NCBI GenBank assembly: GCA_903822175.1
Contig: CAIJOB010000012.1
Coordinates: forward strand, 1 to 64,000
Length of the DNA stretch: 64,000 nucleotides
DNA from: an uncultured Alphaproteobacteria bacterium
GTDB taxonomy: Bacteria; Pseudomonadota; Alphaproteobacteria; Caulobacterales; Caulobacteraceae
Direction: 5' to 3'
The position numbers and the translations under genes are program-made. Positions 1-64,000 of this stretch are shown here, one piece after another (the first letter of the stretch is position 1; every line of letters starts with the position of its first letter). The notes under the pieces are model-generated. The model was not told where the DNA came from and did not search any database. It was given only the letters and a program-made list of their open reading frames with translations.

Positions 1-418
1 ATCTTCCCCGGTGAAAGAATTTTACAATCCTAAGACCTTCATCATTCACGCGGCATGGCTGCGTCAGGCTTTCGCCCATTGCGCAAGATTCCCTACTGCT
101 GCCTCCCGTAGGAGTTTGGGCCGTGTCTCAGTCCCAATGTGGCTGATCATCCTCTCAGACCAGCTATGGATCGTAGGCTTGGTGAGCCTTTACCTCACCA
201 ACTACCTAATCCAACGCGGGCTACTCCAATGGCGATAAATCTTTCCCCCGAAGGGCACATACGGTATTAGCTGAAGTTTCCCTCAGTTGTTCCGTACCAA
301 AGGGCATATTCCCACGCGTTACTCACCCGTCCGCCGCTCACCCGAAGGTGCGCTCGACTTGCATGTATTAGGCCTGCCGCCAGCGTTCGCTCTGAGCCAG
401 GATCAAACTCTCAGGTTG
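1..418 (-). rRNA. rrs: 16S ribosomal RNA, 5' part, cut by the window edge
   Basis: Read on the minus strand, the universal 27F site lies at about 392-411, with seven bases before it giving a 5' end near 418. The universal 338-357 site lies at about 97-116. Between them the sequence follows the alphaproteobacterial variable regions V1 and V2. The gene runs off the left edge, so only about the first 418 bases are present. Stops scattered in all frames and the conserved primer sites rule out a coding gene; the short open frame at 11-238 is spurious. The exact 5' end is estimated by alignment from memory to the E. coli numbering. Confidence 0.97.
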
Positions 419-711
419 AGTTGAGCACTGACTTATAGCTTACCCAATTCCGAGGAACTGGGCTGGCATATAGTCTGCGTATTTCTTGACGAGTTCCCAT
501 TCACATCGATGCCCCAGAGCCGAAGCCCAAGGGTATTGATATTCATGGTGTGTCTTCAAGAGACCGCAAGTTCGTCAGTGTCGAGGTTACCTGGTTAGGG
601 TAACCGCCAGAACACCGCCGCCTGCGTTTCTCTTTCCAATTCAACGATGTCAAAGACCCGACTGCCTTTCGGCGGCCCCACTGTTTAGCGCCGGTGGTCG
701 GCGGAGGCGGC
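419..711 (-). promoter_or_regulatory. rRNA leader with a boxA-like antitermination site
   Basis: This is the transcribed leader between the proximal rRNA promoter and 16S. At 648-657 the minus strand reads GTCTTTGACA, close to the boxA antiterminator consensus. Near 444-463 a short hairpin (CCCAATTCC paired with GGAACTGGG) lies just before the mature 5' end and could be part of the RNase III processing stem. No protein gene is seen. Confidence 0.6.
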
Positions 712-740
712 TATCTATTGGCCGGCCTCTTTGGTGTCAA
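712..740 (-). promoter_or_regulatory. Proximal rRNA promoter (P2)
   Basis: On the minus strand a perfect -35 TTGACA (735-740) and a -10 TAGATA (712-717) are separated by 17 bp. The -10 is followed by a GC-rich discriminator (GCCGCCTCC), typical of stringently controlled rRNA promoters. AT-rich tracts at 791-817 lie upstream and could help as UP-like elements, though they are further out than usual. Confidence 0.8.
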
Positions 741-958
741 TCGGTCTTTTCAGACTTTCGTACCGGACCTTAGAAACCCAAGTCGGCTTCTCAGAAAACA
801 GCACAAAAACCACACCAGGCCGCCAGAGGGGCAACCCTCGTACAGTTGGTAGCGATTCGATTGAGGCTCGGGAAAATACCCATTTCCGTTAGAAAGGCAA
901 GAGGCTTGTTGGCCCTCGCCAAACCGTCTGGAGTTGGCCCCGCCCGAGCGGGAGGCGG

Positions 959-987
959 TATCTAGGGGTGGGCCCCTCCCCTGTCAA
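959..987 (-). promoter_or_regulatory. Distal rRNA promoter (P1)
   Basis: On the minus strand a perfect -35 TTGACA (982-987), 17-bp spacer and -10 TAGATA (959-964) repeat the proximal promoter exactly, including a CCGCCTCC discriminator. The two promoters are 247 bp apart. Tandem promoters ahead of rrn operons are common in bacteria; the assignment here rests on sequence only. Confidence 0.8.
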
Positions 988-1001
988 TCGCCGTCTTTGG
1001 A

Positions 1002-1071
1002 CAGAACGAATTTCATCGTTCTGACATCTCTCTCAGCGCCCTTGTCCGACGCTCTTGTCCCCCTCTTGTCC
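1002..1071. promoter_or_regulatory. Dyad and three direct repeats between the rRNA promoter and the Rrf2 gene
   Basis: A perfect 8-bp dyad (CAGAACGA, 6 bases, TCGTTCTG) spans 1002-1023, immediately upstream of the distal rRNA promoter. It is followed by three copies of CTTGTCC at 1041, 1054 and 1065. The block sits between divergent transcription units and may bind a regulator of one or both. The repeat spacing (13 and 11 bp) is near one helical turn. Confidence 0.4.
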
Positions 1072-1120
1072 AAGGGGGCGGGAGCCTGCACTAAAGACGG
1101 CGGAGGGGCTTAGCGGATCC

Positions 1121-1564
1121 ATGTTGTCGCAGAAGACCAAGTACGCCTTGCGCGCGCTCGTGGAGCTGGCCCGCGCCGACGGCGCCCAGCTCACCGCCGG
1201 CGAGATGGCGCTGCGGGCCGATGCGCCACGCAAGTTCCTGGAGGCGATTCTGCTGGAGCTGGCCCGCAACCGCATGGTCACCAGCCGGCGCGGCAAGTTC
1301 GGCGGCTATACGCTGGCCCGCCCCGCCGCCGAGATCAGCTTCGCCGAAGTGATCCGCATCATCGAGGGCCCGCTGGCGCTGGCGCCCTGCGTCAGCCCGC
1401 GCCTGGGCCTGCGCAAATGCGACGACTGCCCCGACCTCGCCCTCTGCACCCTGCGCGAGGCGCTCGCGCGCGCCCGCCACGCCACGGCCGACGTGCTGGA
1501 GGGCTACAGCCTGGCGGATGCGGCGAGTTCGACCGCGGATTCGGCTCAGCTCGCGGCGATATAG
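1121..1564 (+). CDS. Rrf2 family transcriptional regulator, probably Fe-S dependent
   Basis: 147-residue Rrf2 protein. The N-terminus (KTKYALRALVELAR) and the following winged-helix region match IscR/RirA-type regulators that bind DNA and sense iron, Fe-S or nitric oxide. Four cysteines lie at about residues 91-110 with spacing C-x9-C-x2-C-x5-C, in the region where family members ligate a cluster. The ATG at 1121 is preferred over an upstream TTG at 1055 because it gives the canonical Rrf2 N-terminus and has GGAGGGG about 13 bases upstream. The gene is divergent from the rRNA operon and its last 19 bases overlap the convergent CBS gene. The target genes are not apparent. Confidence 0.88.
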   Translation: MLSQKTKYALRALVELARADGAQLTAGEMALRADAPRKFLEAILLELARNRMVTSRRGKFGGYTLARPAAEISFAEVIRIIEGPLALAPCVSPRLGLRKCDDCPDLALCTLREALARARHATADVLEGYSLADAASSTADSAQLAAI

Positions 1565-1974
1565 GCCTTCAGGCCGTCGGCCTCGGCCTCGACCTCGCTG
1601 ATCTTCGACTTCACGAGGTCGCCGATGGAGACGATTCCCACCAGGCGCTCCTTCTCGCAGACCGGCAGGTGGCGGATGCGCCGGTCGGTCATCCGGGTGA
1701 GCAGCGAATCGACGGTCTCGCCGGGCTGGGCGAAAAACACGTCCTTGGTCATGACGCTGGAGACCGGCTTGTCGAGCGCCGCGGCGCCTCCGCTGGCCAG
1801 CGCCCGGACCACGTCACGCTCCGAGACGATGCCCACAACCCGCTCGTCCTTAAGCACGACCAGCGCGCCGACCTTCCTGGAATGCAGCAGCCCCGCCACA
1901 GCCGCGATGGTGTCTGACGGGACGATGGTGAAGACCGTATCGCCCTTGGAACGCAGAATCTGGGAGACAAGCAT
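1546..1974 (-). CDS. CBS domain pair protein
   Basis: 142 residues, essentially two CBS domains (about residues 8-62 and 72-130). The motifs VGIVSERDVVRAL and LVGIVSIGDLVK mark the end of each repeat. Stand-alone CBS pairs usually bind adenine nucleotides or NAD and act as energy-sensing modules; the partner cannot be told from sequence. There is no signal peptide or membrane segment, so it should be cytoplasmic. It is transcribed toward and overlaps the end of the Rrf2 gene. Confidence 0.9.
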   Translation of the reverse strand: MLVSQILRSKGDTVFTIVPSDTIAAVAGLLHSRKVGALVVLKDERVVGIVSERDVVRALASGGAAALDKPVSSVMTKDVFFAQPGETVDSLLTRMTDRRIRHLPVCEKERLVGIVSIGDLVKSKISEVEAEADGLKAYIAAS

Positions 1975-2058
1975 GGGTGTGTTCCTCGCTATCTCTTGTT
2001 TCAGACGCGCAACATCGCCCGCGGGTTCCTGGGCGGCAACGCACAGCCGCGTGAGGGC

Positions 2059-3624
2059 CTAGTCCTCAGGCTTGGCGTCCGAATGCGGCGTGCAGTCGAG
2101 GGCGGGCGGCGCGGCAGGCGGCGCCAGGGCCGTGTTCAGCGAGGGCGAGCGGCGGAAATCGAACATGTCCTCCAGCGTCCAGGCGTGGCCGTCGCGCAGG
2201 GTCAGGTGTTGGGTCTTTCCGTCGGCGCCGGTGAGAAATCGCTTCTCGATCAGCGCCAGCATCGAAGTGTGGTCGGCGATTCGATGCGACACGTAGGCCG
2301 GCTTGGCGAAGGGCGAGATCACCATCAGGGGCGCGCGAAAGCCCAGCTGATCGAAGCTGGGACAGGCGGCCGGATAGGGCTTGGCCGGATCGTACTGCGG
2401 GCAGATCCCCAGGATCTCGTCGTAGGTCGTGCCGATTCTGCGCTCGCGGGCGCAGGCCACGCCGCCGCCCTTCTTGGCCCGATCCGGGACCAGCGGCCCG
2501 TCGGCGCAGTCGCCGGGGCTGAGGCCATCGGGGGTCCGCTTGCCGCCCTGCGGCGCCGGCGGTGGCTTGACGTGGTCGTAGAAGCCTCCCGCCTCGTCAT
2601 AGGTGATCAGTACGGCGGAATCCTTCCAGTAGGGGCCGCGCCTCAGGTCGTTGAGCAGCGCCGAGACCCAGGCCTGGCCGCGCTGGATATCGCTGGAGGG
2701 GTGCTCGTCGCTGTTGCTGTCGTGCTGGAAGTAGCCCTTGCGCGCATTGACCCACACTACCGACGGCAGGGCCTTAGCGCCCGCTGAGCCCTTCAGCCGG
2801 TCCAGCAGGTCGGCGTGCTTGATAAAGTGCGGGTCGCCCAGGCGCAGATAGGCCAGGCCCTCCGGCACATCCTGGAACGACTCGGCCCAGTCCACGTGGG
2901 CGGCGGTCAGCAGGTCGTAGATCGTGCCCTGCGCCGGCTTGTAGCCGCCGGCCGGGGCCGATTGCTCCTCGTCGGTGATGTGGCCGAAGAAGCTGCCGGT
3001 CAGGTGGAAGGCGTGATTGGGATCGCTGGCCCCCAGCAGCGAGCCGAAATAGCGGTCGCTGATCGCGAACTTCGCCGCCACGTCATAGTAAAAAGGGATG
3101 TCGGCCTGGGTGTAGTAGCCCATGGCCCGGCCGCCATCGGCGGGGCCGGTGCGGTGGGTGTCGGGCGCCATGACGTCGTTCTGCATCACGAAGCCGTCGT
3201 TGAGCGGGTGCGCCAGGGTCTGGTCGGGATGCCTGAAGTTGGCGTCGCGGTGACTGCCCTGCCACTCGTGGTCCAGGTCAGGCGCGATGCAGCGGGTGGC
3301 GGCGTGATAGGCGTAGACGCGGCGGCCGTCGGCATGCGCGTTCCAGTTGGCGCAGGTCAGCGTCCCGTTCGCCGTCAGCTTGCAGGTGAGTCCGTCGACG
3401 CAGGCGTGGTCGCCCGGCGCGCAGGCCCCTTTGGCGGGACGGTGATAGGGCGAGCCCGGCGCATAGGGCAGCGCGCCGAAATAGTGATCGAAGGAGCGGT
3501 TCTCCTGGAAGATGACGATGATGTGCTTGAGGTTCGCCAGGCCGCTGTCGGCGGGCGCGGCCCGGGCCGCAGGCGCCATCGCCAGCAGCAGCGCGGCGAG
3601 AACCAGCGACCAGATTGCTTTCAT
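2059..3624 (-). CDS. Secreted phosphoesterase (phospholipase C / acid phosphatase family)
   Basis: 521 residues with a clear signal peptide ending near AARA-A (about residue 22). The family signature HIIVIFQENRSFDHYFG follows at about residues 34-50. A second metal-site motif, ITYDEAGGFYDHVKPP, lies in the middle. These place it in the phosphoesterase family (PF04185) of bacterial phospholipases C and AcpA-like acid phosphatases, which hydrolyse phosphodiesters or monoesters in the periplasm or outside the cell. There is no Tat twin-arginine motif, unlike many PlcC proteins. The substrate is not decided by sequence. It is a single gene on the minus strand, 84 bp from the CBS gene. Confidence 0.88.
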   Translation of the reverse strand: MKAIWSLVLAALLLAMAPAARAAPADSGLANLKHIIVIFQENRSFDHYFGALPYAPGSPYHRPAKGACAPGDHACVDGLTCKLTANGTLTCANWNAHADGRRVYAYHAATRCIAPDLDHEWQGSHRDANFRHPDQTLAHPLNDGFVMQNDVMAPDTHRTGPADGGRAMGYYTQADIPFYYDVAAKFAISDRYFGSLLGASDPNHAFHLTGSFFGHITDEEQSAPAGGYKPAQGTIYDLLTAAHVDWAESFQDVPEGLAYLRLGDPHFIKHADLLDRLKGSAGAKALPSVVWVNARKGYFQHDSNSDEHPSSDIQRGQAWVSALLNDLRRGPYWKDSAVLITYDEAGGFYDHVKPPPAPQGGKRTPDGLSPGDCADGPLVPDRAKKGGGVACARERRIGTTYDEILGICPQYDPAKPYPAACPSFDQLGFRAPLMVISPFAKPAYVSHRIADHTSMLALIEKRFLTGADGKTQHLTLRDGHAWTLEDMFDFRRSPSLNTALAPPAAPPALDCTPHSDAKPED

Positions 3625-3724
3625 CGCGTTCCGCCCTGCTCCGCTCTGACTGAGCGACGCTAGCTGGGCTTCGTGACGGGCGATAGACGGCTCGCCTCTT
3701 ATGCGAACGCCGCCCGCGAAGGCC

Positions 3725-4462
3725 TCAGTCCCAGGCGGGCGCGAGCCTGGCGAAGGGGCCGATCAAGAAGACGCCGACCACAAAGCCCGCGATGTGCGCC
3801 TCCCAGGCGACGCCGGCGCTGCCCTGGCCGGGCAGGAACCAGCCGCCGACGAAGGCGATGATCACATTGATCAGGATCCAGCCCGCGCCCATGCCGAGCA
3901 CCGACCTGGAGAAGATGGGCCCAGCCCGCCCCTGACCGCCGATCAGCCGCGCCGACGCGCCCATCAGGCCCGAGACCGCGCCCGAGGCCCCGACGACGAG
4001 ACCGTGGCCGCCCGGGTGGACCGCCGCATAGCCGAGGTTCGCGAGCACGCCGGCCAGGACATAGAAGGCGAAGAACAGCAGCGCGCCCTCCAGCTTCGGC
4101 CCGAACAGCCGCGCGAGCGGCGTCGAGAAGGCCAGAGCGAAGGCGCCGTTCATCATCGCGTGCGACCAGCTGCCGTGCAGGAAGATCGAGGTGATGATCG
4201 TTTCCCAACGCCCTGGCGCCAGATTCGCTGGCGAAAAGGCGTAGGCCGCCAGGATCGCGTCCACTGGGAACAGGGTCTGCAGCGCATAGCCGCCGACGAT
4301 CAGCACCACCACGGCCACCGCCTGCCACGGCGCATTGAACACCGGCTCGCGGACGGGACCCGACCCCGTCGGCCCCTGCGGCTCCGACCCGCCCGACCAC
4401 GGCGGGGGCGAGCCAGGCTTCGGCGGGGTCTCTTCAAAGCGCGATTCAGTCATCCGTCTCAT
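3725..4462 (-). CDS. Rhomboid family intramembrane serine protease
   Basis: 245 residues. A proline- and glycine-rich N-terminal tail of about 45 residues is followed by six predicted membrane segments. Catalytic features are visible: the HxxxN element (LHGSWSHAMMN, Asn about 105), serine in GASG (about 160) and histidine in EAHIAG (about 223). Such proteases cut transmembrane segments of substrate proteins within the membrane. A second possible start (MTESRF) is nine bases downstream at 4453. The gene is divergent from the M16 peptidase. Confidence 0.9.
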   Translation of the reverse strand: MRRMTESRFEETPPKPGSPPPWSGGSEPQGPTGSGPVREPVFNAPWQAVAVVVLIVGGYALQTLFPVDAILAAYAFSPANLAPGRWETIITSIFLHGSWSHAMMNGAFALAFSTPLARLFGPKLEGALLFFAFYVLAGVLANLGYAAVHPGGHGLVVGASGAVSGLMGASARLIGGQGRAGPIFSRSVLGMGAGWILINVIIAFVGGWFLPGQGSAGVAWEAHIAGFVVGVFLIGPFARLAPAWD

Positions 4463-4579
4463 TTAGGCGGTTTGGCGCTGTTGCGACACCACCCCTTCTC
4501 TGCCCGCTTCTTGCCTTGCCGCCGCCACTTCACTTGGCGATGGTGCGCCATTCCTTTGGGACGTCTTCGGGACTTTTTT

Positions 4580-7510
4580 ATGATCCGTCATCTGCGCGCG
4601 AGCGTGGCGCTCGCCGCCCTACTCTCCCTCACGGCTCCGAGCTTCGCCTTGGCGATCGGCCTGCCGCACCTGCCCAAGCTGCCCCATCTGGGCGGCGAGG
4701 CGCCCGCGCCCACGCTGGTGAAGCTCGCGCCCGGTGAGTGGCCGCAGGCCAGGTCCGACGTGAAGGCCGACCCTGACATCCGCTTCGGCTCGCTCCCCAA
4801 CGGCATGCGCTACGCCATCAAGCGCCAGGCGATCCCGCCGGGCCAGGCGTCGCTGCGCCTGCGGTTCGACGCGGGCTCGCTGATGGAGACCGACGCCCAG
4901 CAGGGCCTCGCCCACTTCCTCGAACACATGGCCTTCGCCGGCTCCAAGGCGGTGCCCCGGGACGAGATGGTCAAGATCCTGGAACGCCATGGCCTGGCCT
5001 TCGGCGCCGACACCAACGCGTCCACCAACTTTGACGAGACCGTCTACAAGCTCGACCTGCCCAAGACCGACGAGGACACCGTCGACACCTCGCTGAAGCT
5101 GCTGCGCGAGGCGGCGTCCGAACTGACCATCGCGCCGGAGGCGGTGGAGCGGGAGCGCGGCGTGGTGCTCTCCGAGGAGCGCGCCAGCGACAGCCCGGCC
5201 TATCAGGTGTTCAAGCAGCGCCTGGGCTTCGAACTGCCGGGCCAGCTGATGCCCAACCGCCTGCCGATCGGCAAGGTCGACGTCCTGCAGAAGGCGCCGG
5301 CCAGCCTGATCGCCGACTTCTACCATCACTACTACCGCCCCGAGCGCGCGGTGCTGGTGGCCGTGGGCGACTTCGACCCCGCCGCCATGGAGGCCAAGAT
5401 CCGCGCCCGCTTCGGCGACTGGACCGCGGTCGGCCCGGCCGGACCCGAGCCGGCGTTGGGCAAGGTCGCCGACCGCAAGACCCAGGCCAAGCTCGTGGTG
5501 CAGCCGGGAACCTCGCTCAGCCTGCAGGTCGTCTGGGTGCGCCCGCCGGACCTGCGGCCCGACCGCCTGGCCAAGCGCCGCGCCGACTTCATCCAGGAGC
5601 TGGGGTTCTCGGTGCTGAACCGGCGCATGTCGGCGATGGCGCGCTCGGCGCATCCGCCTTTCATCGCCGCGGGGACCTTTAAGGCGAGCCAGGGCCATTC
5701 CGCCGACGTCACCATGCTTTCCGTCACCTCCCAGCCGGACGGCTGGCGCGAGGCGCTGGCCGCGGTCGATCAGGAAGAACGCCGCGCGGTGCAGTACGGT
5801 GTGCGCCAGGACGAGCTCGACCGCGAGATCGCTGAGGAGCGCGCCAGCGCCCAGGCCGCGCTCTCCGGCGTCGCCACCCGCCGCCCGGCGCAGATCGCTG
5901 ACGAGATCGTGGGCTCGCTCGGCGACCAGGAGGTGGTCACCAGCCCCGCCGACGACCTGGCCTTCTTCGAGGCCACCGTCAAAGGCCTCAAGGCCGACAC
6001 CGTTTCGGCCGCGCTGAAGGCCGCCTTCGCCGGCGAAGGCCCCCTGCTGTTCATGGCCACACCCAAGTCGGTGACCGGCGGGGATCAGGCAATACTGGCC
6101 GAATACGCCTCGACCCTGAAAGTGGCCGTGGCTGCGCCCGCCGCGCCGCACGCCGCGGTCTGGCCCTACGCCACCTTCGGCGCCATCGGGAAGGTCGCCG
6201 AGACCAAGGAGGTCGCCGACCTCAACACCGCCTTCGTGCGCTTCGAAAACGGCGTGCGCCTGACGGTGAAGCCCACCAAGTTCCGCGACGACGAGGTGCT
6301 GATCCGGGTCAATGTCGGCCACGGCCTGCAGGACCTGCCCAAGGACCGCCAGAGCCTGGCCTGGTTCGGCAACGCCTTCATCGAGGGCGGTTTGAAGCAG
6401 ATCGACAACGAGGACACCGAGCGGGTCCTGGCCTCGAAGGTCTACGACGCGCGCTTCGGCGTCGCAGAGGACGCCTTTGTACTGTCGGGCTCGACCCGCA
6501 CCGCGGACCTTCCCACCCAGATGCAGGTGCTGACCGCCTATGTGGCCGATCCCGGCTGGCGGGCCGAGGCGTTCAAGCGCCAGCAGACGGCCGGCAAGAC
6601 GGTCCACGATCAGATGGAAGGCACCGACGGCGGGGTCCTGGGCCGCGAACTTTCCGGGCTGCTGCACGGCGGCGACCGGCGCTTCACCTTCCCCAGCCGC
6701 GACGACATCGCCAAGACCCAGCTTAGCGACCTGCAGGCGCAGATCGCGCCGCATCTGACCAACGACCCTATCGAGGTGGTGATCGTCGGCGACGTGACGG
6801 TGGAGAAGGCCGTCGACATCGTCGCCCGCACCTTCGGCTCGCTGCCCGCCCGCGGCGCGCCGGAACCCTCGCCGGCCGCCCAGCGGGCCGTCGGCTTCCC
6901 GGCCGGCGCCGCCAAGCCGGTGTTGTTCACCCACAAGGGCCGCGACGACCAGGCGATCGGCTACATGGCCTGGCCGACCAACGACCTGTGGGCCGATCCG
7001 CAGCAGGCGTTGGAGAATGACGTGCTGGGCGAGATCATGGGCCTGCGGCTGATCGACGAGCTGCGCCTGAACCAGGGCGTGACCTATTCGCCCTCGGTCA
7101 GCTACTCTCACAGCCTGACCTGGACCGGCTGGGGCTATCTGGCCGCCAGCGTCGAGGTGCCGCCGGCCAAGCTCGACGGCTTCTTCCGCGACATGGACAA
7201 GATCGCCACCGACCTGCGCACCAAGGACGTCACCGCAGACGAACTGGAGCGGGCCAAGAAGCCGCGAATCGACAAGCTGGAGCGCGCCCAGGTCACCAAC
7301 CAGTACTGGCTGACCGAGCTTTCCGGCGCTCAGGCCGAGCCCAGGCGCCTGGATTTCATCCGCCACATCGTGCCGGGCACGGAGAAGGTCACCGCCGCCG
7401 ACGTGAAGCACGCCGCCCAGCTGGTGCTGAAGGACGACAAGGCCTTCCGCCTGGAGGTCGAGCCGCAGGGCCAGGCCAAGGCGGCGGCCGCGCAGCCTGC
7501 GCAACCGTGA
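4580..7510 (+). CDS. M16 family zinc metallopeptidase, exported
   Basis: 976 residues with a signal peptide (cleavage near the first 25 residues). The inverted zinc motif HFLEH is at about residues 112-116, with the distal glutamate supplied by the EAVERERGVV segment some 75 residues later. Length and layout fit a two-lobed pitrilysin/PqqL-type peptidase: catalytic M16 lobe first, inactive partner lobe second. Likely role: degradation of peptides in the periplasm. The ATG at 4580 was chosen because the signal peptide begins there; the open frame extends much further upstream but that part overlaps the rhomboid gene and looks non-coding. Confidence 0.93.
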   Translation: MIRHLRASVALAALLSLTAPSFALAIGLPHLPKLPHLGGEAPAPTLVKLAPGEWPQARSDVKADPDIRFGSLPNGMRYAIKRQAIPPGQASLRLRFDAGSLMETDAQQGLAHFLEHMAFAGSKAVPRDEMVKILERHGLAFGADTNASTNFDETVYKLDLPKTDEDTVDTSLKLLREAASELTIAPEAVERERGVVLSEERASDSPAYQVFKQRLGFELPGQLMPNRLPIGKVDVLQKAPASLIADFYHHYYRPERAVLVAVGDFDPAAMEAKIRARFGDWTAVGPAGPEPALGKVADRKTQAKLVVQPGTSLSLQVVWVRPPDLRPDRLAKRRADFIQELGFSVLNRRMSAMARSAHPPFIAAGTFKASQGHSADVTMLSVTSQPDGWREALAAVDQEERRAVQYGVRQDELDREIAEERASAQAALSGVATRRPAQIADEIVGSLGDQEVVTSPADDLAFFEATVKGLKADTVSAALKAAFAGEGPLLFMATPKSVTGGDQAILAEYASTLKVAVAAPAAPHAAVWPYATFGAIGKVAETKEVADLNTAFVRFENGVRLTVKPTKFRDDEVLIRVNVGHGLQDLPKDRQSLAWFGNAFIEGGLKQIDNEDTERVLASKVYDARFGVAEDAFVLSGSTRTADLPTQMQVLTAYVADPGWRAEAFKRQQTAGKTVHDQMEGTDGGVLGRELSGLLHGGDRRFTFPSRDDIAKTQLSDLQAQIAPHLTNDPIEVVIVGDVTVEKAVDIVARTFGSLPARGAPEPSPAAQRAVGFPAGAAKPVLFTHKGRDDQAIGYMAWPTNDLWADPQQALENDVLGEIMGLRLIDELRLNQGVTYSPSVSYSHSLTWTGWGYLAASVEVPPAKLDGFFRDMDKIATDLRTKDVTADELERAKKPRIDKLERAQVTNQYWLTELSGAQAEPRRLDFIRHIVPGTEKVTAADVKHAAQLVLKDDKAFRLEVEPQGQAKAAAAQPAQP

Positions 7511-7574
7511 CAGATTGCAAGGAAGTCGAAATCGGTAAGACCTAGTTCACCGGCACCCTGGATGTTCAGGGTTC

Positions 7575-8651
7575 ATGGGAGCTAGGCCTTTGCTGTTTTC
7601 GATTGGCGACCGCGCGCCGGGTTTCGTCGCCGCGGCGGCTTCCGGACGATTCTTCTCGCTCGACGGCCAGGCGGGCCGCCCAGTCTTGATCGTGGCCCTG
7701 GGCGCGCTCGACCCCGACGCCGCCGCGACGATCCTCGAAAAGCTGCGCGACGCAGCCCCCTTGTTCCAGGCGGCCGGCATTGATGTCGCCCCGCTGGTCC
7801 CCGCGACGGAGGATTTCACCGGCCGCTTCGCCACCGACCCGGCGGTCGCCGACCAGCTGCTCTATGTCACCGGCGGCGGCGGGCTGGAGCGGGCCGACGT
7901 GGCCGGCGCCGCAGCCGCGGTGCTGATCGACCGCAGCGGCCGGGTGGTCGACATCATAGCCCTCGACGCCGACACGCCCATCGCCGCCTGGCTCAGCGCC
8001 AACGCGCCGCGCATCTGGTCCGAACCGAGCCGCGTCCGCGGCGCCACCGCGCCGGTGATGATCATCCCCAACATCGCGCCCCCCGCGCTCTGCCGCGCGC
8101 TGATCGAGCATTTCGAGGCCTCGCCGCACGCGGCCGGCGTCATGGCCTCGTTCAACGACACCGGCGCCTACGCCAAGCTGGACGAGAGCAAGAAGAAGCG
8201 CCGCGACACCGAGCTGACCCCCGAGATGCCGTTGCATGCCGAGGTGCTGAGCCTGTTCGTCAACCGGGTGATCCCAGAGATCCGCCGCGCCTTCCAGACC
8301 GACATGGCCTACGCCGACCGCATCCTGATCGCCCGCTATGACGACACCGGCGGCTATTTCAAGCGCCACCGCGACAACGCCGCCCCGCACACCGCCTTCC
8401 GCGAATTCGCCATCTCGCTGAACCTCAACACCCCCGACTACGAGGGCGGCGAGCTGATGTTCCCGGAGTACGACGACCAGCGCTACAATCCGCCGGCCGG
8501 AGGCGCGATCGTCTTCTCGGCCTCGCTGCTGCACGAGGCGGCGCCGGTGACGCGGGGCCAGCGCTACGTCCTGCTCTCCTTCTTCGGCAGCGCCGAAGCC
8601 CAGGCCAAGCTCGACGCCTGGACGGAGAGCCAGCAGGCCAAGGCGTCCTAG
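7575..8651 (+). CDS. Fusion of a cysteine-less redoxin domain and a 2OG-Fe(II) dioxygenase
   Basis: 358 residues in two domains. Residues 8-150 (starting FSIGDRAPGF) have the thioredoxin/peroxiredoxin layout, but the peroxidatic-cysteine region reads ALGALDPDAA and the only cysteine in the protein is at 173. Residues about 160-345 form a prolyl-4-hydroxylase-like 2OG-Fe(II) oxygenase: HxD at 265/267 (FKRHRDN), distal histidine at 320 (LLHEAAP) and a 2-oxoglutarate-binding arginine near 330. The oxygenase should be active and the redoxin fold is probably structural or substrate-binding. No signal peptide, so cytoplasmic. The substrate is unknown. It is followed 74 bp later by an exported esterase. 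Confidence 0.87.
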   Translation: MGARPLLFSIGDRAPGFVAAAASGRFFSLDGQAGRPVLIVALGALDPDAAATILEKLRDAAPLFQAAGIDVAPLVPATEDFTGRFATDPAVADQLLYVTGGGGLERADVAGAAAAVLIDRSGRVVDIIALDADTPIAAWLSANAPRIWSEPSRVRGATAPVMIIPNIAPPALCRALIEHFEASPHAAGVMASFNDTGAYAKLDESKKKRRDTELTPEMPLHAEVLSLFVNRVIPEIRRAFQTDMAYADRILIARYDDTGGYFKRHRDNAAPHTAFREFAISLNLNTPDYEGGELMFPEYDDQRYNPPAGGAIVFSASLLHEAAPVTRGQRYVLLSFFGSAEAQAKLDAWTESQQAKAS

Positions 8652-8725
8652 CGCGCGGTCGCCACGCCGACGATTGCCCAATCCCGGCCTTGCGTGACAC
8701 CTTCCGGCAAAGCTTCGGAGGTCAC

Positions 8726-9658
8726 ATGCTGTTCGCCCCGCTCTTCGCCCTCGCCCTGGCGGCTCAGGCGCCCGCCGCCGGGGCCGACCTGCCGGCTCAA
8801 AAGCCGGCCATGGTTCCGGCCAACCTGCCGATGGCGCAGCAGTTCGACCTAGCCTCGAAGATCACCGGGCGGACTTATCGCGTCTATATCTCCAGGCCGA
8901 CCGGCCCGCCGCCCAAGGGCGGCTATCCGGTGATCTATGTACTGGACGGCGACCTGGCGTTTCCTACCGCCGCCGGACAGGTGTTGTTGGGCGCGATTGG
9001 CGGCCGTCCGCAGGCTATCGTGGTCGGGATCGGCTATCCCAACACCATGGCCGCCATGATGTTGCGCAACCGCGACCTGACGCCGTGGGGCGCGCCCACC
9101 CCGATGATGCCGGGGACCAAGGCCGAGGACTACGGCGGCGCCGACGCCTTCCACCGCATGATGATGGAGGAGCTTCGGCCGATCGTCGCCAAGACCTACC
9201 CGGTCGACACGGGCAACCAGACCCTCATGGGCTATTCCCTGGGCGGCCTCTTCACGCTTCACGTCCTCTTCCAGCACCCGGAGGCCTATCGCACGTTCGT
9301 CGCCGGCAGCCCCTCGATCTGGTACCGCGACCGCGAACTGTTGAAGGACGAGGCCGCCTTCTCGCAAGCCGTGCGCGCTGGCAAGGCGGCGCCGCGGATC
9401 CTGATCACCTCCGATGGCTGGGAACAGGGGCCCGAGTCGCCGGACACCCCGCCGTCGGGACCGGCGCGCGCCGAGTATATCAAGGGGACGAACGACGCCC
9501 GCATGGTCGACAATGCCCGCGAGTTGGCCGCACGGCTGCAGGCGCTGAAGGGCGCCGCCGGCTATAAGGTGCAATACGCCCTGTTCCCGCAGGAGACCCA
9601 CAACACCGGCATCCCCGCCTCGACCAGCCGCGGCGTGGCGTTCTCCGTCCTGCCCTGA
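8726..9658 (+). CDS. Exported alpha/beta-hydrolase, esterase (Fes/IroE/esterase D-like)
   Basis: 310 residues with an N-terminal signal peptide (MLFAPLFALALAAQAPAA). The nucleophile elbow GYSLGG places serine at about residue 171, and the catalytic histidine is probably in QETHNTG near 292. The overall pattern (YPVIYVLDGD early, then the GYSLGG elbow) fits the putative esterase family PF00756, which includes siderophore esterases and mycolyl-type hydrolases. The ATG at 8726 has CGGAGGT five bases upstream, which decides against the TTG at 8690. The substrate is unknown. Confidence 0.85.
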   Translation: MLFAPLFALALAAQAPAAGADLPAQKPAMVPANLPMAQQFDLASKITGRTYRVYISRPTGPPPKGGYPVIYVLDGDLAFPTAAGQVLLGAIGGRPQAIVVGIGYPNTMAAMMLRNRDLTPWGAPTPMMPGTKAEDYGGADAFHRMMMEELRPIVAKTYPVDTGNQTLMGYSLGGLFTLHVLFQHPEAYRTFVAGSPSIWYRDRELLKDEAAFSQAVRAGKAAPRILITSDGWEQGPESPDTPPSGPARAEYIKGTNDARMVDNARELAARLQALKGAAGYKVQYALFPQETHNTGIPASTSRGVAFSVLP

Positions 9659-9741
9659 GGACCAGGCGTAGCGATCTTAACCATCAGGCAGGCGATGCGC
9701 CCTAGGGTCAGCGCGACATCCTTAATCGGAACGCGCGCGCG

Positions 9742-11847
9742 ATGCTTATTCGGAGGTCCACCTACGTCCACCTGACGCCGCTGGCGGAAGATCGCGTGCT
9801 GATCGTGCATGCGATGACCCACCTGCGGCTGGTGATCGACGCGGAGGTGGCGGGAATCGTCGAATGGTTCGCGCAGGCCCGCGACATGCCAGGCGATCTG
9901 GCGGCCCTTCGCGCGACGCTCACCATCGACGCCGACACCCTGGCCGGCGCGCTGGCCAGCCTGATGGAACGCGGCGTGCTTACCGACCTGGATCCGGCAG
10001 GCGAAGAAGCCGCGGTGGCCGAGAAGCTCTCCGAGCTGCATGGCCGCGATCCTGGCGAGGCGCTCGATCAATTGCGCCGCCAAGCCGGCGAAGGCGCCAA
10101 TCCCTATTGGTCGGTGACCTCGGCGCTGGGCGCGGACGACCTGGGCGGCGCGAAGACCCACCGCTGGGACGTACTGCTGTTCGGCGACTGCGACCTGCAG
10201 ATGGAGGCGGATTTCCTGCGCCGCGAAGCCGCCGCCCGCGACGTGGACCTGCGGGTCGCCGCGTCGTTCCCCGACGACCTGCGGCTGGCCGCCGAGCGGC
10301 CGCATCAGGCGATCTTCATCGGCGCGCTGCGCTCCCGCCACCTGGTCGCCAAGGGCACGGCGGCCGATCATGGCGGCGATCCGGCGGCCGTCTATATGAT
10401 GGAGGCCCGCCACGTCATTGAGGGCCTGCGGGCGCACTCCGACGCCCCGATCCTGATCGACGGCCTGCCGGAGCCGACAGTGCAGCCGCTGGGCCTTGCC
10501 GACCGGGGACCGACGAGCCACCGCAACCGCTTCCGCGCCGTGAACCAGGGCCTGGAGGCGCTGGCTGCCGAATACAGCGGCGTCCACGTCGTCGATATCG
10601 CCGCGACGCTCGCCGCCGAGGGCTCGGGCCGGCTGATGGACGACAGCCTGGTGGGCTTCACCCATTTCGGATCGCCCGGCTGGATGCTGCAGCGCCCGAG
10701 CGTCGAGCTGGCCGCCGTGCACAACGCCTTCCCCGACACCGCGCCGTTGCAGGTGCTGGTCGGCCCCGACCTCTATCGTCGCGAGGCGGTCGTCGCCCGC
10801 GCGCACATCGACCTGCTCAGCGTCGTCATGGGCCTGGGCAAGAAGAAGTGCGTGATCCTCGATCTCGACGGGACGCTGTGGCCGGGCGTGCTGGCCGAGA
10901 CCGGCGCGCCCTTCGCCTGGACGCCGGAGATCAGTGGCCACAACTCCTACATCGGCCTCTATTTCGGCTTCCACGAGGCGCTGAAGTCACTGAAGGCCCG
11001 CGGCGTCCTGCTGGCTTGCGTCAGCAAGAACGACGAGGCCCTGGTCCGCGAGCTCTGGACCTATCCCGAGCACTATCCACACGAGCGCCTGCTGACCCCC
11101 GACGATTTCGTCACCTGGCGGGTGAACTGGGACGACAAGCCGTCGAACATTGCCTCGATCGCGCAGGAACTGGGCTTCGCGCTCGACGCCTTCGTGTTCA
11201 TCGACGACCACCCGGTGGAGCGCGAGCGCGTCCGACAGGCGCTGCCCGAGGTCGACGTCCTGGGCGAAGACCCCTTTGCGCTCCGCCACATCCTGCTGAC
11301 CGACCCTCGCTTCCAGGTGCTGCAGGTCACCCAGGAATCGGCCGCGCGCACGGACCTGGTGAAGGCGCAGCTGACCCGCGAACGCGGCCTCGCCGCCGGC
11401 GGCGACGATTTCCTGACCTCGCTGGAGGTGGTGACCACCTTCGAGCGCCCGACCGATCCGGTGACGCTGTCTCGCGTCGCCGAGCTTTTCCAGCGCACGA
11501 CCCAGTTCAACACCACCGGCCAAACCTATTCGGAGAGCGAGCTCGCCGGCTTCGCCCAGGCCGGTCAGGTGTTCGTCGCCTACTGCCGTGACCGGTTCGG
11601 CGACTACGGCCTGGTGGCCGCCGCCGTGGTCGATGGCTCCGAGATCGCCGCCTTCGCCATGAGCTGCCGGGTGATCGGCCTGAAGGTCGAGCATCAGTTC
11701 CTGGGCTTCATCCTCGACGCCATCGCCAGCCGCCACACCCAGGTCCTGGCCCAGATCGTCGAGACCGCCCGCAACGGCCCCGTCCGCCACCTCTACGCCG
11801 ACAACGGCTTCGAGCAGGACGGGCAGACCTGGCGGAAAGCGCTCTAG
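9742..11847 (+). CDS. FkbH-like HAD-IIIC protein with an extra N-terminal domain
   Basis: 701 residues. From about residue 140 the usual FkbH layout appears: an SGNH-like domain (WDVLLFGDCDLQ), a HAD-IIIC phosphatase core with the DxD nucleophile at 374/376 (VILDLDGTLW) and IDDHPVER, and a C-terminal GNAT-like domain (FQRTTQFNTTGQTYSE). FkbH proteins load glycerate units from 1,3-bisphosphoglycerate onto acyl carrier proteins for polyketides. Here no carrier protein or polyketide synthase is nearby. The first 95 residues look like a small winged-helix of PqqD/RRE type (my reading). The last 4 bp overlap the convergent GMC gene. Confidence 0.85.
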   Translation: MLIRRSTYVHLTPLAEDRVLIVHAMTHLRLVIDAEVAGIVEWFAQARDMPGDLAALRATLTIDADTLAGALASLMERGVLTDLDPAGEEAAVAEKLSELHGRDPGEALDQLRRQAGEGANPYWSVTSALGADDLGGAKTHRWDVLLFGDCDLQMEADFLRREAAARDVDLRVAASFPDDLRLAAERPHQAIFIGALRSRHLVAKGTAADHGGDPAAVYMMEARHVIEGLRAHSDAPILIDGLPEPTVQPLGLADRGPTSHRNRFRAVNQGLEALAAEYSGVHVVDIAATLAAEGSGRLMDDSLVGFTHFGSPGWMLQRPSVELAAVHNAFPDTAPLQVLVGPDLYRREAVVARAHIDLLSVVMGLGKKKCVILDLDGTLWPGVLAETGAPFAWTPEISGHNSYIGLYFGFHEALKSLKARGVLLACVSKNDEALVRELWTYPEHYPHERLLTPDDFVTWRVNWDDKPSNIASIAQELGFALDAFVFIDDHPVERERVRQALPEVDVLGEDPFALRHILLTDPRFQVLQVTQESAARTDLVKAQLTRERGLAAGGDDFLTSLEVVTTFERPTDPVTLSRVAELFQRTTQFNTTGQTYSESELAGFAQAGQVFVAYCRDRFGDYGLVAAAVVDGSEIAAFAMSCRVIGLKVEHQFLGFILDAIASRHTQVLAQIVETARNGPVRHLYADNGFEQDGQTWRKAL

Positions 11848-13508
11848 GCCGCGACCTTCCCGTCCTCATAGATCGGCGCATCCTCCGCCGGCAGGAAGGC
11901 CCGGCCCCGGATCGAGTCGGCGATCTTTTCGGCGATCATGATGGTGGGGGCGTTGGTGTTGCCGCCGATCAGGGTCGGCATAACCGAGGCGTCGACGACC
12001 CGCAGGCCTGCGATCCCCTGCACGCGGCAGTCGGAGTCGACCACCGCCATGGGATCGGCCGCCGTCCCCATCTTACAGGTGCCGACCGGGTGGTAGATCG
12101 TCTCACCGGTCTTGCGGATCCATTCGTCGATGTCGGCGTCGCTCTGCACCGCCTTGCCGGGGAAGACCTCCTCGGTGCGATAGGGATCGAGCGCCGGCTG
12201 CCTGACCACCTCGCGCATGATCTTGACGCCTTCGCGCAACGCCCGGCGGTCTTCGTCGGCCGCCAGGTAGTTGGCGAAGATCGCCGGATCGTCGAACGGG
12301 TCGGCGGAGCGCAGGCCGACCCGGCCATGGCTCTCGGGCCGAAGCTGGCAGACGTGCAGGGAGAAGCCGTCCTTGGCGATGGGCCCGGCGTCGCGGCTGC
12401 CGTGATTGCGGGTGATAACCAGCATTTCGTGGACCTGCAGGTCCGGCCGGTCGAGGTCGGGCCGCGACTTCAGGAAGGCGCCGGTCTCCAGTGGGAAGCG
12501 GCGGCCGAGCCCCTTCTTGAACAGCATATAGCTGATGCCGATGAGCGCGGTGCGCAGGCCCTTGGTCTGGGAATACATGGTGATCGGCTTGGGGCACTCC
12601 CAGGCCATGGCGATGTCCAGGTGGTCCTGCAGGTTGGCCCCGACCCCCTTCAAGGCATGCACCACCGGCACGCCGAATTTGCCCAGTTCGTCGGGGTCGC
12701 CGATGCCTGAGAGCTGCAGAATGTGCGGCGACTGCACGGCGCCGGCGCAGAGCAGCACCTCGGCGTCGGCGCGGACGGTCTTGCGGTCCCTGGTCGTCTC
12801 GTCGGCGTATTCGACGCCCACGGCGCGTCCATTTTCGACGAGGATGCGCGTGGTCCGGGCCCCGGTGATGCAGGTCAGGTTTGGCCGGCTGAGCACCGGG
12901 TGCAGATAGCCCTTGGCCGCGCTCCAGCGCTCGCCGTCGACGATGGTGTTCTGGTAGCGGCCCCAGCCTTCCTGCTGGAAGCCGTTGAAGTCGCCGGTGA
13001 CCTTGTGCCCGGCCTGCCGTCCGGCCTCGATGGTGGCGTTGTAGATCGGGTTGGCGTCGTGGGTCTTGGTGACCTTCAGCGGCCCGTCGCCGCCGTGCCA
13101 GGCGTCCGCGCCATCCTCGAACGCCTCCGACTTCTTGAAGTACGGCAGCACGTCGGCGAAGCCCCAGCCCGGCAGGCCCATCTGGCGCCATTGATCGAAG
13201 TCGCGCGCATGGCCGCGGATATAGAGCATGCCGTTGATCGAGGACGAGCCGCCCCAGCCCTTGCCGCGCGGCCAGAACAGCTTGCGGTTTTCCAGGTGCG
13301 GTTCCGGCTCGGTCCAGAAGCCCCAGTTGTAGGTCCCCTTGTCCGGTACCAGGGTGGCGACGCCCGCCGGCATCCGCACCATCATTGAATTGTCCTTCAC
13401 GCCGGCTTCCAGCAGCAGGACCGTCTTGCCGGCGTCCTCGGTGAGCCGGTTGGCCAGGACGCACCCGGCAGAGCCGGCGCCGATGATGATGTAGTCGTAG
13501 CGATCCAT
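11844..13508 (-). CDS. GMC family oxidoreductase (choline/alcohol dehydrogenase-like)
   Basis: 554 residues. The N-terminal FAD-binding motif GAGSAGCVLANRL and the GMC signature (GKGWGGSSSINGM) are clear, as are the C-terminal HPVGTCKMG and GGNTNAPTIMIAEK elements with the active-site histidine. Such flavoproteins oxidise alcohols to aldehydes, for example choline to betaine aldehyde or medium-chain alcohols. The absence of betB, betI or a choline transporter nearby makes a general alcohol dehydrogenase more likely than BetA. There is no signal peptide. It is divergent from the GT25 gene. Confidence 0.92.
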   Translation of the reverse strand: MDRYDYIIIGAGSAGCVLANRLTEDAGKTVLLLEAGVKDNSMMVRMPAGVATLVPDKGTYNWGFWTEPEPHLENRKLFWPRGKGWGGSSSINGMLYIRGHARDFDQWRQMGLPGWGFADVLPYFKKSEAFEDGADAWHGGDGPLKVTKTHDANPIYNATIEAGRQAGHKVTGDFNGFQQEGWGRYQNTIVDGERWSAAKGYLHPVLSRPNLTCITGARTTRILVENGRAVGVEYADETTRDRKTVRADAEVLLCAGAVQSPHILQLSGIGDPDELGKFGVPVVHALKGVGANLQDHLDIAMAWECPKPITMYSQTKGLRTALIGISYMLFKKGLGRRFPLETGAFLKSRPDLDRPDLQVHEMLVITRNHGSRDAGPIAKDGFSLHVCQLRPESHGRVGLRSADPFDDPAIFANYLAADEDRRALREGVKIMREVVRQPALDPYRTEEVFPGKAVQSDADIDEWIRKTGETIYHPVGTCKMGTAADPMAVVDSDCRVQGIAGLRVVDASVMPTLIGGNTNAPTIMIAEKIADSIRGRAFLPAEDAPIYEDGKVAA

Positions 13509-13617
13509 ACCCTGGCCGTTCCCTGATCGTCGTTCAGTTGGGCGGCAAACCTGACGCAGGCGTCACTTTGTGGCAAGGGCCGAGCCCGTGCACAGCGAAG
13601 GATGCTAAGGGGGCGAT

Positions 13618-14427
13618 ATGAAGGCCTGCGTGTTCATCAACCTGCCCGCCGCGATCGCGCGCCGCGCCAGCGTCGAGGCCTCGTTCGCAGCCGCACAGTC
13701 CGGCGGCTGGGCTCTGCAGCGGTTCGAGGCCCTGGGCCCGGCAGACGTGGCGGCGATCGGCGGCGGCCTGACGCCGACGGAAAAAGCCTGTTTCGCCAGC
13801 CACCGCGCGGCGCTGGCGCTGCACCTCGAGGGCGACGACCCGGTGCTGATCGTCGAGGACGACGCAGTGTTTGCGCCCCAGGCGTTCACGGTACTGGACG
13901 GGATGCTGGCCCAGGCCGGCGACTGGGACATTCTCTATACCGACGCGGCGCTATGCGACTTCAACCTGATGGTCCATCTCGCCAGCCGCCGGGACAGCAT
14001 GGCGGGGCGCGGGGAGTTTCTGCCCGTCGACCTCAAGGGCCGCTCGTTCTTCGGCGCCACGGCCTATGCGATCCGAGGCGCCGCTAAGGCCCGCCTGCAC
14101 GCCGCGCTAACCGCCGATGAGATCAGCCAGCCCTACGACCTCTTCCTGCGCGACCTCATCCACAAGGGCGAGTTCAAGGCCGCGGTCTGCTTCCCGTTCC
14201 TGACCTCGCTCGCGCCACAGGCCGACGCCTCGCAGATTCAGGGCGGAGACACGGCTGTCTTCGACGCGACGCTAAACGCCTACCGCCGGCTGATGTACGT
14301 GGACCGCGACCTCGGCCAGTGCCGCGCCGATGCGCAGCGCCTGGGCGCCCATAGCGACGAAGCGGCGCGTCTGGTCGGCGGCGTGTTCGCCGCGATTGTC
14401 TCGCCAGCGTTTCCGCTGGATCGCTAG
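13618..14427 (+). CDS. Glycosyltransferase family 25 (LPS biosynthesis type)
   Basis: 269 residues. The start MKACVFINLPAAIARR, the segment LTPTEKACFASHRAAL and the DxD-like metal site in VLIVEDDAVF (about residues 77-86) are typical of GT25 enzymes. These transfer galactose or related sugars to lipooligosaccharide. No other envelope polysaccharide gene lies next to it. The ATG at 13618 is preceded by AAGGGGG. It is convergent with the DUF805 gene, 9 bp between stops. Confidence 0.85.
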   Translation: MKACVFINLPAAIARRASVEASFAAAQSGGWALQRFEALGPADVAAIGGGLTPTEKACFASHRAALALHLEGDDPVLIVEDDAVFAPQAFTVLDGMLAQAGDWDILYTDAALCDFNLMVHLASRRDSMAGRGEFLPVDLKGRSFFGATAYAIRGAAKARLHAALTADEISQPYDLFLRDLIHKGEFKAAVCFPFLTSLAPQADASQIQGGDTAVFDATLNAYRRLMYVDRDLGQCRADAQRLGAHSDEAARLVGGVFAAIVSPAFPLDR

Positions 14428-14436
14428 CTCAGACGC

Positions 14437-14895
14437 TTAGGCGAAGGCCTCTGCGATGCCTTGGGGCTGCAAGGGGTCCTCGCCGAAGCGATTGGCGCCC
14501 GAAACGCCCCTGAGGAATCCCAAATCGACCAGCACCCACATGGAAATACAGAAGCTGATGAAGCGGAGGAAGGCGGTCGCGTCGGACGCGCCCCCGCCTT
14601 GCGTCGCGAGCAATCCAATGACTTCAAGGAGGCTTGGCAAGCCTTGATAGAGGAGCAGCCACCAGGCCGATTTATTGCGGTCGTGAAGGCGCCGTGCGGC
14701 GATGGACATGCTCGCCCACATGAACCCGACGAACAGGGGTGCGGCTAGAATCCATAAGAATGTAGCGACGGCGCCAAGCATCCCGATGACGATGAAGGCC
14801 ACGAGCGCAACGCCCCCCATGATCAGGCTCATCAGCCAATAGGGCTTCCTGTTCAGTCGCCCCTGGAAGGTGAAGTAGTTCCGCCAGTCGCCCAT
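14437..14895 (-). CDS. DUF805 membrane protein
   Basis: 152 residues with three to four hydrophobic segments. It has the DUF805 pattern: an N-terminal FTFQGRLNRKPYW, a central IAARRLHDRNKSAWW and a C-terminal GANRFGEDP. Members are small inner-membrane proteins of unknown function. The reading frame is clean and the family match is strong; the function cannot be stated. Confidence 0.9.
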   Translation of the reverse strand: MGDWRNYFTFQGRLNRKPYWLMSLIMGGVALVAFIVIGMLGAVATFLWILAAPLFVGFMWASMSIAARRLHDRNKSAWWLLLYQGLPSLLEVIGLLATQGGGASDATAFLRFISFCISMWVLVDLGFLRGVSGANRFGEDPLQPQGIAEAFA

Positions 14896-14963
14896 CCGCT
14901 TTCCCCCAAGCTCTGCCTTGCGGGAATCTTGGTCCCTTTTTGTTCACGTCGTCAAGGTTGCAA

Positions 14964-15746
14964 TTACCGCCCCTTCCAATTCGGCGCGCGCTTCTGCGAA
15001 AACGCCAGCGGCCCCTCGACGAAGTCGGCGCTGCGGTAGAGGGCGGCGATGGCCGGGTAGTGATTCTGGCCCTTCATGGCCGCTTCCAGGCTGGGCTCGT
15101 CGAGGCCCTTGTAGACGGCCTCCTTCGACGCCCGGATCGACATGGGCCCCAGCTCGCAGATGCCCTTGGCCCAGGTGCGGGCGGTCGCCATCAGGTCGGC
15201 CGGCGCGGTCACCTCGGCGACGAAGCCCAACTCCTTGCCCTCGGCGGCCGAGACCCGCCGCGCGGTCAGGATCATGCTCATCGCCCGCTTGGTTCCGATG
15301 GCGCGCGGCAGCCGGTGCAGGCCGCCGGCCAGGGCCGCGAGACCCACGCGCGGCTCCGGCAGGGCGAAGACCGCGGTTTCCGACGCCAGGATGATGTCGC
15401 AGGCCAGCGCGATCTCGAACCCGCCGCCCATGGCCACCCCGTTGACCGCCGCGATCAGCGGCTTGGTCAGGTCGAAGCGCGTGGTGAGGCCCGCGAACCC
15501 CGAGGGCGGACTGCCCATCTTGCCGCCCGTGGCCTGGTGCTTCAGGTCGTTGCCGGCCGAGAAGGCGCGATCGCCGGCGCCGGTGACGATGGCCACCCAC
15601 TGCTCGGGATCGGCGGCGAAGGCGTCGAACACCTCGCCCAGTTCGAAGTGCGCCGGCGAATGCAGCGCGTTCATCACCTCGGGGCGATTAAGCGTGACGA
15701 CCGTGATCGGCCCCTCCCGTTCCACCTTCACAAATTCATAGGCCAT
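14964..15746 (-). CDS. Enoyl-CoA hydratase/isomerase family (crotonase)
   Basis: 260 residues. The crotonase oxyanion-hole region AVNGVAMGGGFEIAL and both catalytic glutamates (GGGFE and LPEPRVG) are present, so hydratase activity is plausible. The substrate could be an enoyl-CoA of fatty or branched-chain acid breakdown; carnitinyl-CoA dehydratase-like enzymes share this pattern. No signal peptide. It lies on the same strand as the gamma carbonic anhydrase gene, separated from it by a palindromic repeat. Confidence 0.9.
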   Translation of the reverse strand: MAYEFVKVEREGPITVVTLNRPEVMNALHSPAHFELGEVFDAFAADPEQWVAIVTGAGDRAFSAGNDLKHQATGGKMGSPPSGFAGLTTRFDLTKPLIAAVNGVAMGGGFEIALACDIILASETAVFALPEPRVGLAALAGGLHRLPRAIGTKRAMSMILTARRVSAAEGKELGFVAEVTAPADLMATARTWAKGICELGPMSIRASKEAVYKGLDEPSLEAAMKGQNHYPAIAALYRSADFVEGPLAFSQKRAPNWKGR

Positions 15747-15764
15747 GGCGTTTCCTCTTATTTT

Positions 15765-15907
15765 CCCTCCCCTTCATGGGGAGGGTGGATCGCGCCGGTA
15801 GGCGCGAGACGGGTGGGGAAGTGTGGGCCGGAGTGCAGAGTCAGCACTTGAACGCGACTCCCCCACCCGTCTCGCTTCGCTCGCCACCCTCCCCACAAGG
15901 GGGAGGG
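15765..15907. repeat. 143-bp palindromic intergenic repeat (REP/MITE-like)
   Basis: Two arms of 50-58 bp are imperfect inverted copies: the left arm runs from CCCTCCCC at 15765 to about 15822, the right arm from 15857 to GGGAGGG at 15907. Each arm contains its own small hairpin (CCCTCCCC...GGGGAGGG) and a GCGAGACGGGTGGGG core. The transcript would fold into a long hairpin between the two minus-strand genes. Elements of this look recur in many Caulobacteraceae intergenic regions, as I recall; copy number here is not testable within the window. No target-site duplication is evident. Confidence 0.75.
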
Positions 15908-15910
15908 AAA

Positions 15911-16438
15911 TCAAACCTCTTTCAGCTCCCGCCGATAGCGCTTCCAGTTCTCGACGTAGTGCGCCGCGCCGGCGGCCAGCATCATCGCCTGCGCCGGACT
16001 GACCTCGCGGATCACCCGGCCGGGCGCGCCCATCACCAGCGAGTTGTCGGGGATTTCCTTGCCCTCGCCGATCAGGCTGCCCGCGCCGATCAGGCAGTTC
16101 TTCCCGATCTTGGCGCCGTTCAGGACGATCGAGCCGATCCCCACCAGGGAATTGTCGCCGATGGTGCAGCCGTGCAGCATCACCATGTGCCCGACCGTCA
16201 CATTGGCCCCGATGGTCAGGGGCGAGCCGGTGTCAGTGTGCAGTACGCTGCCGTCCTGCACGTTGGAGTTCTCGCCGATGACGATGGGATCGTTGTCGCC
16301 GCGCAGGGTGGCGTTCCACCAGACGGACGCGTTCTTCTTGAGAATCACTGCGCCCATAACGGATGCGGTGGGTGCAATCCAGTATTCGTCATCAATCGGT
16401 AACTCAGGTGTCACATTGCCTAAGTTATAGACACTCAT
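15911..16438 (-). CDS. Gamma carbonic anhydrase family protein
   Basis: 175 residues forming a left-handed beta-helix of hexapeptide repeats. Zinc-ligand histidines are visible at about 67 (VLHTD), 84 (VGHMV) and 89 (LHGCT), matching the three-histidine site of gamma carbonic anhydrases such as Cam and YrdA. Whether it is active is unknown; many bacterial members show low activity. The start MSVYN at 16438 is preferred over an ATG two codons upstream at 16444; both are possible. Cytoplasmic. Confidence 0.9.
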
Positions 16439-16472
16439 CCGCATACCCCGTTTCTTGCGACAATAGGCCTGT

Positions 16473-16487
16473 TTAACACTTCATAAA
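16473..16487. promoter_or_regulatory. Near-match to a CtrA binding site
   Basis: TTAA, seven bases, TAAA: one mismatch from the CtrA consensus TTAA-N7-TTAA known in Caulobacterales. It lies 35 bp upstream of the carbonic anhydrase start. A single near-match of this length is weak evidence. Confidence 0.25.
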
Positions 16488-16499
16488 CCAAGCTAGGCT

Positions 16500-16759
16500 C
16501 ATATTAGTCGGGCGATTCGAGGGGGCGATAGCCTTCTCGGACTCCGCTGCGGGGCTGGTTCATCGGCTCCGTGTCTCGCGCTGGACGGAGTTGATGGCGC
16601 CGAGTGTGTTGTCCCCTCGGATCTTCGGATCCGGACCGGCATCCCGGGAAGACCCGCCGGGCACATCACGTTCTCCATTCTTGGGGGCACTCGCGCGCCG
16701 CCTGCTTCGATTCACCCCGACCACCCAAAGGGCGCTCCCACGCGGAGACGCCCTTTTTT
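16500..16759 (+). ncRNA. Structured leader or small RNA ahead of phoH (candidate)
   Basis: The 358-bp gap before phoH holds no convincing protein gene on either strand. On the plus strand it contains several hairpins, for example CTCCGT paired with ACGGAG near 16567-16590 and GC-rich stems around 16620-16665, and it ends in a strong intrinsic terminator at 16730-16759. A terminator with no gene in front of it implies either a small RNA or a regulatory leader (attenuator) for phoH. I do not recognise the RNA family. The 5' end is a guess. Confidence 0.45.
16730..16759 (+). terminator. Intrinsic terminator upstream of phoH
   Basis: The stem GGGCG-CTCC (16730-16738) pairs with GGAG-A-CGCCC (16744-16753), with loop CACGC, followed by six T residues (16754-16759). 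It ends 37 bp before the phoH start codon. A second, weaker stem (TTGGCCC / GGGCCCAA) follows before the ribosome binding site, compatible with alternative folds. Confidence 0.75.
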
Positions 16760-16796
16760 CTTGGCCCTTTTTCGGTGGGCCCAACGGAGGCTTTTG

Positions 16797-17567
16797 ATGA
16801 CCAAGCGAGCCCTGAAGCGACAGCTGCGCGAAGGCGCGTTCGACGCCGGCCAGTTTGCCGGTGACGATAAAATCCGTCGGCTTCCGGTCGACCGGGGTTG
16901 GTCCCCGCTCGCGCATCACAATTCCAACGACGAACGCGAGCAGGGTTATCTGAAGACCATCAAGGCGAAGAGCCCTGGCCAAGAGGAGCTGATCAAGGCC
17001 ATCGACGCCAAGAACCTGGTGATGGCGCTGGGCCCCGCCGGCACCGGCAAGACCTACCTGGCCATCGCCAAGGCCGTGGAAGCGCTTGAGAGCGGCAGCG
17101 TTGGGCGCATCGTGCTGTCGCGTCCGGCGGTCGAGGCCGGCGAAAGCATCGGCTATCTGCCGGGCGACGCCGAGGACAAGCTCGCCCCCTATCTGCGCCC
17201 GCTCTACGACGCGCTGTCCGACCGCCTCTCCATGAAGCGTGTCCGCGCGCTGATGGCCGAGGGCGCCATCGAGATCGCGCCCGTGGGCTTCATGCGCGGC
17301 CGCACGCTGAACAACGCCTTCATCGTGATCGATGAGGCGCAGAACTGCACCTACACCCAGCTGAAGATGCTGCTGACCCGCCTGGGCTGGCACTCGACCA
17401 TGGTGGTGACCGGCGACCCGGACCAGTCGGACCTGCTGCCGGAGTTCTCAGGCCTCAGAACCGTCGCCGAAAAGCTGGAGCCGGTCGGCAATATCGCCGT
17501 CGTCCGCCTGGCCGACCGCGACATCGTCCGCCACCCACTGGTGGCCGAGATGCTGGGAGTTCTCTAA
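16797..17567 (+). CDS. phoH: PhoH family ATPase
   Basis: 256 residues. The Walker A motif GPAGTGKT, Walker B FIVIDEAQN and the PhoH-specific RPAVEAGESIGYLPGD and GDPDQSDL elements are all present. PhoH proteins are superfamily-1-type ATPases linked to RNA metabolism and phosphate stress. It resembles E. coli PhoH more than the YbeZ type, which would sit beside ybeY; no ybeY is seen here. The ATG at 16797 has CGGAGG a few bases upstream. The unusual leader ahead suggests transcript-level control. Confidence 0.9.
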   Translation: MTKRALKRQLREGAFDAGQFAGDDKIRRLPVDRGWSPLAHHNSNDEREQGYLKTIKAKSPGQEELIKAIDAKNLVMALGPAGTGKTYLAIAKAVEALESGSVGRIVLSRPAVEAGESIGYLPGDAEDKLAPYLRPLYDALSDRLSMKRVRALMAEGAIEIAPVGFMRGRTLNNAFIVIDEAQNCTYTQLKMLLTRLGWHSTMVVTGDPDQSDLLPEFSGLRTVAEKLEPVGNIAVVRLADRDIVRHPLVAEMLGVL

Positions 17568-17574
17568 CGACCTT

Positions 17575-17631
17575 GCGTCCACGCTCGGCAGGAGCGGCCT
17601 CTTCGGGCTGCGACATGTTGAGCGTGGACGC
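17575..17631 (+). terminator. Inverted repeat after phoH, possible terminator
   Basis: A perfect 12-bp inverted repeat, GCGTCCACGCTC (17575-17586) and GAGCGTGGACGC (17620-17631), lies just past the phoH stop with a 33-base loop. There is no T-run, so it may be a Rho-dependent end, an mRNA 3' stabiliser or a protein site. Confidence 0.35.
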
Positions 17632-17686
17632 GAGTTAATTTGGCGCCCTCCCCGCCTTCGTCGATAGTCGATGCGGGAGGACGCCC

Positions 17687-18112
17687 ATGACCAAGCCTGC
17701 AGCCCGCGCCGCCGCTGCGCCTTCAACGTTCCGCATCGCGCTCGCGGTGACGCTGACGGCGATCGTGTCGCTCGCCCTGCTGCTCGCGCCGCGGCCCAGT
17801 CACGCCGCGGCCGACACCGAGCTGGTCGGAAAGTGGATCTCCGACAAGAACGACCCGGCCATGGACTATTCCATCGCCGCCGGAACCGCGCCCGGCGCCT
17901 TCGTCCTGATGGTCCCGGCCAAGGCGCTCGGCGGGAAAGCCGGCGAGACGGTGATCCTGCAACGGACCTCCGCCGGCCGATTCGAGACCGTCAAGGGTTC
18001 GGTCCTGCGCGGCAGCTTCACCGTCACCGGCCCGAAGCACGCCGAGTTCAAGGCGATGGAAAACACCAAGCAGAGCTTCCACATCATCGACCAGCTGCTC
18101 GAGCGGCCCTGA
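17687..18112 (+). CDS. Hypothetical exported protein
   Basis: 141 residues. A hydrophobic segment (about 15-35) ends in APRPSHAAA, consistent with a signal peptide after a charged, alanine-rich start. The mature part of about 100 residues begins ELVGKWISDK, a start often seen in small secreted beta-barrel proteins of lipocalin-like type, but no family is recognised. It has no cysteines, so no disulphides or lipobox. Clean frame and typical codon use support a real gene. Function unknown. Confidence 0.7.
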   Translation: MTKPAARAAAAPSTFRIALAVTLTAIVSLALLLAPRPSHAAADTELVGKWISDKNDPAMDYSIAAGTAPGAFVLMVPAKALGGKAGETVILQRTSAGRFETVKGSVLRGSFTVTGPKHAEFKAMENTKQSFHIIDQLLERP

Positions 18113-18128
18113 GGACGCTCTGCCGCGC

Positions 18129-18179
18129 TTGACCGATAGGGCGCGCCTTCTATAGATAGTTTGGCAATCTAACTATCTA
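18129..18179 (+). promoter_or_regulatory. Promoter and operator of the marR-MFS operon
   Basis: A -35 TTGACC (18129-18134) and -10 TATAGA (18151-18156) are 16 bp apart. A perfect 9-bp inverted repeat TAGATAGTT (18153-18161) / AACTATCTA (18171-18179) overlaps the -10 and the expected transcription start. This layout is typical of an autorepressing MarR operator. Confidence 0.75.
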
Positions 18180-18190
18180 GTGTGAGTCCC

Positions 18191-18655
18191 ATGCCCGCGG
18201 CCCCCGGCGCTGCCCCCCACGCCGAAACCGACGACGTCTTCGCCCTGGCCGAGGCTCTGCGCGGGCCCATTCTCAAGGTCTCGCGCAAGCTGCGCCAGGA
18301 GGGCCAGAAGGTCGGCCTCACCGCGCAGGAAGCCATTATCCTCGGCTACCTGAAGCGCAATCCGGGCGCGGGGGTGAGCGAACTGGCCGACTTCGAACAG
18401 ATCTCGCGACCGACCATGTCCAGCCACGTGAAACGCCTGGAAGCCGCCGGCTGGCTCACCCGCGCCGACGACGCGCAGGACGGCCGCCGCCAGGGGCTGA
18501 GCGTCACGCCAGCCGGAGCCCGCAAACACGAGGCGATCCAGCGGCGCCGCAGCGACTGGCTGGCCGAACGGCTGGTGCGCCTGACGCCCGCCGAACGCGA
18601 GGCCCTGATGGCCGCCGCCGCGCCGCTGCTCAAGCTGGTGGCGGTGGGCGCATGA
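18191..18655 (+). CDS. MarR family transcriptional regulator
   Basis: 154 residues. The winged-helix region runs from about 40 to 110, with SELADFEQISRPTMSSHVKRLEAAGW as recognition-helix segment and RRQGLSVTPAG as wing. It presumably represses the downstream efflux gene, whose start overlaps its stop (ATGA). A GTG at 18182 would add three residues; the ATG at 18191 is used here. The promoter start would leave a very short leader, so translation may begin almost at the mRNA 5' end. Confidence 0.9.
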   Translation: MPAAPGAAPHAETDDVFALAEALRGPILKVSRKLRQEGQKVGLTAQEAIILGYLKRNPGAGVSELADFEQISRPTMSSHVKRLEAAGWLTRADDAQDGRRQGLSVTPAGARKHEAIQRRRSDWLAERLVRLTPAEREALMAAAAPLLKLVAVGA

Positions 18656-20136
18656 CCACCCGCGCCGAAGAAATCCTCGAGACCGACGTCCTCGACGAGG
18701 GCGGCGCCGACGCCGCCGCTGTCCTGAACGAAGGCCGCGACGCGACCCTGCGCGGCTGGGTCGTTCCCGCGATCATCGGCGCGGCGCTGTTGATGCAGAC
18801 GCTGAACGCCACCTCGATCAACAATGCGCTCCCCTCGATGGCGCGCGAGATGCACGTCGATCCGCTTCGGCTCAGCCTGGCGATCACCATGTATCTGCTG
18901 GCGTCCGCGGTGTTCCTGCCGATCGGCGGCTGGCTGGCCGACCGGTTCGGCGCCAAGCGGATCTTCCTGATCGCCATCGTGCTCTACGCGGGTGCCTCGG
19001 CCGCCTGCGGCTTCTCGCAAAACCTCGCCCAACTGGTTATGTTCCGTCTGGCGCAAGGCTGTGCGGGCGCGATGCTGGGGCCGGTCGGCCGTCTCGTACT
19101 TCTGCGGACAACGCCCAAGAATGAGTTGGTCGGCGCCATGAGTGTGGTGACCATGCCGGCGCTGCTTGGCCCGGTGGTCGGCCCACTGCTGGGCGGCGCC
19201 ATCGTGACCTATGTCTCCTGGCGCTGGATTTTCTTCCTGAACCTGCCGATCGCGGTGGCCGGCGTCTTTCTCGTCCGCGCCTTCGTGCCCAACGTGAAGG
19301 AACAGGACACCCAGAGGATCGACTGGCTGGGAATCCTGCTGACCGGCTTCGGTCTGGCGGGCCTGATCTTCGGGTTCGAGAGCCTGCGCGGCAACGTCAT
19401 GCCCCCGCTGGCGGTGGCGGGCCTATTCGTCGGCGGCCTCGCTTGCCTGGGCCTCTATTGGGCGCACGCGCGCCGCACGCCCCACGCCATCATCGACCTG
19501 AGCATTTTCCGCATTCCGACCTTCAAGGCGTCGGTGCTGGGCGGCTCCTTCTTCCGACTGGTGCCCGGCGCAACGCCCTTCCTGCTGGCGATGCTGCTGC
19601 AGGAAGGCTTCGGCATGAGCGCCTTCGCCGCCGGCGGCATGACCTTCATCTCGGCGGTCGGGGCGCTGGTTATGAAGACCACGGCGCCGCCGATCCTGCG
19701 CCGCTTCGGCTTCCGCACCGTGCTGATCGTCAACGGCCTGATCTGCGCGGCCACCTACATGATCTACGCCTTCTTCCGCATCGACACGCCGGCCTGGATC
19801 ATCATGACCACGCTGGCGGTCGGCGGTTTCTTCCGGTCGCTGCAGTTCACAAGCCTGAACGGCATGGCCTACGCCGACCTGGAACAGGCGCAGATGAGCC
19901 GGGCGACCACCACCGCCTCTATGGCGCAGCAGTTCATGCAGTCGGTGAGCGTTGGGCTCGCCGCCGCCTTGCTGCACTTCATGATGAAGGCGCGCGGCGA
20001 CACCCATCTGACGGGCGTCACGGTCGCCCCGGCCTTCGCCATCTTCGGCGCCGCGACGCTGGTCTCGATGTACTGGTTCTTCCGCCTGCCCGCCGACGCC
20101 GGCGACGAGATGAACAACCGGAAGGTGGCGGCCTAG
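18652..20136 (+). CDS. MFS drug efflux transporter (DHA2/EmrB type)
   Basis: 494 residues with about 14 predicted membrane segments after a 35-residue cytoplasmic N-tail. The motif GGWLADRFGAKRIFL is MFS motif A, and GPVVGPLLGGAIV is the drug-efflux motif C. It fits the DHA2 family of proton-driven multidrug exporters. No membrane-fusion partner gene (EmrA-like) is nearby. It is translated in overlap with marR, so a repressor-pump pair responding to a toxic ligand is likely. Confidence 0.92.
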   Translation: MTTRAEEILETDVLDEGGADAAAVLNEGRDATLRGWVVPAIIGAALLMQTLNATSINNALPSMAREMHVDPLRLSLAITMYLLASAVFLPIGGWLADRFGAKRIFLIAIVLYAGASAACGFSQNLAQLVMFRLAQGCAGAMLGPVGRLVLLRTTPKNELVGAMSVVTMPALLGPVVGPLLGGAIVTYVSWRWIFFLNLPIAVAGVFLVRAFVPNVKEQDTQRIDWLGILLTGFGLAGLIFGFESLRGNVMPPLAVAGLFVGGLACLGLYWAHARRTPHAIIDLSIFRIPTFKASVLGGSFFRLVPGATPFLLAMLLQEGFGMSAFAAGGMTFISAVGALVMKTTAPPILRRFGFRTVLIVNGLICAATYMIYAFFRIDTPAWIIMTTLAVGGFFRSLQFTSLNGMAYADLEQAQMSRATTTASMAQQFMQSVSVGLAAALLHFMMKARGDTHLTGVTVAPAFAIFGAATLVSMYWFFRLPADAGDEMNNRKVAA

Positions 20137-20139
20137 GGT

Positions 20140-20379
20140 CTAGCCTTCGACGTCGGTCCAGGGCCGGTCCTGGCCGTCGGAGAGTTCTTCGCGCCATTCA
20201 CCCTGGGCGGTTTCGTAGACGATGCCGTGGGTGGCGCCGCCGACCCGCTGCTCGCCCGCCGCACGCTTGGCGGCAGCCTTCGCCGCGTCGTGGCTCGGGA
20301 AGGTCTCGGAATAGGAGCCGTCCACCTGGTAGGCCCAGCCGCCGTCATGCTGGACGATTTTGTAGGTGAGATGGCTCAT
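20140..20379 (-). CDS. DUF2188-like small protein
   Basis: 79 residues. The pattern YKIVQHDGGWAYQVDGS followed by FPSHDAAKAAAKRAAGEQ resembles DUF2188 proteins, which are small beta-alpha proteins of unknown function. Cytoplasmic, no cysteines. It is convergent with the MFS gene, with only 3 bp between the stops. Confidence 0.75.
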   Translation of the reverse strand: MSHLTYKIVQHDGGWAYQVDGSYSETFPSHDAAKAAAKRAAGEQRVGGATHGIVYETAQGEWREELSDGQDRPWTDVEG

Positions 20380-20421
20380 TGGGGGCGCTCCGCGGAAGGT
20401 CGCCCCTACATGGGCGCGATC

Positions 20422-22542
20422 TTAAAGGCCCGCAATCTCCAAGCGTTCCGCTGACGCGGGTTCCGCGTTCAGCGCCGTCTCGATGGCCCCGATCAGGGTC
20501 GCCATGTTGATCGGCTTGGCGATGAAGCCGTTCATGCCGGTCGACAGATATTCCTCGATCTGGTGACGCATGACATTGGCTGACAGCGCCAGGATCGGGG
20601 TCGGGGCGCGGCCTTCGGCGCGTTCCAGGGCGCGCATGGCCAGCGTCGCGTCGACGCCGTTCATCACCGGCATCTGGATGTCCATCAGCACCAGATCGTA
20701 GTCGCCGGCGCAGAACAGCTCCAGCGCCTCGCGTCCGTCGCCGGCGATCTGCAGATCAACGCCCAGCGGGTCGAGCATGGCCTTCAGCAACACCTGGTTG
20801 GTGCGGTTGTCCTCCGCCGCCAGGATCCGCACCTTCGGCAGGTCCGGTTCGGGCGCCGTCTCACGCGGCGCCTCGGCGACGGGACCGATCCAGGCGAGTG
20901 GCAGCTCGACGGTGAAGACCGAGCCCTGCCCTTCGACGCTCTCGACCGATACCCGGCCGTCCATCAGCTCTACCAGGTCGCGCGAGATCGCCAGACCCAG
21001 GCCGGTGCCGCCATATTTGCGGGTGGCCGAGGTGTCGGCCTGGGAGAAGCGCTGGAACAGCCGGGTCAGCTGCGCCTGCGGGATACCGAGGCCCGTGTCC
21101 CGGACTGCGAACGACACGCCGCCGGCGGTGGCGCGGACTGTCAGGCGGACTTCGCCTGCGCTGGTGAACTTCACGGCGTTGGCGGTCAGGTTGCCCAGCA
21201 CCTGGCGGATCTTGCCCGGGTCGCCGCGCCAGAGGCCGCGCAGCTCGGGCGCGATATCGACCGTGAAGGCGACGCCCTTGCGCGCGGCCGCCTCGGCGAA
21301 GGCTGCGCTGGCGCCGGCCACAACCAGGCCCAGGTCGAACGGCTCGGCGTCGACCTCCAGCCGGCCGGCCTCGATCTTCGACAGGTCCAGCACGTCGTTG
21401 AGCAGCGACAGCAGGGTCTCGCCACAGCTGCGGATCACCTGCACCTTGCCGTGCGCATCGGCCGGCAGGCCGCCCAGCGCCAGCACCTGGGCCATGCCCA
21501 GGATGCCGTTCAGCGGCGTGCGGATCTCGTGGCTCATATTGGCCAGGAACTGCGACTTGGCGACATTGGCCGCCTCGGCGCGGTCGCGGGCCTCTTCCAG
21601 GTCGCGCACCGCCTTGTCGTGCGCGTGCTCATAGGCGTCGAGCTCGGCGACCACGCGCCACATCTGCCAGCCCAGCACGGCCAGGAGGGCGGCAAACAGC
21701 GCCAAGCCCGCCGTCAGCGCCGGCGCCACCTCGCGAAGGACGGCGAAGCCCTTGTGCGGCGGGACCCAGGTCACCACGCCGACCGGCCGGCCGGCGATGT
21801 CGATCAGCGGCGACGCCGCGGGGGTCAGCCCGATCGGCACGATCGTCGGCGCGTTCACACGCATCCGCCGCAGGGAGTAGAGCACGCGGGAATCCAGCGT
21901 CTGGGCGCTGATCACCATCACCGCGGGACCAGGCCGGCGCGGCGCATCGAAATCGGACGGAGTCACCGTCGAGGCGCCGATCAGATAACGCACGCCGCCG
22001 GACACGAAGATCCCCTTGGCGGTCTCGGCCAGCGATGGGTCGGTCGGATCGACCTTGGCCCGATGGGCGCCGCGCGCCGCCTCGATCGCCCGCAGCCTGC
22101 GGACCAGGGGCATGGCGTCGGCCAGAAACTGCGCCTGGCTGGCCGCCTCGACCCGGTGCTTGCCCGCCCAGGCGTAGAAGGGCCGGTCCTGCTCGTCGAT
22201 GACGACGGTACGGTCGAAGCCGCGGTTGTTGGAGAAGAAAGTGCCGATATTGGCGTCAGCCCAGGCGAGGTCGCCGCTCGGCCGCAGATTGGCGTAGGCC
22301 TGGTCCCAGACGGTCGCCGTGGTCATGTCGGAGACGATCCGCGTGCCGATGCGGTCGACGGCGTTGGCGATCAGGAAACGGTCCTCGCGGAGCTTCAGCT
22401 CGTCCAGCCGCCGCGCCCCGCCGAACAGCAGCAGCGCCACGCCGATCAGCACCACGGCCACCAGGGCGAAGCTGAGCGCCAGCAGCCGGCGGATCGCCGC
22501 CTGGCTCTTACGCGCCGTCTTCCGTTCGCCGACCTCAGTCAT
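20422..22542 (-). CDS. Hybrid sensor histidine kinase with CHASE4-type sensor
   Basis: 706 residues from the ATG at 22542. Order: membrane helix (about 21-41), periplasmic CHASE4-like domain (about 55-215, with [10 protein letters not shown]), second helix (about 282-300), HisKA with the phospho-accepting His at about 338 ([10 protein letters not shown]), HATPase ([13 protein letters not shown]), and a C-terminal receiver domain with the aspartate in [11 protein letters not shown] near residue 620. The signal is unknown. No separate response regulator or Hpt protein is adjacent, so it probably feeds a remote phosphorelay. A TTG nine codons upstream (22569) is an alternative start. Confidence 0.9.
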
Positions 22543-22628
22543 GCCGCGACAGAAGCGGGCGAAAATCAATGAGGGGTTAAGATTGCGGTAACCAAATCGG
22601 AAAGCTGGCGCCTGCGTCCCTCAGTCGC

Positions 22629-24509
22629 CTAAGGCGCGACGATCTCGAACCAGAAATCGAAGCGGTCGAGCAGCGGCAGAAGCTGGCCCAGGACCTGCGC
22701 CCCCGGCCCGCTCACCGTGGCGGCTTCCAGGGCGGCCTCCAGTGTCGTCTCGCCGATCACCAGGCCGATCAGCACCGGCCGCGTGAGCGTCACCGCCGGC
22801 CCGCCGCCCCCTTCGTCTTGGGCCGCCTTGTGATGCAGCACCGCGTTCTCGACGCTGACGGCGAAGCGCTCACCGGTGTCGCTGAAGGCGATGGTCAGGG
22901 CCAGATCGCCGATCGCGCCGGCTTTCGGGCCGTTCAGCCGCACCGCGAAGCTCTCCAGCATCGAGTCGGCCGGGAGCGCGCGCAGTTGGCCCGCCGCGCC
23001 CTGCCTGGGCGTCTCCGACGCCAGCCGCGGATTGCGCAGCTCCTGGGCGCCGGTCAGGTAGAAGTCGCGCCACGGCCCGCTCTCAGCCTGGTAGCCCATC
23101 TGCTCAAGCGCATCGGCCTGCAGGGCGCGCGCATCCGCGTTGGCCGGATCGGCGAACACCAGGTGGTTCACCAGCTCAGCCACCCAGCGGTATTCGCCGC
23201 GTTCGTATGCTTCGCGGGCCTTGGCCAGCAGGGCGTCCGGCCCGCCGGCTAGCTCGACATACCGCTGGCCCGCCTCGACCGGGGGCAGCTTGTGCAGGTT
23301 GGCCGGATTGCCGTCGAACCAGCCGAGGTAGCGCTGGTAGACCGCCTTGGCGTTGTGGCTGAGCGTCCCGTAGTAGCCGCGCGTATGCCACTCCGCCGCC
23401 AGGCTGGGCGGCAGCGCCAGGTCCTCGGCGATCTCGGTGGGGGTCAGGCCATGGTTGGCCATCCGCAGCGTCTGGTCGTGGATGTATTTGTAGAGGTCGC
23501 GCTGCTGGCGCAGGAACCGCCTGGCCTCGCCCGAGCCCCAGCGCGGCCAATGATGGCTGGCGAACAGCACCTGGGTGTCGTCGGCGAACATGTCCGACGC
23601 CTCGTTGATGTAGTGGCTCCAGGCGCGCGCATCGCGCACCTGGGCGCCGCGCGGCGTGTAGAGATTGTGCAGCTGGCAGGTGCAGTTCTCCGCCATGCAC
23701 AGCGCCCCGAACTGCGGGAAGAAGAAGTTCATCTCCGCCGGCGCCTCGGTGTCCGGAGTCACCTGGAAGACGATCTCGACGCCGTCGAGGGTCAGGCGCT
23801 GACCGGTCTCGCGGATGCTGACGGTGTTGGGCACCAGGCTGACCGCGCCCATGGAGACCGCCTTGCCCAGGCCCGCGTCCACATGGCCCTTGGGGTCCTT
23901 CGGGAGCGTCGCGCCGTACATGTAGGTCGCGCGCCGGCCCATGGCGTTGCCCGCCAGCACGTTCTCGCTGACCGCCGCGGCCAGGAAGCCTTCGGGGGCC
24001 ACGATGGGGATGCCCGCCTCGATGTCTTCGGGCGTGAGCACGCCGCGGACGCCGCCGTAGTGGTCGACGTGGCTGTGGGTATAGATCACCGCGGTCACCG
24101 GTTTGTCGCCCCGCCGCTCGCGCATCAGCTGCAGCGCCGCCGCCGCCGGCGCCGCCGAGGTCAGGGGATCGACGATGACGTAGCCCTCATCGCCCTCGAT
24201 GAAGGTGATGTTGGACAGGTCGAAGCCGCGCACCTGATAGACGCCTTTGGTCACCTCGAAGAGGCCGTGCTGCATGTTCAGCCGCGCCTGGCGCCACAGG
24301 CTCGGGTTCACCGTCGGGGCCGGGGTTTCGTCGGCCAGGAAGGCGTAGGGCTTCAGGCTCCAGGCGCCCGGGATGTCAGCCTCCGGGATGCTGGAGATGA
24401 AGCCGCGCATGGCGTTGGCGAAATCCTCCCCGGTTTCGCGCGGCAGGCGCGCGGCGAGCTGCGCGTGCGCGGCTTTTGTCGCCTCGGTGGCGTCTTTGCG
24501 CTGATCCAT
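22629..24509 (-). CDS. Alkylsulfatase, metallo-beta-lactamase fold (SdsA1-like)
   Basis: 626 residues. The binuclear zinc motif THSHVDH is at 144-150, followed by ENCTCQLHNLYTPRG, a segment characteristic of linear alkylsulfatases. A middle helical dimerisation domain and a C-terminal SCP2-like domain (about 500-626) complete the SdsA1 layout. These enzymes release sulfate from alkyl sulfates such as SDS. Unlike Pseudomonas SdsA1, there is no N-terminal signal peptide, so it should be cytoplasmic. The sulfate operon 4 kb away could use the product, which is an inference. Divergent from the M1 aminopeptidase. Confidence 0.9.
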   Translation of the reverse strand: MDQRKDATEATKAAHAQLAARLPRETGEDFANAMRGFISSIPEADIPGAWSLKPYAFLADETPAPTVNPSLWRQARLNMQHGLFEVTKGVYQVRGFDLSNITFIEGDEGYVIVDPLTSAAPAAAALQLMRERRGDKPVTAVIYTHSHVDHYGGVRGVLTPEDIEAGIPIVAPEGFLAAAVSENVLAGNAMGRRATYMYGATLPKDPKGHVDAGLGKAVSMGAVSLVPNTVSIRETGQRLTLDGVEIVFQVTPDTEAPAEMNFFFPQFGALCMAENCTCQLHNLYTPRGAQVRDARAWSHYINEASDMFADDTQVLFASHHWPRWGSGEARRFLRQQRDLYKYIHDQTLRMANHGLTPTEIAEDLALPPSLAAEWHTRGYYGTLSHNAKAVYQRYLGWFDGNPANLHKLPPVEAGQRYVELAGGPDALLAKAREAYERGEYRWVAELVNHLVFADPANADARALQADALEQMGYQAESGPWRDFYLTGAQELRNPRLASETPRQGAAGQLRALPADSMLESFAVRLNGPKAGAIGDLALTIAFSDTGERFAVSVENAVLHHKAAQDEGGGGPAVTLTRPVLIGLVIGETTLEAALEAATVSGPGAQVLGQLLPLLDRFDFWFEIVAP

Positions 24510-24628
24510 GTCCTGTCTCCCCAGACCGCAGGATTTAGCATGCGAAGTCGGTCGCGATAGCGCCTAGGCGAACCGTGCCGTCGTCCCTAAGCTCGCCGCA
24601 AATTTTCACCGGCTCGAGCGCTCAGATC

Positions 24629-27301
24629 ATGAAATTCATCCCTGCCGTCGTCGCGGTTCTCCTGGCGATCAGCGCCTCGGCCCAAGCCACCACGGCGCCA
24701 GCCCCCAAGGCGAAGCCGGCCGCCGCCAAGCCGGGCCATGTGGCTCTGCCGACCGACGTGCGGCCCGCGCGCTACGACATCACCATCAAGCCCGACGCGG
24801 CGCACCTGAAGTTCTCCGGCCACGAGGCCATCGCGCTGGACGTGAAGACGGCCACCAGCCGCATCCAACTCAACGCCGCCGACATCGTCTTCCAGACCGC
24901 GAGCCTTTCCGGCGAGACCGCCGCGCCGAAGATCGCGCTCGACAAGGAACAGCAGACCGCGACCTTCACCTTCGGCCACCCGCTGAAGCCCGGCCGCTAC
25001 ACGCTTACGCTCGACTACACCGGGGTGATCTACGAACAGGCTTCCGGCCTCTTCGCCCTCGACTACACCGGCGACGGCGGCAAGAAGCAGCGCGCCATCT
25101 TCACCCAGTTCGAAAACTCCGACGCGCGGCGCTTCATCCCCAGCTGGGACGAGCCCGGCGTGAAGGCGGTCTACGCCCTCTCGGTCGAAGCGCCCGCCGG
25201 GGAGATGCCTGTCTCCAACATGCCCGTGGCCAAAACGACGCCCGCCGCGGGCAGCCTGGCGCTCACCCAGTTCGCCGACACGCCGAAGATGAGCTCCTAC
25301 CTGCTGTTCTTCGCGCTGGGTGACTTCGAGCGCATCCACAAGATGGTCGGTAAAACCGACGTTGGTGTCATCACCCGCAAGGGCAAGGGCTCCCAGGCCC
25401 AGTTCGCCCTGGACGCCGCCGCTGAGATCCTGCCGTTCTACAATGACTACTTCGGCACGCCCTACCCGCTGCCCAAACTCGATTTCATCGCCGGTCCCGG
25501 CAAGAGCCAGTTCTTCGCCGCCATGGAGAACTGGGGCGCGATCTACTACTTCGACTACGCCCTGCTGATCGATCCGAAGCTCTCCACCGAGCAGGACAAG
25601 CAGAACGTCTACGTCGATATCGCCCACGAGATGGCCCACCAGTGGTTCGGCGACCTGGTCACCATGGCCTGGTGGGACGACCTCTGGCTCAACGAGGGCT
25701 TCGCCTCGTGGATGGAGAACAAGACCACCGACCACTTCCATCCCGAGTGGAAGATCTGGCTGCAGACCAAAGGCGGCGAGCAAGGGGCCATGCGAACCGA
25801 CGGCCGCACCGGCACCCACCCGGTGATCACGCCGATCAAGGACGTCTTCGCCGCCGCCAACGCCTTTGACAGCATCACCTATCAGAAGGGCCACGCGGTC
25901 ATTCACATGCTGGAGGACTACGTCGGTCCCGACGTGTTCCGCGCCGGCGTGCGCAACTACATCGCCCACCACGCCTACGGAAACACCGTCACCGACGACC
26001 TCTGGACCGAGATCGACAAGGTCAGCCCGAAGAAGATCACCGGCATCGCCCACGACTTCACCCTGCAGGCGGGCGTACCGCTGGTCTCGGCGAGCGAGGC
26101 GGGCGGCAAGCTGACCCTGACCCAGGGCCGTTTCGGCGCCGACGCGGCCTCCAGGACGCCGCGCGCCTGGCGCACGCCGGTCGCGGTCGGCGGCCTCGGC
26201 GCGACCTGGCGCACGGAGGTCAACGCCAAGGCTCCGGTGTCGAAAGCCGCTTCGGCCGGCGCGACCCCGCTGCTGAACGCCGGGAACATCGGCTATTTCC
26301 GCAGCCACTATTCGCCGGAGTTGGAGCGCCGTGTCGTCGCGGCCTTCCCCACCTTAGCCGCTGAGGACCAACTCGGCCTGGTCTACGACAGCCGCGCGCT
26401 GGGCGAGGCCGGCTACGCTCCGCTCACCGACTTCCTGCTGGTCGCCAAACAGGCGCAGTCGGCGCAGGAGCCGGTGGTGCTGCGCGCGCTGATCGCGCAG
26501 CTCGACGCCACCGACGAGAACTACAAGGGCCTGCCGGGCCAGGCCGCCTTCCGCGCCTTCGCGCGCGCTCGCCTGGCGCCGGCCTTCGCGCGCCTGGGGT
26601 GGGACGCCAAGCCCGGCGAGAGCGACAACGACGCCCTGCTGCGCCGCAGCCTGCTGGGCGAACTGGGCAAGTTCGACGATCCGGGCGTGGTCGCCGAGGC
26701 GCGCCGCCGCTTCGCGGGCCTGGTCGCCAATCCGGAAAGCCTGCGCGGCGCCGCGCGTCTGACGGTGCTGTCGATCACCGCCAGCCATGCTGACGTGGCG
26801 ACCTGGGAGCAGCTCCACGCCATGGCCCAGACGTCGACCGAGAGCACCGACCGCTCGCGCCTCTACAGCTACCTGGGCACGGCCCGCGACCCGGCGCTGG
26901 CCGACAAGGCGTTGGCGCTCTCGCTCACCAAGGAGCCGCCGCCCACCGATGCGCCGAACCTGATCAGCGCGGCGGCCAACGCCTTCCCGGACAAGGCCTA
27001 TGACTTCGCCATCGCCCACCGGGCCGAGGTCGACGCCATGGTCGAGCCGACCAGCCGCACCAGCTACTTCGCGGGCCTGGCCTCAGGCTCGCTCAGCCCC
27101 AGCATGGTCGAGAAGCTCAACAGCTTCGCGGGCACCGTGCCCGCCTCGGCGCGCCCGGCGATCACGCGCACCATCGCCACGATCAACTTCCGGCAGGACA
27201 TCATCAAGAACCGCCTGCCGCAGGTCGACCGCTGGCTGGCGGACCCCGAGGCGGAGCGGAAAAGCCTCTCCCCCGACACGTCAGCGCGACCGGAGAGGTA
27301 G
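24629..27301 (+). CDS. M1 family metallo-aminopeptidase, exported
   Basis: 890 residues with a signal peptide (MKFIPAVVAVLLAISASAQA). The zinc site HEMAHQWFGDLVTMAWWDD with the distal glutamate in LNEGFASW is intact. The exopeptidase motif normally written GxMEN reads AAMEN here. A C-terminal ERAP1-type helical domain follows. It would remove N-terminal residues from peptides in the periplasm. The ATG at 24629 gives the signal peptide; an upstream TTG or GTG extension lacks one. It ends 4 bp before the end of the convergent cysA gene. Confidence 0.93.
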   Translation: MKFIPAVVAVLLAISASAQATTAPAPKAKPAAAKPGHVALPTDVRPARYDITIKPDAAHLKFSGHEAIALDVKTATSRIQLNAADIVFQTASLSGETAAPKIALDKEQQTATFTFGHPLKPGRYTLTLDYTGVIYEQASGLFALDYTGDGGKKQRAIFTQFENSDARRFIPSWDEPGVKAVYALSVEAPAGEMPVSNMPVAKTTPAAGSLALTQFADTPKMSSYLLFFALGDFERIHKMVGKTDVGVITRKGKGSQAQFALDAAAEILPFYNDYFGTPYPLPKLDFIAGPGKSQFFAAMENWGAIYYFDYALLIDPKLSTEQDKQNVYVDIAHEMAHQWFGDLVTMAWWDDLWLNEGFASWMENKTTDHFHPEWKIWLQTKGGEQGAMRTDGRTGTHPVITPIKDVFAAANAFDSITYQKGHAVIHMLEDYVGPDVFRAGVRNYIAHHAYGNTVTDDLWTEIDKVSPKKITGIAHDFTLQAGVPLVSASEAGGKLTLTQGRFGADAASRTPRAWRTPVAVGGLGATWRTEVNAKAPVSKAASAGATPLLNAGNIGYFRSHYSPELERRVVAAFPTLAAEDQLGLVYDSRALGEAGYAPLTDFLLVAKQAQSAQEPVVLRALIAQLDATDENYKGLPGQAAFRAFARARLAPAFARLGWDAKPGESDNDALLRRSLLGELGKFDDPGVVAEARRRFAGLVANPESLRGAARLTVLSITASHADVATWEQLHAMAQTSTESTDRSRLYSYLGTARDPALADKALALSLTKEPPPTDAPNLISAAANAFPDKAYDFAIAHRAEVDAMVEPTSRTSYFAGLASGSLSPSMVEKLNSFAGTVPASARPAITRTIATINFRQDIIKNRLPQVDRWLADPEAERKSLSPDTSARPER

Positions 27302-27305
27302 GCGT

Positions 27306-28412
27306 CTAGGCGTCCACCCGCGCCGGATAAACCTTGGGCCGCAGCGGCTTGACCCGAAGGGAGAGGCCCGGCGCGACGCCGCTCGGGATGCCGGGCCCGC
27401 GGGCCTCCAGCTCGAAGGTCTTGCCCTCGATCAGGCACTCGATCCGCACGTCCGGCCCGCGTGCCGCCACGGCCGTGACCTCGGCGGCCAGGCCCGCGCC
27501 GTCGAGGGGCGCGAACATCACCTCGTTAGGCCGGAAGAACACGTCGACGCGGCCCTGCGGCGCGTCCTTGGGGGCCTTGGTCTCCCAATCGGCGACGGTC
27601 AGCCGGCCGTCCTCGACCACACCCGGCAGGCGGCAGGCCGCGCCCAGGAAGTCGTAGACGAAGGGATCGGCGGGGTTCTCGTAGACCTCGTTGGGCGTGC
27701 CGAGCTGGCGCAAGGTCCCATCCTTCAGGATCGCCACGCGGTCGGCGAGGTCGAGCGCCTCCTCCTGGTCGTGGGTGACGAACACCGTGGTCACGCCGGC
27801 CCGGTCGTGCAGGTCGCGCAGCCAGCGGCGAAGCTCGCGGCGCACCTGGGCGTCCAGCGCCCCGAACGGCTCGTCGAGCAGCAGCATGCGGGGCTCGATG
27901 GCCAGCGCGCGGGCCAACGCCACCCGCTGCCGCTGGCCGCCGGAAAGCTGCGCCGGGAAACGGCCGCCGAGGCCTTCGAGCTGCACCAGCTTCAAGAGGT
28001 CCGCCACACGGTCGGCAACGTCGGACTTGCTGGGCCGCTCCCGCCGCGGCCGTACGGACAGTCCGAAGGCGATGTTCTGCGCCACGGTCATGTGCCGGAA
28101 GAGCGCGTAGTGCTGGAACACCATGCCGACCTTGCGCCGGCGCACCGGGATCGAGAGGAAGTCCTCGCCGTCGAAGCGCACCTCGCCGGCGTCGGGCCGC
28201 TCCAGCCCCGCCAGCACGCGCAGCAGCGTGGTCTTGCCCGAGCCCGAGGGGCCGAGCAGCGCCAGGAACTCCTTGTCGCGCGCCTGCAGCGAGACGCCGT
28301 TCAGCGCCGGGAACCGTCCGAACGATTTGGAAACGCCGCTGATCTCCAGCGACAGCGGCGAGGCGCCCTTGGCAGGGTCAGTGTCGGCGGTTGGCAGCGA
28401 GTTCTCCGGCAT
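27306..28412 (-). CDS. cysA: Sulfate/thiosulfate ABC transporter ATP-binding protein
   Basis: 368 residues. Walker [10 protein letters not shown], signature LSGGQRQR, Walker [12 protein letters not shown] and H-loop FVTHDQEEA are all present. A C-terminal TOBE-like regulatory domain follows (about 250-360), as in CysA. It energises sulfate import with CysT and CysW. Its start at 28412 lies inside the end of cysW (35-bp overlap), so the two are probably translationally coupled. The reading frame is open further upstream to 28508, but that part is out-of-frame cysW. Confidence 0.93.
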
Positions 28413-29247
28413 GTCGCCATTCAAGTCCGGTCTTGAGGACCAGGGTGATGAGCCCGAGGGAGGCCAGGAGACTGGCCGCCGCGAAGGCGCCGACGAAGTC
28501 ATAGTCATTGTAAAGCACCTCGACGTGAAGCGGGAGCGTCGTTGTCAAACCGCGGATGTGGCCGGAGACGACGGAGACGGCGCCGAACTCGCCCATGGCG
28601 CGCGCGTTGCACAAAAGGACGCCGTAGAGCAGCGCCCAGCGGATGTTCGGAAGCGTGATGCGGAAGAAGGTGGTGAAACCGCCGGCGCCCAGCGTCAGCG
28701 CCGCGGACTCCTCGTCAGCGCCTTGGTCCTGCATCAGCGGGATCAGCTCGCGGGCCACGAACGGGAAGGTCACCAGGATGGTCGCCAGGACCAGGCCGGT
28801 GGTGGCGAAGATGATCTTCACATCGTGGTCGATCAGCCAGGTCCCGAACCAGCCCTGGGCGCCGAACAGCAGTACCCAGACCAGGCCCGACACCACCGGC
28901 GACATGGAGAACGGCAGGTCGATCAGGGTCAGCAGCGCGCTCTTGCCGCGGAACTCGAACTTGGCGATGCACCAGGCCGCCGCGACGCCGAACACGGCGT
29001 TGAGCGGCACGGCGATGGACGCCACCAGCAGGGTCAGCTTGATCGCCGAGATGGCGTCGGGATCGCGGATCGAGTCGAGGTACTTGCCGACCCCCTTGGC
29101 GAAGGCGTCGTGGAACACCACGAACAGCGGCAGCAGCACGAGGCCCGCCATCACGGCCGCCGAAGCCAGCACCAGCAGGATCGCCAGACCCGGCAGGCGC
29201 ACGCTGGAGATCGGGCGAGCGGCGCTGGCTGTGGTCGCGGCGGTCAT
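28378..29247 (-). CDS. cysW: Sulfate ABC transporter permease CysW
   Basis: 289 residues with six predicted membrane helices. The EAA-type loop ([20 protein letters not shown]) contacts the ATPase. Sequence order and the segment [19 protein letters not shown] are typical of CysW. It sits between cysT and cysA and overlaps both (4 bp with cysT, 35 bp with cysA). Confidence 0.92.
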
Positions 29248-30116
29248 GCCCTGCCCCTGCGCGCCAGCATCAGCTGCAGGCCGTTGATCGCCACCAGCGA
29301 GCCGAAGGAGATCGCCACCATGGCCAGGCCCACGGCCGCGGCGCCGGCATAGTCGTAGGACTCCAGCTTGATGACGATCAGCAACGGGGCGATTTCGGTC
29401 TTGCCCGGCAGGTTCCCGGCGATGAACACCACCGAGCCGTACTCCCCGACCGCTCGGGCGAAGGCGAGGCTGATGCCGCTGATCAACGAGGGGCCCAGCG
29501 CCGGCAGGATCACCCGCACCGCCCGCTGCAGGCTGTTGGCCCCCAGGGTGGTCGCCGCTTCTTCCACCTCATGATCCAGCTCCTGCAACACCGGCTGCAG
29601 CGACCGCACGACGAACGGCAGACCGATGAAGACGAGCGCGATGAAGATGCCGAGCGGCGAATAGGCGGTCTTGATCCCGACCTTCGCCGCCAGCGCGCCC
29701 AGCGCGCCGTTCGGCGCATAGATGGCGGTCAGCGCTATGCCCGCCACCGCGGTCGGCAGCGCGAACGGCAGGTCGACCAGGGCGTCCAGGATGCGCCGGC
29801 CGGGGAACTGGTAGCGGGTGAGCGTCCAGGCCAGCAGCACGCCCAGCGGCGCGTTCAGCAGGGCCGCCAGCGCCGACAGCCCGAAGCTCAGCTTCAGGGC
29901 CGCCAGCACGCGCGGCGCCGCCAGGGCGTGGAAAACCCCGGCCGGCCCCAACTCCCAGGGGCGGATCGCCAGGGCCACCAGCGGCAGGACAACGATCACA
30001 CCCAGGTAGGCGAGCGTGATCCCCAGCGACAGGCCAAAGCCCGGCAGGATGGAATGCTGCACCCAGGGCCTGCGGCGCGCCTTCGTCGGCGAAGCGAGGA
30101 TCGCCTGCGCGGTCAT
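29244..30116 (-). CDS. cysT: Sulfate ABC transporter permease CysT (CysU)
   Basis: 290 residues with six predicted membrane helices. The EAA loop ([15 protein letters not shown]) and the segment [19 protein letters not shown] identify it as CysT/CysU. The stop of sbp overlaps its start by 4 bp and it overlaps cysW by 4 bp, so the four genes form one tightly coupled operon on the minus strand. Confidence 0.92.
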
Positions 30117-31132
30117 GCAGGCTTGTAGATCTGGTCGAACAGCGCGCCCTCGGCGAAGTGGGTCGCCGTGGCCTTCTTCCAGCCGCCGAACGCCTGGTCG
30201 ATGGTCACCATCGGGATGTTCTTGAGGCCCGAAGCGTACTTCGCCGCCGCAGCCGGATTTCGCGGCCGGTAGTGGTGCTTGCCGATCAGCTCCTGCGCCG
30301 CCGGGCTGTAGAGGAAGTTCAGATAGCCGGTGGCGACGGTGCGGGTCTTGTGGCGGTCGACGTTCTTGTCCAGCAGGGCAACCGGCGGCTCGGCTAGGAT
30401 CGAGCTCGACGGATAGACGATCTCGAAGTTCGGCCCGAACTCGTCGATGGTCAGGAAGGCCTCGTTCTCCCAGGAGAGCAGGACGTCGCCGATGTTGCGC
30501 TGGGCGAAGGTGGTGGTGGCGTCGCGAGCGCCGGCCCCCAGCACCGGCACGTTCTTGAACAGCTTGGTGATGTAGTCCTTGCCGCCGGCCGCGCCGCCCT
30601 GTTTCGAGCCATAGGCGAAGGCGGCGAGATAGGCCCAGCGCGCGCCGCCGGAGGTCTTCGGATTGGGGGTGATCACGCCGACGCCCGGCTTCACCAGGTC
30701 GGCCCAGTCACGGATGGCCTTGGGATTTCCCTTCCGCACCAGGAAGACGATGGTTGAGGTGTAGGGTGTCGAATTGTTCGGCAGGCGGCTCTGCCAGTTG
30801 GCGGGCAGCAGCTTGGCGCGCTCGGAGATCTCGTCGATGTCGCCGGCCAGCGCCAGGGTCACCACGTCGGCCTGCAGGCCGTCGATCACCGCCCGCGCCT
30901 GTTTGCCCGACCCGCCATGGCTCTGCTTAATATCCAGAACCTGGCCGGTCTTGCCCTTCCAGTAGGCGGCGAAGGCGGTGTTGATGTCCTTGTAGAGCTC
31001 GCGCGTCGGGTCGTAGCTGACGTTCAGCAACGTGATCGGGGCGGTGTCGGCAAACGCCTTCCCGGCCAGGAACGGCGCGGCCGCAACGGCGCCGGCCATC
31101 ATGGCCCGTCGGGAGGGGAGCAGCTTCGTCAT
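30113..31132 (-). CDS. sbp: Periplasmic sulfate-binding protein
   Basis: 339 residues. The N-terminus has twin arginines ([15 protein letters not shown]) and a hydrophobic stretch ending KAFA-D, so export by Sec or Tat is possible. The family motifs [14 protein letters not shown] and [15 protein letters not shown] are diagnostic of Sbp/CysP, which bind sulfate or thiosulfate and deliver it to CysTWA. It is the first gene of the operon. It has a leader of up to about 200 bp with two hairpins. Confidence 0.93.
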
Positions 31133-31364
31133 GGTCTCAAGTCCTCAAGGAAATGGGGGCTCAGGGACGCTTGCCGGAACGCTGACAGCCGGGTTCCGCC
31201 ACGCCAGACAACCTGGGAGGCAGAGCCGCGTTTCATAGCGAACCGCCCAATCCGCGGTTTGCGCACTTCACAATCCCGTGGCGCAGGCGCGCACATGCTC
31301 GGTCCCTCGTTCTGAGCGAGGGCCAAGCTAGGCGGCTTATTCCTACTGCACGAGTGGGTTTAAG
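31133..31364 (-). promoter_or_regulatory. Leader/promoter region of the sulfate operon
   Basis: No gene is seen here. Two stems stand out: CGGAAC (31175-31180) with GTTCCG (31193-31198), and CCCTCG (31304-31309) with CGAGGG (31317-31322). The second could be a transcription end or part of the leader. No SAM riboswitch or CysB-type site was recognised, and no clear -35/-10 pair. Confidence 0.4.
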
Positions 31365-32132
31365 CTAGCCCGCGCCGTAGAAAATCTGCAAGCTCGCGGC
31401 CTTGCGGCGGCGCAGCGCCGCGCCGACCGCGCCGAACCCCAGCAGCATCAGCGCCCAGGCTGTCGGCTCCGGCGTCCCGCTGGAAAACGGCGGCGGCGGG
31501 AGGGGGTCATTGCCGGCGCCGAAGGTCAGGTCGTCGAACACGAACTTGCCCGGCGTGCCGCTGAACACGATGGACTTGGCGCCGGTGACCAGCCCGAGGC
31601 CACCGGGGCCCAGCGGACACAGCGGCGCCAGATAGGCGACGCAGCCCGCCGCGCCGCCGAACAGGGCCAGCGGCGCCTCAAGCGCCGTGCCGGTCCCGCC
31701 CAGGCCGTCGAAGGCCTGGATCGTGGCCGCGAAACCCGGCGCCACCTGATAGCTGAACGCGACCTGGCCGGTGTAGGCGGTGGCGAAGTCGAGGTAGGTC
31801 GAGGTCCCGCTGTCGATGCCGAGCGCACCGTGGGCGGAGGTCGCCGAGAGGCCGCCGCGCGAGGCGTTGGAGCAGCTGACGCCCACCGGGTTCAGGCAGA
31901 CCGCGACCGCGTTGGCCGCGAAGCTGATCCCGAAATTGGTCCCAGACGTCGCCTGACTGCTGGTCCCGCCGTCGTAGAAATTGAGGATCTGGGCGTAGTT
32001 GACCGACGGATAGCTGGCGTTGATCCGCTCGAATCCCAGCACGACGACCGAGGCGCTAGCCAGGGTCGGCGCGGCCCAGGTCGCGAAGGCGGCGGCGAAA
32101 GCGGCCAAGGCGATTGTGCGTATACGGCGCAT
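31365..32132 (-). CDS. PEP-CTERM sorting-domain protein
   Basis: 255 residues. A signal peptide (about 1-27, ending LASAS) is followed by a beta-rich secreted domain of unknown function with four cysteines. The C-terminus carries the PEP-CTERM signal: TPEPTAWALMLLGFGAVG, a hydrophobic helix and an arginine cluster RRRK. Such proteins are processed by an exosortase and linked to surface or matrix material. Eleven residues follow the basic cluster, longer than usual. No exosortase gene is in the window. Confidence 0.85.
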   Translation of the reverse strand: MRRIRTIALAAFAAAFATWAAPTLASASVVVLGFERINASYPSVNYAQILNFYDGGTSSQATSGTNFGISFAANAVAVCLNPVGVSCSNASRGGLSATSAHGALGIDSGTSTYLDFATAYTGQVAFSYQVAPGFAATIQAFDGLGGTGTALEAPLALFGGAAGCVAYLAPLCPLGPGGLGLVTGAKSIVFSGTPGKFVFDDLTFGAGNDPLPPPPFSSGTPEPTAWALMLLGFGAVGAALRRRKAASLQIFYGAG

Positions 32133-32233
32133 GATGAAGTCCCCCGGCGCTCATAGCGCGCGCCTGCGCGACCCGATGCAACGCTTCTCGCCTAAAAAGG
32201 AGAACGCCGTTCTGCGAACGAAACGACCGCGCC

Positions 32234-33238
32234 CTACTCCGCCGCCATCAGCACCCGGCCGGCGGTGAACGAGGTCTTCTCGGCCAGCGCGGCCTTGGCC
32301 TCCTCATATTCCGCCGACAGGCGGGCCACGAGGTCGGCGGCGGCGGGGATTTCCTTCACCGCGCCGATGCCCTGGCCGCAGCCCCAGATATCGCGCCAGG
32401 CCTTGGCCTTCTGGTTGCCGCCGGAGCCAAAGTTCATCGCCGAGGCGTCCGAGACCGGCAGATTGGCGGGATCGAGGCCCGCCGCGACGATCGACGGCGT
32501 CAGGTAGTTGCCGTGCACGCCTGTGAACAGGTTCGTGTAGGTGATGTCCTCGCCGGTGCTCTCGACGATCATCTGCTGGTAGGCCGGGTTGGCGTTGGCT
32601 TCCTTCGTCGCGATGAAGGCCGAGCCCACATAGGCCAGGTCCGCGCCCATCGCCTGGGCGCCGAGGATCGAGCGGCCGTGGGCGATGGCGCCGGACAGCG
32701 CGATCGGCCCGTCGAACCACTCCCGCAGGCCCTGGATCAGGGCGAAGGGCGAAAGGTGGCCCGCGTGCCCGCCCGCGCCCGAGGCCACCGGGATCAGGCC
32801 GTCGGTGCCCTTCTCGATGGCCTTGCGGGCGAACTTGTCGTTGATCACGTCGTGCAGCACGGTCCCGCCGTAGCTGTGCACCGCATCGTTCACCGGTGTC
32901 TGGGCGCCCAGCGAGGTGATCACGATCGGCGCCTTCCACTTGGTGGAAAGCTCCACGTCCTGCTCCAGCCGGTCGTTGGACCTGTGGACGATGTGGTTGA
33001 CCGCGAAGGGCGCGGACGGCGCCTCGGGGTGGTCGCGGTCCCAGGCGGCCAACTCCTCGGTAATCCGGTGCAGCCACTCGTCCAGCATCGAGATCGGCCG
33101 CGCGTTCAGCGCCGGGAACGAACCGACGATGCCGGCCTTGCACTGGGCGATCACCAGGTCGGGGTTGGAGATGATGAACAGCGGGCTGCCGATCACCGGC
33201 AGACGGAGGCGGTCACGCAGGACGGGAGGCAGGGCCAT
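32234..33238 (-). CDS. Nitronate monooxygenase family protein (NMO / 2-nitropropane dioxygenase)
   Basis: 334 residues, FMN-binding TIM barrel. The phosphate-binding motif SGAGGHAG and the segment GAQAMGADLAYVGSAFIATKE identify the NMO family; the ISNPDLVIAQCKAGIVGSFP segment near the N-terminus is typical of the long-chain group. These enzymes oxidise alkyl nitronates; some relatives act as enoyl reductases, so the true substrate is open. Cytoplasmic. It is divergent from mutA. Confidence 0.9.
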   Translation of the reverse strand: MALPPVLRDRLRLPVIGSPLFIISNPDLVIAQCKAGIVGSFPALNARPISMLDEWLHRITEELAAWDRDHPEAPSAPFAVNHIVHRSNDRLEQDVELSTKWKAPIVITSLGAQTPVNDAVHSYGGTVLHDVINDKFARKAIEKGTDGLIPVASGAGGHAGHLSPFALIQGLREWFDGPIALSGAIAHGRSILGAQAMGADLAYVGSAFIATKEANANPAYQQMIVESTGEDITYTNLFTGVHGNYLTPSIVAAGLDPANLPVSDASAMNFGSGGNQKAKAWRDIWGCGQGIGAVKEIPAAADLVARLSAEYEEAKAALAEKTSFTAGRVLMAAE

Positions 33239-33302
33239 CTGAAATCCTTGAGTTCAGCCAAATGGGGGCTGGCTAATATTTACGCCGTATACATAACGCG
33301 GA

Positions 33303-33313
33303 TTGCAATGCAA
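33303..33313. promoter_or_regulatory. Small palindrome between the NMO gene and mutA
   Basis: TTGCA-A-TGCAA, a perfect 5-bp dyad, lies 62 bp before mutA and 65 bp before the divergent NMO gene. The only established comparison I can offer is the TTTGCAAA half-site of short-chain acyl-CoA regulators (PccR/ScfR) in other alphaproteobacteria, which it only partly matches. Confidence 0.3.
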
Positions 33314-33374
33314 CCCCGCCACCTTGCCCGCGCGTGAACTTGACGCCAAGGGCCTTGCGGGACCATCACGCCGC

Positions 33375-34795
33375 ATGGCCGACGCACCCGCCCTCACGCC
33401 CAGTCTCTCCGGCGATTTCGCCGCCGCCACGGAGGCCGACTGGCGGGCCCTCGTAGACAAGACCCTGGGCGAGGCGCCATTCAGCTCCCTGGAGAAGGCC
33501 ACGGTCGAAGGGTTGACCATCGAGCCGCTCTACGCCGCCGCGTCGGGGTCGCAGGCGCCGGCCCGCGCAGTCCCCGCCGATCGGGCCTGGGAAGTCGCGA
33601 CGCTGACGGCTCATCCGGACCCAGCGCGCGCCAATGCCGAGATCCTCGCCGACCTGCGCGGCGGCGCGGCCTCGGCGGTGATCCGCATCGACCCCACCGG
33701 CAAGGCAGGCGTTGCCGTCGGCTCCGCCGCCCAACTCACCCGCGTGCTGGAGGGCGTGATCCTGGAGTTCGCGCCGGTGGCGCTGGACGCCGGCTTCCTC
33801 GGCCCCGCCGCCGCCGACTGGCTGGGCGCCGCGGCCAAGGCCTCGCCCACCGCGCTGATCCGCTTCCACCTCGACCCCTTGAGCGCCTACGCCCTGGCCG
33901 GCGCGAGCCCGGGGCCGATCGAGGCGCACCTGATCTCCGCGGCCGATGTCGCCGCGCGCCTGGCGCAGACCTATCCGCAAGCCCAGCTGTTCCTGGCGTC
34001 GGGCCGCGTGGTGCATGAGGCCGGTGGCGGGGAAGCCGGCGAGATCGCCTTCGCCACCGCCAGCGCCATCGCCTACGCCAAGGCCTTGGTCCACGCCGGC
34101 ATGCCGATGGCTGACGCCCTCGGGCGCATCACGCTCGGCCTCTCCGCCGACGCCGACTACTTCCTGACCATCGCCAAGCTGCGGGCCGCCCGCGCGGTCT
34201 GGGCGCGGATCGCAGGCGCCTGTGGAGCCGATCCGACAGCCCGCATCGAGGCGCGGTCCTCGCGGCGCATGCTGACCGCCAAGGACGCCTGGACCAACAT
34301 GATCCGGCTGACCGCCGCCGGCTTCGGCGCCGCGGTCGGAGGCGCCGACACCGTGCTCCTGGGGAACTTCACCGACGCCCTGGGCCTCCCCACCGAGTTC
34401 GCCCGCCGCCAGAGCCGCAATGCCCAACTGGTGCTGATGGAAGAGGCGCACGTCGGCCGCGTCGCCGACCCGGCCGCCGGCTCCGGCTATGTCGAGGCTC
34501 TAACCGACCAGATGGCCCGCGCCGCCTGGGCGCAGTTCCAGGCCATCGAGGCGGCCGGCGGCGCCATCGCCGCGCTCGCCTCGGGCCACATCGCTCAGGG
34601 CGTCCAGGCGGCTCTCGCCGCGCGACCCGCCGACCCGAAGATCATCGGCGTCACCGCCTTCCCGCCAGCCAAGGACGCGCCTGTCGAGGTCGAGATCGCC
34701 GCCGCCAAGGCCGTGGCCGCGCCCGCCGCGCGGTTGCCGGGGCCCGACAGCGCGTGCCCGCCGCTGACGCCCATGCGGATTTCGGAGGCGTTCGA

Positions 34796-34799
<4 letters not shown>
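33375..34799 (+). CDS. mutA: Methylmalonyl-CoA mutase small (beta) subunit
   Basis: 474 residues. It matches the inactive TIM-barrel subunit of the heterodimeric mutase (for example [20 protein letters not shown] and the [18 protein letters not shown] segment). Classical MutA proteins are about 620-640 residues and end in a vestigial B12-binding domain; this one stops after the barrel and linker, so that domain is missing. Its stop overlaps the mutB start by 4 bp. The ATG at 33375 was chosen over an upstream extension that lacks family similarity. Confidence 0.9.
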
Positions 34800-36952
<2,153 letters not shown>

Positions 36953-36953
36953 G

Positions 36954-37394
36954 CTAGCGCTTCACCGCGATGCCCATCACCTCGAACTTCGCGCCGCCCA
37001 GCAGATGGTCGACGCCCAGATAGGCGCGGGTCGGCATCGGGCCTTTGAAGTAGGTCCGGTAGACCTCGTTGAACGCTGCATAGTCGGCAAGGTCCGACGA
37101 GAAGATCTGCACCCAGACGAGGTCGTCCATGGTCAGGCCGCCCGACTCCACCTCCCGCTTGACGTTGTCGAGCACGCGCTTGGCGGCGGCCGCGCCGGTG
37201 TCTCCGGCCACCGGCCCACGGTCGGTCGTGCCGGCGACGTAGAGGGTCTTTCCGGCCAGAACAGCGCCGCTGTACGGCGGGGTCGGCCCGCCGGCGCCCC
37301 CGGGTGTGGCGGGGAAATGCTGGTTGATCTCGGCGGCGTTGGCGGCCAGCGGCAGAAGCGCCGACACGGCGGCGATCAGGGCAAATCGGATCAC
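36954..37394 (-). CDS. RidA family protein with signal peptide
   Basis: 146 residues from a GTG at 37394 that begins a good signal peptide (IRFALIAAVSALLPLAANA). The mature part has the RidA/YjgF trimer pattern: PPYSGAVLAGKTLYVAG near the start and VDHLLGGAKFEVMGIAV at the end. The conserved arginine of active deaminases aligns with PTRAYLGVDHL. Exported RidA relatives are of unclear function. A longer open frame begins at 37514 but would bury the signal peptide. Confidence 0.82.
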   Translation of the reverse strand: MIRFALIAAVSALLPLAANAAEINQHFPATPGGAGGPTPPYSGAVLAGKTLYVAGTTDRGPVAGDTGAAAAKRVLDNVKREVESGGLTMDDLVWVQIFSSDLADYAAFNEVYRTYFKGPMPTRAYLGVDHLLGGAKFEVMGIAVKR

Positions 37395-37534
37395 ATGGGC
37401 CTCTTGTGGAATGGGCGTTCGACCCCTCGCCGACCGCTGATCAGAGCGCGCGAGCGTGCACGGCGCCGGCAAGCTGCGCAACAGCGCGCGCCGGGTAGGG
37501 AAAATCCGCAGCAAGGCCTGTAAACTTCACGCCC

Positions 37535-38167
37535 ATGACCCGTCGTGACCGCGGCCGACCTCCTCACCCCGACGTGCTGACGCCGGCCGAATGGGCTGTG
37601 GCGGAGTCGGTCCGCCACGGCTTGACCAATCCGCAGATCGCCAAGCGTCACGGCGTGAGCCTGGACGCGGTCAAATATCACGTGGCCAACGCGCTCCAGA
37701 AGCTGGGCTTCAAGAGCCGCGCCGAGCTTCGCCGCTGGACCGGCGTGCGCCGCGACAGCCACCTCTTCGCCAAGGAGACCGAGCCCATGTCCGATCTCGC
37801 CCTGGGCCCGATGGCCCAGATCGCCCGCACCGTGAAGGACGTCGCGGCCGCGCGGCGCTGGTACGGCGAAGTGCTGGGCCTGCCGCACCTCTATTCGTTC
37901 GGTAACATCGCCTTCTTCGATTGCGGCGGCGTGCGGCTCTATCTGTCGGAGGGCGACGGAGGCGCGTCGGAATCCATCCTCTATTTCCGCGTTCCCGATA
38001 TCCGCGCCGCCCATGCCGCCCTTGAAGGCCGCGGCGTCCAGTTCATCAACGCGCCGCACATGATCCACCGCCACGAGGATGGCACGGAGGAATGGATGGC
38101 GATGTTCAAGGACGAGGAGGGCCGCCCCCTCGCGATCATGGCGCAGGCCGCCGCGCCCACATCCTAG
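37535..38167 (+). CDS. LuxR-type HTH fused to a VOC (glyoxalase) domain
   Basis: 210 residues. Residues about 14-70 form a GerE/LuxR HTH (LTPAEWAVAESVRHGLTNPQIAKRHGVS, here quoted only to show the start of helix: LTPAEWAVAESV). Residues 88-205 form a VOC domain (IARTVKDVAAARRWYGEVLG ... EEGRPLAIM). A ligand-sensing VOC domain driving a DNA-binding domain is the simplest reading. An AAGGAG at 37772 precedes an in-frame ATG at 37787, so the VOC domain may also be made alone. The gene is 12 bp upstream of a second VOC gene. Confidence 0.85.
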   Translation: MTRRDRGRPPHPDVLTPAEWAVAESVRHGLTNPQIAKRHGVSLDAVKYHVANALQKLGFKSRAELRRWTGVRRDSHLFAKETEPMSDLALGPMAQIARTVKDVAAARRWYGEVLGLPHLYSFGNIAFFDCGGVRLYLSEGDGGASESILYFRVPDIRAAHAALEGRGVQFINAPHMIHRHEDGTEEWMAMFKDEEGRPLAIMAQAAAPTS

Positions 38168-38179
38168 GAAGGAAGACCC

Positions 38180-38626
38180 ATGCTCCTCCGACGCCGGGCC
38201 GCCTGCGCCCTCATCCTGACCGCCCTGGCGGCTCCCGCCGCGGCGGCGGCGGAGGGCGGGCCGCTCACCGACGCCCGCCTGCTGCAGGTCACCCTGCCCT
38301 CGACAAACCTCGACCGTTCGATAGCCTTCTACCGCGACACCCTGGGGCTGAAGCTGCTGTTCCAGGTTCCCGGTGCGGCCTTCTTCGACATGGCCGGCGT
38401 CAGGCTGCGGATCGAACGGGTCAAGGCTGCGCCCGCTATGGGGGACGAACTCTATTTCGACGACCCCGGGCTCTCGCGGGAGGCGGCGCTGGCCGCGCGC
38501 GGGGTGAAATTCCTAGGCCCCGCCGAGACTGTGCAGAGGACGGCCACGAGCGACCTGAAACTGCTCGAATTCCTGGACCCGGACGGCAATCCGCTGGCTT
38601 TGATGGGCGAAGTGCGCCGGCCCTGA
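38180..38626 (+). CDS. Exported VOC family protein
   Basis: 148 residues. A signal peptide (RRAACALILTALAAPAAAAA) precedes a single VOC domain (LQVTLPSTNLDRSIAFYRDTLGL). Candidate metal-site residues of lactoylglutathione lyase are only partly kept, so enzymatic activity is uncertain. GGAAGGA lies just before the ATG. It belongs to the apparent three-gene operon with the HTH/VOC fusion and the MFS transporter downstream. Confidence 0.82.
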   Translation: MLLRRRAACALILTALAAPAAAAAEGGPLTDARLLQVTLPSTNLDRSIAFYRDTLGLKLLFQVPGAAFFDMAGVRLRIERVKAAPAMGDELYFDDPGLSREAALAARGVKFLGPAETVQRTATSDLKLLEFLDPDGNPLALMGEVRRP

Positions 38627-38690
38627 TCCGGTCGGCTCGACCTCGGCGCGCCCCTGTGGCCTAGTCCCGGTGGTCTTCGGGGAACCTGCC

Positions 38691-39974
38691 TTGGCGTTAT
38701 CGGACGACGAGCTCGAACGCAGCACGCTCCGCGCGGTCGCCTGGCGCATTCTGCCGCTGATCCTGCTGGGCTATCTCGCGTCCTACATGGACCGGGTAAA
38801 CATCAGCTTCGCCGCGCCGACCATGAACGCGCAGCTGGGCTTCACGGCATCGGTCTACGGCTTTGGCGGCGGCCTGTTCTTCATCAGCTACGCGATCCTG
38901 GAGATCCCCTCGAACCTGATCCTGGCGCGGGTGGGCGCGCGGCGCTGGCTGGCGCGGATCATGATCACCTGGGGGCTGGTGGCCATGAGCATGGCGCTGG
39001 TGCGCACCGACTGGCAGTTCTACCTGGTGCGCTTCCTGCTGGGGGCGGCCGAGGCCGGCTTTTTCCCCGGCGTGATCTACTACCTGGGCCTCTGGTTCCC
39101 GCAGGCCTACCGCGGCCGCGCCATCTCGCGGTTCTATATCGCCGCGCCGCTCGCCTCGACGGTGATGGGCGCGGTGGCGGGCAGCCTCCTGGGGCTCGAC
39201 GGCCACTTCGGCCTGCACGGCTGGCAGTGGCTGCTGATCGCCGAGGGCGCGCCGGCCGTGGTCCTGGCCTTCGTCTTCCTGCGGTTCCTGCCCGACAAGC
39301 CGGCGGATGCGGCCTGGCTCAAGCCCGAGCAGAAGGCGTGGCTGGACGCGAGGATCGCCGCCGACAACGCCGGCATCGCCGCGCCGGAGCATTCGAACCT
39401 GCGCGCGCTCCTGCGCCCGGCGGTGATCGCTCTGGTGTTGGTGAACTTCCTGTACCTGGGGCCCTACTACGCCTTCACCCTATCAGCCCCGACCATCCTG
39501 AAGGCGGCCACTGGGCTGGACGCCGCCCACGTCGGCTACCTAGTCGCGGCGGGCGGTCTCACCGGCGCGCTCGGCATGGCCGCCGCCGGCTGGAGCTCGG
39601 ACCGCCTGCGCGAGCGCTATCTGCACTTAGCGATTCCGCTGGTGGCGGTCGCCGCCCTGTTCGGCCTGATCGCCTCAGGCCCCGCGCCCATCATCGTCAT
39701 GGCTGCCTTCCTGGCGATGATGGCCAGCTACTTCGCGGTCAGCGCCGCCTTCTGGCTGGCCCCGGGCGAGATCGTCCATCCGCGCGCCGTGGCGCTGACG
39801 GTCGCGGCGATCAACGGCCTGGGCCAGGTCGGCTCGTTCCTGTTCCCCTGGCTCTGGGGCGTGGCCAAGGACAAGACCGGCGGCTTCCACCTGGGCCTCA
39901 GCCTGCTGCCGGTGGCCTTCCTCGCGGCCGCGGGCATCGTCATGGCCCTGCGGCAGGCGCGGCGGCGCACGTAG
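38691..39974 (+). CDS. MFS transporter, anion:cation symporter type
   Basis: 427 residues from a TTG at 38691, which has CGGGGAA upstream; a GTG at 38670 would add seven residues. Twelve membrane segments are predicted. The segments YLASYMDRVNISFAAP and GAAEAGFFPGVIYYLGLWFP are typical of the ACS family, which carries organic acid anions such as tartrate, phthalate or hexuronates. The substrate is not decided. It follows the VOC genes by 64 bp. Confidence 0.88.
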   Translation: MALSDDELERSTLRAVAWRILPLILLGYLASYMDRVNISFAAPTMNAQLGFTASVYGFGGGLFFISYAILEIPSNLILARVGARRWLARIMITWGLVAMSMALVRTDWQFYLVRFLLGAAEAGFFPGVIYYLGLWFPQAYRGRAISRFYIAAPLASTVMGAVAGSLLGLDGHFGLHGWQWLLIAEGAPAVVLAFVFLRFLPDKPADAAWLKPEQKAWLDARIAADNAGIAAPEHSNLRALLRPAVIALVLVNFLYLGPYYAFTLSAPTILKAATGLDAAHVGYLVAAGGLTGALGMAAAGWSSDRLRERYLHLAIPLVAVAALFGLIASGPAPIIVMAAFLAMMASYFAVSAAFWLAPGEIVHPRAVALTVAAINGLGQVGSFLFPWLWGVAKDKTGGFHLGLSLLPVAFLAAAGIVMALRQARRRT

Positions 39975-39987
39975 GCCGCGGATTCGT

Positions 39988-40521
39988 CTAGCCGGGCCGA
40001 GTGGCGGCGGCCTTCACCGCCGCGGCCCAATGCTGCGACCGCTCCGGCATGGACTGCGGCGTCGCCTGGGCGAGCTGCTCATTCATGAAGGCGACGAATT
40101 CGGCGCCGAACTGAGGCGACAGCATCACCCAGGCGGCGCGCAGTCCGGCGGAGTTGGAAAGCTGCCCCCGGGCCCCCGCGGCGAAGCTGCGGTAGGCGCG
40201 CTCGTCCAGCAGGCCGGCCTTGTAGTGCAGGAGGGAATCTTCGCCGCTGATAAAGGCCGCCCGGCACATCAGCAGGTAGCGCTCAAGTTCCTCGCCAGCC
40301 AGGGTCTCGGGCTTGTAGAGGCCCTGGATCCAGACCGAGGCCATGTGCGGCTCGGCGATATGCATCACGTCCATCGTCACCCGGTTGGCCCGCCCCTGCT
40401 GCATCAGGCCGCGTTGATTCCGCTCAGCCTGCCGGACCTGCAGCGCGACGTAGACCAGCGAGATCGTCAGCGCGACGCTGCTGACGATGCCGGCGACCGT
40501 GGCAATGTCGGCCAGCGCCAT
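39988..40521 (-). CDS. Hypothetical membrane-anchored protein
   Basis: 177 residues from an ATG at 40521, chosen because GGGGGAGATG lies just upstream; another ATG exists at 40557. One N-terminal membrane helix (about 5-27) is followed by a mostly helical soluble domain containing HMASVWIQGLYKPETL and a conserved-looking YLLMCRAAFISGEDSLLHY. Proteins of this look are frequent in alphaproteobacteria but I do not recall a characterised member. It is convergent with the MFS gene. Confidence 0.65.
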   Translation of the reverse strand: MALADIATVAGIVSSVALTISLVYVALQVRQAERNQRGLMQQGRANRVTMDVMHIAEPHMASVWIQGLYKPETLAGEELERYLLMCRAAFISGEDSLLHYKAGLLDERAYRSFAAGARGQLSNSAGLRAAWVMLSPQFGAEFVAFMNEQLAQATPQSMPERSQHWAAAVKAAATRPG

Positions 40522-40624
40522 ACCCCATCTCCCCCAAACCCGCGCCATGACTAGCATGCGAAGCCTGGGCCGGCACGCGTGCGCTACCGGATGAGGGCAA
40601 GTCCCGCGGGTGGAGCCCCCAAAC

Positions 40625-40654
40625 GAAAAACGCCGGGGCGTGGGCCCCGGCGTT
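40625..40654 (-). terminator. Intrinsic terminator of the copper monooxygenase-like gene
   Basis: On the minus strand AAACGCCGGGGC pairs perfectly with GCCCCGGCGTTT over 12 bp with a 4-base loop, followed by a run of T (40625-40629 read in reverse). It lies 25 bp past the stop codon of the gene at 40679-42715. Confidence 0.9.
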
Positions 40655-40678
40655 TCGCAGTCTCGAAAGGCCCGAGCC

Positions 40679-42715
40679 TTAGCGGTTGGTCGGGCTGGCG
40701 TTGAAGGCGGCGGCCTGTTCGGCGGCTTCCGACTTCGGCTTGGCCGAGGGCGGCGCGGCGGCGGAGCGGCGGGCGCCGCCCATCATCTGCTGGGCGGCGG
40801 CCAGTTCGCCCGCGTCCAGGAAGCCGTCGTGGTTCTTGTCCAGCATGTCGAAGTACTTGGAGAGCTGGGCGCCCATCCGGCCGCGCAGCTCGGCCTTCGA
40901 CAGCTTGCCGTCGTAGTTGGAGTCCATCATGCCGAGCAGGCGGGTCTTGCCCATGTCCTCGTCATAGTTGACCCGGTGCGAAGAGGTTTCATCGACCCAG
41001 CGGTAGCTCAGGTTGGTGAACAGCATCTCCTGGAACGACTGCTCGCCCCAGGTGACGTTGATCTTCGGGTCCGGGTTCGACGGGTTGCGCGCCGAGTTGT
41101 CGTAGACGTAGTGGGCGATGATCTTCGAGCCCGCCGGCACCTTGATCGGCTCGGCGAAGGTGTAGGCCCGCTGCCAGTTGAAGTCGTAGCGCGGCAGGCT
41201 CAGCAGCTGCTTCATCTTGCCGTCGGGGTACTGGATCCACAGGTCCGATGAATAGGCGCGGTAGTGGGCGTGCGGGAAGGCCGAGTAGAGCAGCGCGTCC
41301 TTCGGGAACTGCACGTAGGCGGTTTCCTTGTGGCGCGCCTCGCCCGCCGGGATCTCGATGTTGGTGTTGATCACCACGACGCCGTGCATGATCAGCTCCG
41401 GCGGCTTGTCGTAGAAGTAGAGCGCGACCTGGCTCTTATCCTCCACTTCCTTGCCGAACGGGGTGTAGTGCATCTGGAAGCCATAGGCGCCGCCCGGCGG
41501 CAGGTAGACGCCGGCGTTCTTCGGCTCCATCGAGCTTTCCGCGCCCACCGCATAGCCCGCGCCCAGCGAGGCGGCCCACTTGGTCTCGGACGAGTGACCG
41601 TCCTTGGGCATCTCTTCCATCCAGCCGGTCAGCAGGTGGTGTACGCCCTGGCGCGAACCCGGCTTGACGGTCGAGGCGCGGACCCACTTGCCTTCGGTCA
41701 GCGTGCCGGCCACCGCCGGGCGCTGATAGTCGACCACGCCCGAGGCGGGGATCTTGTAGGACGGGACGTCGATGATCAGGTCAGGCTTGCCCAGCGGCCA
41801 TTCGGCGGCCACGCGCTTCACCGCGCCCAGGGTGTCGGGGCCATCGCCGCGCGGCGCGCCCTGCTCGACCCAGTTGACCAGGGTCTTGATCTCTTGGGCG
41901 GTCAAACGCTTGTCGTCGGAGAAGTGCCCGACGCGCGGGTCGGCGTGGTAGGGCGGCATCCGGTCGGTGCGGATCACTTCGCGGATCATCGGGGCGAAGC
42001 CCTTGACCATGGCGTAGTTGTTGAAGGCCATCGGGCCGATCCCGCCCTCTTCGTGGCAGGCCACGCACTTGGCTTCGAGGATCGGGGCGACATCCTTGGA
42101 ATAGGAGACCTTGGTCGCGCCGCCGAAGGCGATCTGGGCGCCGCTGCTGGCGGGGCCGACGGTCGCGGCGGTGTTGCCGGCCAGGAGCGCATCGAGCGCA
42201 GCCGGGACGCCGGAGACGGCGCCGCGATAGGTCACGGTCCAGGTCTTCGGATTGATCACCAGCGCTTCAGCCGAGTGAGTGACGCCCAGGCTTTCGCCGA
42301 TGATCTGCTTGTCGTCCATGAGGACGGGGATCTTGTAGCCGACCTTGGTCACTTCGGCCTGGATGGCCTCCATTGAGTCCTTGGCCGACGAGTTCAGCAT
42401 CATGAACTCGACGCGCTTCTGGCCATAGTCCGTGGCGAGCTTGTTCAGCTGCGGGGCCAGCTTCTGGACCACCGCATCGCCGTTCTGCTGGGTCACCAGC
42501 ACGACGGCCGGGGCGTCGGCCACCCGATAGAGTTCGTGGGCCTCCATCGTGGAGTCCACCAGCATGAAGTTGTCGACCTTGGTCGGGGACGCGGCGGTCG
42601 CCGCGACGCCGGAGCCGTGCGCCATGGCGCTTTGCGTCGTCGCATCGCTCGTGCAGCCAACCACCAGGGCGGCGCTCGCCAGCAGGCCCAGAACTCCGAA
42701 TTTCGCACTGGTCAT
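40679..42715 (-). CDS. Lipoprotein with redoxin, cytochrome c, copper monooxygenase and EF-hand domains
   Basis: 678 residues from the ATG at 42715. Order: lipoprotein signal with lipobox VVGC (Cys 21); thioredoxin-fold domain about 45-185 without any cysteine; cytochrome c motif CVACH at 217-221; a domain like ascorbate-dependent type II copper monooxygenases (PHM/DBM) with a full ligand set, His 359, His 360 and His 416 for one copper and His 482, His 484 and Met 564 for the other; then two EF-hands, DSNYDG at 598 and DKNHDG at 626. It should sit in the periplasm, lipid-anchored. The haem could feed electrons to copper in place of ascorbate (inference). The substrate is unknown. It has its own terminator and no operon partner. 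Confidence 0.85.
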   Translation of the reverse strand: MTSAKFGVLGLLASAALVVGCTSDATTQSAMAHGSGVAATAASPTKVDNFMLVDSTMEAHELYRVADAPAVVLVTQQNGDAVVQKLAPQLNKLATDYGQKRVEFMMLNSSAKDSMEAIQAEVTKVGYKIPVLMDDKQIIGESLGVTHSAEALVINPKTWTVTYRGAVSGVPAALDALLAGNTAATVGPASSGAQIAFGGATKVSYSKDVAPILEAKCVACHEEGGIGPMAFNNYAMVKGFAPMIREVIRTDRMPPYHADPRVGHFSDDKRLTAQEIKTLVNWVEQGAPRGDGPDTLGAVKRVAAEWPLGKPDLIIDVPSYKIPASGVVDYQRPAVAGTLTEGKWVRASTVKPGSRQGVHHLLTGWMEEMPKDGHSSETKWAASLGAGYAVGAESSMEPKNAGVYLPPGGAYGFQMHYTPFGKEVEDKSQVALYFYDKPPELIMHGVVVINTNIEIPAGEARHKETAYVQFPKDALLYSAFPHAHYRAYSSDLWIQYPDGKMKQLLSLPRYDFNWQRAYTFAEPIKVPAGSKIIAHYVYDNSARNPSNPDPKINVTWGEQSFQEMLFTNLSYRWVDETSSHRVNYDEDMGKTRLLGMMDSNYDGKLSKAELRGRMGAQLSKYFDMLDKNHDGFLDAGELAAAQQMMGGARRSAAAPPSAKPKSEAAEQAAAFNASPTNR

Positions 42716-42773
42716 CGTCAGTCGCTCCCCTGATCCCCCACGGGAATCATCAATGGCCCGCGTGAGCGGGCGC

Positions 42774-42785
42774 CGCCGTACGGCG
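42774..42785. promoter_or_regulatory. Palindrome upstream of the copper monooxygenase-like gene
   Basis: CGCCGTACGGCG is a perfect 12-bp palindrome, 59 bp before the start codon of the gene at 40679-42715 and next to an AT-rich TATATC/GATATA stretch that could hold the -10. It could be an operator. No other gene is in the 179-bp gap 42716-42894. Confidence 0.35.
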
Positions 42786-42894
42786 TATATCACCCATCCA
42801 CGTTACACGAATATTGCCGCGCTTGTATGCGGCGACGTGTCATCCGTTAGTCGCCGCCCAGCGCGGGATCAGATGCGGGTCTCGACCAGAAACT

Positions 42895-43698
42895 TTAGGA
42901 GAGTTCGTCGCTGATCACCTTGAAGCCGGCCAGGAAGTTGGGGCCGAAGCTGGTGGTGATCGCCGCGTCGGTCGCGTCACGGCCTCGCGCCATCAGGATC
43001 CGCCCGACCCGCGGCGTGTTGTGCCGCGCATCCACCGTGTGCCAGCGGTGGCCCAGGTACACCTCGGTCCAGGCGCTGAAATCCATCTCGCCGTTTACCG
43101 GCCACCGGATGTCGCCCAGGTAGCCCGTGCAATAACGCGCCGGGATGTTCATGCAGCGGCAAAGCGTGATCGCCAGGTGGGCGTAGTCGCGGCAGACGCC
43201 ATAGCCCTCTTCGTGGGCCTCGAAGGCGGTCTTGGTCGGCCGGGCGTGCTGATACCCAAAGGTGATCCGGCTGTGCGCGTAGTCGAGGATCGCCTGCAAC
43301 CGCTTCCAGCCCGGCTCGATATCGCCGAACAGCGACCAGGCCAGACCGCTCAAATGCTCGGTCTCGCAATAACGGCTGGCCAGCAGGAAGACGATCACCT
43401 CGTTCGGCAGATCGGCTACCGGATGCTGGATGGCGTCAGGCGTCACCGGGTCCGGCAACCCCGTATCGCGCACGATGAAGTCCGCGCTCAGAACCGAACG
43501 GCCGGCGGGCAGGGTAAAGCGGCTGCACAGATTGCCGAACGCGTCGTGGTACTGCGTGATCGGGAAATAGGGCTCGGTGCGGATGAAATCCGGACTCTCA
43601 AGATCCTGATATCGCGAGGAATGGACGTTCAGCAACGCCAGCATCGGTGTGGGCTTCGGACACTCGTAGGTGATCTCGTAGCCGGCTCTAATGCGCAT
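42895..43698 (-). CDS. Transglutaminase-like protein, catalytic His replaced
   Basis: 267 residues. A beta-rich N-terminal domain precedes the transglutaminase-like core: cysteine in YGVCRDYAHL (about 169) and the aspartate region TVDARHNTPR. At the position where the neighbouring paralogue has the catalytic histidine (HTHAWV), this protein has serine (DFSAWT). So it may lack peptidase or transferase activity, or use another residue. No signal peptide. It lies 18 bp downstream of a second transglutaminase and is probably cotranscribed with it. Confidence 0.85.
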   Translation of the reverse strand: MRIRAGYEITYECPKPTPMLALLNVHSSRYQDLESPDFIRTEPYFPITQYHDAFGNLCSRFTLPAGRSVLSADFIVRDTGLPDPVTPDAIQHPVADLPNEVIVFLLASRYCETEHLSGLAWSLFGDIEPGWKRLQAILDYAHSRITFGYQHARPTKTAFEAHEEGYGVCRDYAHLAITLCRCMNIPARYCTGYLGDIRWPVNGEMDFSAWTEVYLGHRWHTVDARHNTPRVGRILMARGRDATDAAITTSFGPNFLAGFKVISDELS

Positions 43699-43716
43699 GG
43701 GTTTCCCTGGAAAAGG

Positions 43717-44640
43717 TCAGTATCCCTGCGCAACTCTCCGCAGCGGAGCCGGTTGCGCACCTGCGCAGGCTTCCACAGAAACCTCCACCTCCACGTCCAT
43801 TCCCAGGTAGTCGTTCGGCAGTCCTGCCCAGGTTCCGTGCAGCGGCAGCGCCTGGCGCGGATCGCGTGCGGTCGCGACGCGCACCAGATCGGCATTGCCG
43901 ACGATGCCGTTGGTCGGGTCGAACTCCACCCAGCCGCAGGACGGCAGGAAGACGCGGACCCAGGCGTGGGTGTGGCCGCCGCCGGTTCGGCCGCTCTTCG
44001 GCGAGGCGGAATAGACGTAGCCGGACACGAACTGCGCCGCGAGCCCAAGGCTGCGCGCCGCCTCCATCATCAGCACCGCGAAATCGCGGCAGCTGCCGGT
44101 CCGCAGCGAGAGCGTCTCCAGCGGCGCCTGCGGGGCGCCGGTCAGGCGAGTCGCATAGGCGAACTCGCCATGGATGGCGTGGGTCATGTCGCTCAGAACG
44201 GTGCGCAGGCGGGTGGGCCCGGCACGGCGCACGAACCGCCGCGCCCAGGTCTGCATCTCGCCGGCCGGATCGTCGTGCTTTCGCGCGATGGAGGCCGCCA
44301 GGTCGGCCATGTCGTCCGAGCTGTAGACAAAGGGCAGGCTCGCCGCGTCGCCGCCATCGCCGTCCAGGTCGAAGGCCGGCTGCGGCGAATGCTCCAGGGT
44401 CACCCGGCTCTCGACCGCCAGCCGGTCGGTGCGGCCGTAAAACCGGGCGATCGACACGCAGTTGCCGAACACATCGTGGACGTTGCGCATCGCGCTCGGC
44501 TCTGGCGTGATCGACAGTTCCGCGGAGATCAGCCGCTGGTCGTAGCTTTCCAGCGGCCGCAGCATCATGCGGTGCTCGCCCAGCGCCACCGGATTGCGGT
44601 AGCGGTAGGCCGTCAGATGGCGAATGGAGACCACAGGCAT
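43717..44640 (-). CDS. Transglutaminase-like cysteine peptidase family protein
   Basis: 307 residues. An N-terminal domain (about 1-150, YRNPVALGEHRMML) is followed by the core with an intact triad: cysteine in TGSCRDFAVL, histidine in HTHAWVRVF and aspartate in VEFDPTNG. Members act as peptidases or cross-linkers. The family often travels with an ATP-grasp protein and an alpha-E domain protein; neither is present here. Its start codon sits at a divergent junction with the amidohydrolase-like gene. Confidence 0.88.
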   Translation of the reverse strand: MPVVSIRHLTAYRYRNPVALGEHRMMLRPLESYDQRLISAELSITPEPSAMRNVHDVFGNCVSIARFYGRTDRLAVESRVTLEHSPQPAFDLDGDGGDAASLPFVYSSDDMADLAASIARKHDDPAGEMQTWARRFVRRAGPTRLRTVLSDMTHAIHGEFAYATRLTGAPQAPLETLSLRTGSCRDFAVLMMEAARSLGLAAQFVSGYVYSASPKSGRTGGGHTHAWVRVFLPSCGWVEFDPTNGIVGNADLVRVATARDPRQALPLHGTWAGLPNDYLGMDVEVEVSVEACAGAQPAPLRRVAQGY

Positions 44641-44681
44641 TGTCGGAGCGTGGCGTCGATTCCCTTAACGGTTCCAGACCA

Positions 44682-45434
44682 GTGCTTGCGCCCGATGAGC
44701 GCAGCGTGGCGCTTGCGCTAAATCCAGGCGCCGCCTCGCCTTTCCTGCTCCTGGGTGACCACGCCGGACGGGAGATTCCCGCGTCGCTGGCCGGGTTGGG
44801 ACTGCCGGGCGCCGAACTCGATCGGCACATCGCCTGGGACATCGGGATCGCGGCCTATGGCGCCCTGTTGAGCCAGGCTCTGGACGCCGCCTTCATCCGC
44901 CAGCGGTTCTCGCGCCTGGTCATCGACTGCAACCGCAACCCGGGCCGCCCCGACGCCATCCCGGAGGTCAGCGACGGGGCCGCCATCCCCGGAAACCAGC
45001 ACCTCTCGCCCGCCGACCGCGCGGCCCGCGACGCCGAGGTGGCCCGGCCCTATCACGCGGCCATCGCCGCCGAGCTAGACCAGCGCGCTGGGCGCGGCCT
45101 GCCGACGACGCTGATTGCGCTGCATTCCTTCACCCCGCGCATGATCGGCTTCGACCGCCCCTGGCGATTTGGCGTCCTGCACGCCCACAACAGCCCCTAC
45201 TCCCGCGCCGTCCTCGCCCGCCTGCGCGCCGAGTTCGGCGAGGCCGTGGTCGGCGACAACCAGCCCTACAAGATGGACGAGGTCGACTTCACTATCCCCC
45301 ATCACGCCGGCGGCCGGGGTCTCGACTATCTGGAACTGGAAGTCCGCCAGGACCTGCTGGCCGACCCCGCCGGCCAGGCCGAAATCGCCGCCATCGTCGC
45401 GCGCCTGCTGCCAGCAGCGCTGGCGGACCTCTAG
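44682..45434 (+). CDS. N-formylglutamate amidohydrolase family protein
   Basis: About 250 residues. The motifs LLLGDHAGREIP, SRLVIDCNRNP, LIALHSFTP and TIPHHAGGRGLDYLELEVRQD match the family (PF05013), including the metal-binding Asp-His and Glu residues. Members cleave N-formylglutamate in histidine breakdown, but no hut genes are present, so the substrate may differ. Start uncertain: GTG at 44682 is used; TTG at 44640 would share its first base with the divergent gene's start, and GTG at 44706 is also possible. Confidence 0.82.
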   Translation: MLAPDERSVALALNPGAASPFLLLGDHAGREIPASLAGLGLPGAELDRHIAWDIGIAAYGALLSQALDAAFIRQRFSRLVIDCNRNPGRPDAIPEVSDGAAIPGNQHLSPADRAARDAEVARPYHAAIAAELDQRAGRGLPTTLIALHSFTPRMIGFDRPWRFGVLHAHNSPYSRAVLARLRAEFGEAVVGDNQPYKMDEVDFTIPHHAGGRGLDYLELEVRQDLLADPAGQAEIAAIVARLLPAALADL

Positions 45435-45492
45435 CCGCGCCGCCGCTTCGCGCGCAGGATGGGCCTAAGAAGCCTGACCGGAGGAACACCCC

Positions 45493-45918
45493 ATGAGCGA
45501 GACCGCAACCGCCCCAGCCGCCAAGACCGCGCCGCCCTCGGCTCGGTTCGGGTTTGTGAAGTTCGTGGTGCAGGATCTTCCCGCCATGCGCAGCTTCTAC
45601 GAGCGCGCGTTCGGGCTGACTGTCGCCCAGACCATCGACCTGCCGGACATCATGGAACTGGTCATGCGCCGGCCCGGCGAGGAGACCGGGTTCAGCCTGA
45701 TCCTATACTGGAACAAGGATGGGCGGGAGACGACGGTCGGCACCGCGCACGGGCCGCTCGGCCTCTTCGTGCGGGACGTGGACGCGGCCTATGCGCATGC
45801 GGTCAAGGAAGGCGCCACGGCGCACCGCGAGCCCTGGGACACCGGCGCCATGCGGGTCGCCTTCGTGCTCGACCCTGAGGGCCGCGAGCTGGAACTGATC
45901 TCGATGATCCGCGGCTGA
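45493..45918 (+). CDS. VOC family protein (glyoxalase/dioxygenase superfamily)
   Basis: 141 residues. An alanine-rich N-terminal tail of about 20 residues precedes one VOC domain (FVKFVVQDLPAMRSFYERAFG to DPEGRELELISMI). The conserved glutamate pair near the end (GRELELI) could bind metal. No signal peptide. A GGAGGAA lies just ahead of the ATG. Function unknown; third VOC gene in this window. Confidence 0.85.
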   Translation: MSETATAPAAKTAPPSARFGFVKFVVQDLPAMRSFYERAFGLTVAQTIDLPDIMELVMRRPGEETGFSLILYWNKDGRETTVGTAHGPLGLFVRDVDAAYAHAVKEGATAHREPWDTGAMRVAFVLDPEGRELELISMIRG

Positions 45919-45929
45919 CCCCCGGACTG

Positions 45930-45955
45930 ATACCAAAGAGGCCAATACCAAAGAG
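45930..45955 (+). repeat. Two 11-bp direct repeats upstream of the superoxide dismutase gene
   Basis: ATACCAAAGAG occurs at 45930-45940 and again at 45945-45955, a 15-bp period, 80-100 bp before the sod start codon. It may be a binding site for a regulator; nothing else is seen in this gap. Confidence 0.35.
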
Positions 45956-46033
45956 ATTTTCGCGGAACCGGCGGTTGAGGAACAGCCGCTCGCCGCCATG
46001 TGTTGAAGGGCCAGCTCCAGAAAGGCCCCGCAC

Positions 46034-46717
46034 ATGTATGTCCTGCCCGACCTGCCCTACGACTATGAAGCGCTTGAGCCGACGATCTCCGGCGACACGC
46101 TGCATCTGCACCACGACAAGCACCACAAGGCCTACGTCGAGAAGACCAACGAACTGGCCGAGAAGGCCGGGTTGGCCGGCAAGCCGCTGGAGGACGTGGT
46201 CCGCGAGGCCGCCAGGACGGACGACAAGACGCTGTTCAACAACGCCGCCCAGGCCTGGAACCACGCCTTCTTCTGGCAATGCATGGCGCCGGGCGGCAAG
46301 GCCTGCACGGGCTCGCTGAAGGCGGAGATCGTGAAGACGTTCGGCTCGGTGGACGCGTTCAAGGACGCCTTCATCAAGGAGGGCGTCGGCCATTTCGGCT
46401 CCGGCTGGGTGTGGCTGGTCACCGGCTCCGAAGGCCTGAAGGTGATCTCCACCCACGATGCGCAGGACACTCTGGTGAAAGAGGGCCTGTTCCCGCTGCT
46501 GGTCTGCGACCTATGGGAACACGCCTACTACCTGGACTACCAGAACGACCGGAAGGGGTTCCTGAAGGCTTGGCTCGACGGAGCCGCCAACTACTTCTTC
46601 GGCGAGCAGCAGATGTTCGCCGCGGACGGTAAGGGGGACGGGTTCAGATACCCGGCGCCCAGTGCGCCCGGCGGCGGGAACTCGAAGGACGCGCCTGGCG
46701 AGCAGCCTCGGGCCTAG
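46034..46717 (+). CDS. sodB: Superoxide dismutase, Fe/Mn type
   Basis: 227 residues. Metal ligands are His 26, His 77, Asp 159 and His 163 (motif CDLWEHAYYLDY). It converts superoxide to peroxide and oxygen in the cytoplasm. Metal choice is not certain from sequence; the lineage suggests Fe. The C-terminus carries a 25-residue proline- and glycine-rich extension. The last 4 bp overlap the convergent btuD gene. A good family-length protein begins with MYVLPDLPYDYEALEP. Confidence 0.95.
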   Translation: MYVLPDLPYDYEALEPTISGDTLHLHHDKHHKAYVEKTNELAEKAGLAGKPLEDVVREAARTDDKTLFNNAAQAWNHAFFWQCMAPGGKACTGSLKAEIVKTFGSVDAFKDAFIKEGVGHFGSGWVWLVTGSEGLKVISTHDAQDTLVKEGLFPLLVCDLWEHAYYLDYQNDRKGFLKAWLDGAANYFFGEQQMFAADGKGDGFRYPAPSAPGGGNSKDAPGEQPRA

Positions 46718-47487
46718 GCCGGTCCGCGATAGTCGATGAGGGTCTCGCTTCCCTCACCGGCGATCCGCGCCTCCACGTCGAACACGCTGCGGATCAGGGC
46801 GGCGTCCAGCACCTCGCCGGTCGTACCGAAGGCGGCGACGCGGCCGTCCTTCAGCGCCAGGAGATGGGTCGAATACCGCGCCGCCAGGGTCAGGTCGTGC
46901 AGGGCGGCGATCACCAGCCTGCCCTCCCCGGCCAGCGCCCGCAGGCGGGTCACGGTGTCCAGCGCGTGCCAGGGATCGAGGCCGGAGATCGGCTCGTCGG
47001 CGATCAAGACCTGTGGGTCGCCGATCAGGGCACGGGCCAGCATGGCGCGGGCCAGTTCGCCGCCGGAGAGCGTGGTCGCCGGCTGGAACCGCTGGGCGGT
47101 GAGGTCGCAGGCCTCGATGGCCTCGGTCAGGCGCGGCTCCCAGCCGCCCGGCAGGCCGCCGAACGCCGGCAGGTGCGGGGTGAGCCCCAGCGCCACCAGC
47201 CGCTCTGTGGCGATCGGCCACTCGGCGCGGGGGCTCTGCGGCAGGTAGGCGCGCCGCTTGGCCAGCTCGCGCCGGTCCAGGCGGGCGAGGCCCACGCCGT
47301 CGAGCGCCACCGACCCCGCGTCCGGTGTCAGAAGCCCGGCCAGCACGGAGAGCAGCGTCGACTTTCCCGCCCCGTTCGGCCCGACCAGGGCGACAAACGC
47401 CCCGCCCGCGATGTCGAGCGAGACGCCATCGACGATGGCGCGCCCGCCGCGCCGCACGGTCAGGCCCTGCGCTGTCAGCCGGGTCAT
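46714..47487 (-). CDS. btuD: Vitamin B12 ABC transporter ATP-binding protein
   Basis: 257 residues from the ATG at 47487, whose first bases overlap the btuC stop (ATGA). Walker A GPNGAGKST, signature LSGGELARAM, Walker B VLIADEPISGLDP and switch histidine AALHDLTLA are present. As last gene of the riboswitch-controlled operon it energises BtuC. A longer open frame upstream to 47904 is out-of-frame btuC. Confidence 0.92.
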   Translation of the reverse strand: MTRLTAQGLTVRRGGRAIVDGVSLDIAGGAFVALVGPNGAGKSTLLSVLAGLLTPDAGSVALDGVGLARLDRRELAKRRAYLPQSPRAEWPIATERLVALGLTPHLPAFGGLPGGWEPRLTEAIEACDLTAQRFQPATTLSGGELARAMLARALIGDPQVLIADEPISGLDPWHALDTVTRLRALAGEGRLVIAALHDLTLAARYSTHLLALKDGRVAAFGTTGEVLDAALIRSVFDVEARIAGEGSETLIDYRGPA

Positions 47488-48476
47488 GGCGCGGTCCTCT
47501 TGAGCCGAACGATCAGCCAGAAGAAGAACGGCGCGCCCAGGAGCGCGGTCAGCACGCCCAGCCGCAGCTCGGTATTGGTGTGGATCAGCCGCGTCCCGAT
47601 GTCGGCGGCCAGCAGCAGCACGGCCCCCAGCAGGGCCGAGGGCAGCAGGATGCGGCTGGGCTGATGGCCCACGAAGGGCCGCACCAGGTGCGGCGCCACC
47701 AGGCCGATGAAACCCACCGCCCCAGTTACCGAGGTCGCCGCGCCGACGCAGAGGCCCACGCCCGCCAGCGCCAGCAGCCGCGTGCGGTCCACCCGGATCC
47801 CCAGGCTCTCGGCCTGCGCCTCGCCCAGCGCCAGCGCATCCACCGCCCGGCCGAGCGTCGCCAGCACGGCGAGCCCCGCGATGACAAACGGCCCGGCCAG
47901 CCACACATGGTCCCAGCTGCGCTCGGCCAGCGAGCCCAGCATCCAGACATTCATCTCATAGGCCGCGTAGGGGCTGGGCGCGAAGTTCAGCGCGAGCGCC
48001 AGGAACGCCGCCATCAGGCTGGACGCCGCCGCGCCGGCCAGGATCAGGCTGAGGCTGCTGCCGCGCCCAAGCGCATAGGTCAGGGCGCCGGCCGCCATCG
48101 CCCCGCCCATGCCGAGCAGCGGCGTCGCCAGGCCGAAATGGTGGCTGAGGCCGAAGTAGATCGAGATCACCGCGCCCACCGCCGCGCCGTTGGTCACGCC
48201 CAGCAGGCCGGGCTCGGCCAGCGGATTGCGCAATAGGCCCTGCAACACGGCGCCGGCCAGGCCGAGCGAGGCGCCCACCAGCACCGCCAGCAAGGTGCGC
48301 GGGATGCGCAGTTCGGTGACCACCAGTCCGGCCAGGCTGTGCGGGTCGGCCAGGCCGTGGAAGATGTCGCCGGCGCTCAGGTCGACGCGGCCGACGAACA
48401 GCGACGCGGTCATGGCCGCCGCCAGCAGCAGGACGATCGCCAGCAGTCCGGCCCATCCGGGTTTGGTCCAGTTCAT
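47484..48476 (-). CDS. btuC: Vitamin B12 ABC transporter permease
   Basis: 330 residues with about ten membrane helices, FecCD/BtuC type. Segments GLAGAVLQGLLRNPLAEPGLLGVTNGA and TSVTGAVGFIGLVAPHLVRPFVG are family hallmarks (the quoted stretches mark the two ends of the permease). It forms the inner-membrane channel with BtuD and docks BtuF. Overlaps btuF and btuD by 4 bp each. Confidence 0.92.
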   Translation of the reverse strand: MNWTKPGWAGLLAIVLLLAAAMTASLFVGRVDLSAGDIFHGLADPHSLAGLVVTELRIPRTLLAVLVGASLGLAGAVLQGLLRNPLAEPGLLGVTNGAAVGAVISIYFGLSHHFGLATPLLGMGGAMAAGALTYALGRGSSLSLILAGAAASSLMAAFLALALNFAPSPYAAYEMNVWMLGSLAERSWDHVWLAGPFVIAGLAVLATLGRAVDALALGEAQAESLGIRVDRTRLLALAGVGLCVGAATSVTGAVGFIGLVAPHLVRPFVGHQPSRILLPSALLGAVLLLAADIGTRLIHTNTELRLGVLTALLGAPFFFWLIVRLKRTAP

Positions 48477-49357
48477 CGCCGCGGCTCCCGCGTCATCGCC
48501 GCCGTCATGGCCCGGCGCAGGTCCCGCGCGGCGTCAGCGGACTGCGGCAGGCCGCAGGTGTAGGCGGCGTCGGCATAGGCGATCCGCCGCCCGGCGTAGA
48601 GCTCGCGTACCGCCCGGTGCTCCGCCTGGTCAGACAGCAGCGACGGCTTGGAGAGCGCCGCGCCGCCGTAGAGCAGCAGGTCGGGTCGTTCGGCCAGCAG
48701 TTCTTCCACCCCAAAGCTCGACGTCGAGGCGCCGGGGCGCGCGGCGATGTTGGTCGCCCCGGCCGCGGCGATGATGCTGTTGGTCAGCGTGCCCTGCCCC
48801 GGCACCGCCGAGCCGCCGCTCCAGGCCACCACCTTGAGCGGCCCGCGCGCCGTGCGGGGCGCGGGCTCGGTGGCCAGGGTCGCCAGTTCAGCGTCCATGC
48901 GCTGTATCAAGGCCTCGGCGCGGGCCGGCTCGCGCACCGCCTGGCCCACCTGGCGGACCACCTGGCGGATGTCGGCGAAGCTGGTGGCGTCCTTCACCGT
49001 CACCACCCGCGCGCCCATCTTTCCGGCCAGGGAGCGGATGAAGGGCGAGGCCAGTTCGCTGTCCAGCACCAGGTCGGGATGCACCCGCACCAGGTCCTCG
49101 CCTGACCCACGGTTGGTCGGGATACCCGCGTCCAAGCCGGGAAACAGCGATTGGGTCGCGTCGTGCGCCAGGAAGGTCACCGAAGCGATCCGGGCTCTGG
49201 GCGCGATCTCCAGCAGCAGCAGGTCTGTGCACAGGTCCAGCGACATGATCCGCTGGGCGACCCCGTGTGCGCTCTGGGGAGGTTCGGCGCGCGCTCCGCC
49301 CATGGCCGCCAGGCTTGCAGCCATTGCCACAGCGGCGATGCGGAACGCGCGCCTCAT
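48473..49357 (-). CDS. btuF: Periplasmic cobalamin-binding protein
   Basis: 294 residues with a signal peptide ending GGARA-E (about 24). Helical-backbone binding protein of the BtuF/FhuD class (RIMSLDLCTDLLLLEIAP; VRVHPDLVLDSE). Assignment to B12 rests on the operon and riboswitch; by sequence alone it could also bind a siderophore. The start lies 3 bp after the btuB stop. Confidence 0.88.
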   Translation of the reverse strand: MRRAFRIAAVAMAASLAAMGGARAEPPQSAHGVAQRIMSLDLCTDLLLLEIAPRARIASVTFLAHDATQSLFPGLDAGIPTNRGSGEDLVRVHPDLVLDSELASPFIRSLAGKMGARVVTVKDATSFADIRQVVRQVGQAVREPARAEALIQRMDAELATLATEPAPRTARGPLKVVAWSGGSAVPGQGTLTNSIIAAAGATNIAARPGASTSSFGVEELLAERPDLLLYGGAALSKPSLLSDQAEHRAVRELYAGRRIAYADAAYTCGLPQSADAARDLRRAMTAAMTREPRR

Positions 49358-49360
49358 CTC

Positions 49361-51361
49361 CTAGAACCTCACCCGCACGCCGCCATAGGCCGCGCGGCCG
49401 GCGCCCTCGAAGCTGAACACCTCCTGATAGCCCTGGTCGAACAGGTTCTCGACCCGGCCGTAGAGCTCGGTGGTCTTGGTCAGCTTCCAGCTCGCGTTGA
49501 GGTTCACGAGCGTGAAGGCCTTCAGCGACGTCAGCACCGGCGTGAACGACGGGTCGGTGAAGGCCAGGTCGTTCTGCTTACCGTTGTAGCGGACCGTCAG
49601 GGTGCCGCTGAACGGCTGGTCCGCCGGCGCCCAGGTCAGGTTGGCGCTGGCGATGTCACGCGCCCGCCGCACCGCCTGGCCGTCGAAGGTCACGAACATC
49701 CCTGCCAGGATCACCGAGCGCGTCTGCGGCGCGTCCAGGTAGGTGTAGGCCGCATCGATCCGCCAGCCGCCCTCCAGCGCCGCATCGGCGAACAGCTCGA
49801 CGCCCTTCTGGGTGTCGGTCCCGGCCAGGTTCACCGGCTGAGCGACGCCGGTGGCGAAGCTGGTGGTGATCTCGTCGGTGAGCCGGCTATCGAAGTAGGT
49901 CGCGCCCGCATGCACGCGGCCGTCGGCAAAGGTCTGGTCGACACCCGCCTCCCAGCCGTCGGACCTCTCGGGCTTGAGGTTCGGATTGCCGATGAAGCGA
50001 CCGGCCACGAAGTCGAACAGCTCGCTGAAGCTCGGGTCCTTGATCCCCGACCCGGCCGCGGCGTGGACCCGCGTCCCTTCGTCGAACTTCCAGCCCGCCT
50101 GCACCCGATAGGTGGTGTCGTCGTCGAAGCGGTTGTTCCAGTCGTGCCGCACCGAGGCGCTGAACGAGCCCTGGTTGTCGAGCGTGGCGTCGTAGGCGCC
50201 GACCAGTCCGGTGTTGTCCAGATGCTCCTCGCCCAGGAACGCCCCGAACGGCGAGACCGTGGTCTGGCTGGTGTTCTGCTCGGCGTCGACGGCGAGCGTG
50301 ACCCGCTGCTTCAGGTGCTCGTCGCCGAAGCGGAACGCGCCTTCGTAGGACTCGATGAACCGGGTCCCGTGGTCGCCGCTCTGCTTGGTGATCAGCTGGC
50401 CGGCGGCCGGCGCGAAGGCGTTGGCCACGTCGAAGCCGGAACGCCGCGTGTCCGCCACCTGCGCCGAAACGGCGTTGGTCAGTCGTTCCTCCATCGACGA
50501 AAGCTCAGCCTTCACAAGGCCATAGAACGCATCGTTGACGTAGTGCACGCCGGGCGAGTCCAGAGTCAGGCCAAAGGTCGGCTTGCTGGAGTCCTCGCCG
50601 CTGTCGTCGGTGTCGGCGTCGGTGTGAGAAAAACGGCCCACAGCGGTGACGTGCAGGTTCGCTAGCGGCGACCAGATCAGCTTGGCCGACACGCCCGCGC
50701 TGTCGGACCCCAGGTCGCGATGTCCGCCCGGCGCCACCGCATAGCCGTCGGTGTGCAGGCCGCTGGCGTTGACCGTATAGTCGAGGTCGCCGTTGACGCC
50801 GGCGAAGCGGACACCGCCGCCATAGGTCCCCATGGAACCGCCCTCGGCGCGGACGCGAATGCCGGGCGCCTCGGCCCCCGTCAGCGTCGAATAGCTGATC
50901 ACGCCGCCGATGGCGTCGGAGCCGTAGAGCGCCGACTGCTGGCCGCGCAGCACCTCGATGCGGCTGGCCTCGTCGGCGATGATCGTGCCGAAGTCGAACT
51001 CGTCGAAGAACGGATCGGACGCCTTGATCCCATCGACCAGGACGAGCGTGTGGTTGCCCTCGGTCCCGCGCAGCCGCACCTGGGTGAAGCTGCCGACGCC
51101 GCCGGTCCGGCTGACCGCCACGCCGGGCACATCACGCAGCACGTCGGAGACCACGCGCACCTGGCGGTCCTGCATGGCCTGATCGTCGATGACGGTGACC
51201 GACGCGGCCACCAGGTCGGCGGGCGTGGCGTCGCCGGAGCGGTTGGCGGTGACCACCAGCGGATCGAGCGTGGATGGCGCGGCGGTTTGCTGCGCCAAGG
51301 CGCTAAGCGGACTGGCCGCGAGGATCGCCAGCAAGCTGGCTCCATAGAAGTAGCGGGGCAT
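49361..51361 (-). CDS. btuB: TonB-dependent vitamin B12 outer-membrane receptor
   Basis: 666 residues from the ATG at 51361 (GGAGGG upstream). Signal peptide to about LSALAQQ, TonB-box-like LDPLVVTAN, plug domain (MQDRQVRVVSDVLRDVPGV), 22-strand barrel and a C-terminal aromatic end (YGGVRVRF). The open frame extends to 51562, but that part is the riboswitch and leader. B12 specificity is inferred from the riboswitch and the transporter genes behind it. Confidence 0.93.
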   Translation of the reverse strand: MPRYFYGASLLAILAASPLSALAQQTAAPSTLDPLVVTANRSGDATPADLVAASVTVIDDQAMQDRQVRVVSDVLRDVPGVAVSRTGGVGSFTQVRLRGTEGNHTLVLVDGIKASDPFFDEFDFGTIIADEASRIEVLRGQQSALYGSDAIGGVISYSTLTGAEAPGIRVRAEGGSMGTYGGGVRFAGVNGDLDYTVNASGLHTDGYAVAPGGHRDLGSDSAGVSAKLIWSPLANLHVTAVGRFSHTDADTDDSGEDSSKPTFGLTLDSPGVHYVNDAFYGLVKAELSSMEERLTNAVSAQVADTRRSGFDVANAFAPAAGQLITKQSGDHGTRFIESYEGAFRFGDEHLKQRVTLAVDAEQNTSQTTVSPFGAFLGEEHLDNTGLVGAYDATLDNQGSFSASVRHDWNNRFDDDTTYRVQAGWKFDEGTRVHAAAGSGIKDPSFSELFDFVAGRFIGNPNLKPERSDGWEAGVDQTFADGRVHAGATYFDSRLTDEITTSFATGVAQPVNLAGTDTQKGVELFADAALEGGWRIDAAYTYLDAPQTRSVILAGMFVTFDGQAVRRARDIASANLTWAPADQPFSGTLTVRYNGKQNDLAFTDPSFTPVLTSLKAFTLVNLNASWKLTKTTELYGRVENLFDQGYQEVFSFEGAGRAAYGGVRVRF

Positions 51362-51562
51362 CAAAGGCCCTCCGTTTGCCTGCGTCTGAACGACAGGCGG
51401 AGAGCCTCCTTGCGGGGCGAACCCGTAAGGCCGACGGCCCGGTGGCGCTGACGCGTTGAGGCGCCGGCCGGTCCGGTCGAAACGGCTCTCCACCGCTTCT
51501 GCTCGTCGCTCAGACGGAGTTCCGCGCCTCGGATTCCACTGATCCAGAGACTCGAGCGACAC

Positions 51563-51762
51563 GCACCGACCGGTTTCCTGGCTCGCGGGTCATAGCGTCA
51601 TACGCGGACCTTCCCGGACATTTTGCCCAGTGGTTGGAGGAAGGCTTGTGGCCTTCCGCCGTGCGTATGCGCTCACCGCTCACAGTTGCAGGGACAGCCG
51701 CGGATCAGGGGCCCGAAAGCCCCCTACCGCGTTCCCGATTAAGCCCCGAAGGGCATCGGTGC
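51563..51762 (-). promoter_or_regulatory. Cobalamin riboswitch
   Basis: On the minus strand the aptamer core is clear: the CTGTCCCTGCAACTGTGAGC segment, the CACTGGGC and CCGGGAAGG elements, and the B12 box GAGCCAGGAAACC (51572-51584). A closing stem pairs GCACCGA (read from 51762) with TCGGTGC (ending at 51563). It lies 200 bases before the btuB start. No T-run terminator is seen between it and btuB, whereas a GGAGAGCC / GGCTCTCC stem lies ahead of the start, so control of translation or folding near the start is more likely than attenuation. Confidence 0.95.
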
Positions 51763-51836
51763 GCAGGGTACTAAACCCACGGTTACGCTGTGGGCGGCGT
51801 TTCTTTGATCTCGTTTGGCGGGATTGTCCACGCTCC

Positions 51837-51878
51837 AGATCCTCCCCCTCAATCGGGCTTCGCCCTGGGGGAGGATCT
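51837..51878 (-). terminator. Long hairpin just past the sugar isomerase gene
   Basis: AGATCCTCCCCC (51837-51848) pairs perfectly with GGGGGAGGATCT (51867-51878), with a loop that itself holds a small GGGC/GCCC stem. It starts 1 bp beyond the stop codon of the minus-strand gene. There is no T-run, so it may be an intergenic repeat or a Rho-type end rather than an intrinsic terminator. Confidence 0.5.
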
Positions 51879-51879
51879 T

Positions 51880-52848
51880 CTACGCCACCACCTTGTCCAG
51901 GTAGTCGAAGCACAGCTTCGCCGCCTCGATCCTCGGGCGCGCGAACGGCGGCTCCTGTTCGACGAAGAAGCCGCGGACGCCCTCGGCGTAGGCGGCCGGC
52001 AATAGCTTCACCCACGGGATGATGCCGCTACCGACTTCGGTGGGGTCCTGCTGGAAGGCGAAGTTGGGCTTGGTGGTCGCTTTCACGTCCTTCACATGCA
52101 TCTGGCTGAAGCGGCCCTTGTGCGCCTTCATCAGAGCGAAGGGATCGGCGCCGGCCGCCACGACCCAGCCCACGTCCATCTCGAAGGTCACCAGCTTGGG
52201 GTCGGTGTTGTTCAGGAGGATTTCCAGCGGCGTCGTGCCGCCCCCATTCTTGTCAGGCAGCGGCATGAACTCGGCGTTGTGGTTGTGGTAGCCCATGGTC
52301 ATGCCCGCCGCCTTCAGCGCCTTGCCCTTGGCGTTCAGGAGGTCGGCGGTCGCCTTCCAGTCGTCGGCGGTGAGCTGGCCGTAGACGCGGGCGAACCGGG
52401 CGACGATGTCCTCGCCGGGCCGGGCCTTGGCGTCGACGTGGGCCGGCATCGGCACACTGGGCAGCACGATGTGCTCGATCCCCATGACCTTGGAGTCGGC
52501 GATCACCCTGTCGATAGTGGCGAGCGTCGGCTCGGGCCCATTGCCCTCCGCCTGCACGTGGCTCGACGTCGCCTTGAGCCCGGCCTTGTCGAAGCTGGCG
52601 CGCAGCTCCTTGGGCGTCTTGCCGAGGTAGCCGGCCAGTTCGACGGTGCGGTAGCCGATCTTCGCCACCTGCCCGAGCACGCCATCGACGTCGGCCCGCA
52701 GGTCGCCGCCCAGCGTGTAGAGTTGCAGCCCGATCGGCAGGCCGGTGCGCTTGAAGAACGGGGCGGCCGCGCCTGCGCCGCCCGCAAACCCCGCCGCCAT
52801 CGCCGCGAGGCCCACGCCAAGGGCGCCGCGCCTGGACAAATCCACCAT
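51880..52848 (-). CDS. Sugar phosphate isomerase/epimerase family protein, exported
   Basis: 322 residues from the ATG at 52848. The N-terminus has a Tat-like signal, LSRRGALGVGLAAMAAG. The rest is a xylose-isomerase-type TIM barrel (GLQLYTLGGDLRADVDGVL, YHNHNAEFMPL, MDVGWVVAAGADP) with likely metal-binding Glu, Asp and His residues. It probably acts on a sugar or inositol in the periplasm. A divergent sugar kinase gene lies 118 bp away, so both may serve one carbohydrate route. Confidence 0.87.
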   Translation of the reverse strand: MVDLSRRGALGVGLAAMAAGFAGGAGAAAPFFKRTGLPIGLQLYTLGGDLRADVDGVLGQVAKIGYRTVELAGYLGKTPKELRASFDKAGLKATSSHVQAEGNGPEPTLATIDRVIADSKVMGIEHIVLPSVPMPAHVDAKARPGEDIVARFARVYGQLTADDWKATADLLNAKGKALKAAGMTMGYHNHNAEFMPLPDKNGGGTTPLEILLNNTDPKLVTFEMDVGWVVAAGADPFALMKAHKGRFSQMHVKDVKATTKPNFAFQQDPTEVGSGIIPWVKLLPAAYAEGVRGFFVEQEPPFARPRIEAAKLCFDYLDKVVA

Positions 52849-52966
52849 CTCCACTCTCCCCAAAACGCCGCCGAGACTCGTACGAACCGGCTTATGCGGC
52901 GTGATCGAAGCACGCTAGCGTGCCCCCTCCAAGTTTTTGGGACCAAATCCGGGAGGCGATAGAGAC

Positions 52967-53869
52967 ATGGGCGGCGTGGTCGCGCTCGGCGAATGCATGG
53001 TGGAGCTGAGCCTGGCCGGCGCCGGTCAGGCGGCGATCGGCTATGCTGGCGACGTCTTCAACACCTGCGTCTACCTGCGCCGCCTGGGCCGTGAGGTCAG
53101 CTTCGCCACCGCGCTGGGCGCCGACGACCCGTTCAGCGTCGCGATCCTGGCGCGCATGCAGGCCGAACGGATCGGCGATGGCTTGGTCACCCGCGTCGAG
53201 GGCCGCGTGCCGGGCCTCTACGCCATCGAGCGCGACGCGGACGGCGAGCGGCGGTTCTTCTACTGGCGCGACCAGGCGCCGGTGCGGCAGTTCTTCCAGA
53301 TCGCCGACCTCGACGCCTTCATCGCCGCGGCCCGCGCCGCAGAGCTGTTCTACGTCTCGGGCATCACGCTGGCGGTGATCGGCGAGGCGGGCCGCGCGGC
53401 GCTCTTGGAAATCCTCGCCGACCTGACCCGCCACGACGTCGCAATCGCCTTCGACCCTAACTACCGCGCGCGCTTGTGGCCGTCGCGCGAGGTGGCGCTG
53501 GCGGCGGTCGAGGCGGTGATCCCCCACTGCCGAATCGTCTCGGCCAGTGGGCCGGACGTGGAGGAGCTCTGCGCCGCGCCGCTGGACGAGACCGCCCGGC
53601 GCTGGGCGGCGCTGGGGCCCCTGGTCCTGGCCCGCGCCGAGGACCGCACCGTCGACGTCCATGGCGCCCGCGCCGTCCTGACGCTCCCCGCGCCAGCCGC
53701 CGTCAAGGCCACCGACACCACCGGCGCCGGCGACAGCTTCAACGCCGGCTTCCTCGCGGCCTGGCTGCAGGGCGCCGAGCCCGCCGACGCCGTCGAGGCC
53801 GGCCGAAGGCTCGCCGCCCAGGTGGTTCAGCACATCGGCGCGATCATCCCGGCGGGGGCGATGCCGTAA
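52967..53869 (+). CDS. kdgK: PfkB family sugar kinase, probably 2-dehydro-3-deoxygluconokinase
   Basis: 300 residues. It has the start GGVVALGECMVEL and the anion-hole and base motif DTTGAGDSFNAGF (catalytic Asp about 246). The segments YAGDVFNTCVYLRRLG and FFYWRDQAPVR are typical of KdgK, which phosphorylates 2-keto-3-deoxygluconate for the Entner-Doudoroff pathway. No eda or edd gene is adjacent, so substrate is likely but not proven. The ATG at 52967 has GGGAGG upstream. Confidence 0.86.
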   Translation: MGGVVALGECMVELSLAGAGQAAIGYAGDVFNTCVYLRRLGREVSFATALGADDPFSVAILARMQAERIGDGLVTRVEGRVPGLYAIERDADGERRFFYWRDQAPVRQFFQIADLDAFIAAARAAELFYVSGITLAVIGEAGRAALLEILADLTRHDVAIAFDPNYRARLWPSREVALAAVEAVIPHCRIVSASGPDVEELCAAPLDETARRWAALGPLVLARAEDRTVDVHGARAVLTLPAPAAVKATDTTGAGDSFNAGFLAAWLQGAEPADAVEAGRRLAAQVVQHIGAIIPAGAMP

Positions 53870-53900
53870 TGTCGGCGCTCTGGCGCCCAGGCCACCTCGG

Positions 53901-54335
53901 GTGTATCCGAGCGGAATCGTGACTCCACGCCCACCCTTCGTCAGGACCCGGCCGCTTGATTTGGCGGCCCGCATGGCGGCGTTCTTCGCCGTCGCGCTGC
54001 TGACGTTCGCGGGCGTCAAGTCGACGGTGATGCAGGCGGTGGCCGACGGCGCTCCGCCCATCGCGACCGCCGTGACGATGCCCTGCCCGGATATGCCCGG
54101 CATGGTCATGTCCGTGCCCACCAAGGGCGGTGATGCCCACAAGGCCGCGCCGGCGACCTGCCCCTTCTGCGTCGCCGCTGCCCACGTGGCGCTGCAATCC
54201 CTCGCCGCGCCGATCCCGACGCCGACCAGCGTCGCCTGGATCGCCCCGCCGACGGTCGCCGACCACAGCGCGCGCGGGCCTCCCCTCGTCCAGCCCAAGG
54301 CCCGCGGGCCGCCGATCTCCCTCCAGACCGTCTGA
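53901..54335 (+). CDS. DUF2946-like exported protein
   Basis: 144 residues from a GTG at 53901. One hydrophobic segment (about 24-44) acts as signal or anchor. A methionine-rich stretch (MPCPDMPGMVM) and CPFCVAAAHVAL follow; such Met/Cys/His groups can bind copper. DUF2946 proteins commonly precede TonB-dependent copper receptors, as here. The start is uncertain: an ATG at the hydrophobic segment (MAAFFAV) would also give an exported protein. Confidence 0.7.
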   Translation: MYPSGIVTPRPPFVRTRPLDLAARMAAFFAVALLTFAGVKSTVMQAVADGAPPIATAVTMPCPDMPGMVMSVPTKGGDAHKAAPATCPFCVAAAHVALQSLAAPIPTPTSVAWIAPPTVADHSARGPPLVQPKARGPPISLQTV

Positions 54336-54411
54336 TCCGCTGCGCCCGCCGCAAGGCGGCGCGCCCTGACGTCTGAGCCGCCGGCCTTAGCCGCGGCTGC
54401 AAGGGATAATC

Positions 54412-56700
54412 ATGAGACTGCTATTTCTGGCCGGCGCGAGCGCGCTTGGCTTTGCGATCGCCGCCAACGGGGCGCGCGCGGCTGACGACCTGGAGGCGCC
54501 CACCGTCTCCGGCCTGACCGTCACCGCGCCCTCGTCGATCTCCAACCTCACCGACGTGCCAAACACCACCTCGACCGTCACCGCCGAAGACGTCGGCAGG
54601 ACGATCAACCTCACCACGCCCGAGGACGTGCTGCGCTATGTGCCCGACGTGCTGGTCCGCCAGCGGCACATCGGTGACACCCAGTCGCCGATCACCAGCC
54701 GCACCTCCGGCGTCGGCGCCTCGGCGCGCACGGTGCTCTATGTGGACGGCATCCTGCTGTCGGCCCTGATCGGCAACAACAACACCTCGGCCTCGCCCAA
54801 GTGGGGGCTGATCACGCCCGACGCGGTCGAGCGGGTGGACGTGCTGAACGGCCCCTTCGCGGCGGCCTTCCCGGGCAATTCGGTCGGCAGCGTCATCGCC
54901 TTCGTCACCCGCATGCCCCGCCAGTTCGAGGCCCATGCGGAGGTCCAGGGCGCCAGCCAGTCGTTCGCGAAATACGGCGACGACAAGAGCTATGCGACCG
55001 GCCGCGTCGCTGCCGACATCGGCGACCGGCTCGGCGATTTCGCCTTCCGGCTGAGCTATAACCACCTGGACAGCCACAGCCAGCCGCTGACCTACGTCAC
55101 CGCCATCGTGCCCGCGACGACGAGCGCGACCGGAACCCCGGCGACCGGCGCCTTCAATGACGCCAACCGCCTCGGCCAGCCGATCGTGGTGCTGGGGTCC
55201 AGCGGCCTGGAGCATCAGGTTCAGGACAATGCCTCGGGGCGGTTCACCCACGATCTCTCGCCGAGCGTGACGGTCGCCTACACTTTCGGCCTGTTCGCCA
55301 ACCACGACGACTCGACGGTGAACAGCTACCTGCGAGGCGCCTCGGGCGCGGCGGTCTATTCGGGCCCGATCAACATCGCCGGCCACGCCTATACCGTCGC
55401 CGCCAGCAGCTTCTCGAACGGGGTCTACAACTTCGACGAACTGGAGCTGGCGCAGGGCCTGTCGCTGAGCTCGCACACCGGCGGGGTGTTCGATTTCGAC
55501 GTCACCGCGACCAGCTTCGACTATCTGCACAGCCACCAGCGGATTCCGACCAGCGCCCTGCCCGCGGCCTTCTCAGGCGGCGCGGGAACCGGCGCCGAGC
55601 TGGACGACACCGGCTGGTACACGCTGGACGCCAACGGCAAGTGGCGGCCGAACGAGCGGCACACCGTCACCTTCGGCGCGCACCAGGACAGCTACCTGCT
55701 CGACAACCCGAAGTTCGCGCTCGCCAACTGGCAGTCGGACGCCGAGGGCGCGACGCTGACGCTCAGCAAGGGTCGCACGCTCACCCAGGCGCTCTGGGCG
55801 CAGGACGTCTGGTCGCTCTCCCCCGATCTCAAGCTGACGACGGGCGGGCGCTATGAGCACTGGCGCGCCTCGGACGGCCAGAACGTCTCGGCCACGCCGG
55901 CGCTCAACGTCCATCAGCCGGAGCTCAGCAAGGACGCCTTCTCACCCAAGGCGGTGCTGGCCTGGTCGCCGCTCGCCGGCTGGACGTTCAAGGGCTCGGT
56001 GGGCGTCGCCAACCGCTTCCCGACGGTCAGCGAGCTCTATCAGGCGGTGACCACCGGCCAGATCCTGTCGGTCCCCAATCCGAACCTGAAACCCGAACGG
56101 GCGCTCTCCAGCGAGCTCTCCGTTGAGCGCGACTGGGCGGACGGGTCGCTCAGGGTCTCGCTCTTCGACGAGCGGATGCACGACGCCCTGCTCTCGCAGA
56201 CCTCGATCCTCAACAACACCAGCGTCAGCTTCGTGCAGAACGTCGACCGCACGCGCGCCACCGGCGTCGAGGTGGTGGCCGACCGCAAGGACCTGCTGAT
56301 CCCCGGCCTCGATCTCTCTGGCTGGGCGACCTGGCTCGATACCGACATCGAGAAGGACGCAGCCTTCGCCAACGCGGTGGGCAAGCGACTGCCGCAACTT
56401 CCGCGCTGGCGCGGCGCCATGGTGGCGACCTACACGCCGCCGGCCCTGCCGAAGCTCGATGTGACCCTGGCTGCCCGCTACAGCGACCGGTCCTTCGCGA
56501 CCATCGACAACAGCGACCATTACGCCAACACCTACCAGGGCTTCGGCGCGTTCTTCGTGATGGACGCCCACGTCCGCTACCGGCTCAACGACCACCTGGC
56601 GGCCGACGTCGGGGTCGATAACCTGAACGACCGGAAATACTTCGTCTTCCACCCGTTCCCGCAGCGCACCTTCCTCGTCGATCTCAAATATACCTACTGA
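54412..56700 (+). CDS. TonB-dependent receptor, probably for copper (OprC-like)
   Basis: 762 residues. Signal peptide ends AANGARA-A. A TonB-box-like TVSGLTVTAP precedes the plug (TTPEDVLRYVPDVLVRQRH), and the barrel ends in FLVDLKYTY with the terminal aromatic residue. The plug start and flanking genes (DUF2946 protein upstream, YcnI-like protein downstream) point to copper rather than iron. The specificity is inferred from context. Confidence 0.87.
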   Translation: MRLLFLAGASALGFAIAANGARAADDLEAPTVSGLTVTAPSSISNLTDVPNTTSTVTAEDVGRTINLTTPEDVLRYVPDVLVRQRHIGDTQSPITSRTSGVGASARTVLYVDGILLSALIGNNNTSASPKWGLITPDAVERVDVLNGPFAAAFPGNSVGSVIAFVTRMPRQFEAHAEVQGASQSFAKYGDDKSYATGRVAADIGDRLGDFAFRLSYNHLDSHSQPLTYVTAIVPATTSATGTPATGAFNDANRLGQPIVVLGSSGLEHQVQDNASGRFTHDLSPSVTVAYTFGLFANHDDSTVNSYLRGASGAAVYSGPINIAGHAYTVAASSFSNGVYNFDELELAQGLSLSSHTGGVFDFDVTATSFDYLHSHQRIPTSALPAAFSGGAGTGAELDDTGWYTLDANGKWRPNERHTVTFGAHQDSYLLDNPKFALANWQSDAEGATLTLSKGRTLTQALWAQDVWSLSPDLKLTTGGRYEHWRASDGQNVSATPALNVHQPELSKDAFSPKAVLAWSPLAGWTFKGSVGVANRFPTVSELYQAVTTGQILSVPNPNLKPERALSSELSVERDWADGSLRVSLFDERMHDALLSQTSILNNTSVSFVQNVDRTRATGVEVVADRKDLLIPGLDLSGWATWLDTDIEKDAAFANAVGKRLPQLPRWRGAMVATYTPPALPKLDVTLAARYSDRSFATIDNSDHYANTYQGFGAFFVMDAHVRYRLNDHLAADVGVDNLNDRKYFVFHPFPQRTFLVDLKYTY

Positions 56701-56716
56701 GCCTTTGGAGACCTCC

Positions 56717-57526
56717 ATGAACGCTCTTGCGAACGCCGCATCCTTCGTCGCCGTCCTGGGACTGGCCTCCGCCGCCCAGGCCCACATCGCCGTCCAGCCG
56801 TCGACCGCGGCCCCGGGCGCCGCCGAGACCCTGAATTTCATGGTCGGGCACGGCTGCAGCGGCCAGCCGACCACGGCGCTTAGGGTCGAGATGCCCAAGG
56901 CCGTCAGCGACGTCGAGCCGCAGCCGAAGGCCGGCTGGACGCTGGCGGTCGAAAAGCTCCCCGACGGCGGCCGGGCGGTCTCCTGGCGCGACGGCGAGCC
57001 GCTGATCAAGGCCGACAGCTTCCCGGTCAAGGTCCGCCTGCCCCGGCAGGGCGCGGCGGTGGCCTTCGTGGCGGTGCAGTCCTGCGGCGCGACGCAGGTG
57101 CGCTGGGACGAGCCAGTCCAGGCTGGCCAGCCGAAGCCGGCGCACCCCGCGCCCACCGTGACACTCGCGATGGCGGACCCGGCGAAGGCCCCCGCGCCGG
57201 CCGCCACCAGCGGGCGCCTGCCCAAGGAGGTGCAGCGCAGAGCCGATGGCGCGCTCGCCGACGCCGCCGGCAAGCCGCTCTACACCTGGGACATCGACAC
57301 CATGGTCGGCATGTCGCACTGCGAGACCGACTGCGCCGCCATGTGGCCGCCCCTGAAGGCGCCCAAGACCGCCAAGCCGGTGGGCGACTGGTCGCCGATC
57401 AGCCGCTACGACGGCTCCCTGCAATGGACCTACAAGACCAAGCCCCTCTACACCTACACGGGCGACACCGCGGGCGCCGCGCCCACCGGCGAGAAGGTCT
57501 CCAATCTCTGGCATCTAGCGCACTGA
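56717..57526 (+). CDS. YcnI-like copper protein fused to a PF03640-type repeat domain
   Basis: 269 residues. The signal peptide ends SAAQA, which leaves His 23 as mature N-terminus (HIAVQP), the copper-brace position of YcnI proteins. The YcnI-like domain (DUF1775) covers about 23-140. A proline/alanine linker leads to about 165-268, which matches the secreted lipoprotein repeat PF03640: LYTWDIDTMVGMSHC, CAAMWPP and WTYKTKPLYTY. Both parts sit in the periplasm. TTGGAG precedes the ATG at 56717. It follows the receptor by 16 bp, so it is likely cotranscribed. Confidence 0.82.
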   Translation: MNALANAASFVAVLGLASAAQAHIAVQPSTAAPGAAETLNFMVGHGCSGQPTTALRVEMPKAVSDVEPQPKAGWTLAVEKLPDGGRAVSWRDGEPLIKADSFPVKVRLPRQGAAVAFVAVQSCGATQVRWDEPVQAGQPKPAHPAPTVTLAMADPAKAPAPAATSGRLPKEVQRRADGALADAAGKPLYTWDIDTMVGMSHCETDCAAMWPPLKAPKTAKPVGDWSPISRYDGSLQWTYKTKPLYTYTGDTAGAAPTGEKVSNLWHLAH

Positions 57527-57679
57527 GGCGGCGGCGGACCGGCGGCCGCCCAACCTTCGCCATGAGCTGAACTCTGCGGCGCCCTAAAATGGCGCGGATT
57601 GGGTATGATCGTGTCCTTCAGCCTGAGGCGCTCCGCCCATCGGCGCGCGCGCGTTCTCCTGGCCTTCATTGAGCAGGAC

Positions 57680-59182
57680 ATGACCAAGAAAGAACTGTTT
57701 GCCGGTGCGCTCGGCGCGCTTGCCGCCACCGCCATCGTGGCGGGCGGCCAAATCGCCATGGCCGCAGAGCCCGGCGCCGTGAACGCCCACCCGATCGCCC
57801 CCGGCGCCGCATCTCCCACGCCGTCCTTCGCCGACCTGGTCGAGCGTGTCGCCCCGGCCGTGGTCTCGGTCGACATCGAAGCCCACGCCGGCCGCCAACC
57901 CGCATCGCTGCAAGGCGGCCCGTTCGGCGGCGGCGATGGCGACGACAGCGATGACAACGACGTCCCGGACGCCTTCCGCAAGCTCTTGCCGCAGGGAAAA
58001 GGCGGCCAGGCCCGCCCAGCGCCGCTGCGCGCCACGGGGTCCGGCTTCTTCATCTCGGCCGACGGCTATCTGGTCACCAACAACCACGTGGTCGAGAACG
58101 CCGACAAGATCACGGTCCGCACCAGTGACGACCGCACGCTCACCGCCCACCTCGTCGGCAGCGACCCGGCCACCGACCTGGCGGTGATCAAGGTCGACGG
58201 CCACAACTACCCGTTCGTCAGCTTCGAAGAGCGCGCCAAGCCGCGGGTCGGCGACTGGGTCGTCGCCGTCGGCAACCCCTACAATCTGGGCGGCACGGTC
58301 ACTGCCGGCATCGTGTCCGCGCTCAACCGCGCCAACGTCTCCGGTTCCAGCTACGTCGACTACATGCAGATCGACGCGCCCATCAACAGGGGTAATTCCG
58401 GCGGTCCGACCTTCGACCTGCAAGGCCGCGTCGTCGGCGTGAACTCCGCGATCTTCTCGTCCACCGGCGGGTCGATCGGCATCGGCTTCGACATCCCCGC
58501 CGATGTCGCCGCCTCGGTCAGCAAGCAGCTGATCGCCAACGGCAAGGTCAGCCGCGGCTACATCGGCGCGACCATTCAGGACGTGACGCCGGACATCGCC
58601 GAGAGCCTGGGCCTGCCGATTCACCAGGGCGCGCTGGTCGCCGACGTGGTCCCCGATGGTCCCAGCGCCAAGGCCGGCGTCCAGTCCGGCGACCTGGTGC
58701 TGAAGGTCAACGGCCACGGCGTCACCTCGTCCAGCGACCTCACGCGCCAGGTGGCGATGGTCAAGGCCGGCGATCCGATCCAGATCGACATCCGCCGCGA
58801 CGGCCGCCCGCAGGCGCTGACCATCCGCTCCGGTCTGCGCCCCTCCGAGGAGCAGATTGCCCTGAATGGTGACGGCGCCGGGGCCCCAAAAGGTGCGCCC
58901 GGCCCGGCGGCCTCCGGCGCGCTCGGCCTGATGGTCGCGCCGCACGAAGGCGGCGGGCTGACGGTGCAGCGGGTGTCCCCCGCCTCCGACGCCGGGCAGA
59001 AGGGCGTGCGCCCGGGCGACGTGATCGAGCAGGTCGGCGGCAAGAAGGCCAATTCGGTCGCCGACGTCTCCGCCGCGATCAAGGCGGCCAAGGACGCCGG
59101 CCACAAGCAGGTGCTGCTGCTGCTCTCTCACGAGGGCCGCCACGTCTACCTGCCGGTGGAGATCGAAGCCGCCGCGGGCTAA
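57680..59182 (+). CDS. degP: Periplasmic serine protease, HtrA/DegP type
   Basis: 500 residues. After a signal peptide (about 1-29) come a flexible loop rich in Gly and Asp (about 78-94), the trypsin-like domain with triad His 136 (TNNHVVEN), Asp 166 and Ser 240 (RGNSGG), and two PDZ domains (about 275-370 and 400-495). It handles misfolded envelope proteins. GAGCAGGA precedes the ATG at 57680. A longer open frame starts at 57599 but lacks a signal peptide at its start. Confidence 0.95.
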   Translation: MTKKELFAGALGALAATAIVAGGQIAMAAEPGAVNAHPIAPGAASPTPSFADLVERVAPAVVSVDIEAHAGRQPASLQGGPFGGGDGDDSDDNDVPDAFRKLLPQGKGGQARPAPLRATGSGFFISADGYLVTNNHVVENADKITVRTSDDRTLTAHLVGSDPATDLAVIKVDGHNYPFVSFEERAKPRVGDWVVAVGNPYNLGGTVTAGIVSALNRANVSGSSYVDYMQIDAPINRGNSGGPTFDLQGRVVGVNSAIFSSTGGSIGIGFDIPADVAASVSKQLIANGKVSRGYIGATIQDVTPDIAESLGLPIHQGALVADVVPDGPSAKAGVQSGDLVLKVNGHGVTSSSDLTRQVAMVKAGDPIQIDIRRDGRPQALTIRSGLRPSEEQIALNGDGAGAPKGAPGPAASGALGLMVAPHEGGGLTVQRVSPASDAGQKGVRPGDVIEQVGGKKANSVADVSAAIKAAKDAGHKQVLLLLSHEGRHVYLPVEIEAAAG

Positions 59183-59299
59183 CCGGCCAGCGCGCTTCTC
59201 GCGATATTGTCTGGAGCCCAGTGACGACCTGGCCCTACAGTCCTTGCGACGCGGCCCCTTGACTCAAGGCTGGGGGCGCGCCGCTGGGGAGTGTTGGCT

Positions 59300-59581
59300 A
59301 TGGACGAGAGTGAGGAGCTGCGGCTCCACGAGACGGTGAGCTTCGTGGGCCTGCGGGCCCAGGCGACGGCGGTCGGCCTCTTGCAGCTCAGCGCCGAGCT
59401 GGTGCGGGCCGGCGTGCTCGACAAGGCCGCCGTCGACCGGATCAAGGACGCCATTGCCAAGGACATCTCGCTCTCGCGGCCCCGCTCGGTGTCGCGCGAC
59501 GAATATATGGGCCTGGTCCGGTCGCGCCTCGACGGCCTGTTCGACGCCAAGGATCAGACGCAGGCCGCGGCGTCCAAATAG
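59300..59581 (+). CDS. Small hypothetical protein
   Basis: 93 residues, charged and helical (MDESEELRLHETVSFVGL; LLQLSAELVRAGVLDKAAVDRIKDAIAKD). No signal peptide or membrane segment and no recognised family. GGGGA lies upstream of the ATG, which is why it is preferred to a GTG three codons earlier. It ends 2 bp before the next gene's start, so the two are probably cotranscribed. Confidence 0.65.
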   Translation: MDESEELRLHETVSFVGLRAQATAVGLLQLSAELVRAGVLDKAAVDRIKDAIAKDISLSRPRSVSRDEYMGLVRSRLDGLFDAKDQTQAAASK

Positions 59582-59583
59582 CC

Positions 59584-61062
59584 ATGCGGGCTTTCACTGT
59601 GGCTGCCGTTACGGCCATCGCCTTCGCCTCATCGGCTGCCGCCGCGCCCTCAGCGATCACATCGATCGAGGTGAAAGGGACCCAGGCCGCCGGAATCTTT
59701 GGTGGCGTCGCCTATGTCCGCACCTTCGGCGTCGTGCACGGCCGGGTCGCGGCGGATGAGAAGGTCGCGGGCTTGGCCGCCCTGCCGAAGGACGCCAGCG
59801 GCGGCTACGCCTGGTCGGCGGAGTTCGAGACCATCGCGCCCGCCGCCGGCCAGCCGGCCAACTCCAGCGTCTTCGTCGAGGCCGAGAACCGCGGCAGCCC
59901 GCTGATCATCGACCAGCTCAACCGCGTCGCCGCGCGCGGCGCGCCGTCCAAGGCGGTCTATCCCGAGGGCATGGGCAACGGCTGGCTGTTCGACCACAAG
60001 ATCTCCTACGCCCGCGTCCAGTGGCAGACCGCCATCGCCGCCGGCGTCCCCGACCAGGCCCAGGGCGTGGGCGAGGTCATCACCCGCGACTTCGGGCGGT
60101 TGCTCGCCGGGCCCCCAAATGGCAGGGCGGGTGGGCTGGACCTGGGCGCCTACAAGACCCGCGTGCTGGGCGGCGTCAGCCAGAGCGCCTGGTTCGTGAA
60201 CAGCTTCATCGCCGAGGGCTTCAACGCCGATCCGGCGACCGGCAAGGCGGTGTTCGAAGGCGCGCTGGCTATTGACGGCACGGGTAACTGGATGGCGATC
60301 AACCGGCTCGCCGCCGCCCACGGCTACAAGCAATACCCCTATCTGAACGAGGCCGGCGCGCCGCTGCTGCCCGCCCGACTGCTGACCCGGCCGAAAAGCG
60401 ATCCGTTCTATGTGGACGTCGCCAACTACAACGACTTCTACCGCGTCCGGGCCAGCCTCTCAGCCGCCGGCGCCTTCCCGGCCCGGATGCGCCGCTACGA
60501 CTGGCCGAGCCCGCACGCGCCCGGCTCCAAGGCTGCCTTCGCCAGCTGCAACGGCGGCGCAGTGATCCCGGTCGACCCCATCGGCTACGCGCCCTACGCC
60601 CGCGCCGCTCTCCTGGAGCTGATGAAGGCGGTGGGGTCGCCGGCGGCCAAGGATGCGCCAGCCCTGCCGCCCAACACCCTCTTCGCGCTGGCCGCGCCGC
60701 CCGACGACCCGGTCCACTTCAACGCGCTGCCCGGCGCCAGCGCCAAGGTTCCCGCCCTGGACGCCAATGGCCAGCCGGTCGGCGGGGTGCGGTTCGCCGA
60801 GGTCGAGGCGCCGTTCGGCAGGCCGCTGCTGCCGCTGCCGCACGTGGGCCTGGACTCCATCGGCGACACCTGCGGCAACACGCTGGCCTGGGCGCCCTTC
60901 ACCCCGGCCGAGCTGACGCAGCGCTATGGCTCGGTCGACGGCTACCTGGTCCGCTATGGCGCCGCGCTCGACCGCCTGATCGCCGCCGGCTACCTGCTGG
61001 CCGCCGACAGGCCGGAGATGTTGAAGACCGCCGCAGCCTTCTACGCATCCCCCGCCAATTAG
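59584..61062 (+). CDS. Exported alpha/beta-hydrolase domain protein
   Basis: 492 residues with a signal peptide (AAVTAIAFASSAAAAP). The nucleophile elbow is GGVSQSAWF (about residue 200), and NGGAVIPVDPIGYAPYARAALLEL and GDTCGNTLAWAPFTPAEL are typical of the large alpha/beta-hydrolase domain family (PF20091). Cysteines near 325 and 425 may form a disulphide. Substrate unknown. The stop overlaps the convergent HD-domain gene by 4 bp. Confidence 0.82.
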   Translation: MRAFTVAAVTAIAFASSAAAAPSAITSIEVKGTQAAGIFGGVAYVRTFGVVHGRVAADEKVAGLAALPKDASGGYAWSAEFETIAPAAGQPANSSVFVEAENRGSPLIIDQLNRVAARGAPSKAVYPEGMGNGWLFDHKISYARVQWQTAIAAGVPDQAQGVGEVITRDFGRLLAGPPNGRAGGLDLGAYKTRVLGGVSQSAWFVNSFIAEGFNADPATGKAVFEGALAIDGTGNWMAINRLAAAHGYKQYPYLNEAGAPLLPARLLTRPKSDPFYVDVANYNDFYRVRASLSAAGAFPARMRRYDWPSPHAPGSKAAFASCNGGAVIPVDPIGYAPYARAALLELMKAVGSPAAKDAPALPPNTLFALAAPPDDPVHFNALPGASAKVPALDANGQPVGGVRFAEVEAPFGRPLLPLPHVGLDSIGDTCGNTLAWAPFTPAELTQRYGSVDGYLVRYGAALDRLIAAGYLLAADRPEMLKTAAAFYASPAN

Positions 61063-61595
61063 GCGCCCAGGCGGAGGCCGCGCAACAACCCGCTGTAGTC
61101 GCGGAGCGGCCGGCAGGGCGCGCCATCGAGCTTGCCGCCCTCGTCATAGCGCCTCAACCGCACCGCCGCGACGAACTGCGGAACAGCCTCAAACCGTCGC
61201 GCCTGGCTCTGCGAGAACGGCCCGCCCTGCAGTTTCAGCGTCCGAGTCGAGGCCTCGCTCAGGCCCCCGGCGTATCCTGCCTCCGTCGCGCAGAGGTAGC
61301 GTTTGGCGGCGACGTGCAGGGCGATCGGCTGGACCACCTCGGGGCCGAAGATCGGGCGCAGGGCCGCCGCGCCGCGGACCTCGTGCCGGGTGTCGACCTC
61401 GTCGTTCTCGGCATCTAACAGGTGGCCCAGGTCGTGCAGCAGGGCGGCCGCGATCAGGCTGTCGCTGGCGCCGTCCGCCTCGGCAAGCTGGGCGCATTGC
61501 AGGGCGTGATCGATCTGCGAGACACCCTCGCCGTAGTGGCGCGCGCCAAGCCGTTCGAAGAGCTCGAAAATCGCCTCGATCGCAGCGGGATTCAT
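61059..61595 (-). CDS. HD-domain oxygenase-like protein (PhnZ family)
   Basis: 178 residues from the ATG at 61595. The pattern HYGEGVSQIDHALQCA, AALLHDLGH, the HVAAKRYLCAT stretch and TLKLQGGPFSQSQA closely resembles PhnZ, a mixed-valence diiron oxygenase that cleaves a phosphonate C-P bond. The HD residues and the Tyr-Gly-Glu element are in place. No phosphonate genes (PhnY, transporter) are nearby, so the substrate is open. Upstream frame extends to 61712 but adds no recognisable domain. Confidence 0.82.
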   Translation of the reverse strand: MNPAAIEAIFELFERLGARHYGEGVSQIDHALQCAQLAEADGASDSLIAAALLHDLGHLLDAENDEVDTRHEVRGAAALRPIFGPEVVQPIALHVAAKRYLCATEAGYAGGLSEASTRTLKLQGGPFSQSQARRFEAVPQFVAAVRLRRYDEGGKLDGAPCRPLRDYSGLLRGLRLGA

Positions 61596-61976
61596 GCCGG
61601 TCCTCGTCCGCCCTCGTTGGCCGTCTCGCCGCTGCGGGCCGCCCCGCACAAGCGCCTGAATATCAAGACTGAACCGACGAGATAGCGCGAAATCCGCCTT
61701 TCCACCAAGCACAGATAAAATTACCAGCGCCAGTCTTCAGTATGCGGACCGATCGGGTCCCCTCCAATTCAATACGTGCCCGGAATCTATTCATCGATCT
61801 GAGATTTCAGCGTCACCGAAGGTTCATGTACCCCTCCTAGCTTCACGGTCACAGGCGCGGCGGGGGATACGTCGCGCCCTTCTATTTGCGTGAGCTGTTT
61901 CTGGCGTGTGCGCGGTGGCCCTTCGGTCGCCGGCAGAACGGCTGGGCGGCGCACGGGGGATTATCGAGGGGCAATC
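61596..61976. other. Intergenic region with no recognised gene
   Basis: 381 bp between divergent genes. It holds the promoters of the HD gene (minus) and the TonB receptor (plus). The part at 61690-61800 is AT-richer than its surroundings (for example ATCTATTCATCGATCTGAG). I see no clear -35/-10 pair, RNA gene or repeat. Confidence 0.5.
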
Positions 61977-64000
61977 ATGAAAAACCGATACGTTGTTTCC
62001 TGCGCCGTGGCCGCCATCCTGAGCGGGAGCGCGGGCGCTGCCCTGGCCGCCGACGGCGCAGCTGCCGCGGCCGATGCGGGCGCCGGCGCCACGTCCGCCG
62101 TGCTCGACGAAGTGATCGTCACCGCCCAGCGGCGCGACCAGTCGGCCCAGGACGTGCCGATGACCATCCAGGCGTTTTCGGGCGCCGCGCTGGCCCAGCG
62201 CAACGTCGTCACCTTCGACGACCTGATCCGCCTGACGCCCAATATCGAATTCGCCAAGAACGGCCCCGGCCAGGGCAACATCTTCATACGCGGCCTCAGC
62301 GCCGGGTTCGCCGGCAACCAGTCCAGCGCCACGGTCGGCAACTTCCCCAATGTCGCGGTCTATCTGGACGAGCAGTCCATGCAGTTCCCGGCGCGCAACG
62401 TCGACCTGTTCCTGGCCGACATCGACCACGTGGAAGTGCTGGAGGGGCCGCAGGGCACCCTGTTCGGCGGCGGCGCCGAGGCCGGCGCGGTGCGCTACAT
62501 CACCAAGAAGCCGAAGCTCAGCGGGACCGAGGGCAGCGTCGACGCCAGCTACGGCGTCCAGACCCACGGCGACCCGAGCACCTCGTTCACCGCCATGCTC
62601 AACCTACCGCTCTGGGAGGACAAGCTGGCGGTGCGCGGCGTCATCTATAGCGACCGGCAAGGGGGCTATATCGACAACGTCCCCTCGACGTTCACCCGCT
62701 CCAACCAGGACAGCAACGCCTACTTCGGTATCAAGCCGACCAACGGCATCTGCCCCAACGGCCAGCCGGCCGGGAAGCAGACCGGCGGCTGCACGCTCGC
62801 CGGCACCCAGCAGGCCAACAACTTCGCGCTGGCGCAAAAGAACTGGAACCCGGTCACCCACCAGGGCGGCCGCCTCTCGGTGCTCTACGACATCAACAAC
62901 GACTGGGACGTGCTGATCGCCGAAAGCTTCCAGATGCTGGACGCCGAGGGCCTCTCGACCACGCTACCGGTCGGCTCCGACTTCCAGCCGCTGAAGCCGC
63001 TGGAAACCACGGTGTTCTCGCCGACCTACGACAAGGACCGCTTCCAGAACACCGCCTGGACCGTGAACGGCAAGGTTGGCGACCTGAAGCTGATCTACAC
63101 CGGCGGCTATATGAGCCGGCACATCAACCAGCAGATGGACTACACGAACTATTCGCGGACGCTCTACGGGCAATATTACGAGTGCACCGGCGGCGGCGCG
63201 GGCCTGCTCGGCAAGGGCGCGCTCACCTGCTACTCGCCGGTCACCAGCTGGCACGATGTGGTCCGCAACACCCACTGGAGCAACGAGGTCCGCCTCAGCA
63301 CGCCGGATGACTGGCGGTTCCGCGCGGTGGGCGGCGCCTTCTACGAGCAGTTCCGCATCTTCGACACCATGGACTTCAACTACAAGACCGTGCCGGCCTG
63401 CCGTCAGGGCAATAACCTGGCCGCGGCCCTGGCCGGCGGCGCGCCCTGCTTCGGCAACGACGAGCCCTTCCCGGGCTCGACGACGAATGAACCGGGCCCG
63501 CGCCCTGACAACACCGGCTTCGGCGAAGAGGTCCAGCGCGGTTACGACCAGACGGCGCTATTCGGGTCGATCGACTACGACATCATCCCCAAGGTCCTGA
63601 CCGTCACGGCCGGCACCCGGTATTACAACTACAAGGAAGACGAGACCGGCTCAGTCTACTCGACCAACGGGGCCTGCGTGAACGTGCTGACCTGCGGCCA
63701 CAACACCAACATCGACGCCGAGAACCTCCACGCCAAATACACCGGCTTCAAGAGCCATGCTGGCGTGACCTGGAAGCCCGACACCGACACCCTCATCTAC
63801 TACACCTTCTCCCAGGGCTTCCGGCCGGGCGGCTTCAGCCGGTCGGCGCGGGACAAGGCGCCGGACGCCAACGGCGTGCCGCAGTTCAAGACGCCGCTGG
63901 CCTATACGCCCGACACCCTGACCAACAACGAAATCGGCGTGAAGAAGGAGTTCCTCGACCACCGCCTGCAGTTCAATGTCTCCGCCTACTACATGCAGTG
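61977..64000 (+). CDS. TonB-dependent receptor, 3' end beyond the window
   Basis: At least 674 residues; the frame is open to the right edge. Signal peptide about 1-25 (ending ALAADG), TonB-box-like DEVIVTAQRR, plug domain with DDLIRLTPNIEF and YLDEQSMQFPARN, then barrel strands. The style (IVTAQRR start, QGTLFGGGAEAGAVR) is that of the large receptor family expanded in Caulobacterales and Sphingomonadales, often for glycans or lignin-derived compounds. Substrate unknown. GAGGGG lies just upstream of the ATG at 61977. Confidence 0.93.
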   Translation, partial: MKNRYVVSCAVAAILSGSAGAALAADGAAAAADAGAGATSAVLDEVIVTAQRRDQSAQDVPMTIQAFSGAALAQRNVVTFDDLIRLTPNIEFAKNGPGQGNIFIRGLSAGFAGNQSSATVGNFPNVAVYLDEQSMQFPARNVDLFLADIDHVEVLEGPQGTLFGGGAEAGAVRYITKKPKLSGTEGSVDASYGVQTHGDPSTSFTAMLNLPLWEDKLAVRGVIYSDRQGGYIDNVPSTFTRSNQDSNAYFGIKPTNGICPNGQPAGKQTGGCTLAGTQQANNFALAQKNWNPVTHQGGRLSVLYDINNDWDVLIAESFQMLDAEGLSTTLPVGSDFQPLKPLETTVFSPTYDKDRFQNTAWTVNGKVGDLKLIYTGGYMSRHINQQMDYTNYSRTLYGQYYECTGGGAGLLGKGALTCYSPVTSWHDVVRNTHWSNEVRLSTPDDWRFRAVGGAFYEQFRIFDTMDFNYKTVPACRQGNNLAAALAGGAPCFGNDEPFPGSTTNEPGPRPDNTGFGEEVQRGYDQTALFGSIDYDIIPKVLTVTAGTRYYNYKEDETGSVYSTNGACVNVLTCGHNTNIDAENLHAKYTGFKSHAGVTWKPDTDTLIYYTFSQGFRPGGFSRSARDKAPDANGVPQFKTPLAYTPDTLTNNEIGVKKEFLDHRLQFNVSAYYMQ

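What the first reader, a model, noticed from the sequence alone, without database searches (positions are those of the whole stretch)
40679..42715. Five-module periplasmic protein: lipid anchor, dead redoxin, cytochrome c, copper monooxygenase, EF-hands
All six copper ligands of PHM/DBM-type monooxygenases are in place (His, His, His; His, His, Met). They are preceded by a CxxCH haem motif and a cysteine-less redoxin domain and followed by two EF-hands. The cytochrome could deliver electrons directly, replacing ascorbate, and calcium may gate the enzyme. It has its own strong terminator and a palindromic site upstream, so it looks like a self-contained redox system.
Basis: partly seen in the sequence, partly recalled or inferred. 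Interest (0 to 1): 0.7.

Follow-up and report, generated by a model that had tools for sequence, protein, structure and literature searches.

The report
Cytochrome-fused bacterial copper monooxygenase family
A bacterium carries eight copies of an exported enzyme in which a haem protein is built onto a copper enzyme related to those that make noradrenaline and amidated hormones, which suggests that the bacterial version is fed electrons by haem instead of vitamin C.

Summary
The ORF 40679-42715 (minus, 678 aa) is a putative lipoprotein with a cysteine-less redoxin, a mono-haem cytochrome c, a PHM/DBM-type copper core and two EF-hands. It is not a one-off: the genome holds eight full-length copies (this one included), and 26 of 60 genomes of the genus have strong matches. 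Among 104 aligned members the only invariant His and Met of the copper domain are the six ligand positions. A shorter natural relative (cytochrome c + copper core only) links the family to PHM with all six ligands aligned. The core unit is therefore cytochrome c + copper monooxygenase; a 2-Cys redoxin and then EF-hands seem to have been added. The two redoxin cysteines are both present (48) or both absent (56), never single, so "dead redoxin" is right for this copy but derived. Some paralogs adjoin quinoprotein-like dehydrogenases that carry a cytochrome c; this copy does not.

Most likely function: periplasmic O2-dependent C-H hydroxylase, reduced through its own haem. Substrate unknown; calcium gating untested. 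Filed as a new variant of a known kind.

The parts
40679..42715 (-). whole gene, 678 aa, five modules
42653..42715 (-). signal peptide with lipobox VVGC, Cys21
   Evidence: sequence; Cys at this alignment column in 53 of 103 members
42116..42580 (-). redoxin domain, residues 46-200, both cysteines lost
   Evidence: Pfam AhpC-TSA 46-167; family profile matches 2ywi, 3u5r, 2cvb
42476..42478 (-). Asp80 at the position of the first redoxin cysteine
   Evidence: C in 47, D 42, S 12, A 1, T 1 of 103
42137..42139 (-). Ala193 at the position of the second redoxin cysteine
   Evidence: C in the same 47 of 103
41825..42106 (-). cytochrome c domain, residues 204-297
   Evidence: Cytochrome_CBB3 21.9 bits, below cut-off 27; 55 of 56 members match at E<=0.1
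42053..42067 (-). haem motif CVACH 217-221
   Evidence: 103 of 103
41957..41959 (-). Met253 of MPP, probable sixth haem ligand
   Evidence: 103 of 103; M243 is equally invariant
40982..41806 (-). PHM/DBM-type copper core, residues 304-578
41636..41641 (-). CuH ligands His359 and His360
41468..41470 (-). CuH ligand His416
   Evidence: aligned with DBH His333
41270..41272 (-). CuM ligand His482
   Evidence: aligned with DBH His412
41264..41266 (-). CuM ligand His484
   Evidence: aligned with DBH His414
41024..41026 (-). CuM ligand Met564
40889..40924 (-). EF-hand loop 1, residues 598-609
   Evidence: canonical; strict pattern in 87 of 103
40805..40840 (-). EF-hand loop 2, residues 626-637
   Evidence: canonical; strict pattern in 94 of 103
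40628..40655 (-). terminator-like hairpin, 12-bp perfect stem, with a run of five U (three in the stem)
   Evidence: not listed by the consensus scan
42802..42815 (-). conserved upstream element AAYATTNNTGTAAY
   Evidence: exact in 11 of 16 orthologous upstream regions, 3 variants, 2 without; one site in the window, 0.03 expected; one exact site in the genome with a trailing G

Best explanation
It is an exported, lipid-anchored monooxygenase, probably periplasm-facing. The copper core works like PHM/DBM: CuM (His482, His484, Met564) binds O2 near the substrate and hydroxylates a C-H bond; CuH (His359, His360, His416) passes on an electron. The fused cytochrome c (His221 and probably Met253) takes single electrons from a periplasmic cytochrome or quinoprotein and reduces the copper sites in place of ascorbate. 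The redoxin was a 2-Cys, peroxiredoxin-like module in the ancestor, plausibly guarding against peroxide or keeping copper reduced; in this copy it is a retained structural domain. The EF-hands stabilise or dock the C-terminus through calcium. Paralog expansion serves different substrates. Shown by sequence: domains, ligands, paralogy, all-or-none cysteine pair. Inferred: order of module gain, catalysis, electron path, substrate class, calcium role, location.
For: The six ligands are the only invariant His/Met among 10 His and 7 Met of the copper domain, 104 of 104. Bridge protein L176 (cytochrome c + copper core, no redoxin or EF match): PF03712 52.9 and PF01082 31.7 bits, both over cut-off; PHM (1opm) E 2.8e-7 with all six ligands aligned; family profile against it 99.8%, E 2.2e-29, over cytochrome and copper core together. 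DBH hit E 0.0082 aligns H416/H482/H484 with DBH H333/H412/H414 (DBH ligand numbers from passages of PMC4846438). CxxCH and M253 in 103 of 103. Immediate neighbours carry CxxCH in 9 of 229 cases against 7 of 770 more than three genes away, orthologous loci counted repeatedly. A quinoprotein-like protein with CxxCH lies directly downstream, same strand, of two of eight own copies.
Against: No structure, so copper geometry and haem-copper distance are untested. No known substrate. The window copy itself has no redox neighbour; nearby are transglutaminase-like genes, an MFS transporter and methylmalonyl-CoA mutase. The window copy alone scores below the Pfam cut-off for Cu2_monoox_C and is not among the six own copies found with that family; PF01082 is found in 0 of 56 members at E<=0.1. 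One haem must deliver two electrons in turn.
Confidence: 0.68

Rival explanations
1. It is a copper monooxygenase, but electrons come from a small reductant (ascorbate-like or a quinol) directly at CuH, and the cytochrome c serves docking, sensing or removal of electrons.
For: PHM and DBM are reduced by ascorbate (passages of PMC4846438 and PMC6123673). No cytochrome or quinoprotein gene was seen beside the window copy.
Against: Cytochrome c and copper core are fused even in the smallest relative found, and the haem motif is invariant in 103 of 103.
Confidence: 0.13
2. It is not an oxygenase but a copper-binding protein: a store, chaperone or sensor, with the redoxin helping to load copper as Sco or TlpA proteins do.
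For: Trx-fold domains are known to act in copper insertion (recalled). Two-Cys redoxin present in 47 of 103 members. A HupE/UreJ-type permease lies in one related locus, L146.
Against: Both sites, including the Met, are kept as in PHM. The redoxin pair is missing in 56 of 103 members while no member lacks a copper ligand.
Confidence: 0.1
3. The copper core uses hydrogen peroxide or acts as an oxidase of an organic compound, with the cytochrome c carrying electrons away to the respiratory chain.
For: A peroxiredoxin-like module and a free redoxin beside eight of the loci hint at peroxide.
Against: The PHM site arrangement is known for O2-dependent hydroxylation with electron input (passages); nothing here tests the direction of flow.
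Confidence: 0.09

Closest known systems
Peptidylglycine alpha-hydroxylating monooxygenase (PHM, 1opm; rat, species recalled)
   Same: Two-subdomain copper core; all six ligands align through bridge protein L176.
   Different: Ascorbate-dependent; no fused cytochrome c, redoxin or EF-hands. The family's copper core has no Cys column shared by 5 or more of 103 members, so PHM's disulphides (recalled) are absent.
Human dopamine beta-hydroxylase (4zel)
   Same: Best PDB match of the family's own copper-domain profile (E 0.0082; the only other match has E 1.7). Its N-terminal DOMON domain aligns with a cytochrome domain of CDH (passage of PMC4846438), a parallel to an N-terminal electron module.
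   Different: DOMON is not a c-type cytochrome; ascorbate donor; no redoxin or EF-hands.
PRX-like/thioredoxin-like proteins 2ywi, 3u5r, 2cvb
   Same: Best solved relatives by sequence of the redoxin module (E 3.3e-18, 6e-18, 6.3e-11); the printed alignments show N.CP and a C-terminal GC.IKW cysteine in all three.
   Different: Stand-alone chains with both cysteines; the window copy has Asp and Ala there.
   Same: Lipobox-like N-terminus, cytochrome c with MPPY, copper core, collinear over 355 columns.
   Different: No redoxin, no EF-hand match.
Redoxin-cytochrome c-copper proteins of family code f39 (L159, L178, L180, L181)
   Same: GCVF second redoxin Cys, CxxCH, MPPW and all ligand motifs; redoxin confirmed by Pfam for L159 only.
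   Different: They end without EF-hand loops.

Membership tests
PHM/DBM copper type II monooxygenases (PF01082/PF03712) | Three His at CuH, two His and one Met at CuM | tested here: met
   Aligned with PHM via L176; invariant in 104 of 104
PHM/DBM copper type II monooxygenases (PF01082/PF03712) | Curated Pfam score for the window protein itself | tested here: not met
   PF03712 13.2 bits, cut-off 23; own paralogs L005 28.5 and L007 27.9 pass; three of eight own copies pass in the genome search
PHM/DBM copper type II monooxygenases (PF01082/PF03712) | Homology over both subdomains | tested here: met
   hhalign 99.8%, E 2.2e-29 to L176, which passes both Pfam cut-offs; PF01082 itself found in 0 of 56 members at E<=0.1
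PHM/DBM copper type II monooxygenases (PF01082/PF03712) | Two copper sites more than 11 A apart | not testable with these tools
   structure prediction switched off
PHM/DBM copper type II monooxygenases (PF01082/PF03712) | O2-dependent hydroxylation with ascorbate | not testable with these tools
   needs the bench
c-type cytochrome | CxxCH and a downstream Met ligand | tested here: met
   103 of 103 for C217, C220, H221, M253; M243 equally invariant, so which Met ligates is open; Pfam score of the window copy below cut-off
Peroxiredoxin-like 2-Cys redoxin | Redox-active cysteine pair | tested here: not met
   Asp80 and Ala193 in the window copy; pair present in 47 of 103 members
EF-hand calcium proteins | Canonical D.[DNS].[DNS]G......E loops | tested here: met
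   both loops in the window copy; both in 79 of 103 members
Lanmodulin (lanthanide EF-hands) | Family score | tested here: not met
   17 bits against cut-off 135
XopAW calcium-binding family | Family score | tested here: not met
   32.9 bits against cut-off 120, residues 590-670 only

The most novel reading that the evidence does not exclude
A haem-fed, ascorbate-free branch of the PHM/DBM superfamily in bacteria, in which a hydroxylase and a neighbouring quinohaemoprotein dehydrogenase form a self-fuelling pair: the copper core makes an alcohol, the quinoprotein oxidises it, and part of the electrons return through cytochrome c to the copper core. Paralogs differ in substrate, and loss of the redoxin cysteine pair marks a switch in how each copy handles peroxide or copper.
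Probability: 0.2. Interest if true: 0.82.

Novelty: new variant of a known kind. Interest (0 to 1): 0.57.

Why it matters
[quoted passage not shown] A natural fusion to a cytochrome c would let the electron input be watched by haem absorbance and varied by mutation. It also points to a little-noticed set of periplasmic C-H hydroxylases, eight in one genome, that could act on recalcitrant compounds. None of the listed titles or abstract starts of my library searches describes such bacterial fusions. Only searches listed every hit (6, 15 and 0 papers), and subscription journals are mostly not held, so this does not show that they are unpublished.

Tried and rejected
A plasmid search with the protein found nothing. 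Synteny around many cysteine-bearing paralogs (DUF885, 2-hydroxyacid dehydrogenase, glycosyltransferase) looks like shared ancestry of the locus rather than function. I considered that Cys loss relaxed the redoxin. Its dN/dS is higher than that of the copper core (0.53-0.63 against 0.15-0.35 in three comparisons with the window copy; 0.34 against 0.19 between two orthologs). But the ratio of redoxin to copper-domain divergence is the same with and without cysteines (1.37 and 1.38), so the domain seems maintained. The sign test for paired change on well-supported branches gives 4 of 4 the same way, p 0.125, which cannot reach 0.05; the argument rests on 0 of 104 mixed states and 7-9 inferred changes on a quick tree with 31 of 100 inner branches unsupported. 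The upstream element was not matched to a known sigma factor. The 80 loci are the best of 548 relatives and my other members are genus kin, so the presence of EF-hand loops in this set is biased towards close kin; the more distant ones that I read to the end lack them.

Full report
What is in the window. The ORF at 40679-42715 on the minus strand encodes 678 residues. The modules are: a signal peptide ending in a lipobox (VVGC, residues 18-21); a redoxin domain (46-200); a cytochrome c domain with CVACH at 217-221 and MPP at 253-255; a copper domain (about 304-578); two EF-hand loops (598-609, 626-637); and an Ala/Pro-rich tail. Pfam supports the redoxin and EF-hands above cut-off. The cytochrome (21.9 bits, cut-off 27) and the copper domain (13.2 bits, cut-off 23) fall below it for this sequence alone.

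It is a family, not a single protein. The genome (4.02 Mb, 42 contigs) holds eight full-length copies: this one and seven others at 45-60% identity to it. Of 100 related genomes searched, 30 gave a match at E<=0.001. By my count of that table 26 of the 60 genomes of the same genus code (own included) have a best E below 1e-100; the other four of the 30 match only the EF-hand stretch. One genome (G058) has eight long matches and another (G041) seven, some cut by contig ends. The best 80 come from records titled Phenylobacterium, Caulobacteraceae, Caulobacterales, Hyphomonadaceae, Hyphomonas, Parvularculaceae, Aquisalinus, Halieaceae, Cellvibrionales and unnamed proteobacteria. In evenly drawn samples the copper domain is rare: 2 of 289 genomes of the class and 3 of 398 of the phylum by my profile, and 2 of 398 by PF03712, with 0 of 14 control genomes; these counts include the window's own genome.

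The copper sites. In 103 distinct full-length members all six ligands are invariant. With the outgroup L159 added (104 rows), 5 of the 10 His and 1 of the 7 Met of the window's copper domain are invariant, and they are exactly the six. The family's own copper-domain profile finds human dopamine beta-hydroxylase as best PDB match (E 0.0082; the only other match has E 1.7). Counted along the printed alignment with one constant offset of 39, H416, H482 and H484 stand opposite DBH H333, H412 and H414 (ligand numbers from a passage of PMC4846438); the HH pair and the Met lie outside that local alignment. The stronger link is a 414-residue protein from genome G468 (L176). It passes the curated cut-offs of both Pfam halves (52.9 and 31.7 bits) and matches PHM (1opm, E 2.8e-7), with VHH, QVHY, HxH and DEM all aligned. 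It aligns with the family profile over cytochrome and copper core together (355 columns, 99.8%, E 2.2e-29), again with all six ligands opposite each other. PHM ligand numbers were seen in passages of PMC6123673. Against the reading: the window copy itself does not reach the Pfam cut-off, is missed when its own genome is searched with PF03712 at E<=0.01 (six of eight copies found, three over the cut-off), and PF01082 is seen in 0 of 56 members.

Order of assembly. L176 has cytochrome c and copper core only. L159, L178, L180 and L181 carry a redoxin cysteine motif, cytochrome c and copper core but end without EF-hand loops (L179 is cut). The window family has EF-hands: both loops fit a strict canonical pattern in 79 of 103, loop 1 in 87 and loop 2 in 94. 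So the constant unit in what I saw is cytochrome c plus copper core, which is the best sequence argument that the haem serves the copper sites. The order of gain is an inference from these few relatives, not from a rooted tree.

The redoxin. Its closest solved relatives are the PRX-like proteins 2ywi, 3u5r and 2cvb, which carry a cysteine at N.CP and another in a C-terminal GC.IKW motif. In the family these two positions (80 and 193) are Cys together in 47 and non-Cys together in 56 of 103 members, never mixed; the outgroup L159 has both. On a tree built without the redoxin columns the state changes at least 7 times, 8 with the outgroup, or 9 losses if regain is excluded; on well-supported branches 4 independent pairs all agree, p 0.125. 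This is what a functional cysteine pair looks like, and its loss in the window's clade (Asp80 in 22 of 22 rows examined) makes the redoxin dead in the thiol sense. It still seems maintained: its divergence relative to the copper domain is the same with and without the cysteines (1.38 and 1.37), although its dN/dS is higher than that of the copper core. Eight loci whose member keeps the pair have a free redoxin gene directly downstream; the six that I read carry the same two cysteines.

Neighbours. The window copy stands alone. Upstream on the same strand are two transglutaminase-like genes (one tested; the other by clustering), then a gap of about 180 bp. Downstream is the terminator-like hairpin, then a gene without a Pfam match; an MFS transporter and methylmalonyl-CoA mutase lie beyond. 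This order is partly kept in its orthologs. Some 73-106 bp before the start codon lies AAYATTNNTGTAAY, exact in 11 of 16 orthologous upstream regions, with 3 variants and 2 lacking it; it also stands before one member outside the orthogroup, L096, and before none of the seven other own copies. It occurs once in the window (0.03 expected), and with a trailing G once in the genome. It is probably a promoter or operator of this gene; its factor is unknown. Other copies have redox partners. A beta-propeller protein with CxxCH, related to quinohaemoprotein alcohol dehydrogenases (one tested: 1kb0 E 6.9e-16; all below NCBIfam's cut-off for the PQQ alcohol dehydrogenase family), lies directly downstream on the same strand of two of the eight own copies. 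The genome has ten matches to it at E<=1e-20, two of which are probably pieces of one gene. In L072, L146, L147, L150 and L152 the locus holds a small protein with a C-terminal CxxCH; DUF6644 membrane proteins were found in L150. Immediate neighbours with CxxCH are 9 of 229, against 7 of 770 farther off; orthologous loci are counted repeatedly and no test was made, so this is indicative only.

How it probably works. [quoted passage not shown] The fused haem is the likely source of both electrons, in two one-electron steps. Bacteria generally lack ascorbate (recalled), which fits. Calcium at the EF-hands is likely to be structural or to set docking; nothing tests gating. The substrate is unknown; divergent copies suggest several.

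What is known and what is new. The copper core belongs to the PHM/DBM superfamily by homology and ligands; activity is untested. The combination with c-type cytochrome, redoxin and EF-hands, the eight copies and the all-or-none cysteine pair are not described in any title or abstract start that my searches listed, most of which were capped lists. I file it as a new variant of a known kind.

Noticed in passing
window 51551-51775 (-): Cobalamin riboswitch (95.1 bits) next to a TonB-dependent receptor at 49361-51562; the window also has B12-dependent methylmalonyl-CoA mutase genes at 33303-36952.
   Followed up: partly
window 1-418 (-): Truncated 16S rRNA match at the start of the contig, so the contig probably breaks in an rRNA operon.
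   Followed up: no
L176:1483-2724 (-): Minimal cytochrome c + PHM protein; in its family 1 of 74 genomes searched has a match, namely its own. A good target for a first structure.
   Followed up: partly
L120, L123, L125, L126, L134, L142, downstream of the focal gene: Free redoxin with N-terminal CP and C-terminal GCA(V/L/I)EY directly after members that keep the cysteine pair; two more loci (L119, L122) have the same cluster there.
   Followed up: partly
L150:1688-8902 (+) and L152: Same-strand run: DUF3089 protein, quinoprotein-like protein, small CxxCH protein, two DUF6644 membrane proteins, focal gene; looks like an electron-transfer module (Pfam run on L150 only).
   Followed up: partly
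L041:6109-8606 (-): ECF-type sigma factor with DUF6596 and a TetR regulator divergent to a quinoprotein-linked copy.
   Followed up: no
L039:764-1405 (+) and L038:7997-8671 (+): TetR-family regulators lie beside two other own copies, hinting at separate induction of each.
   Followed up: no
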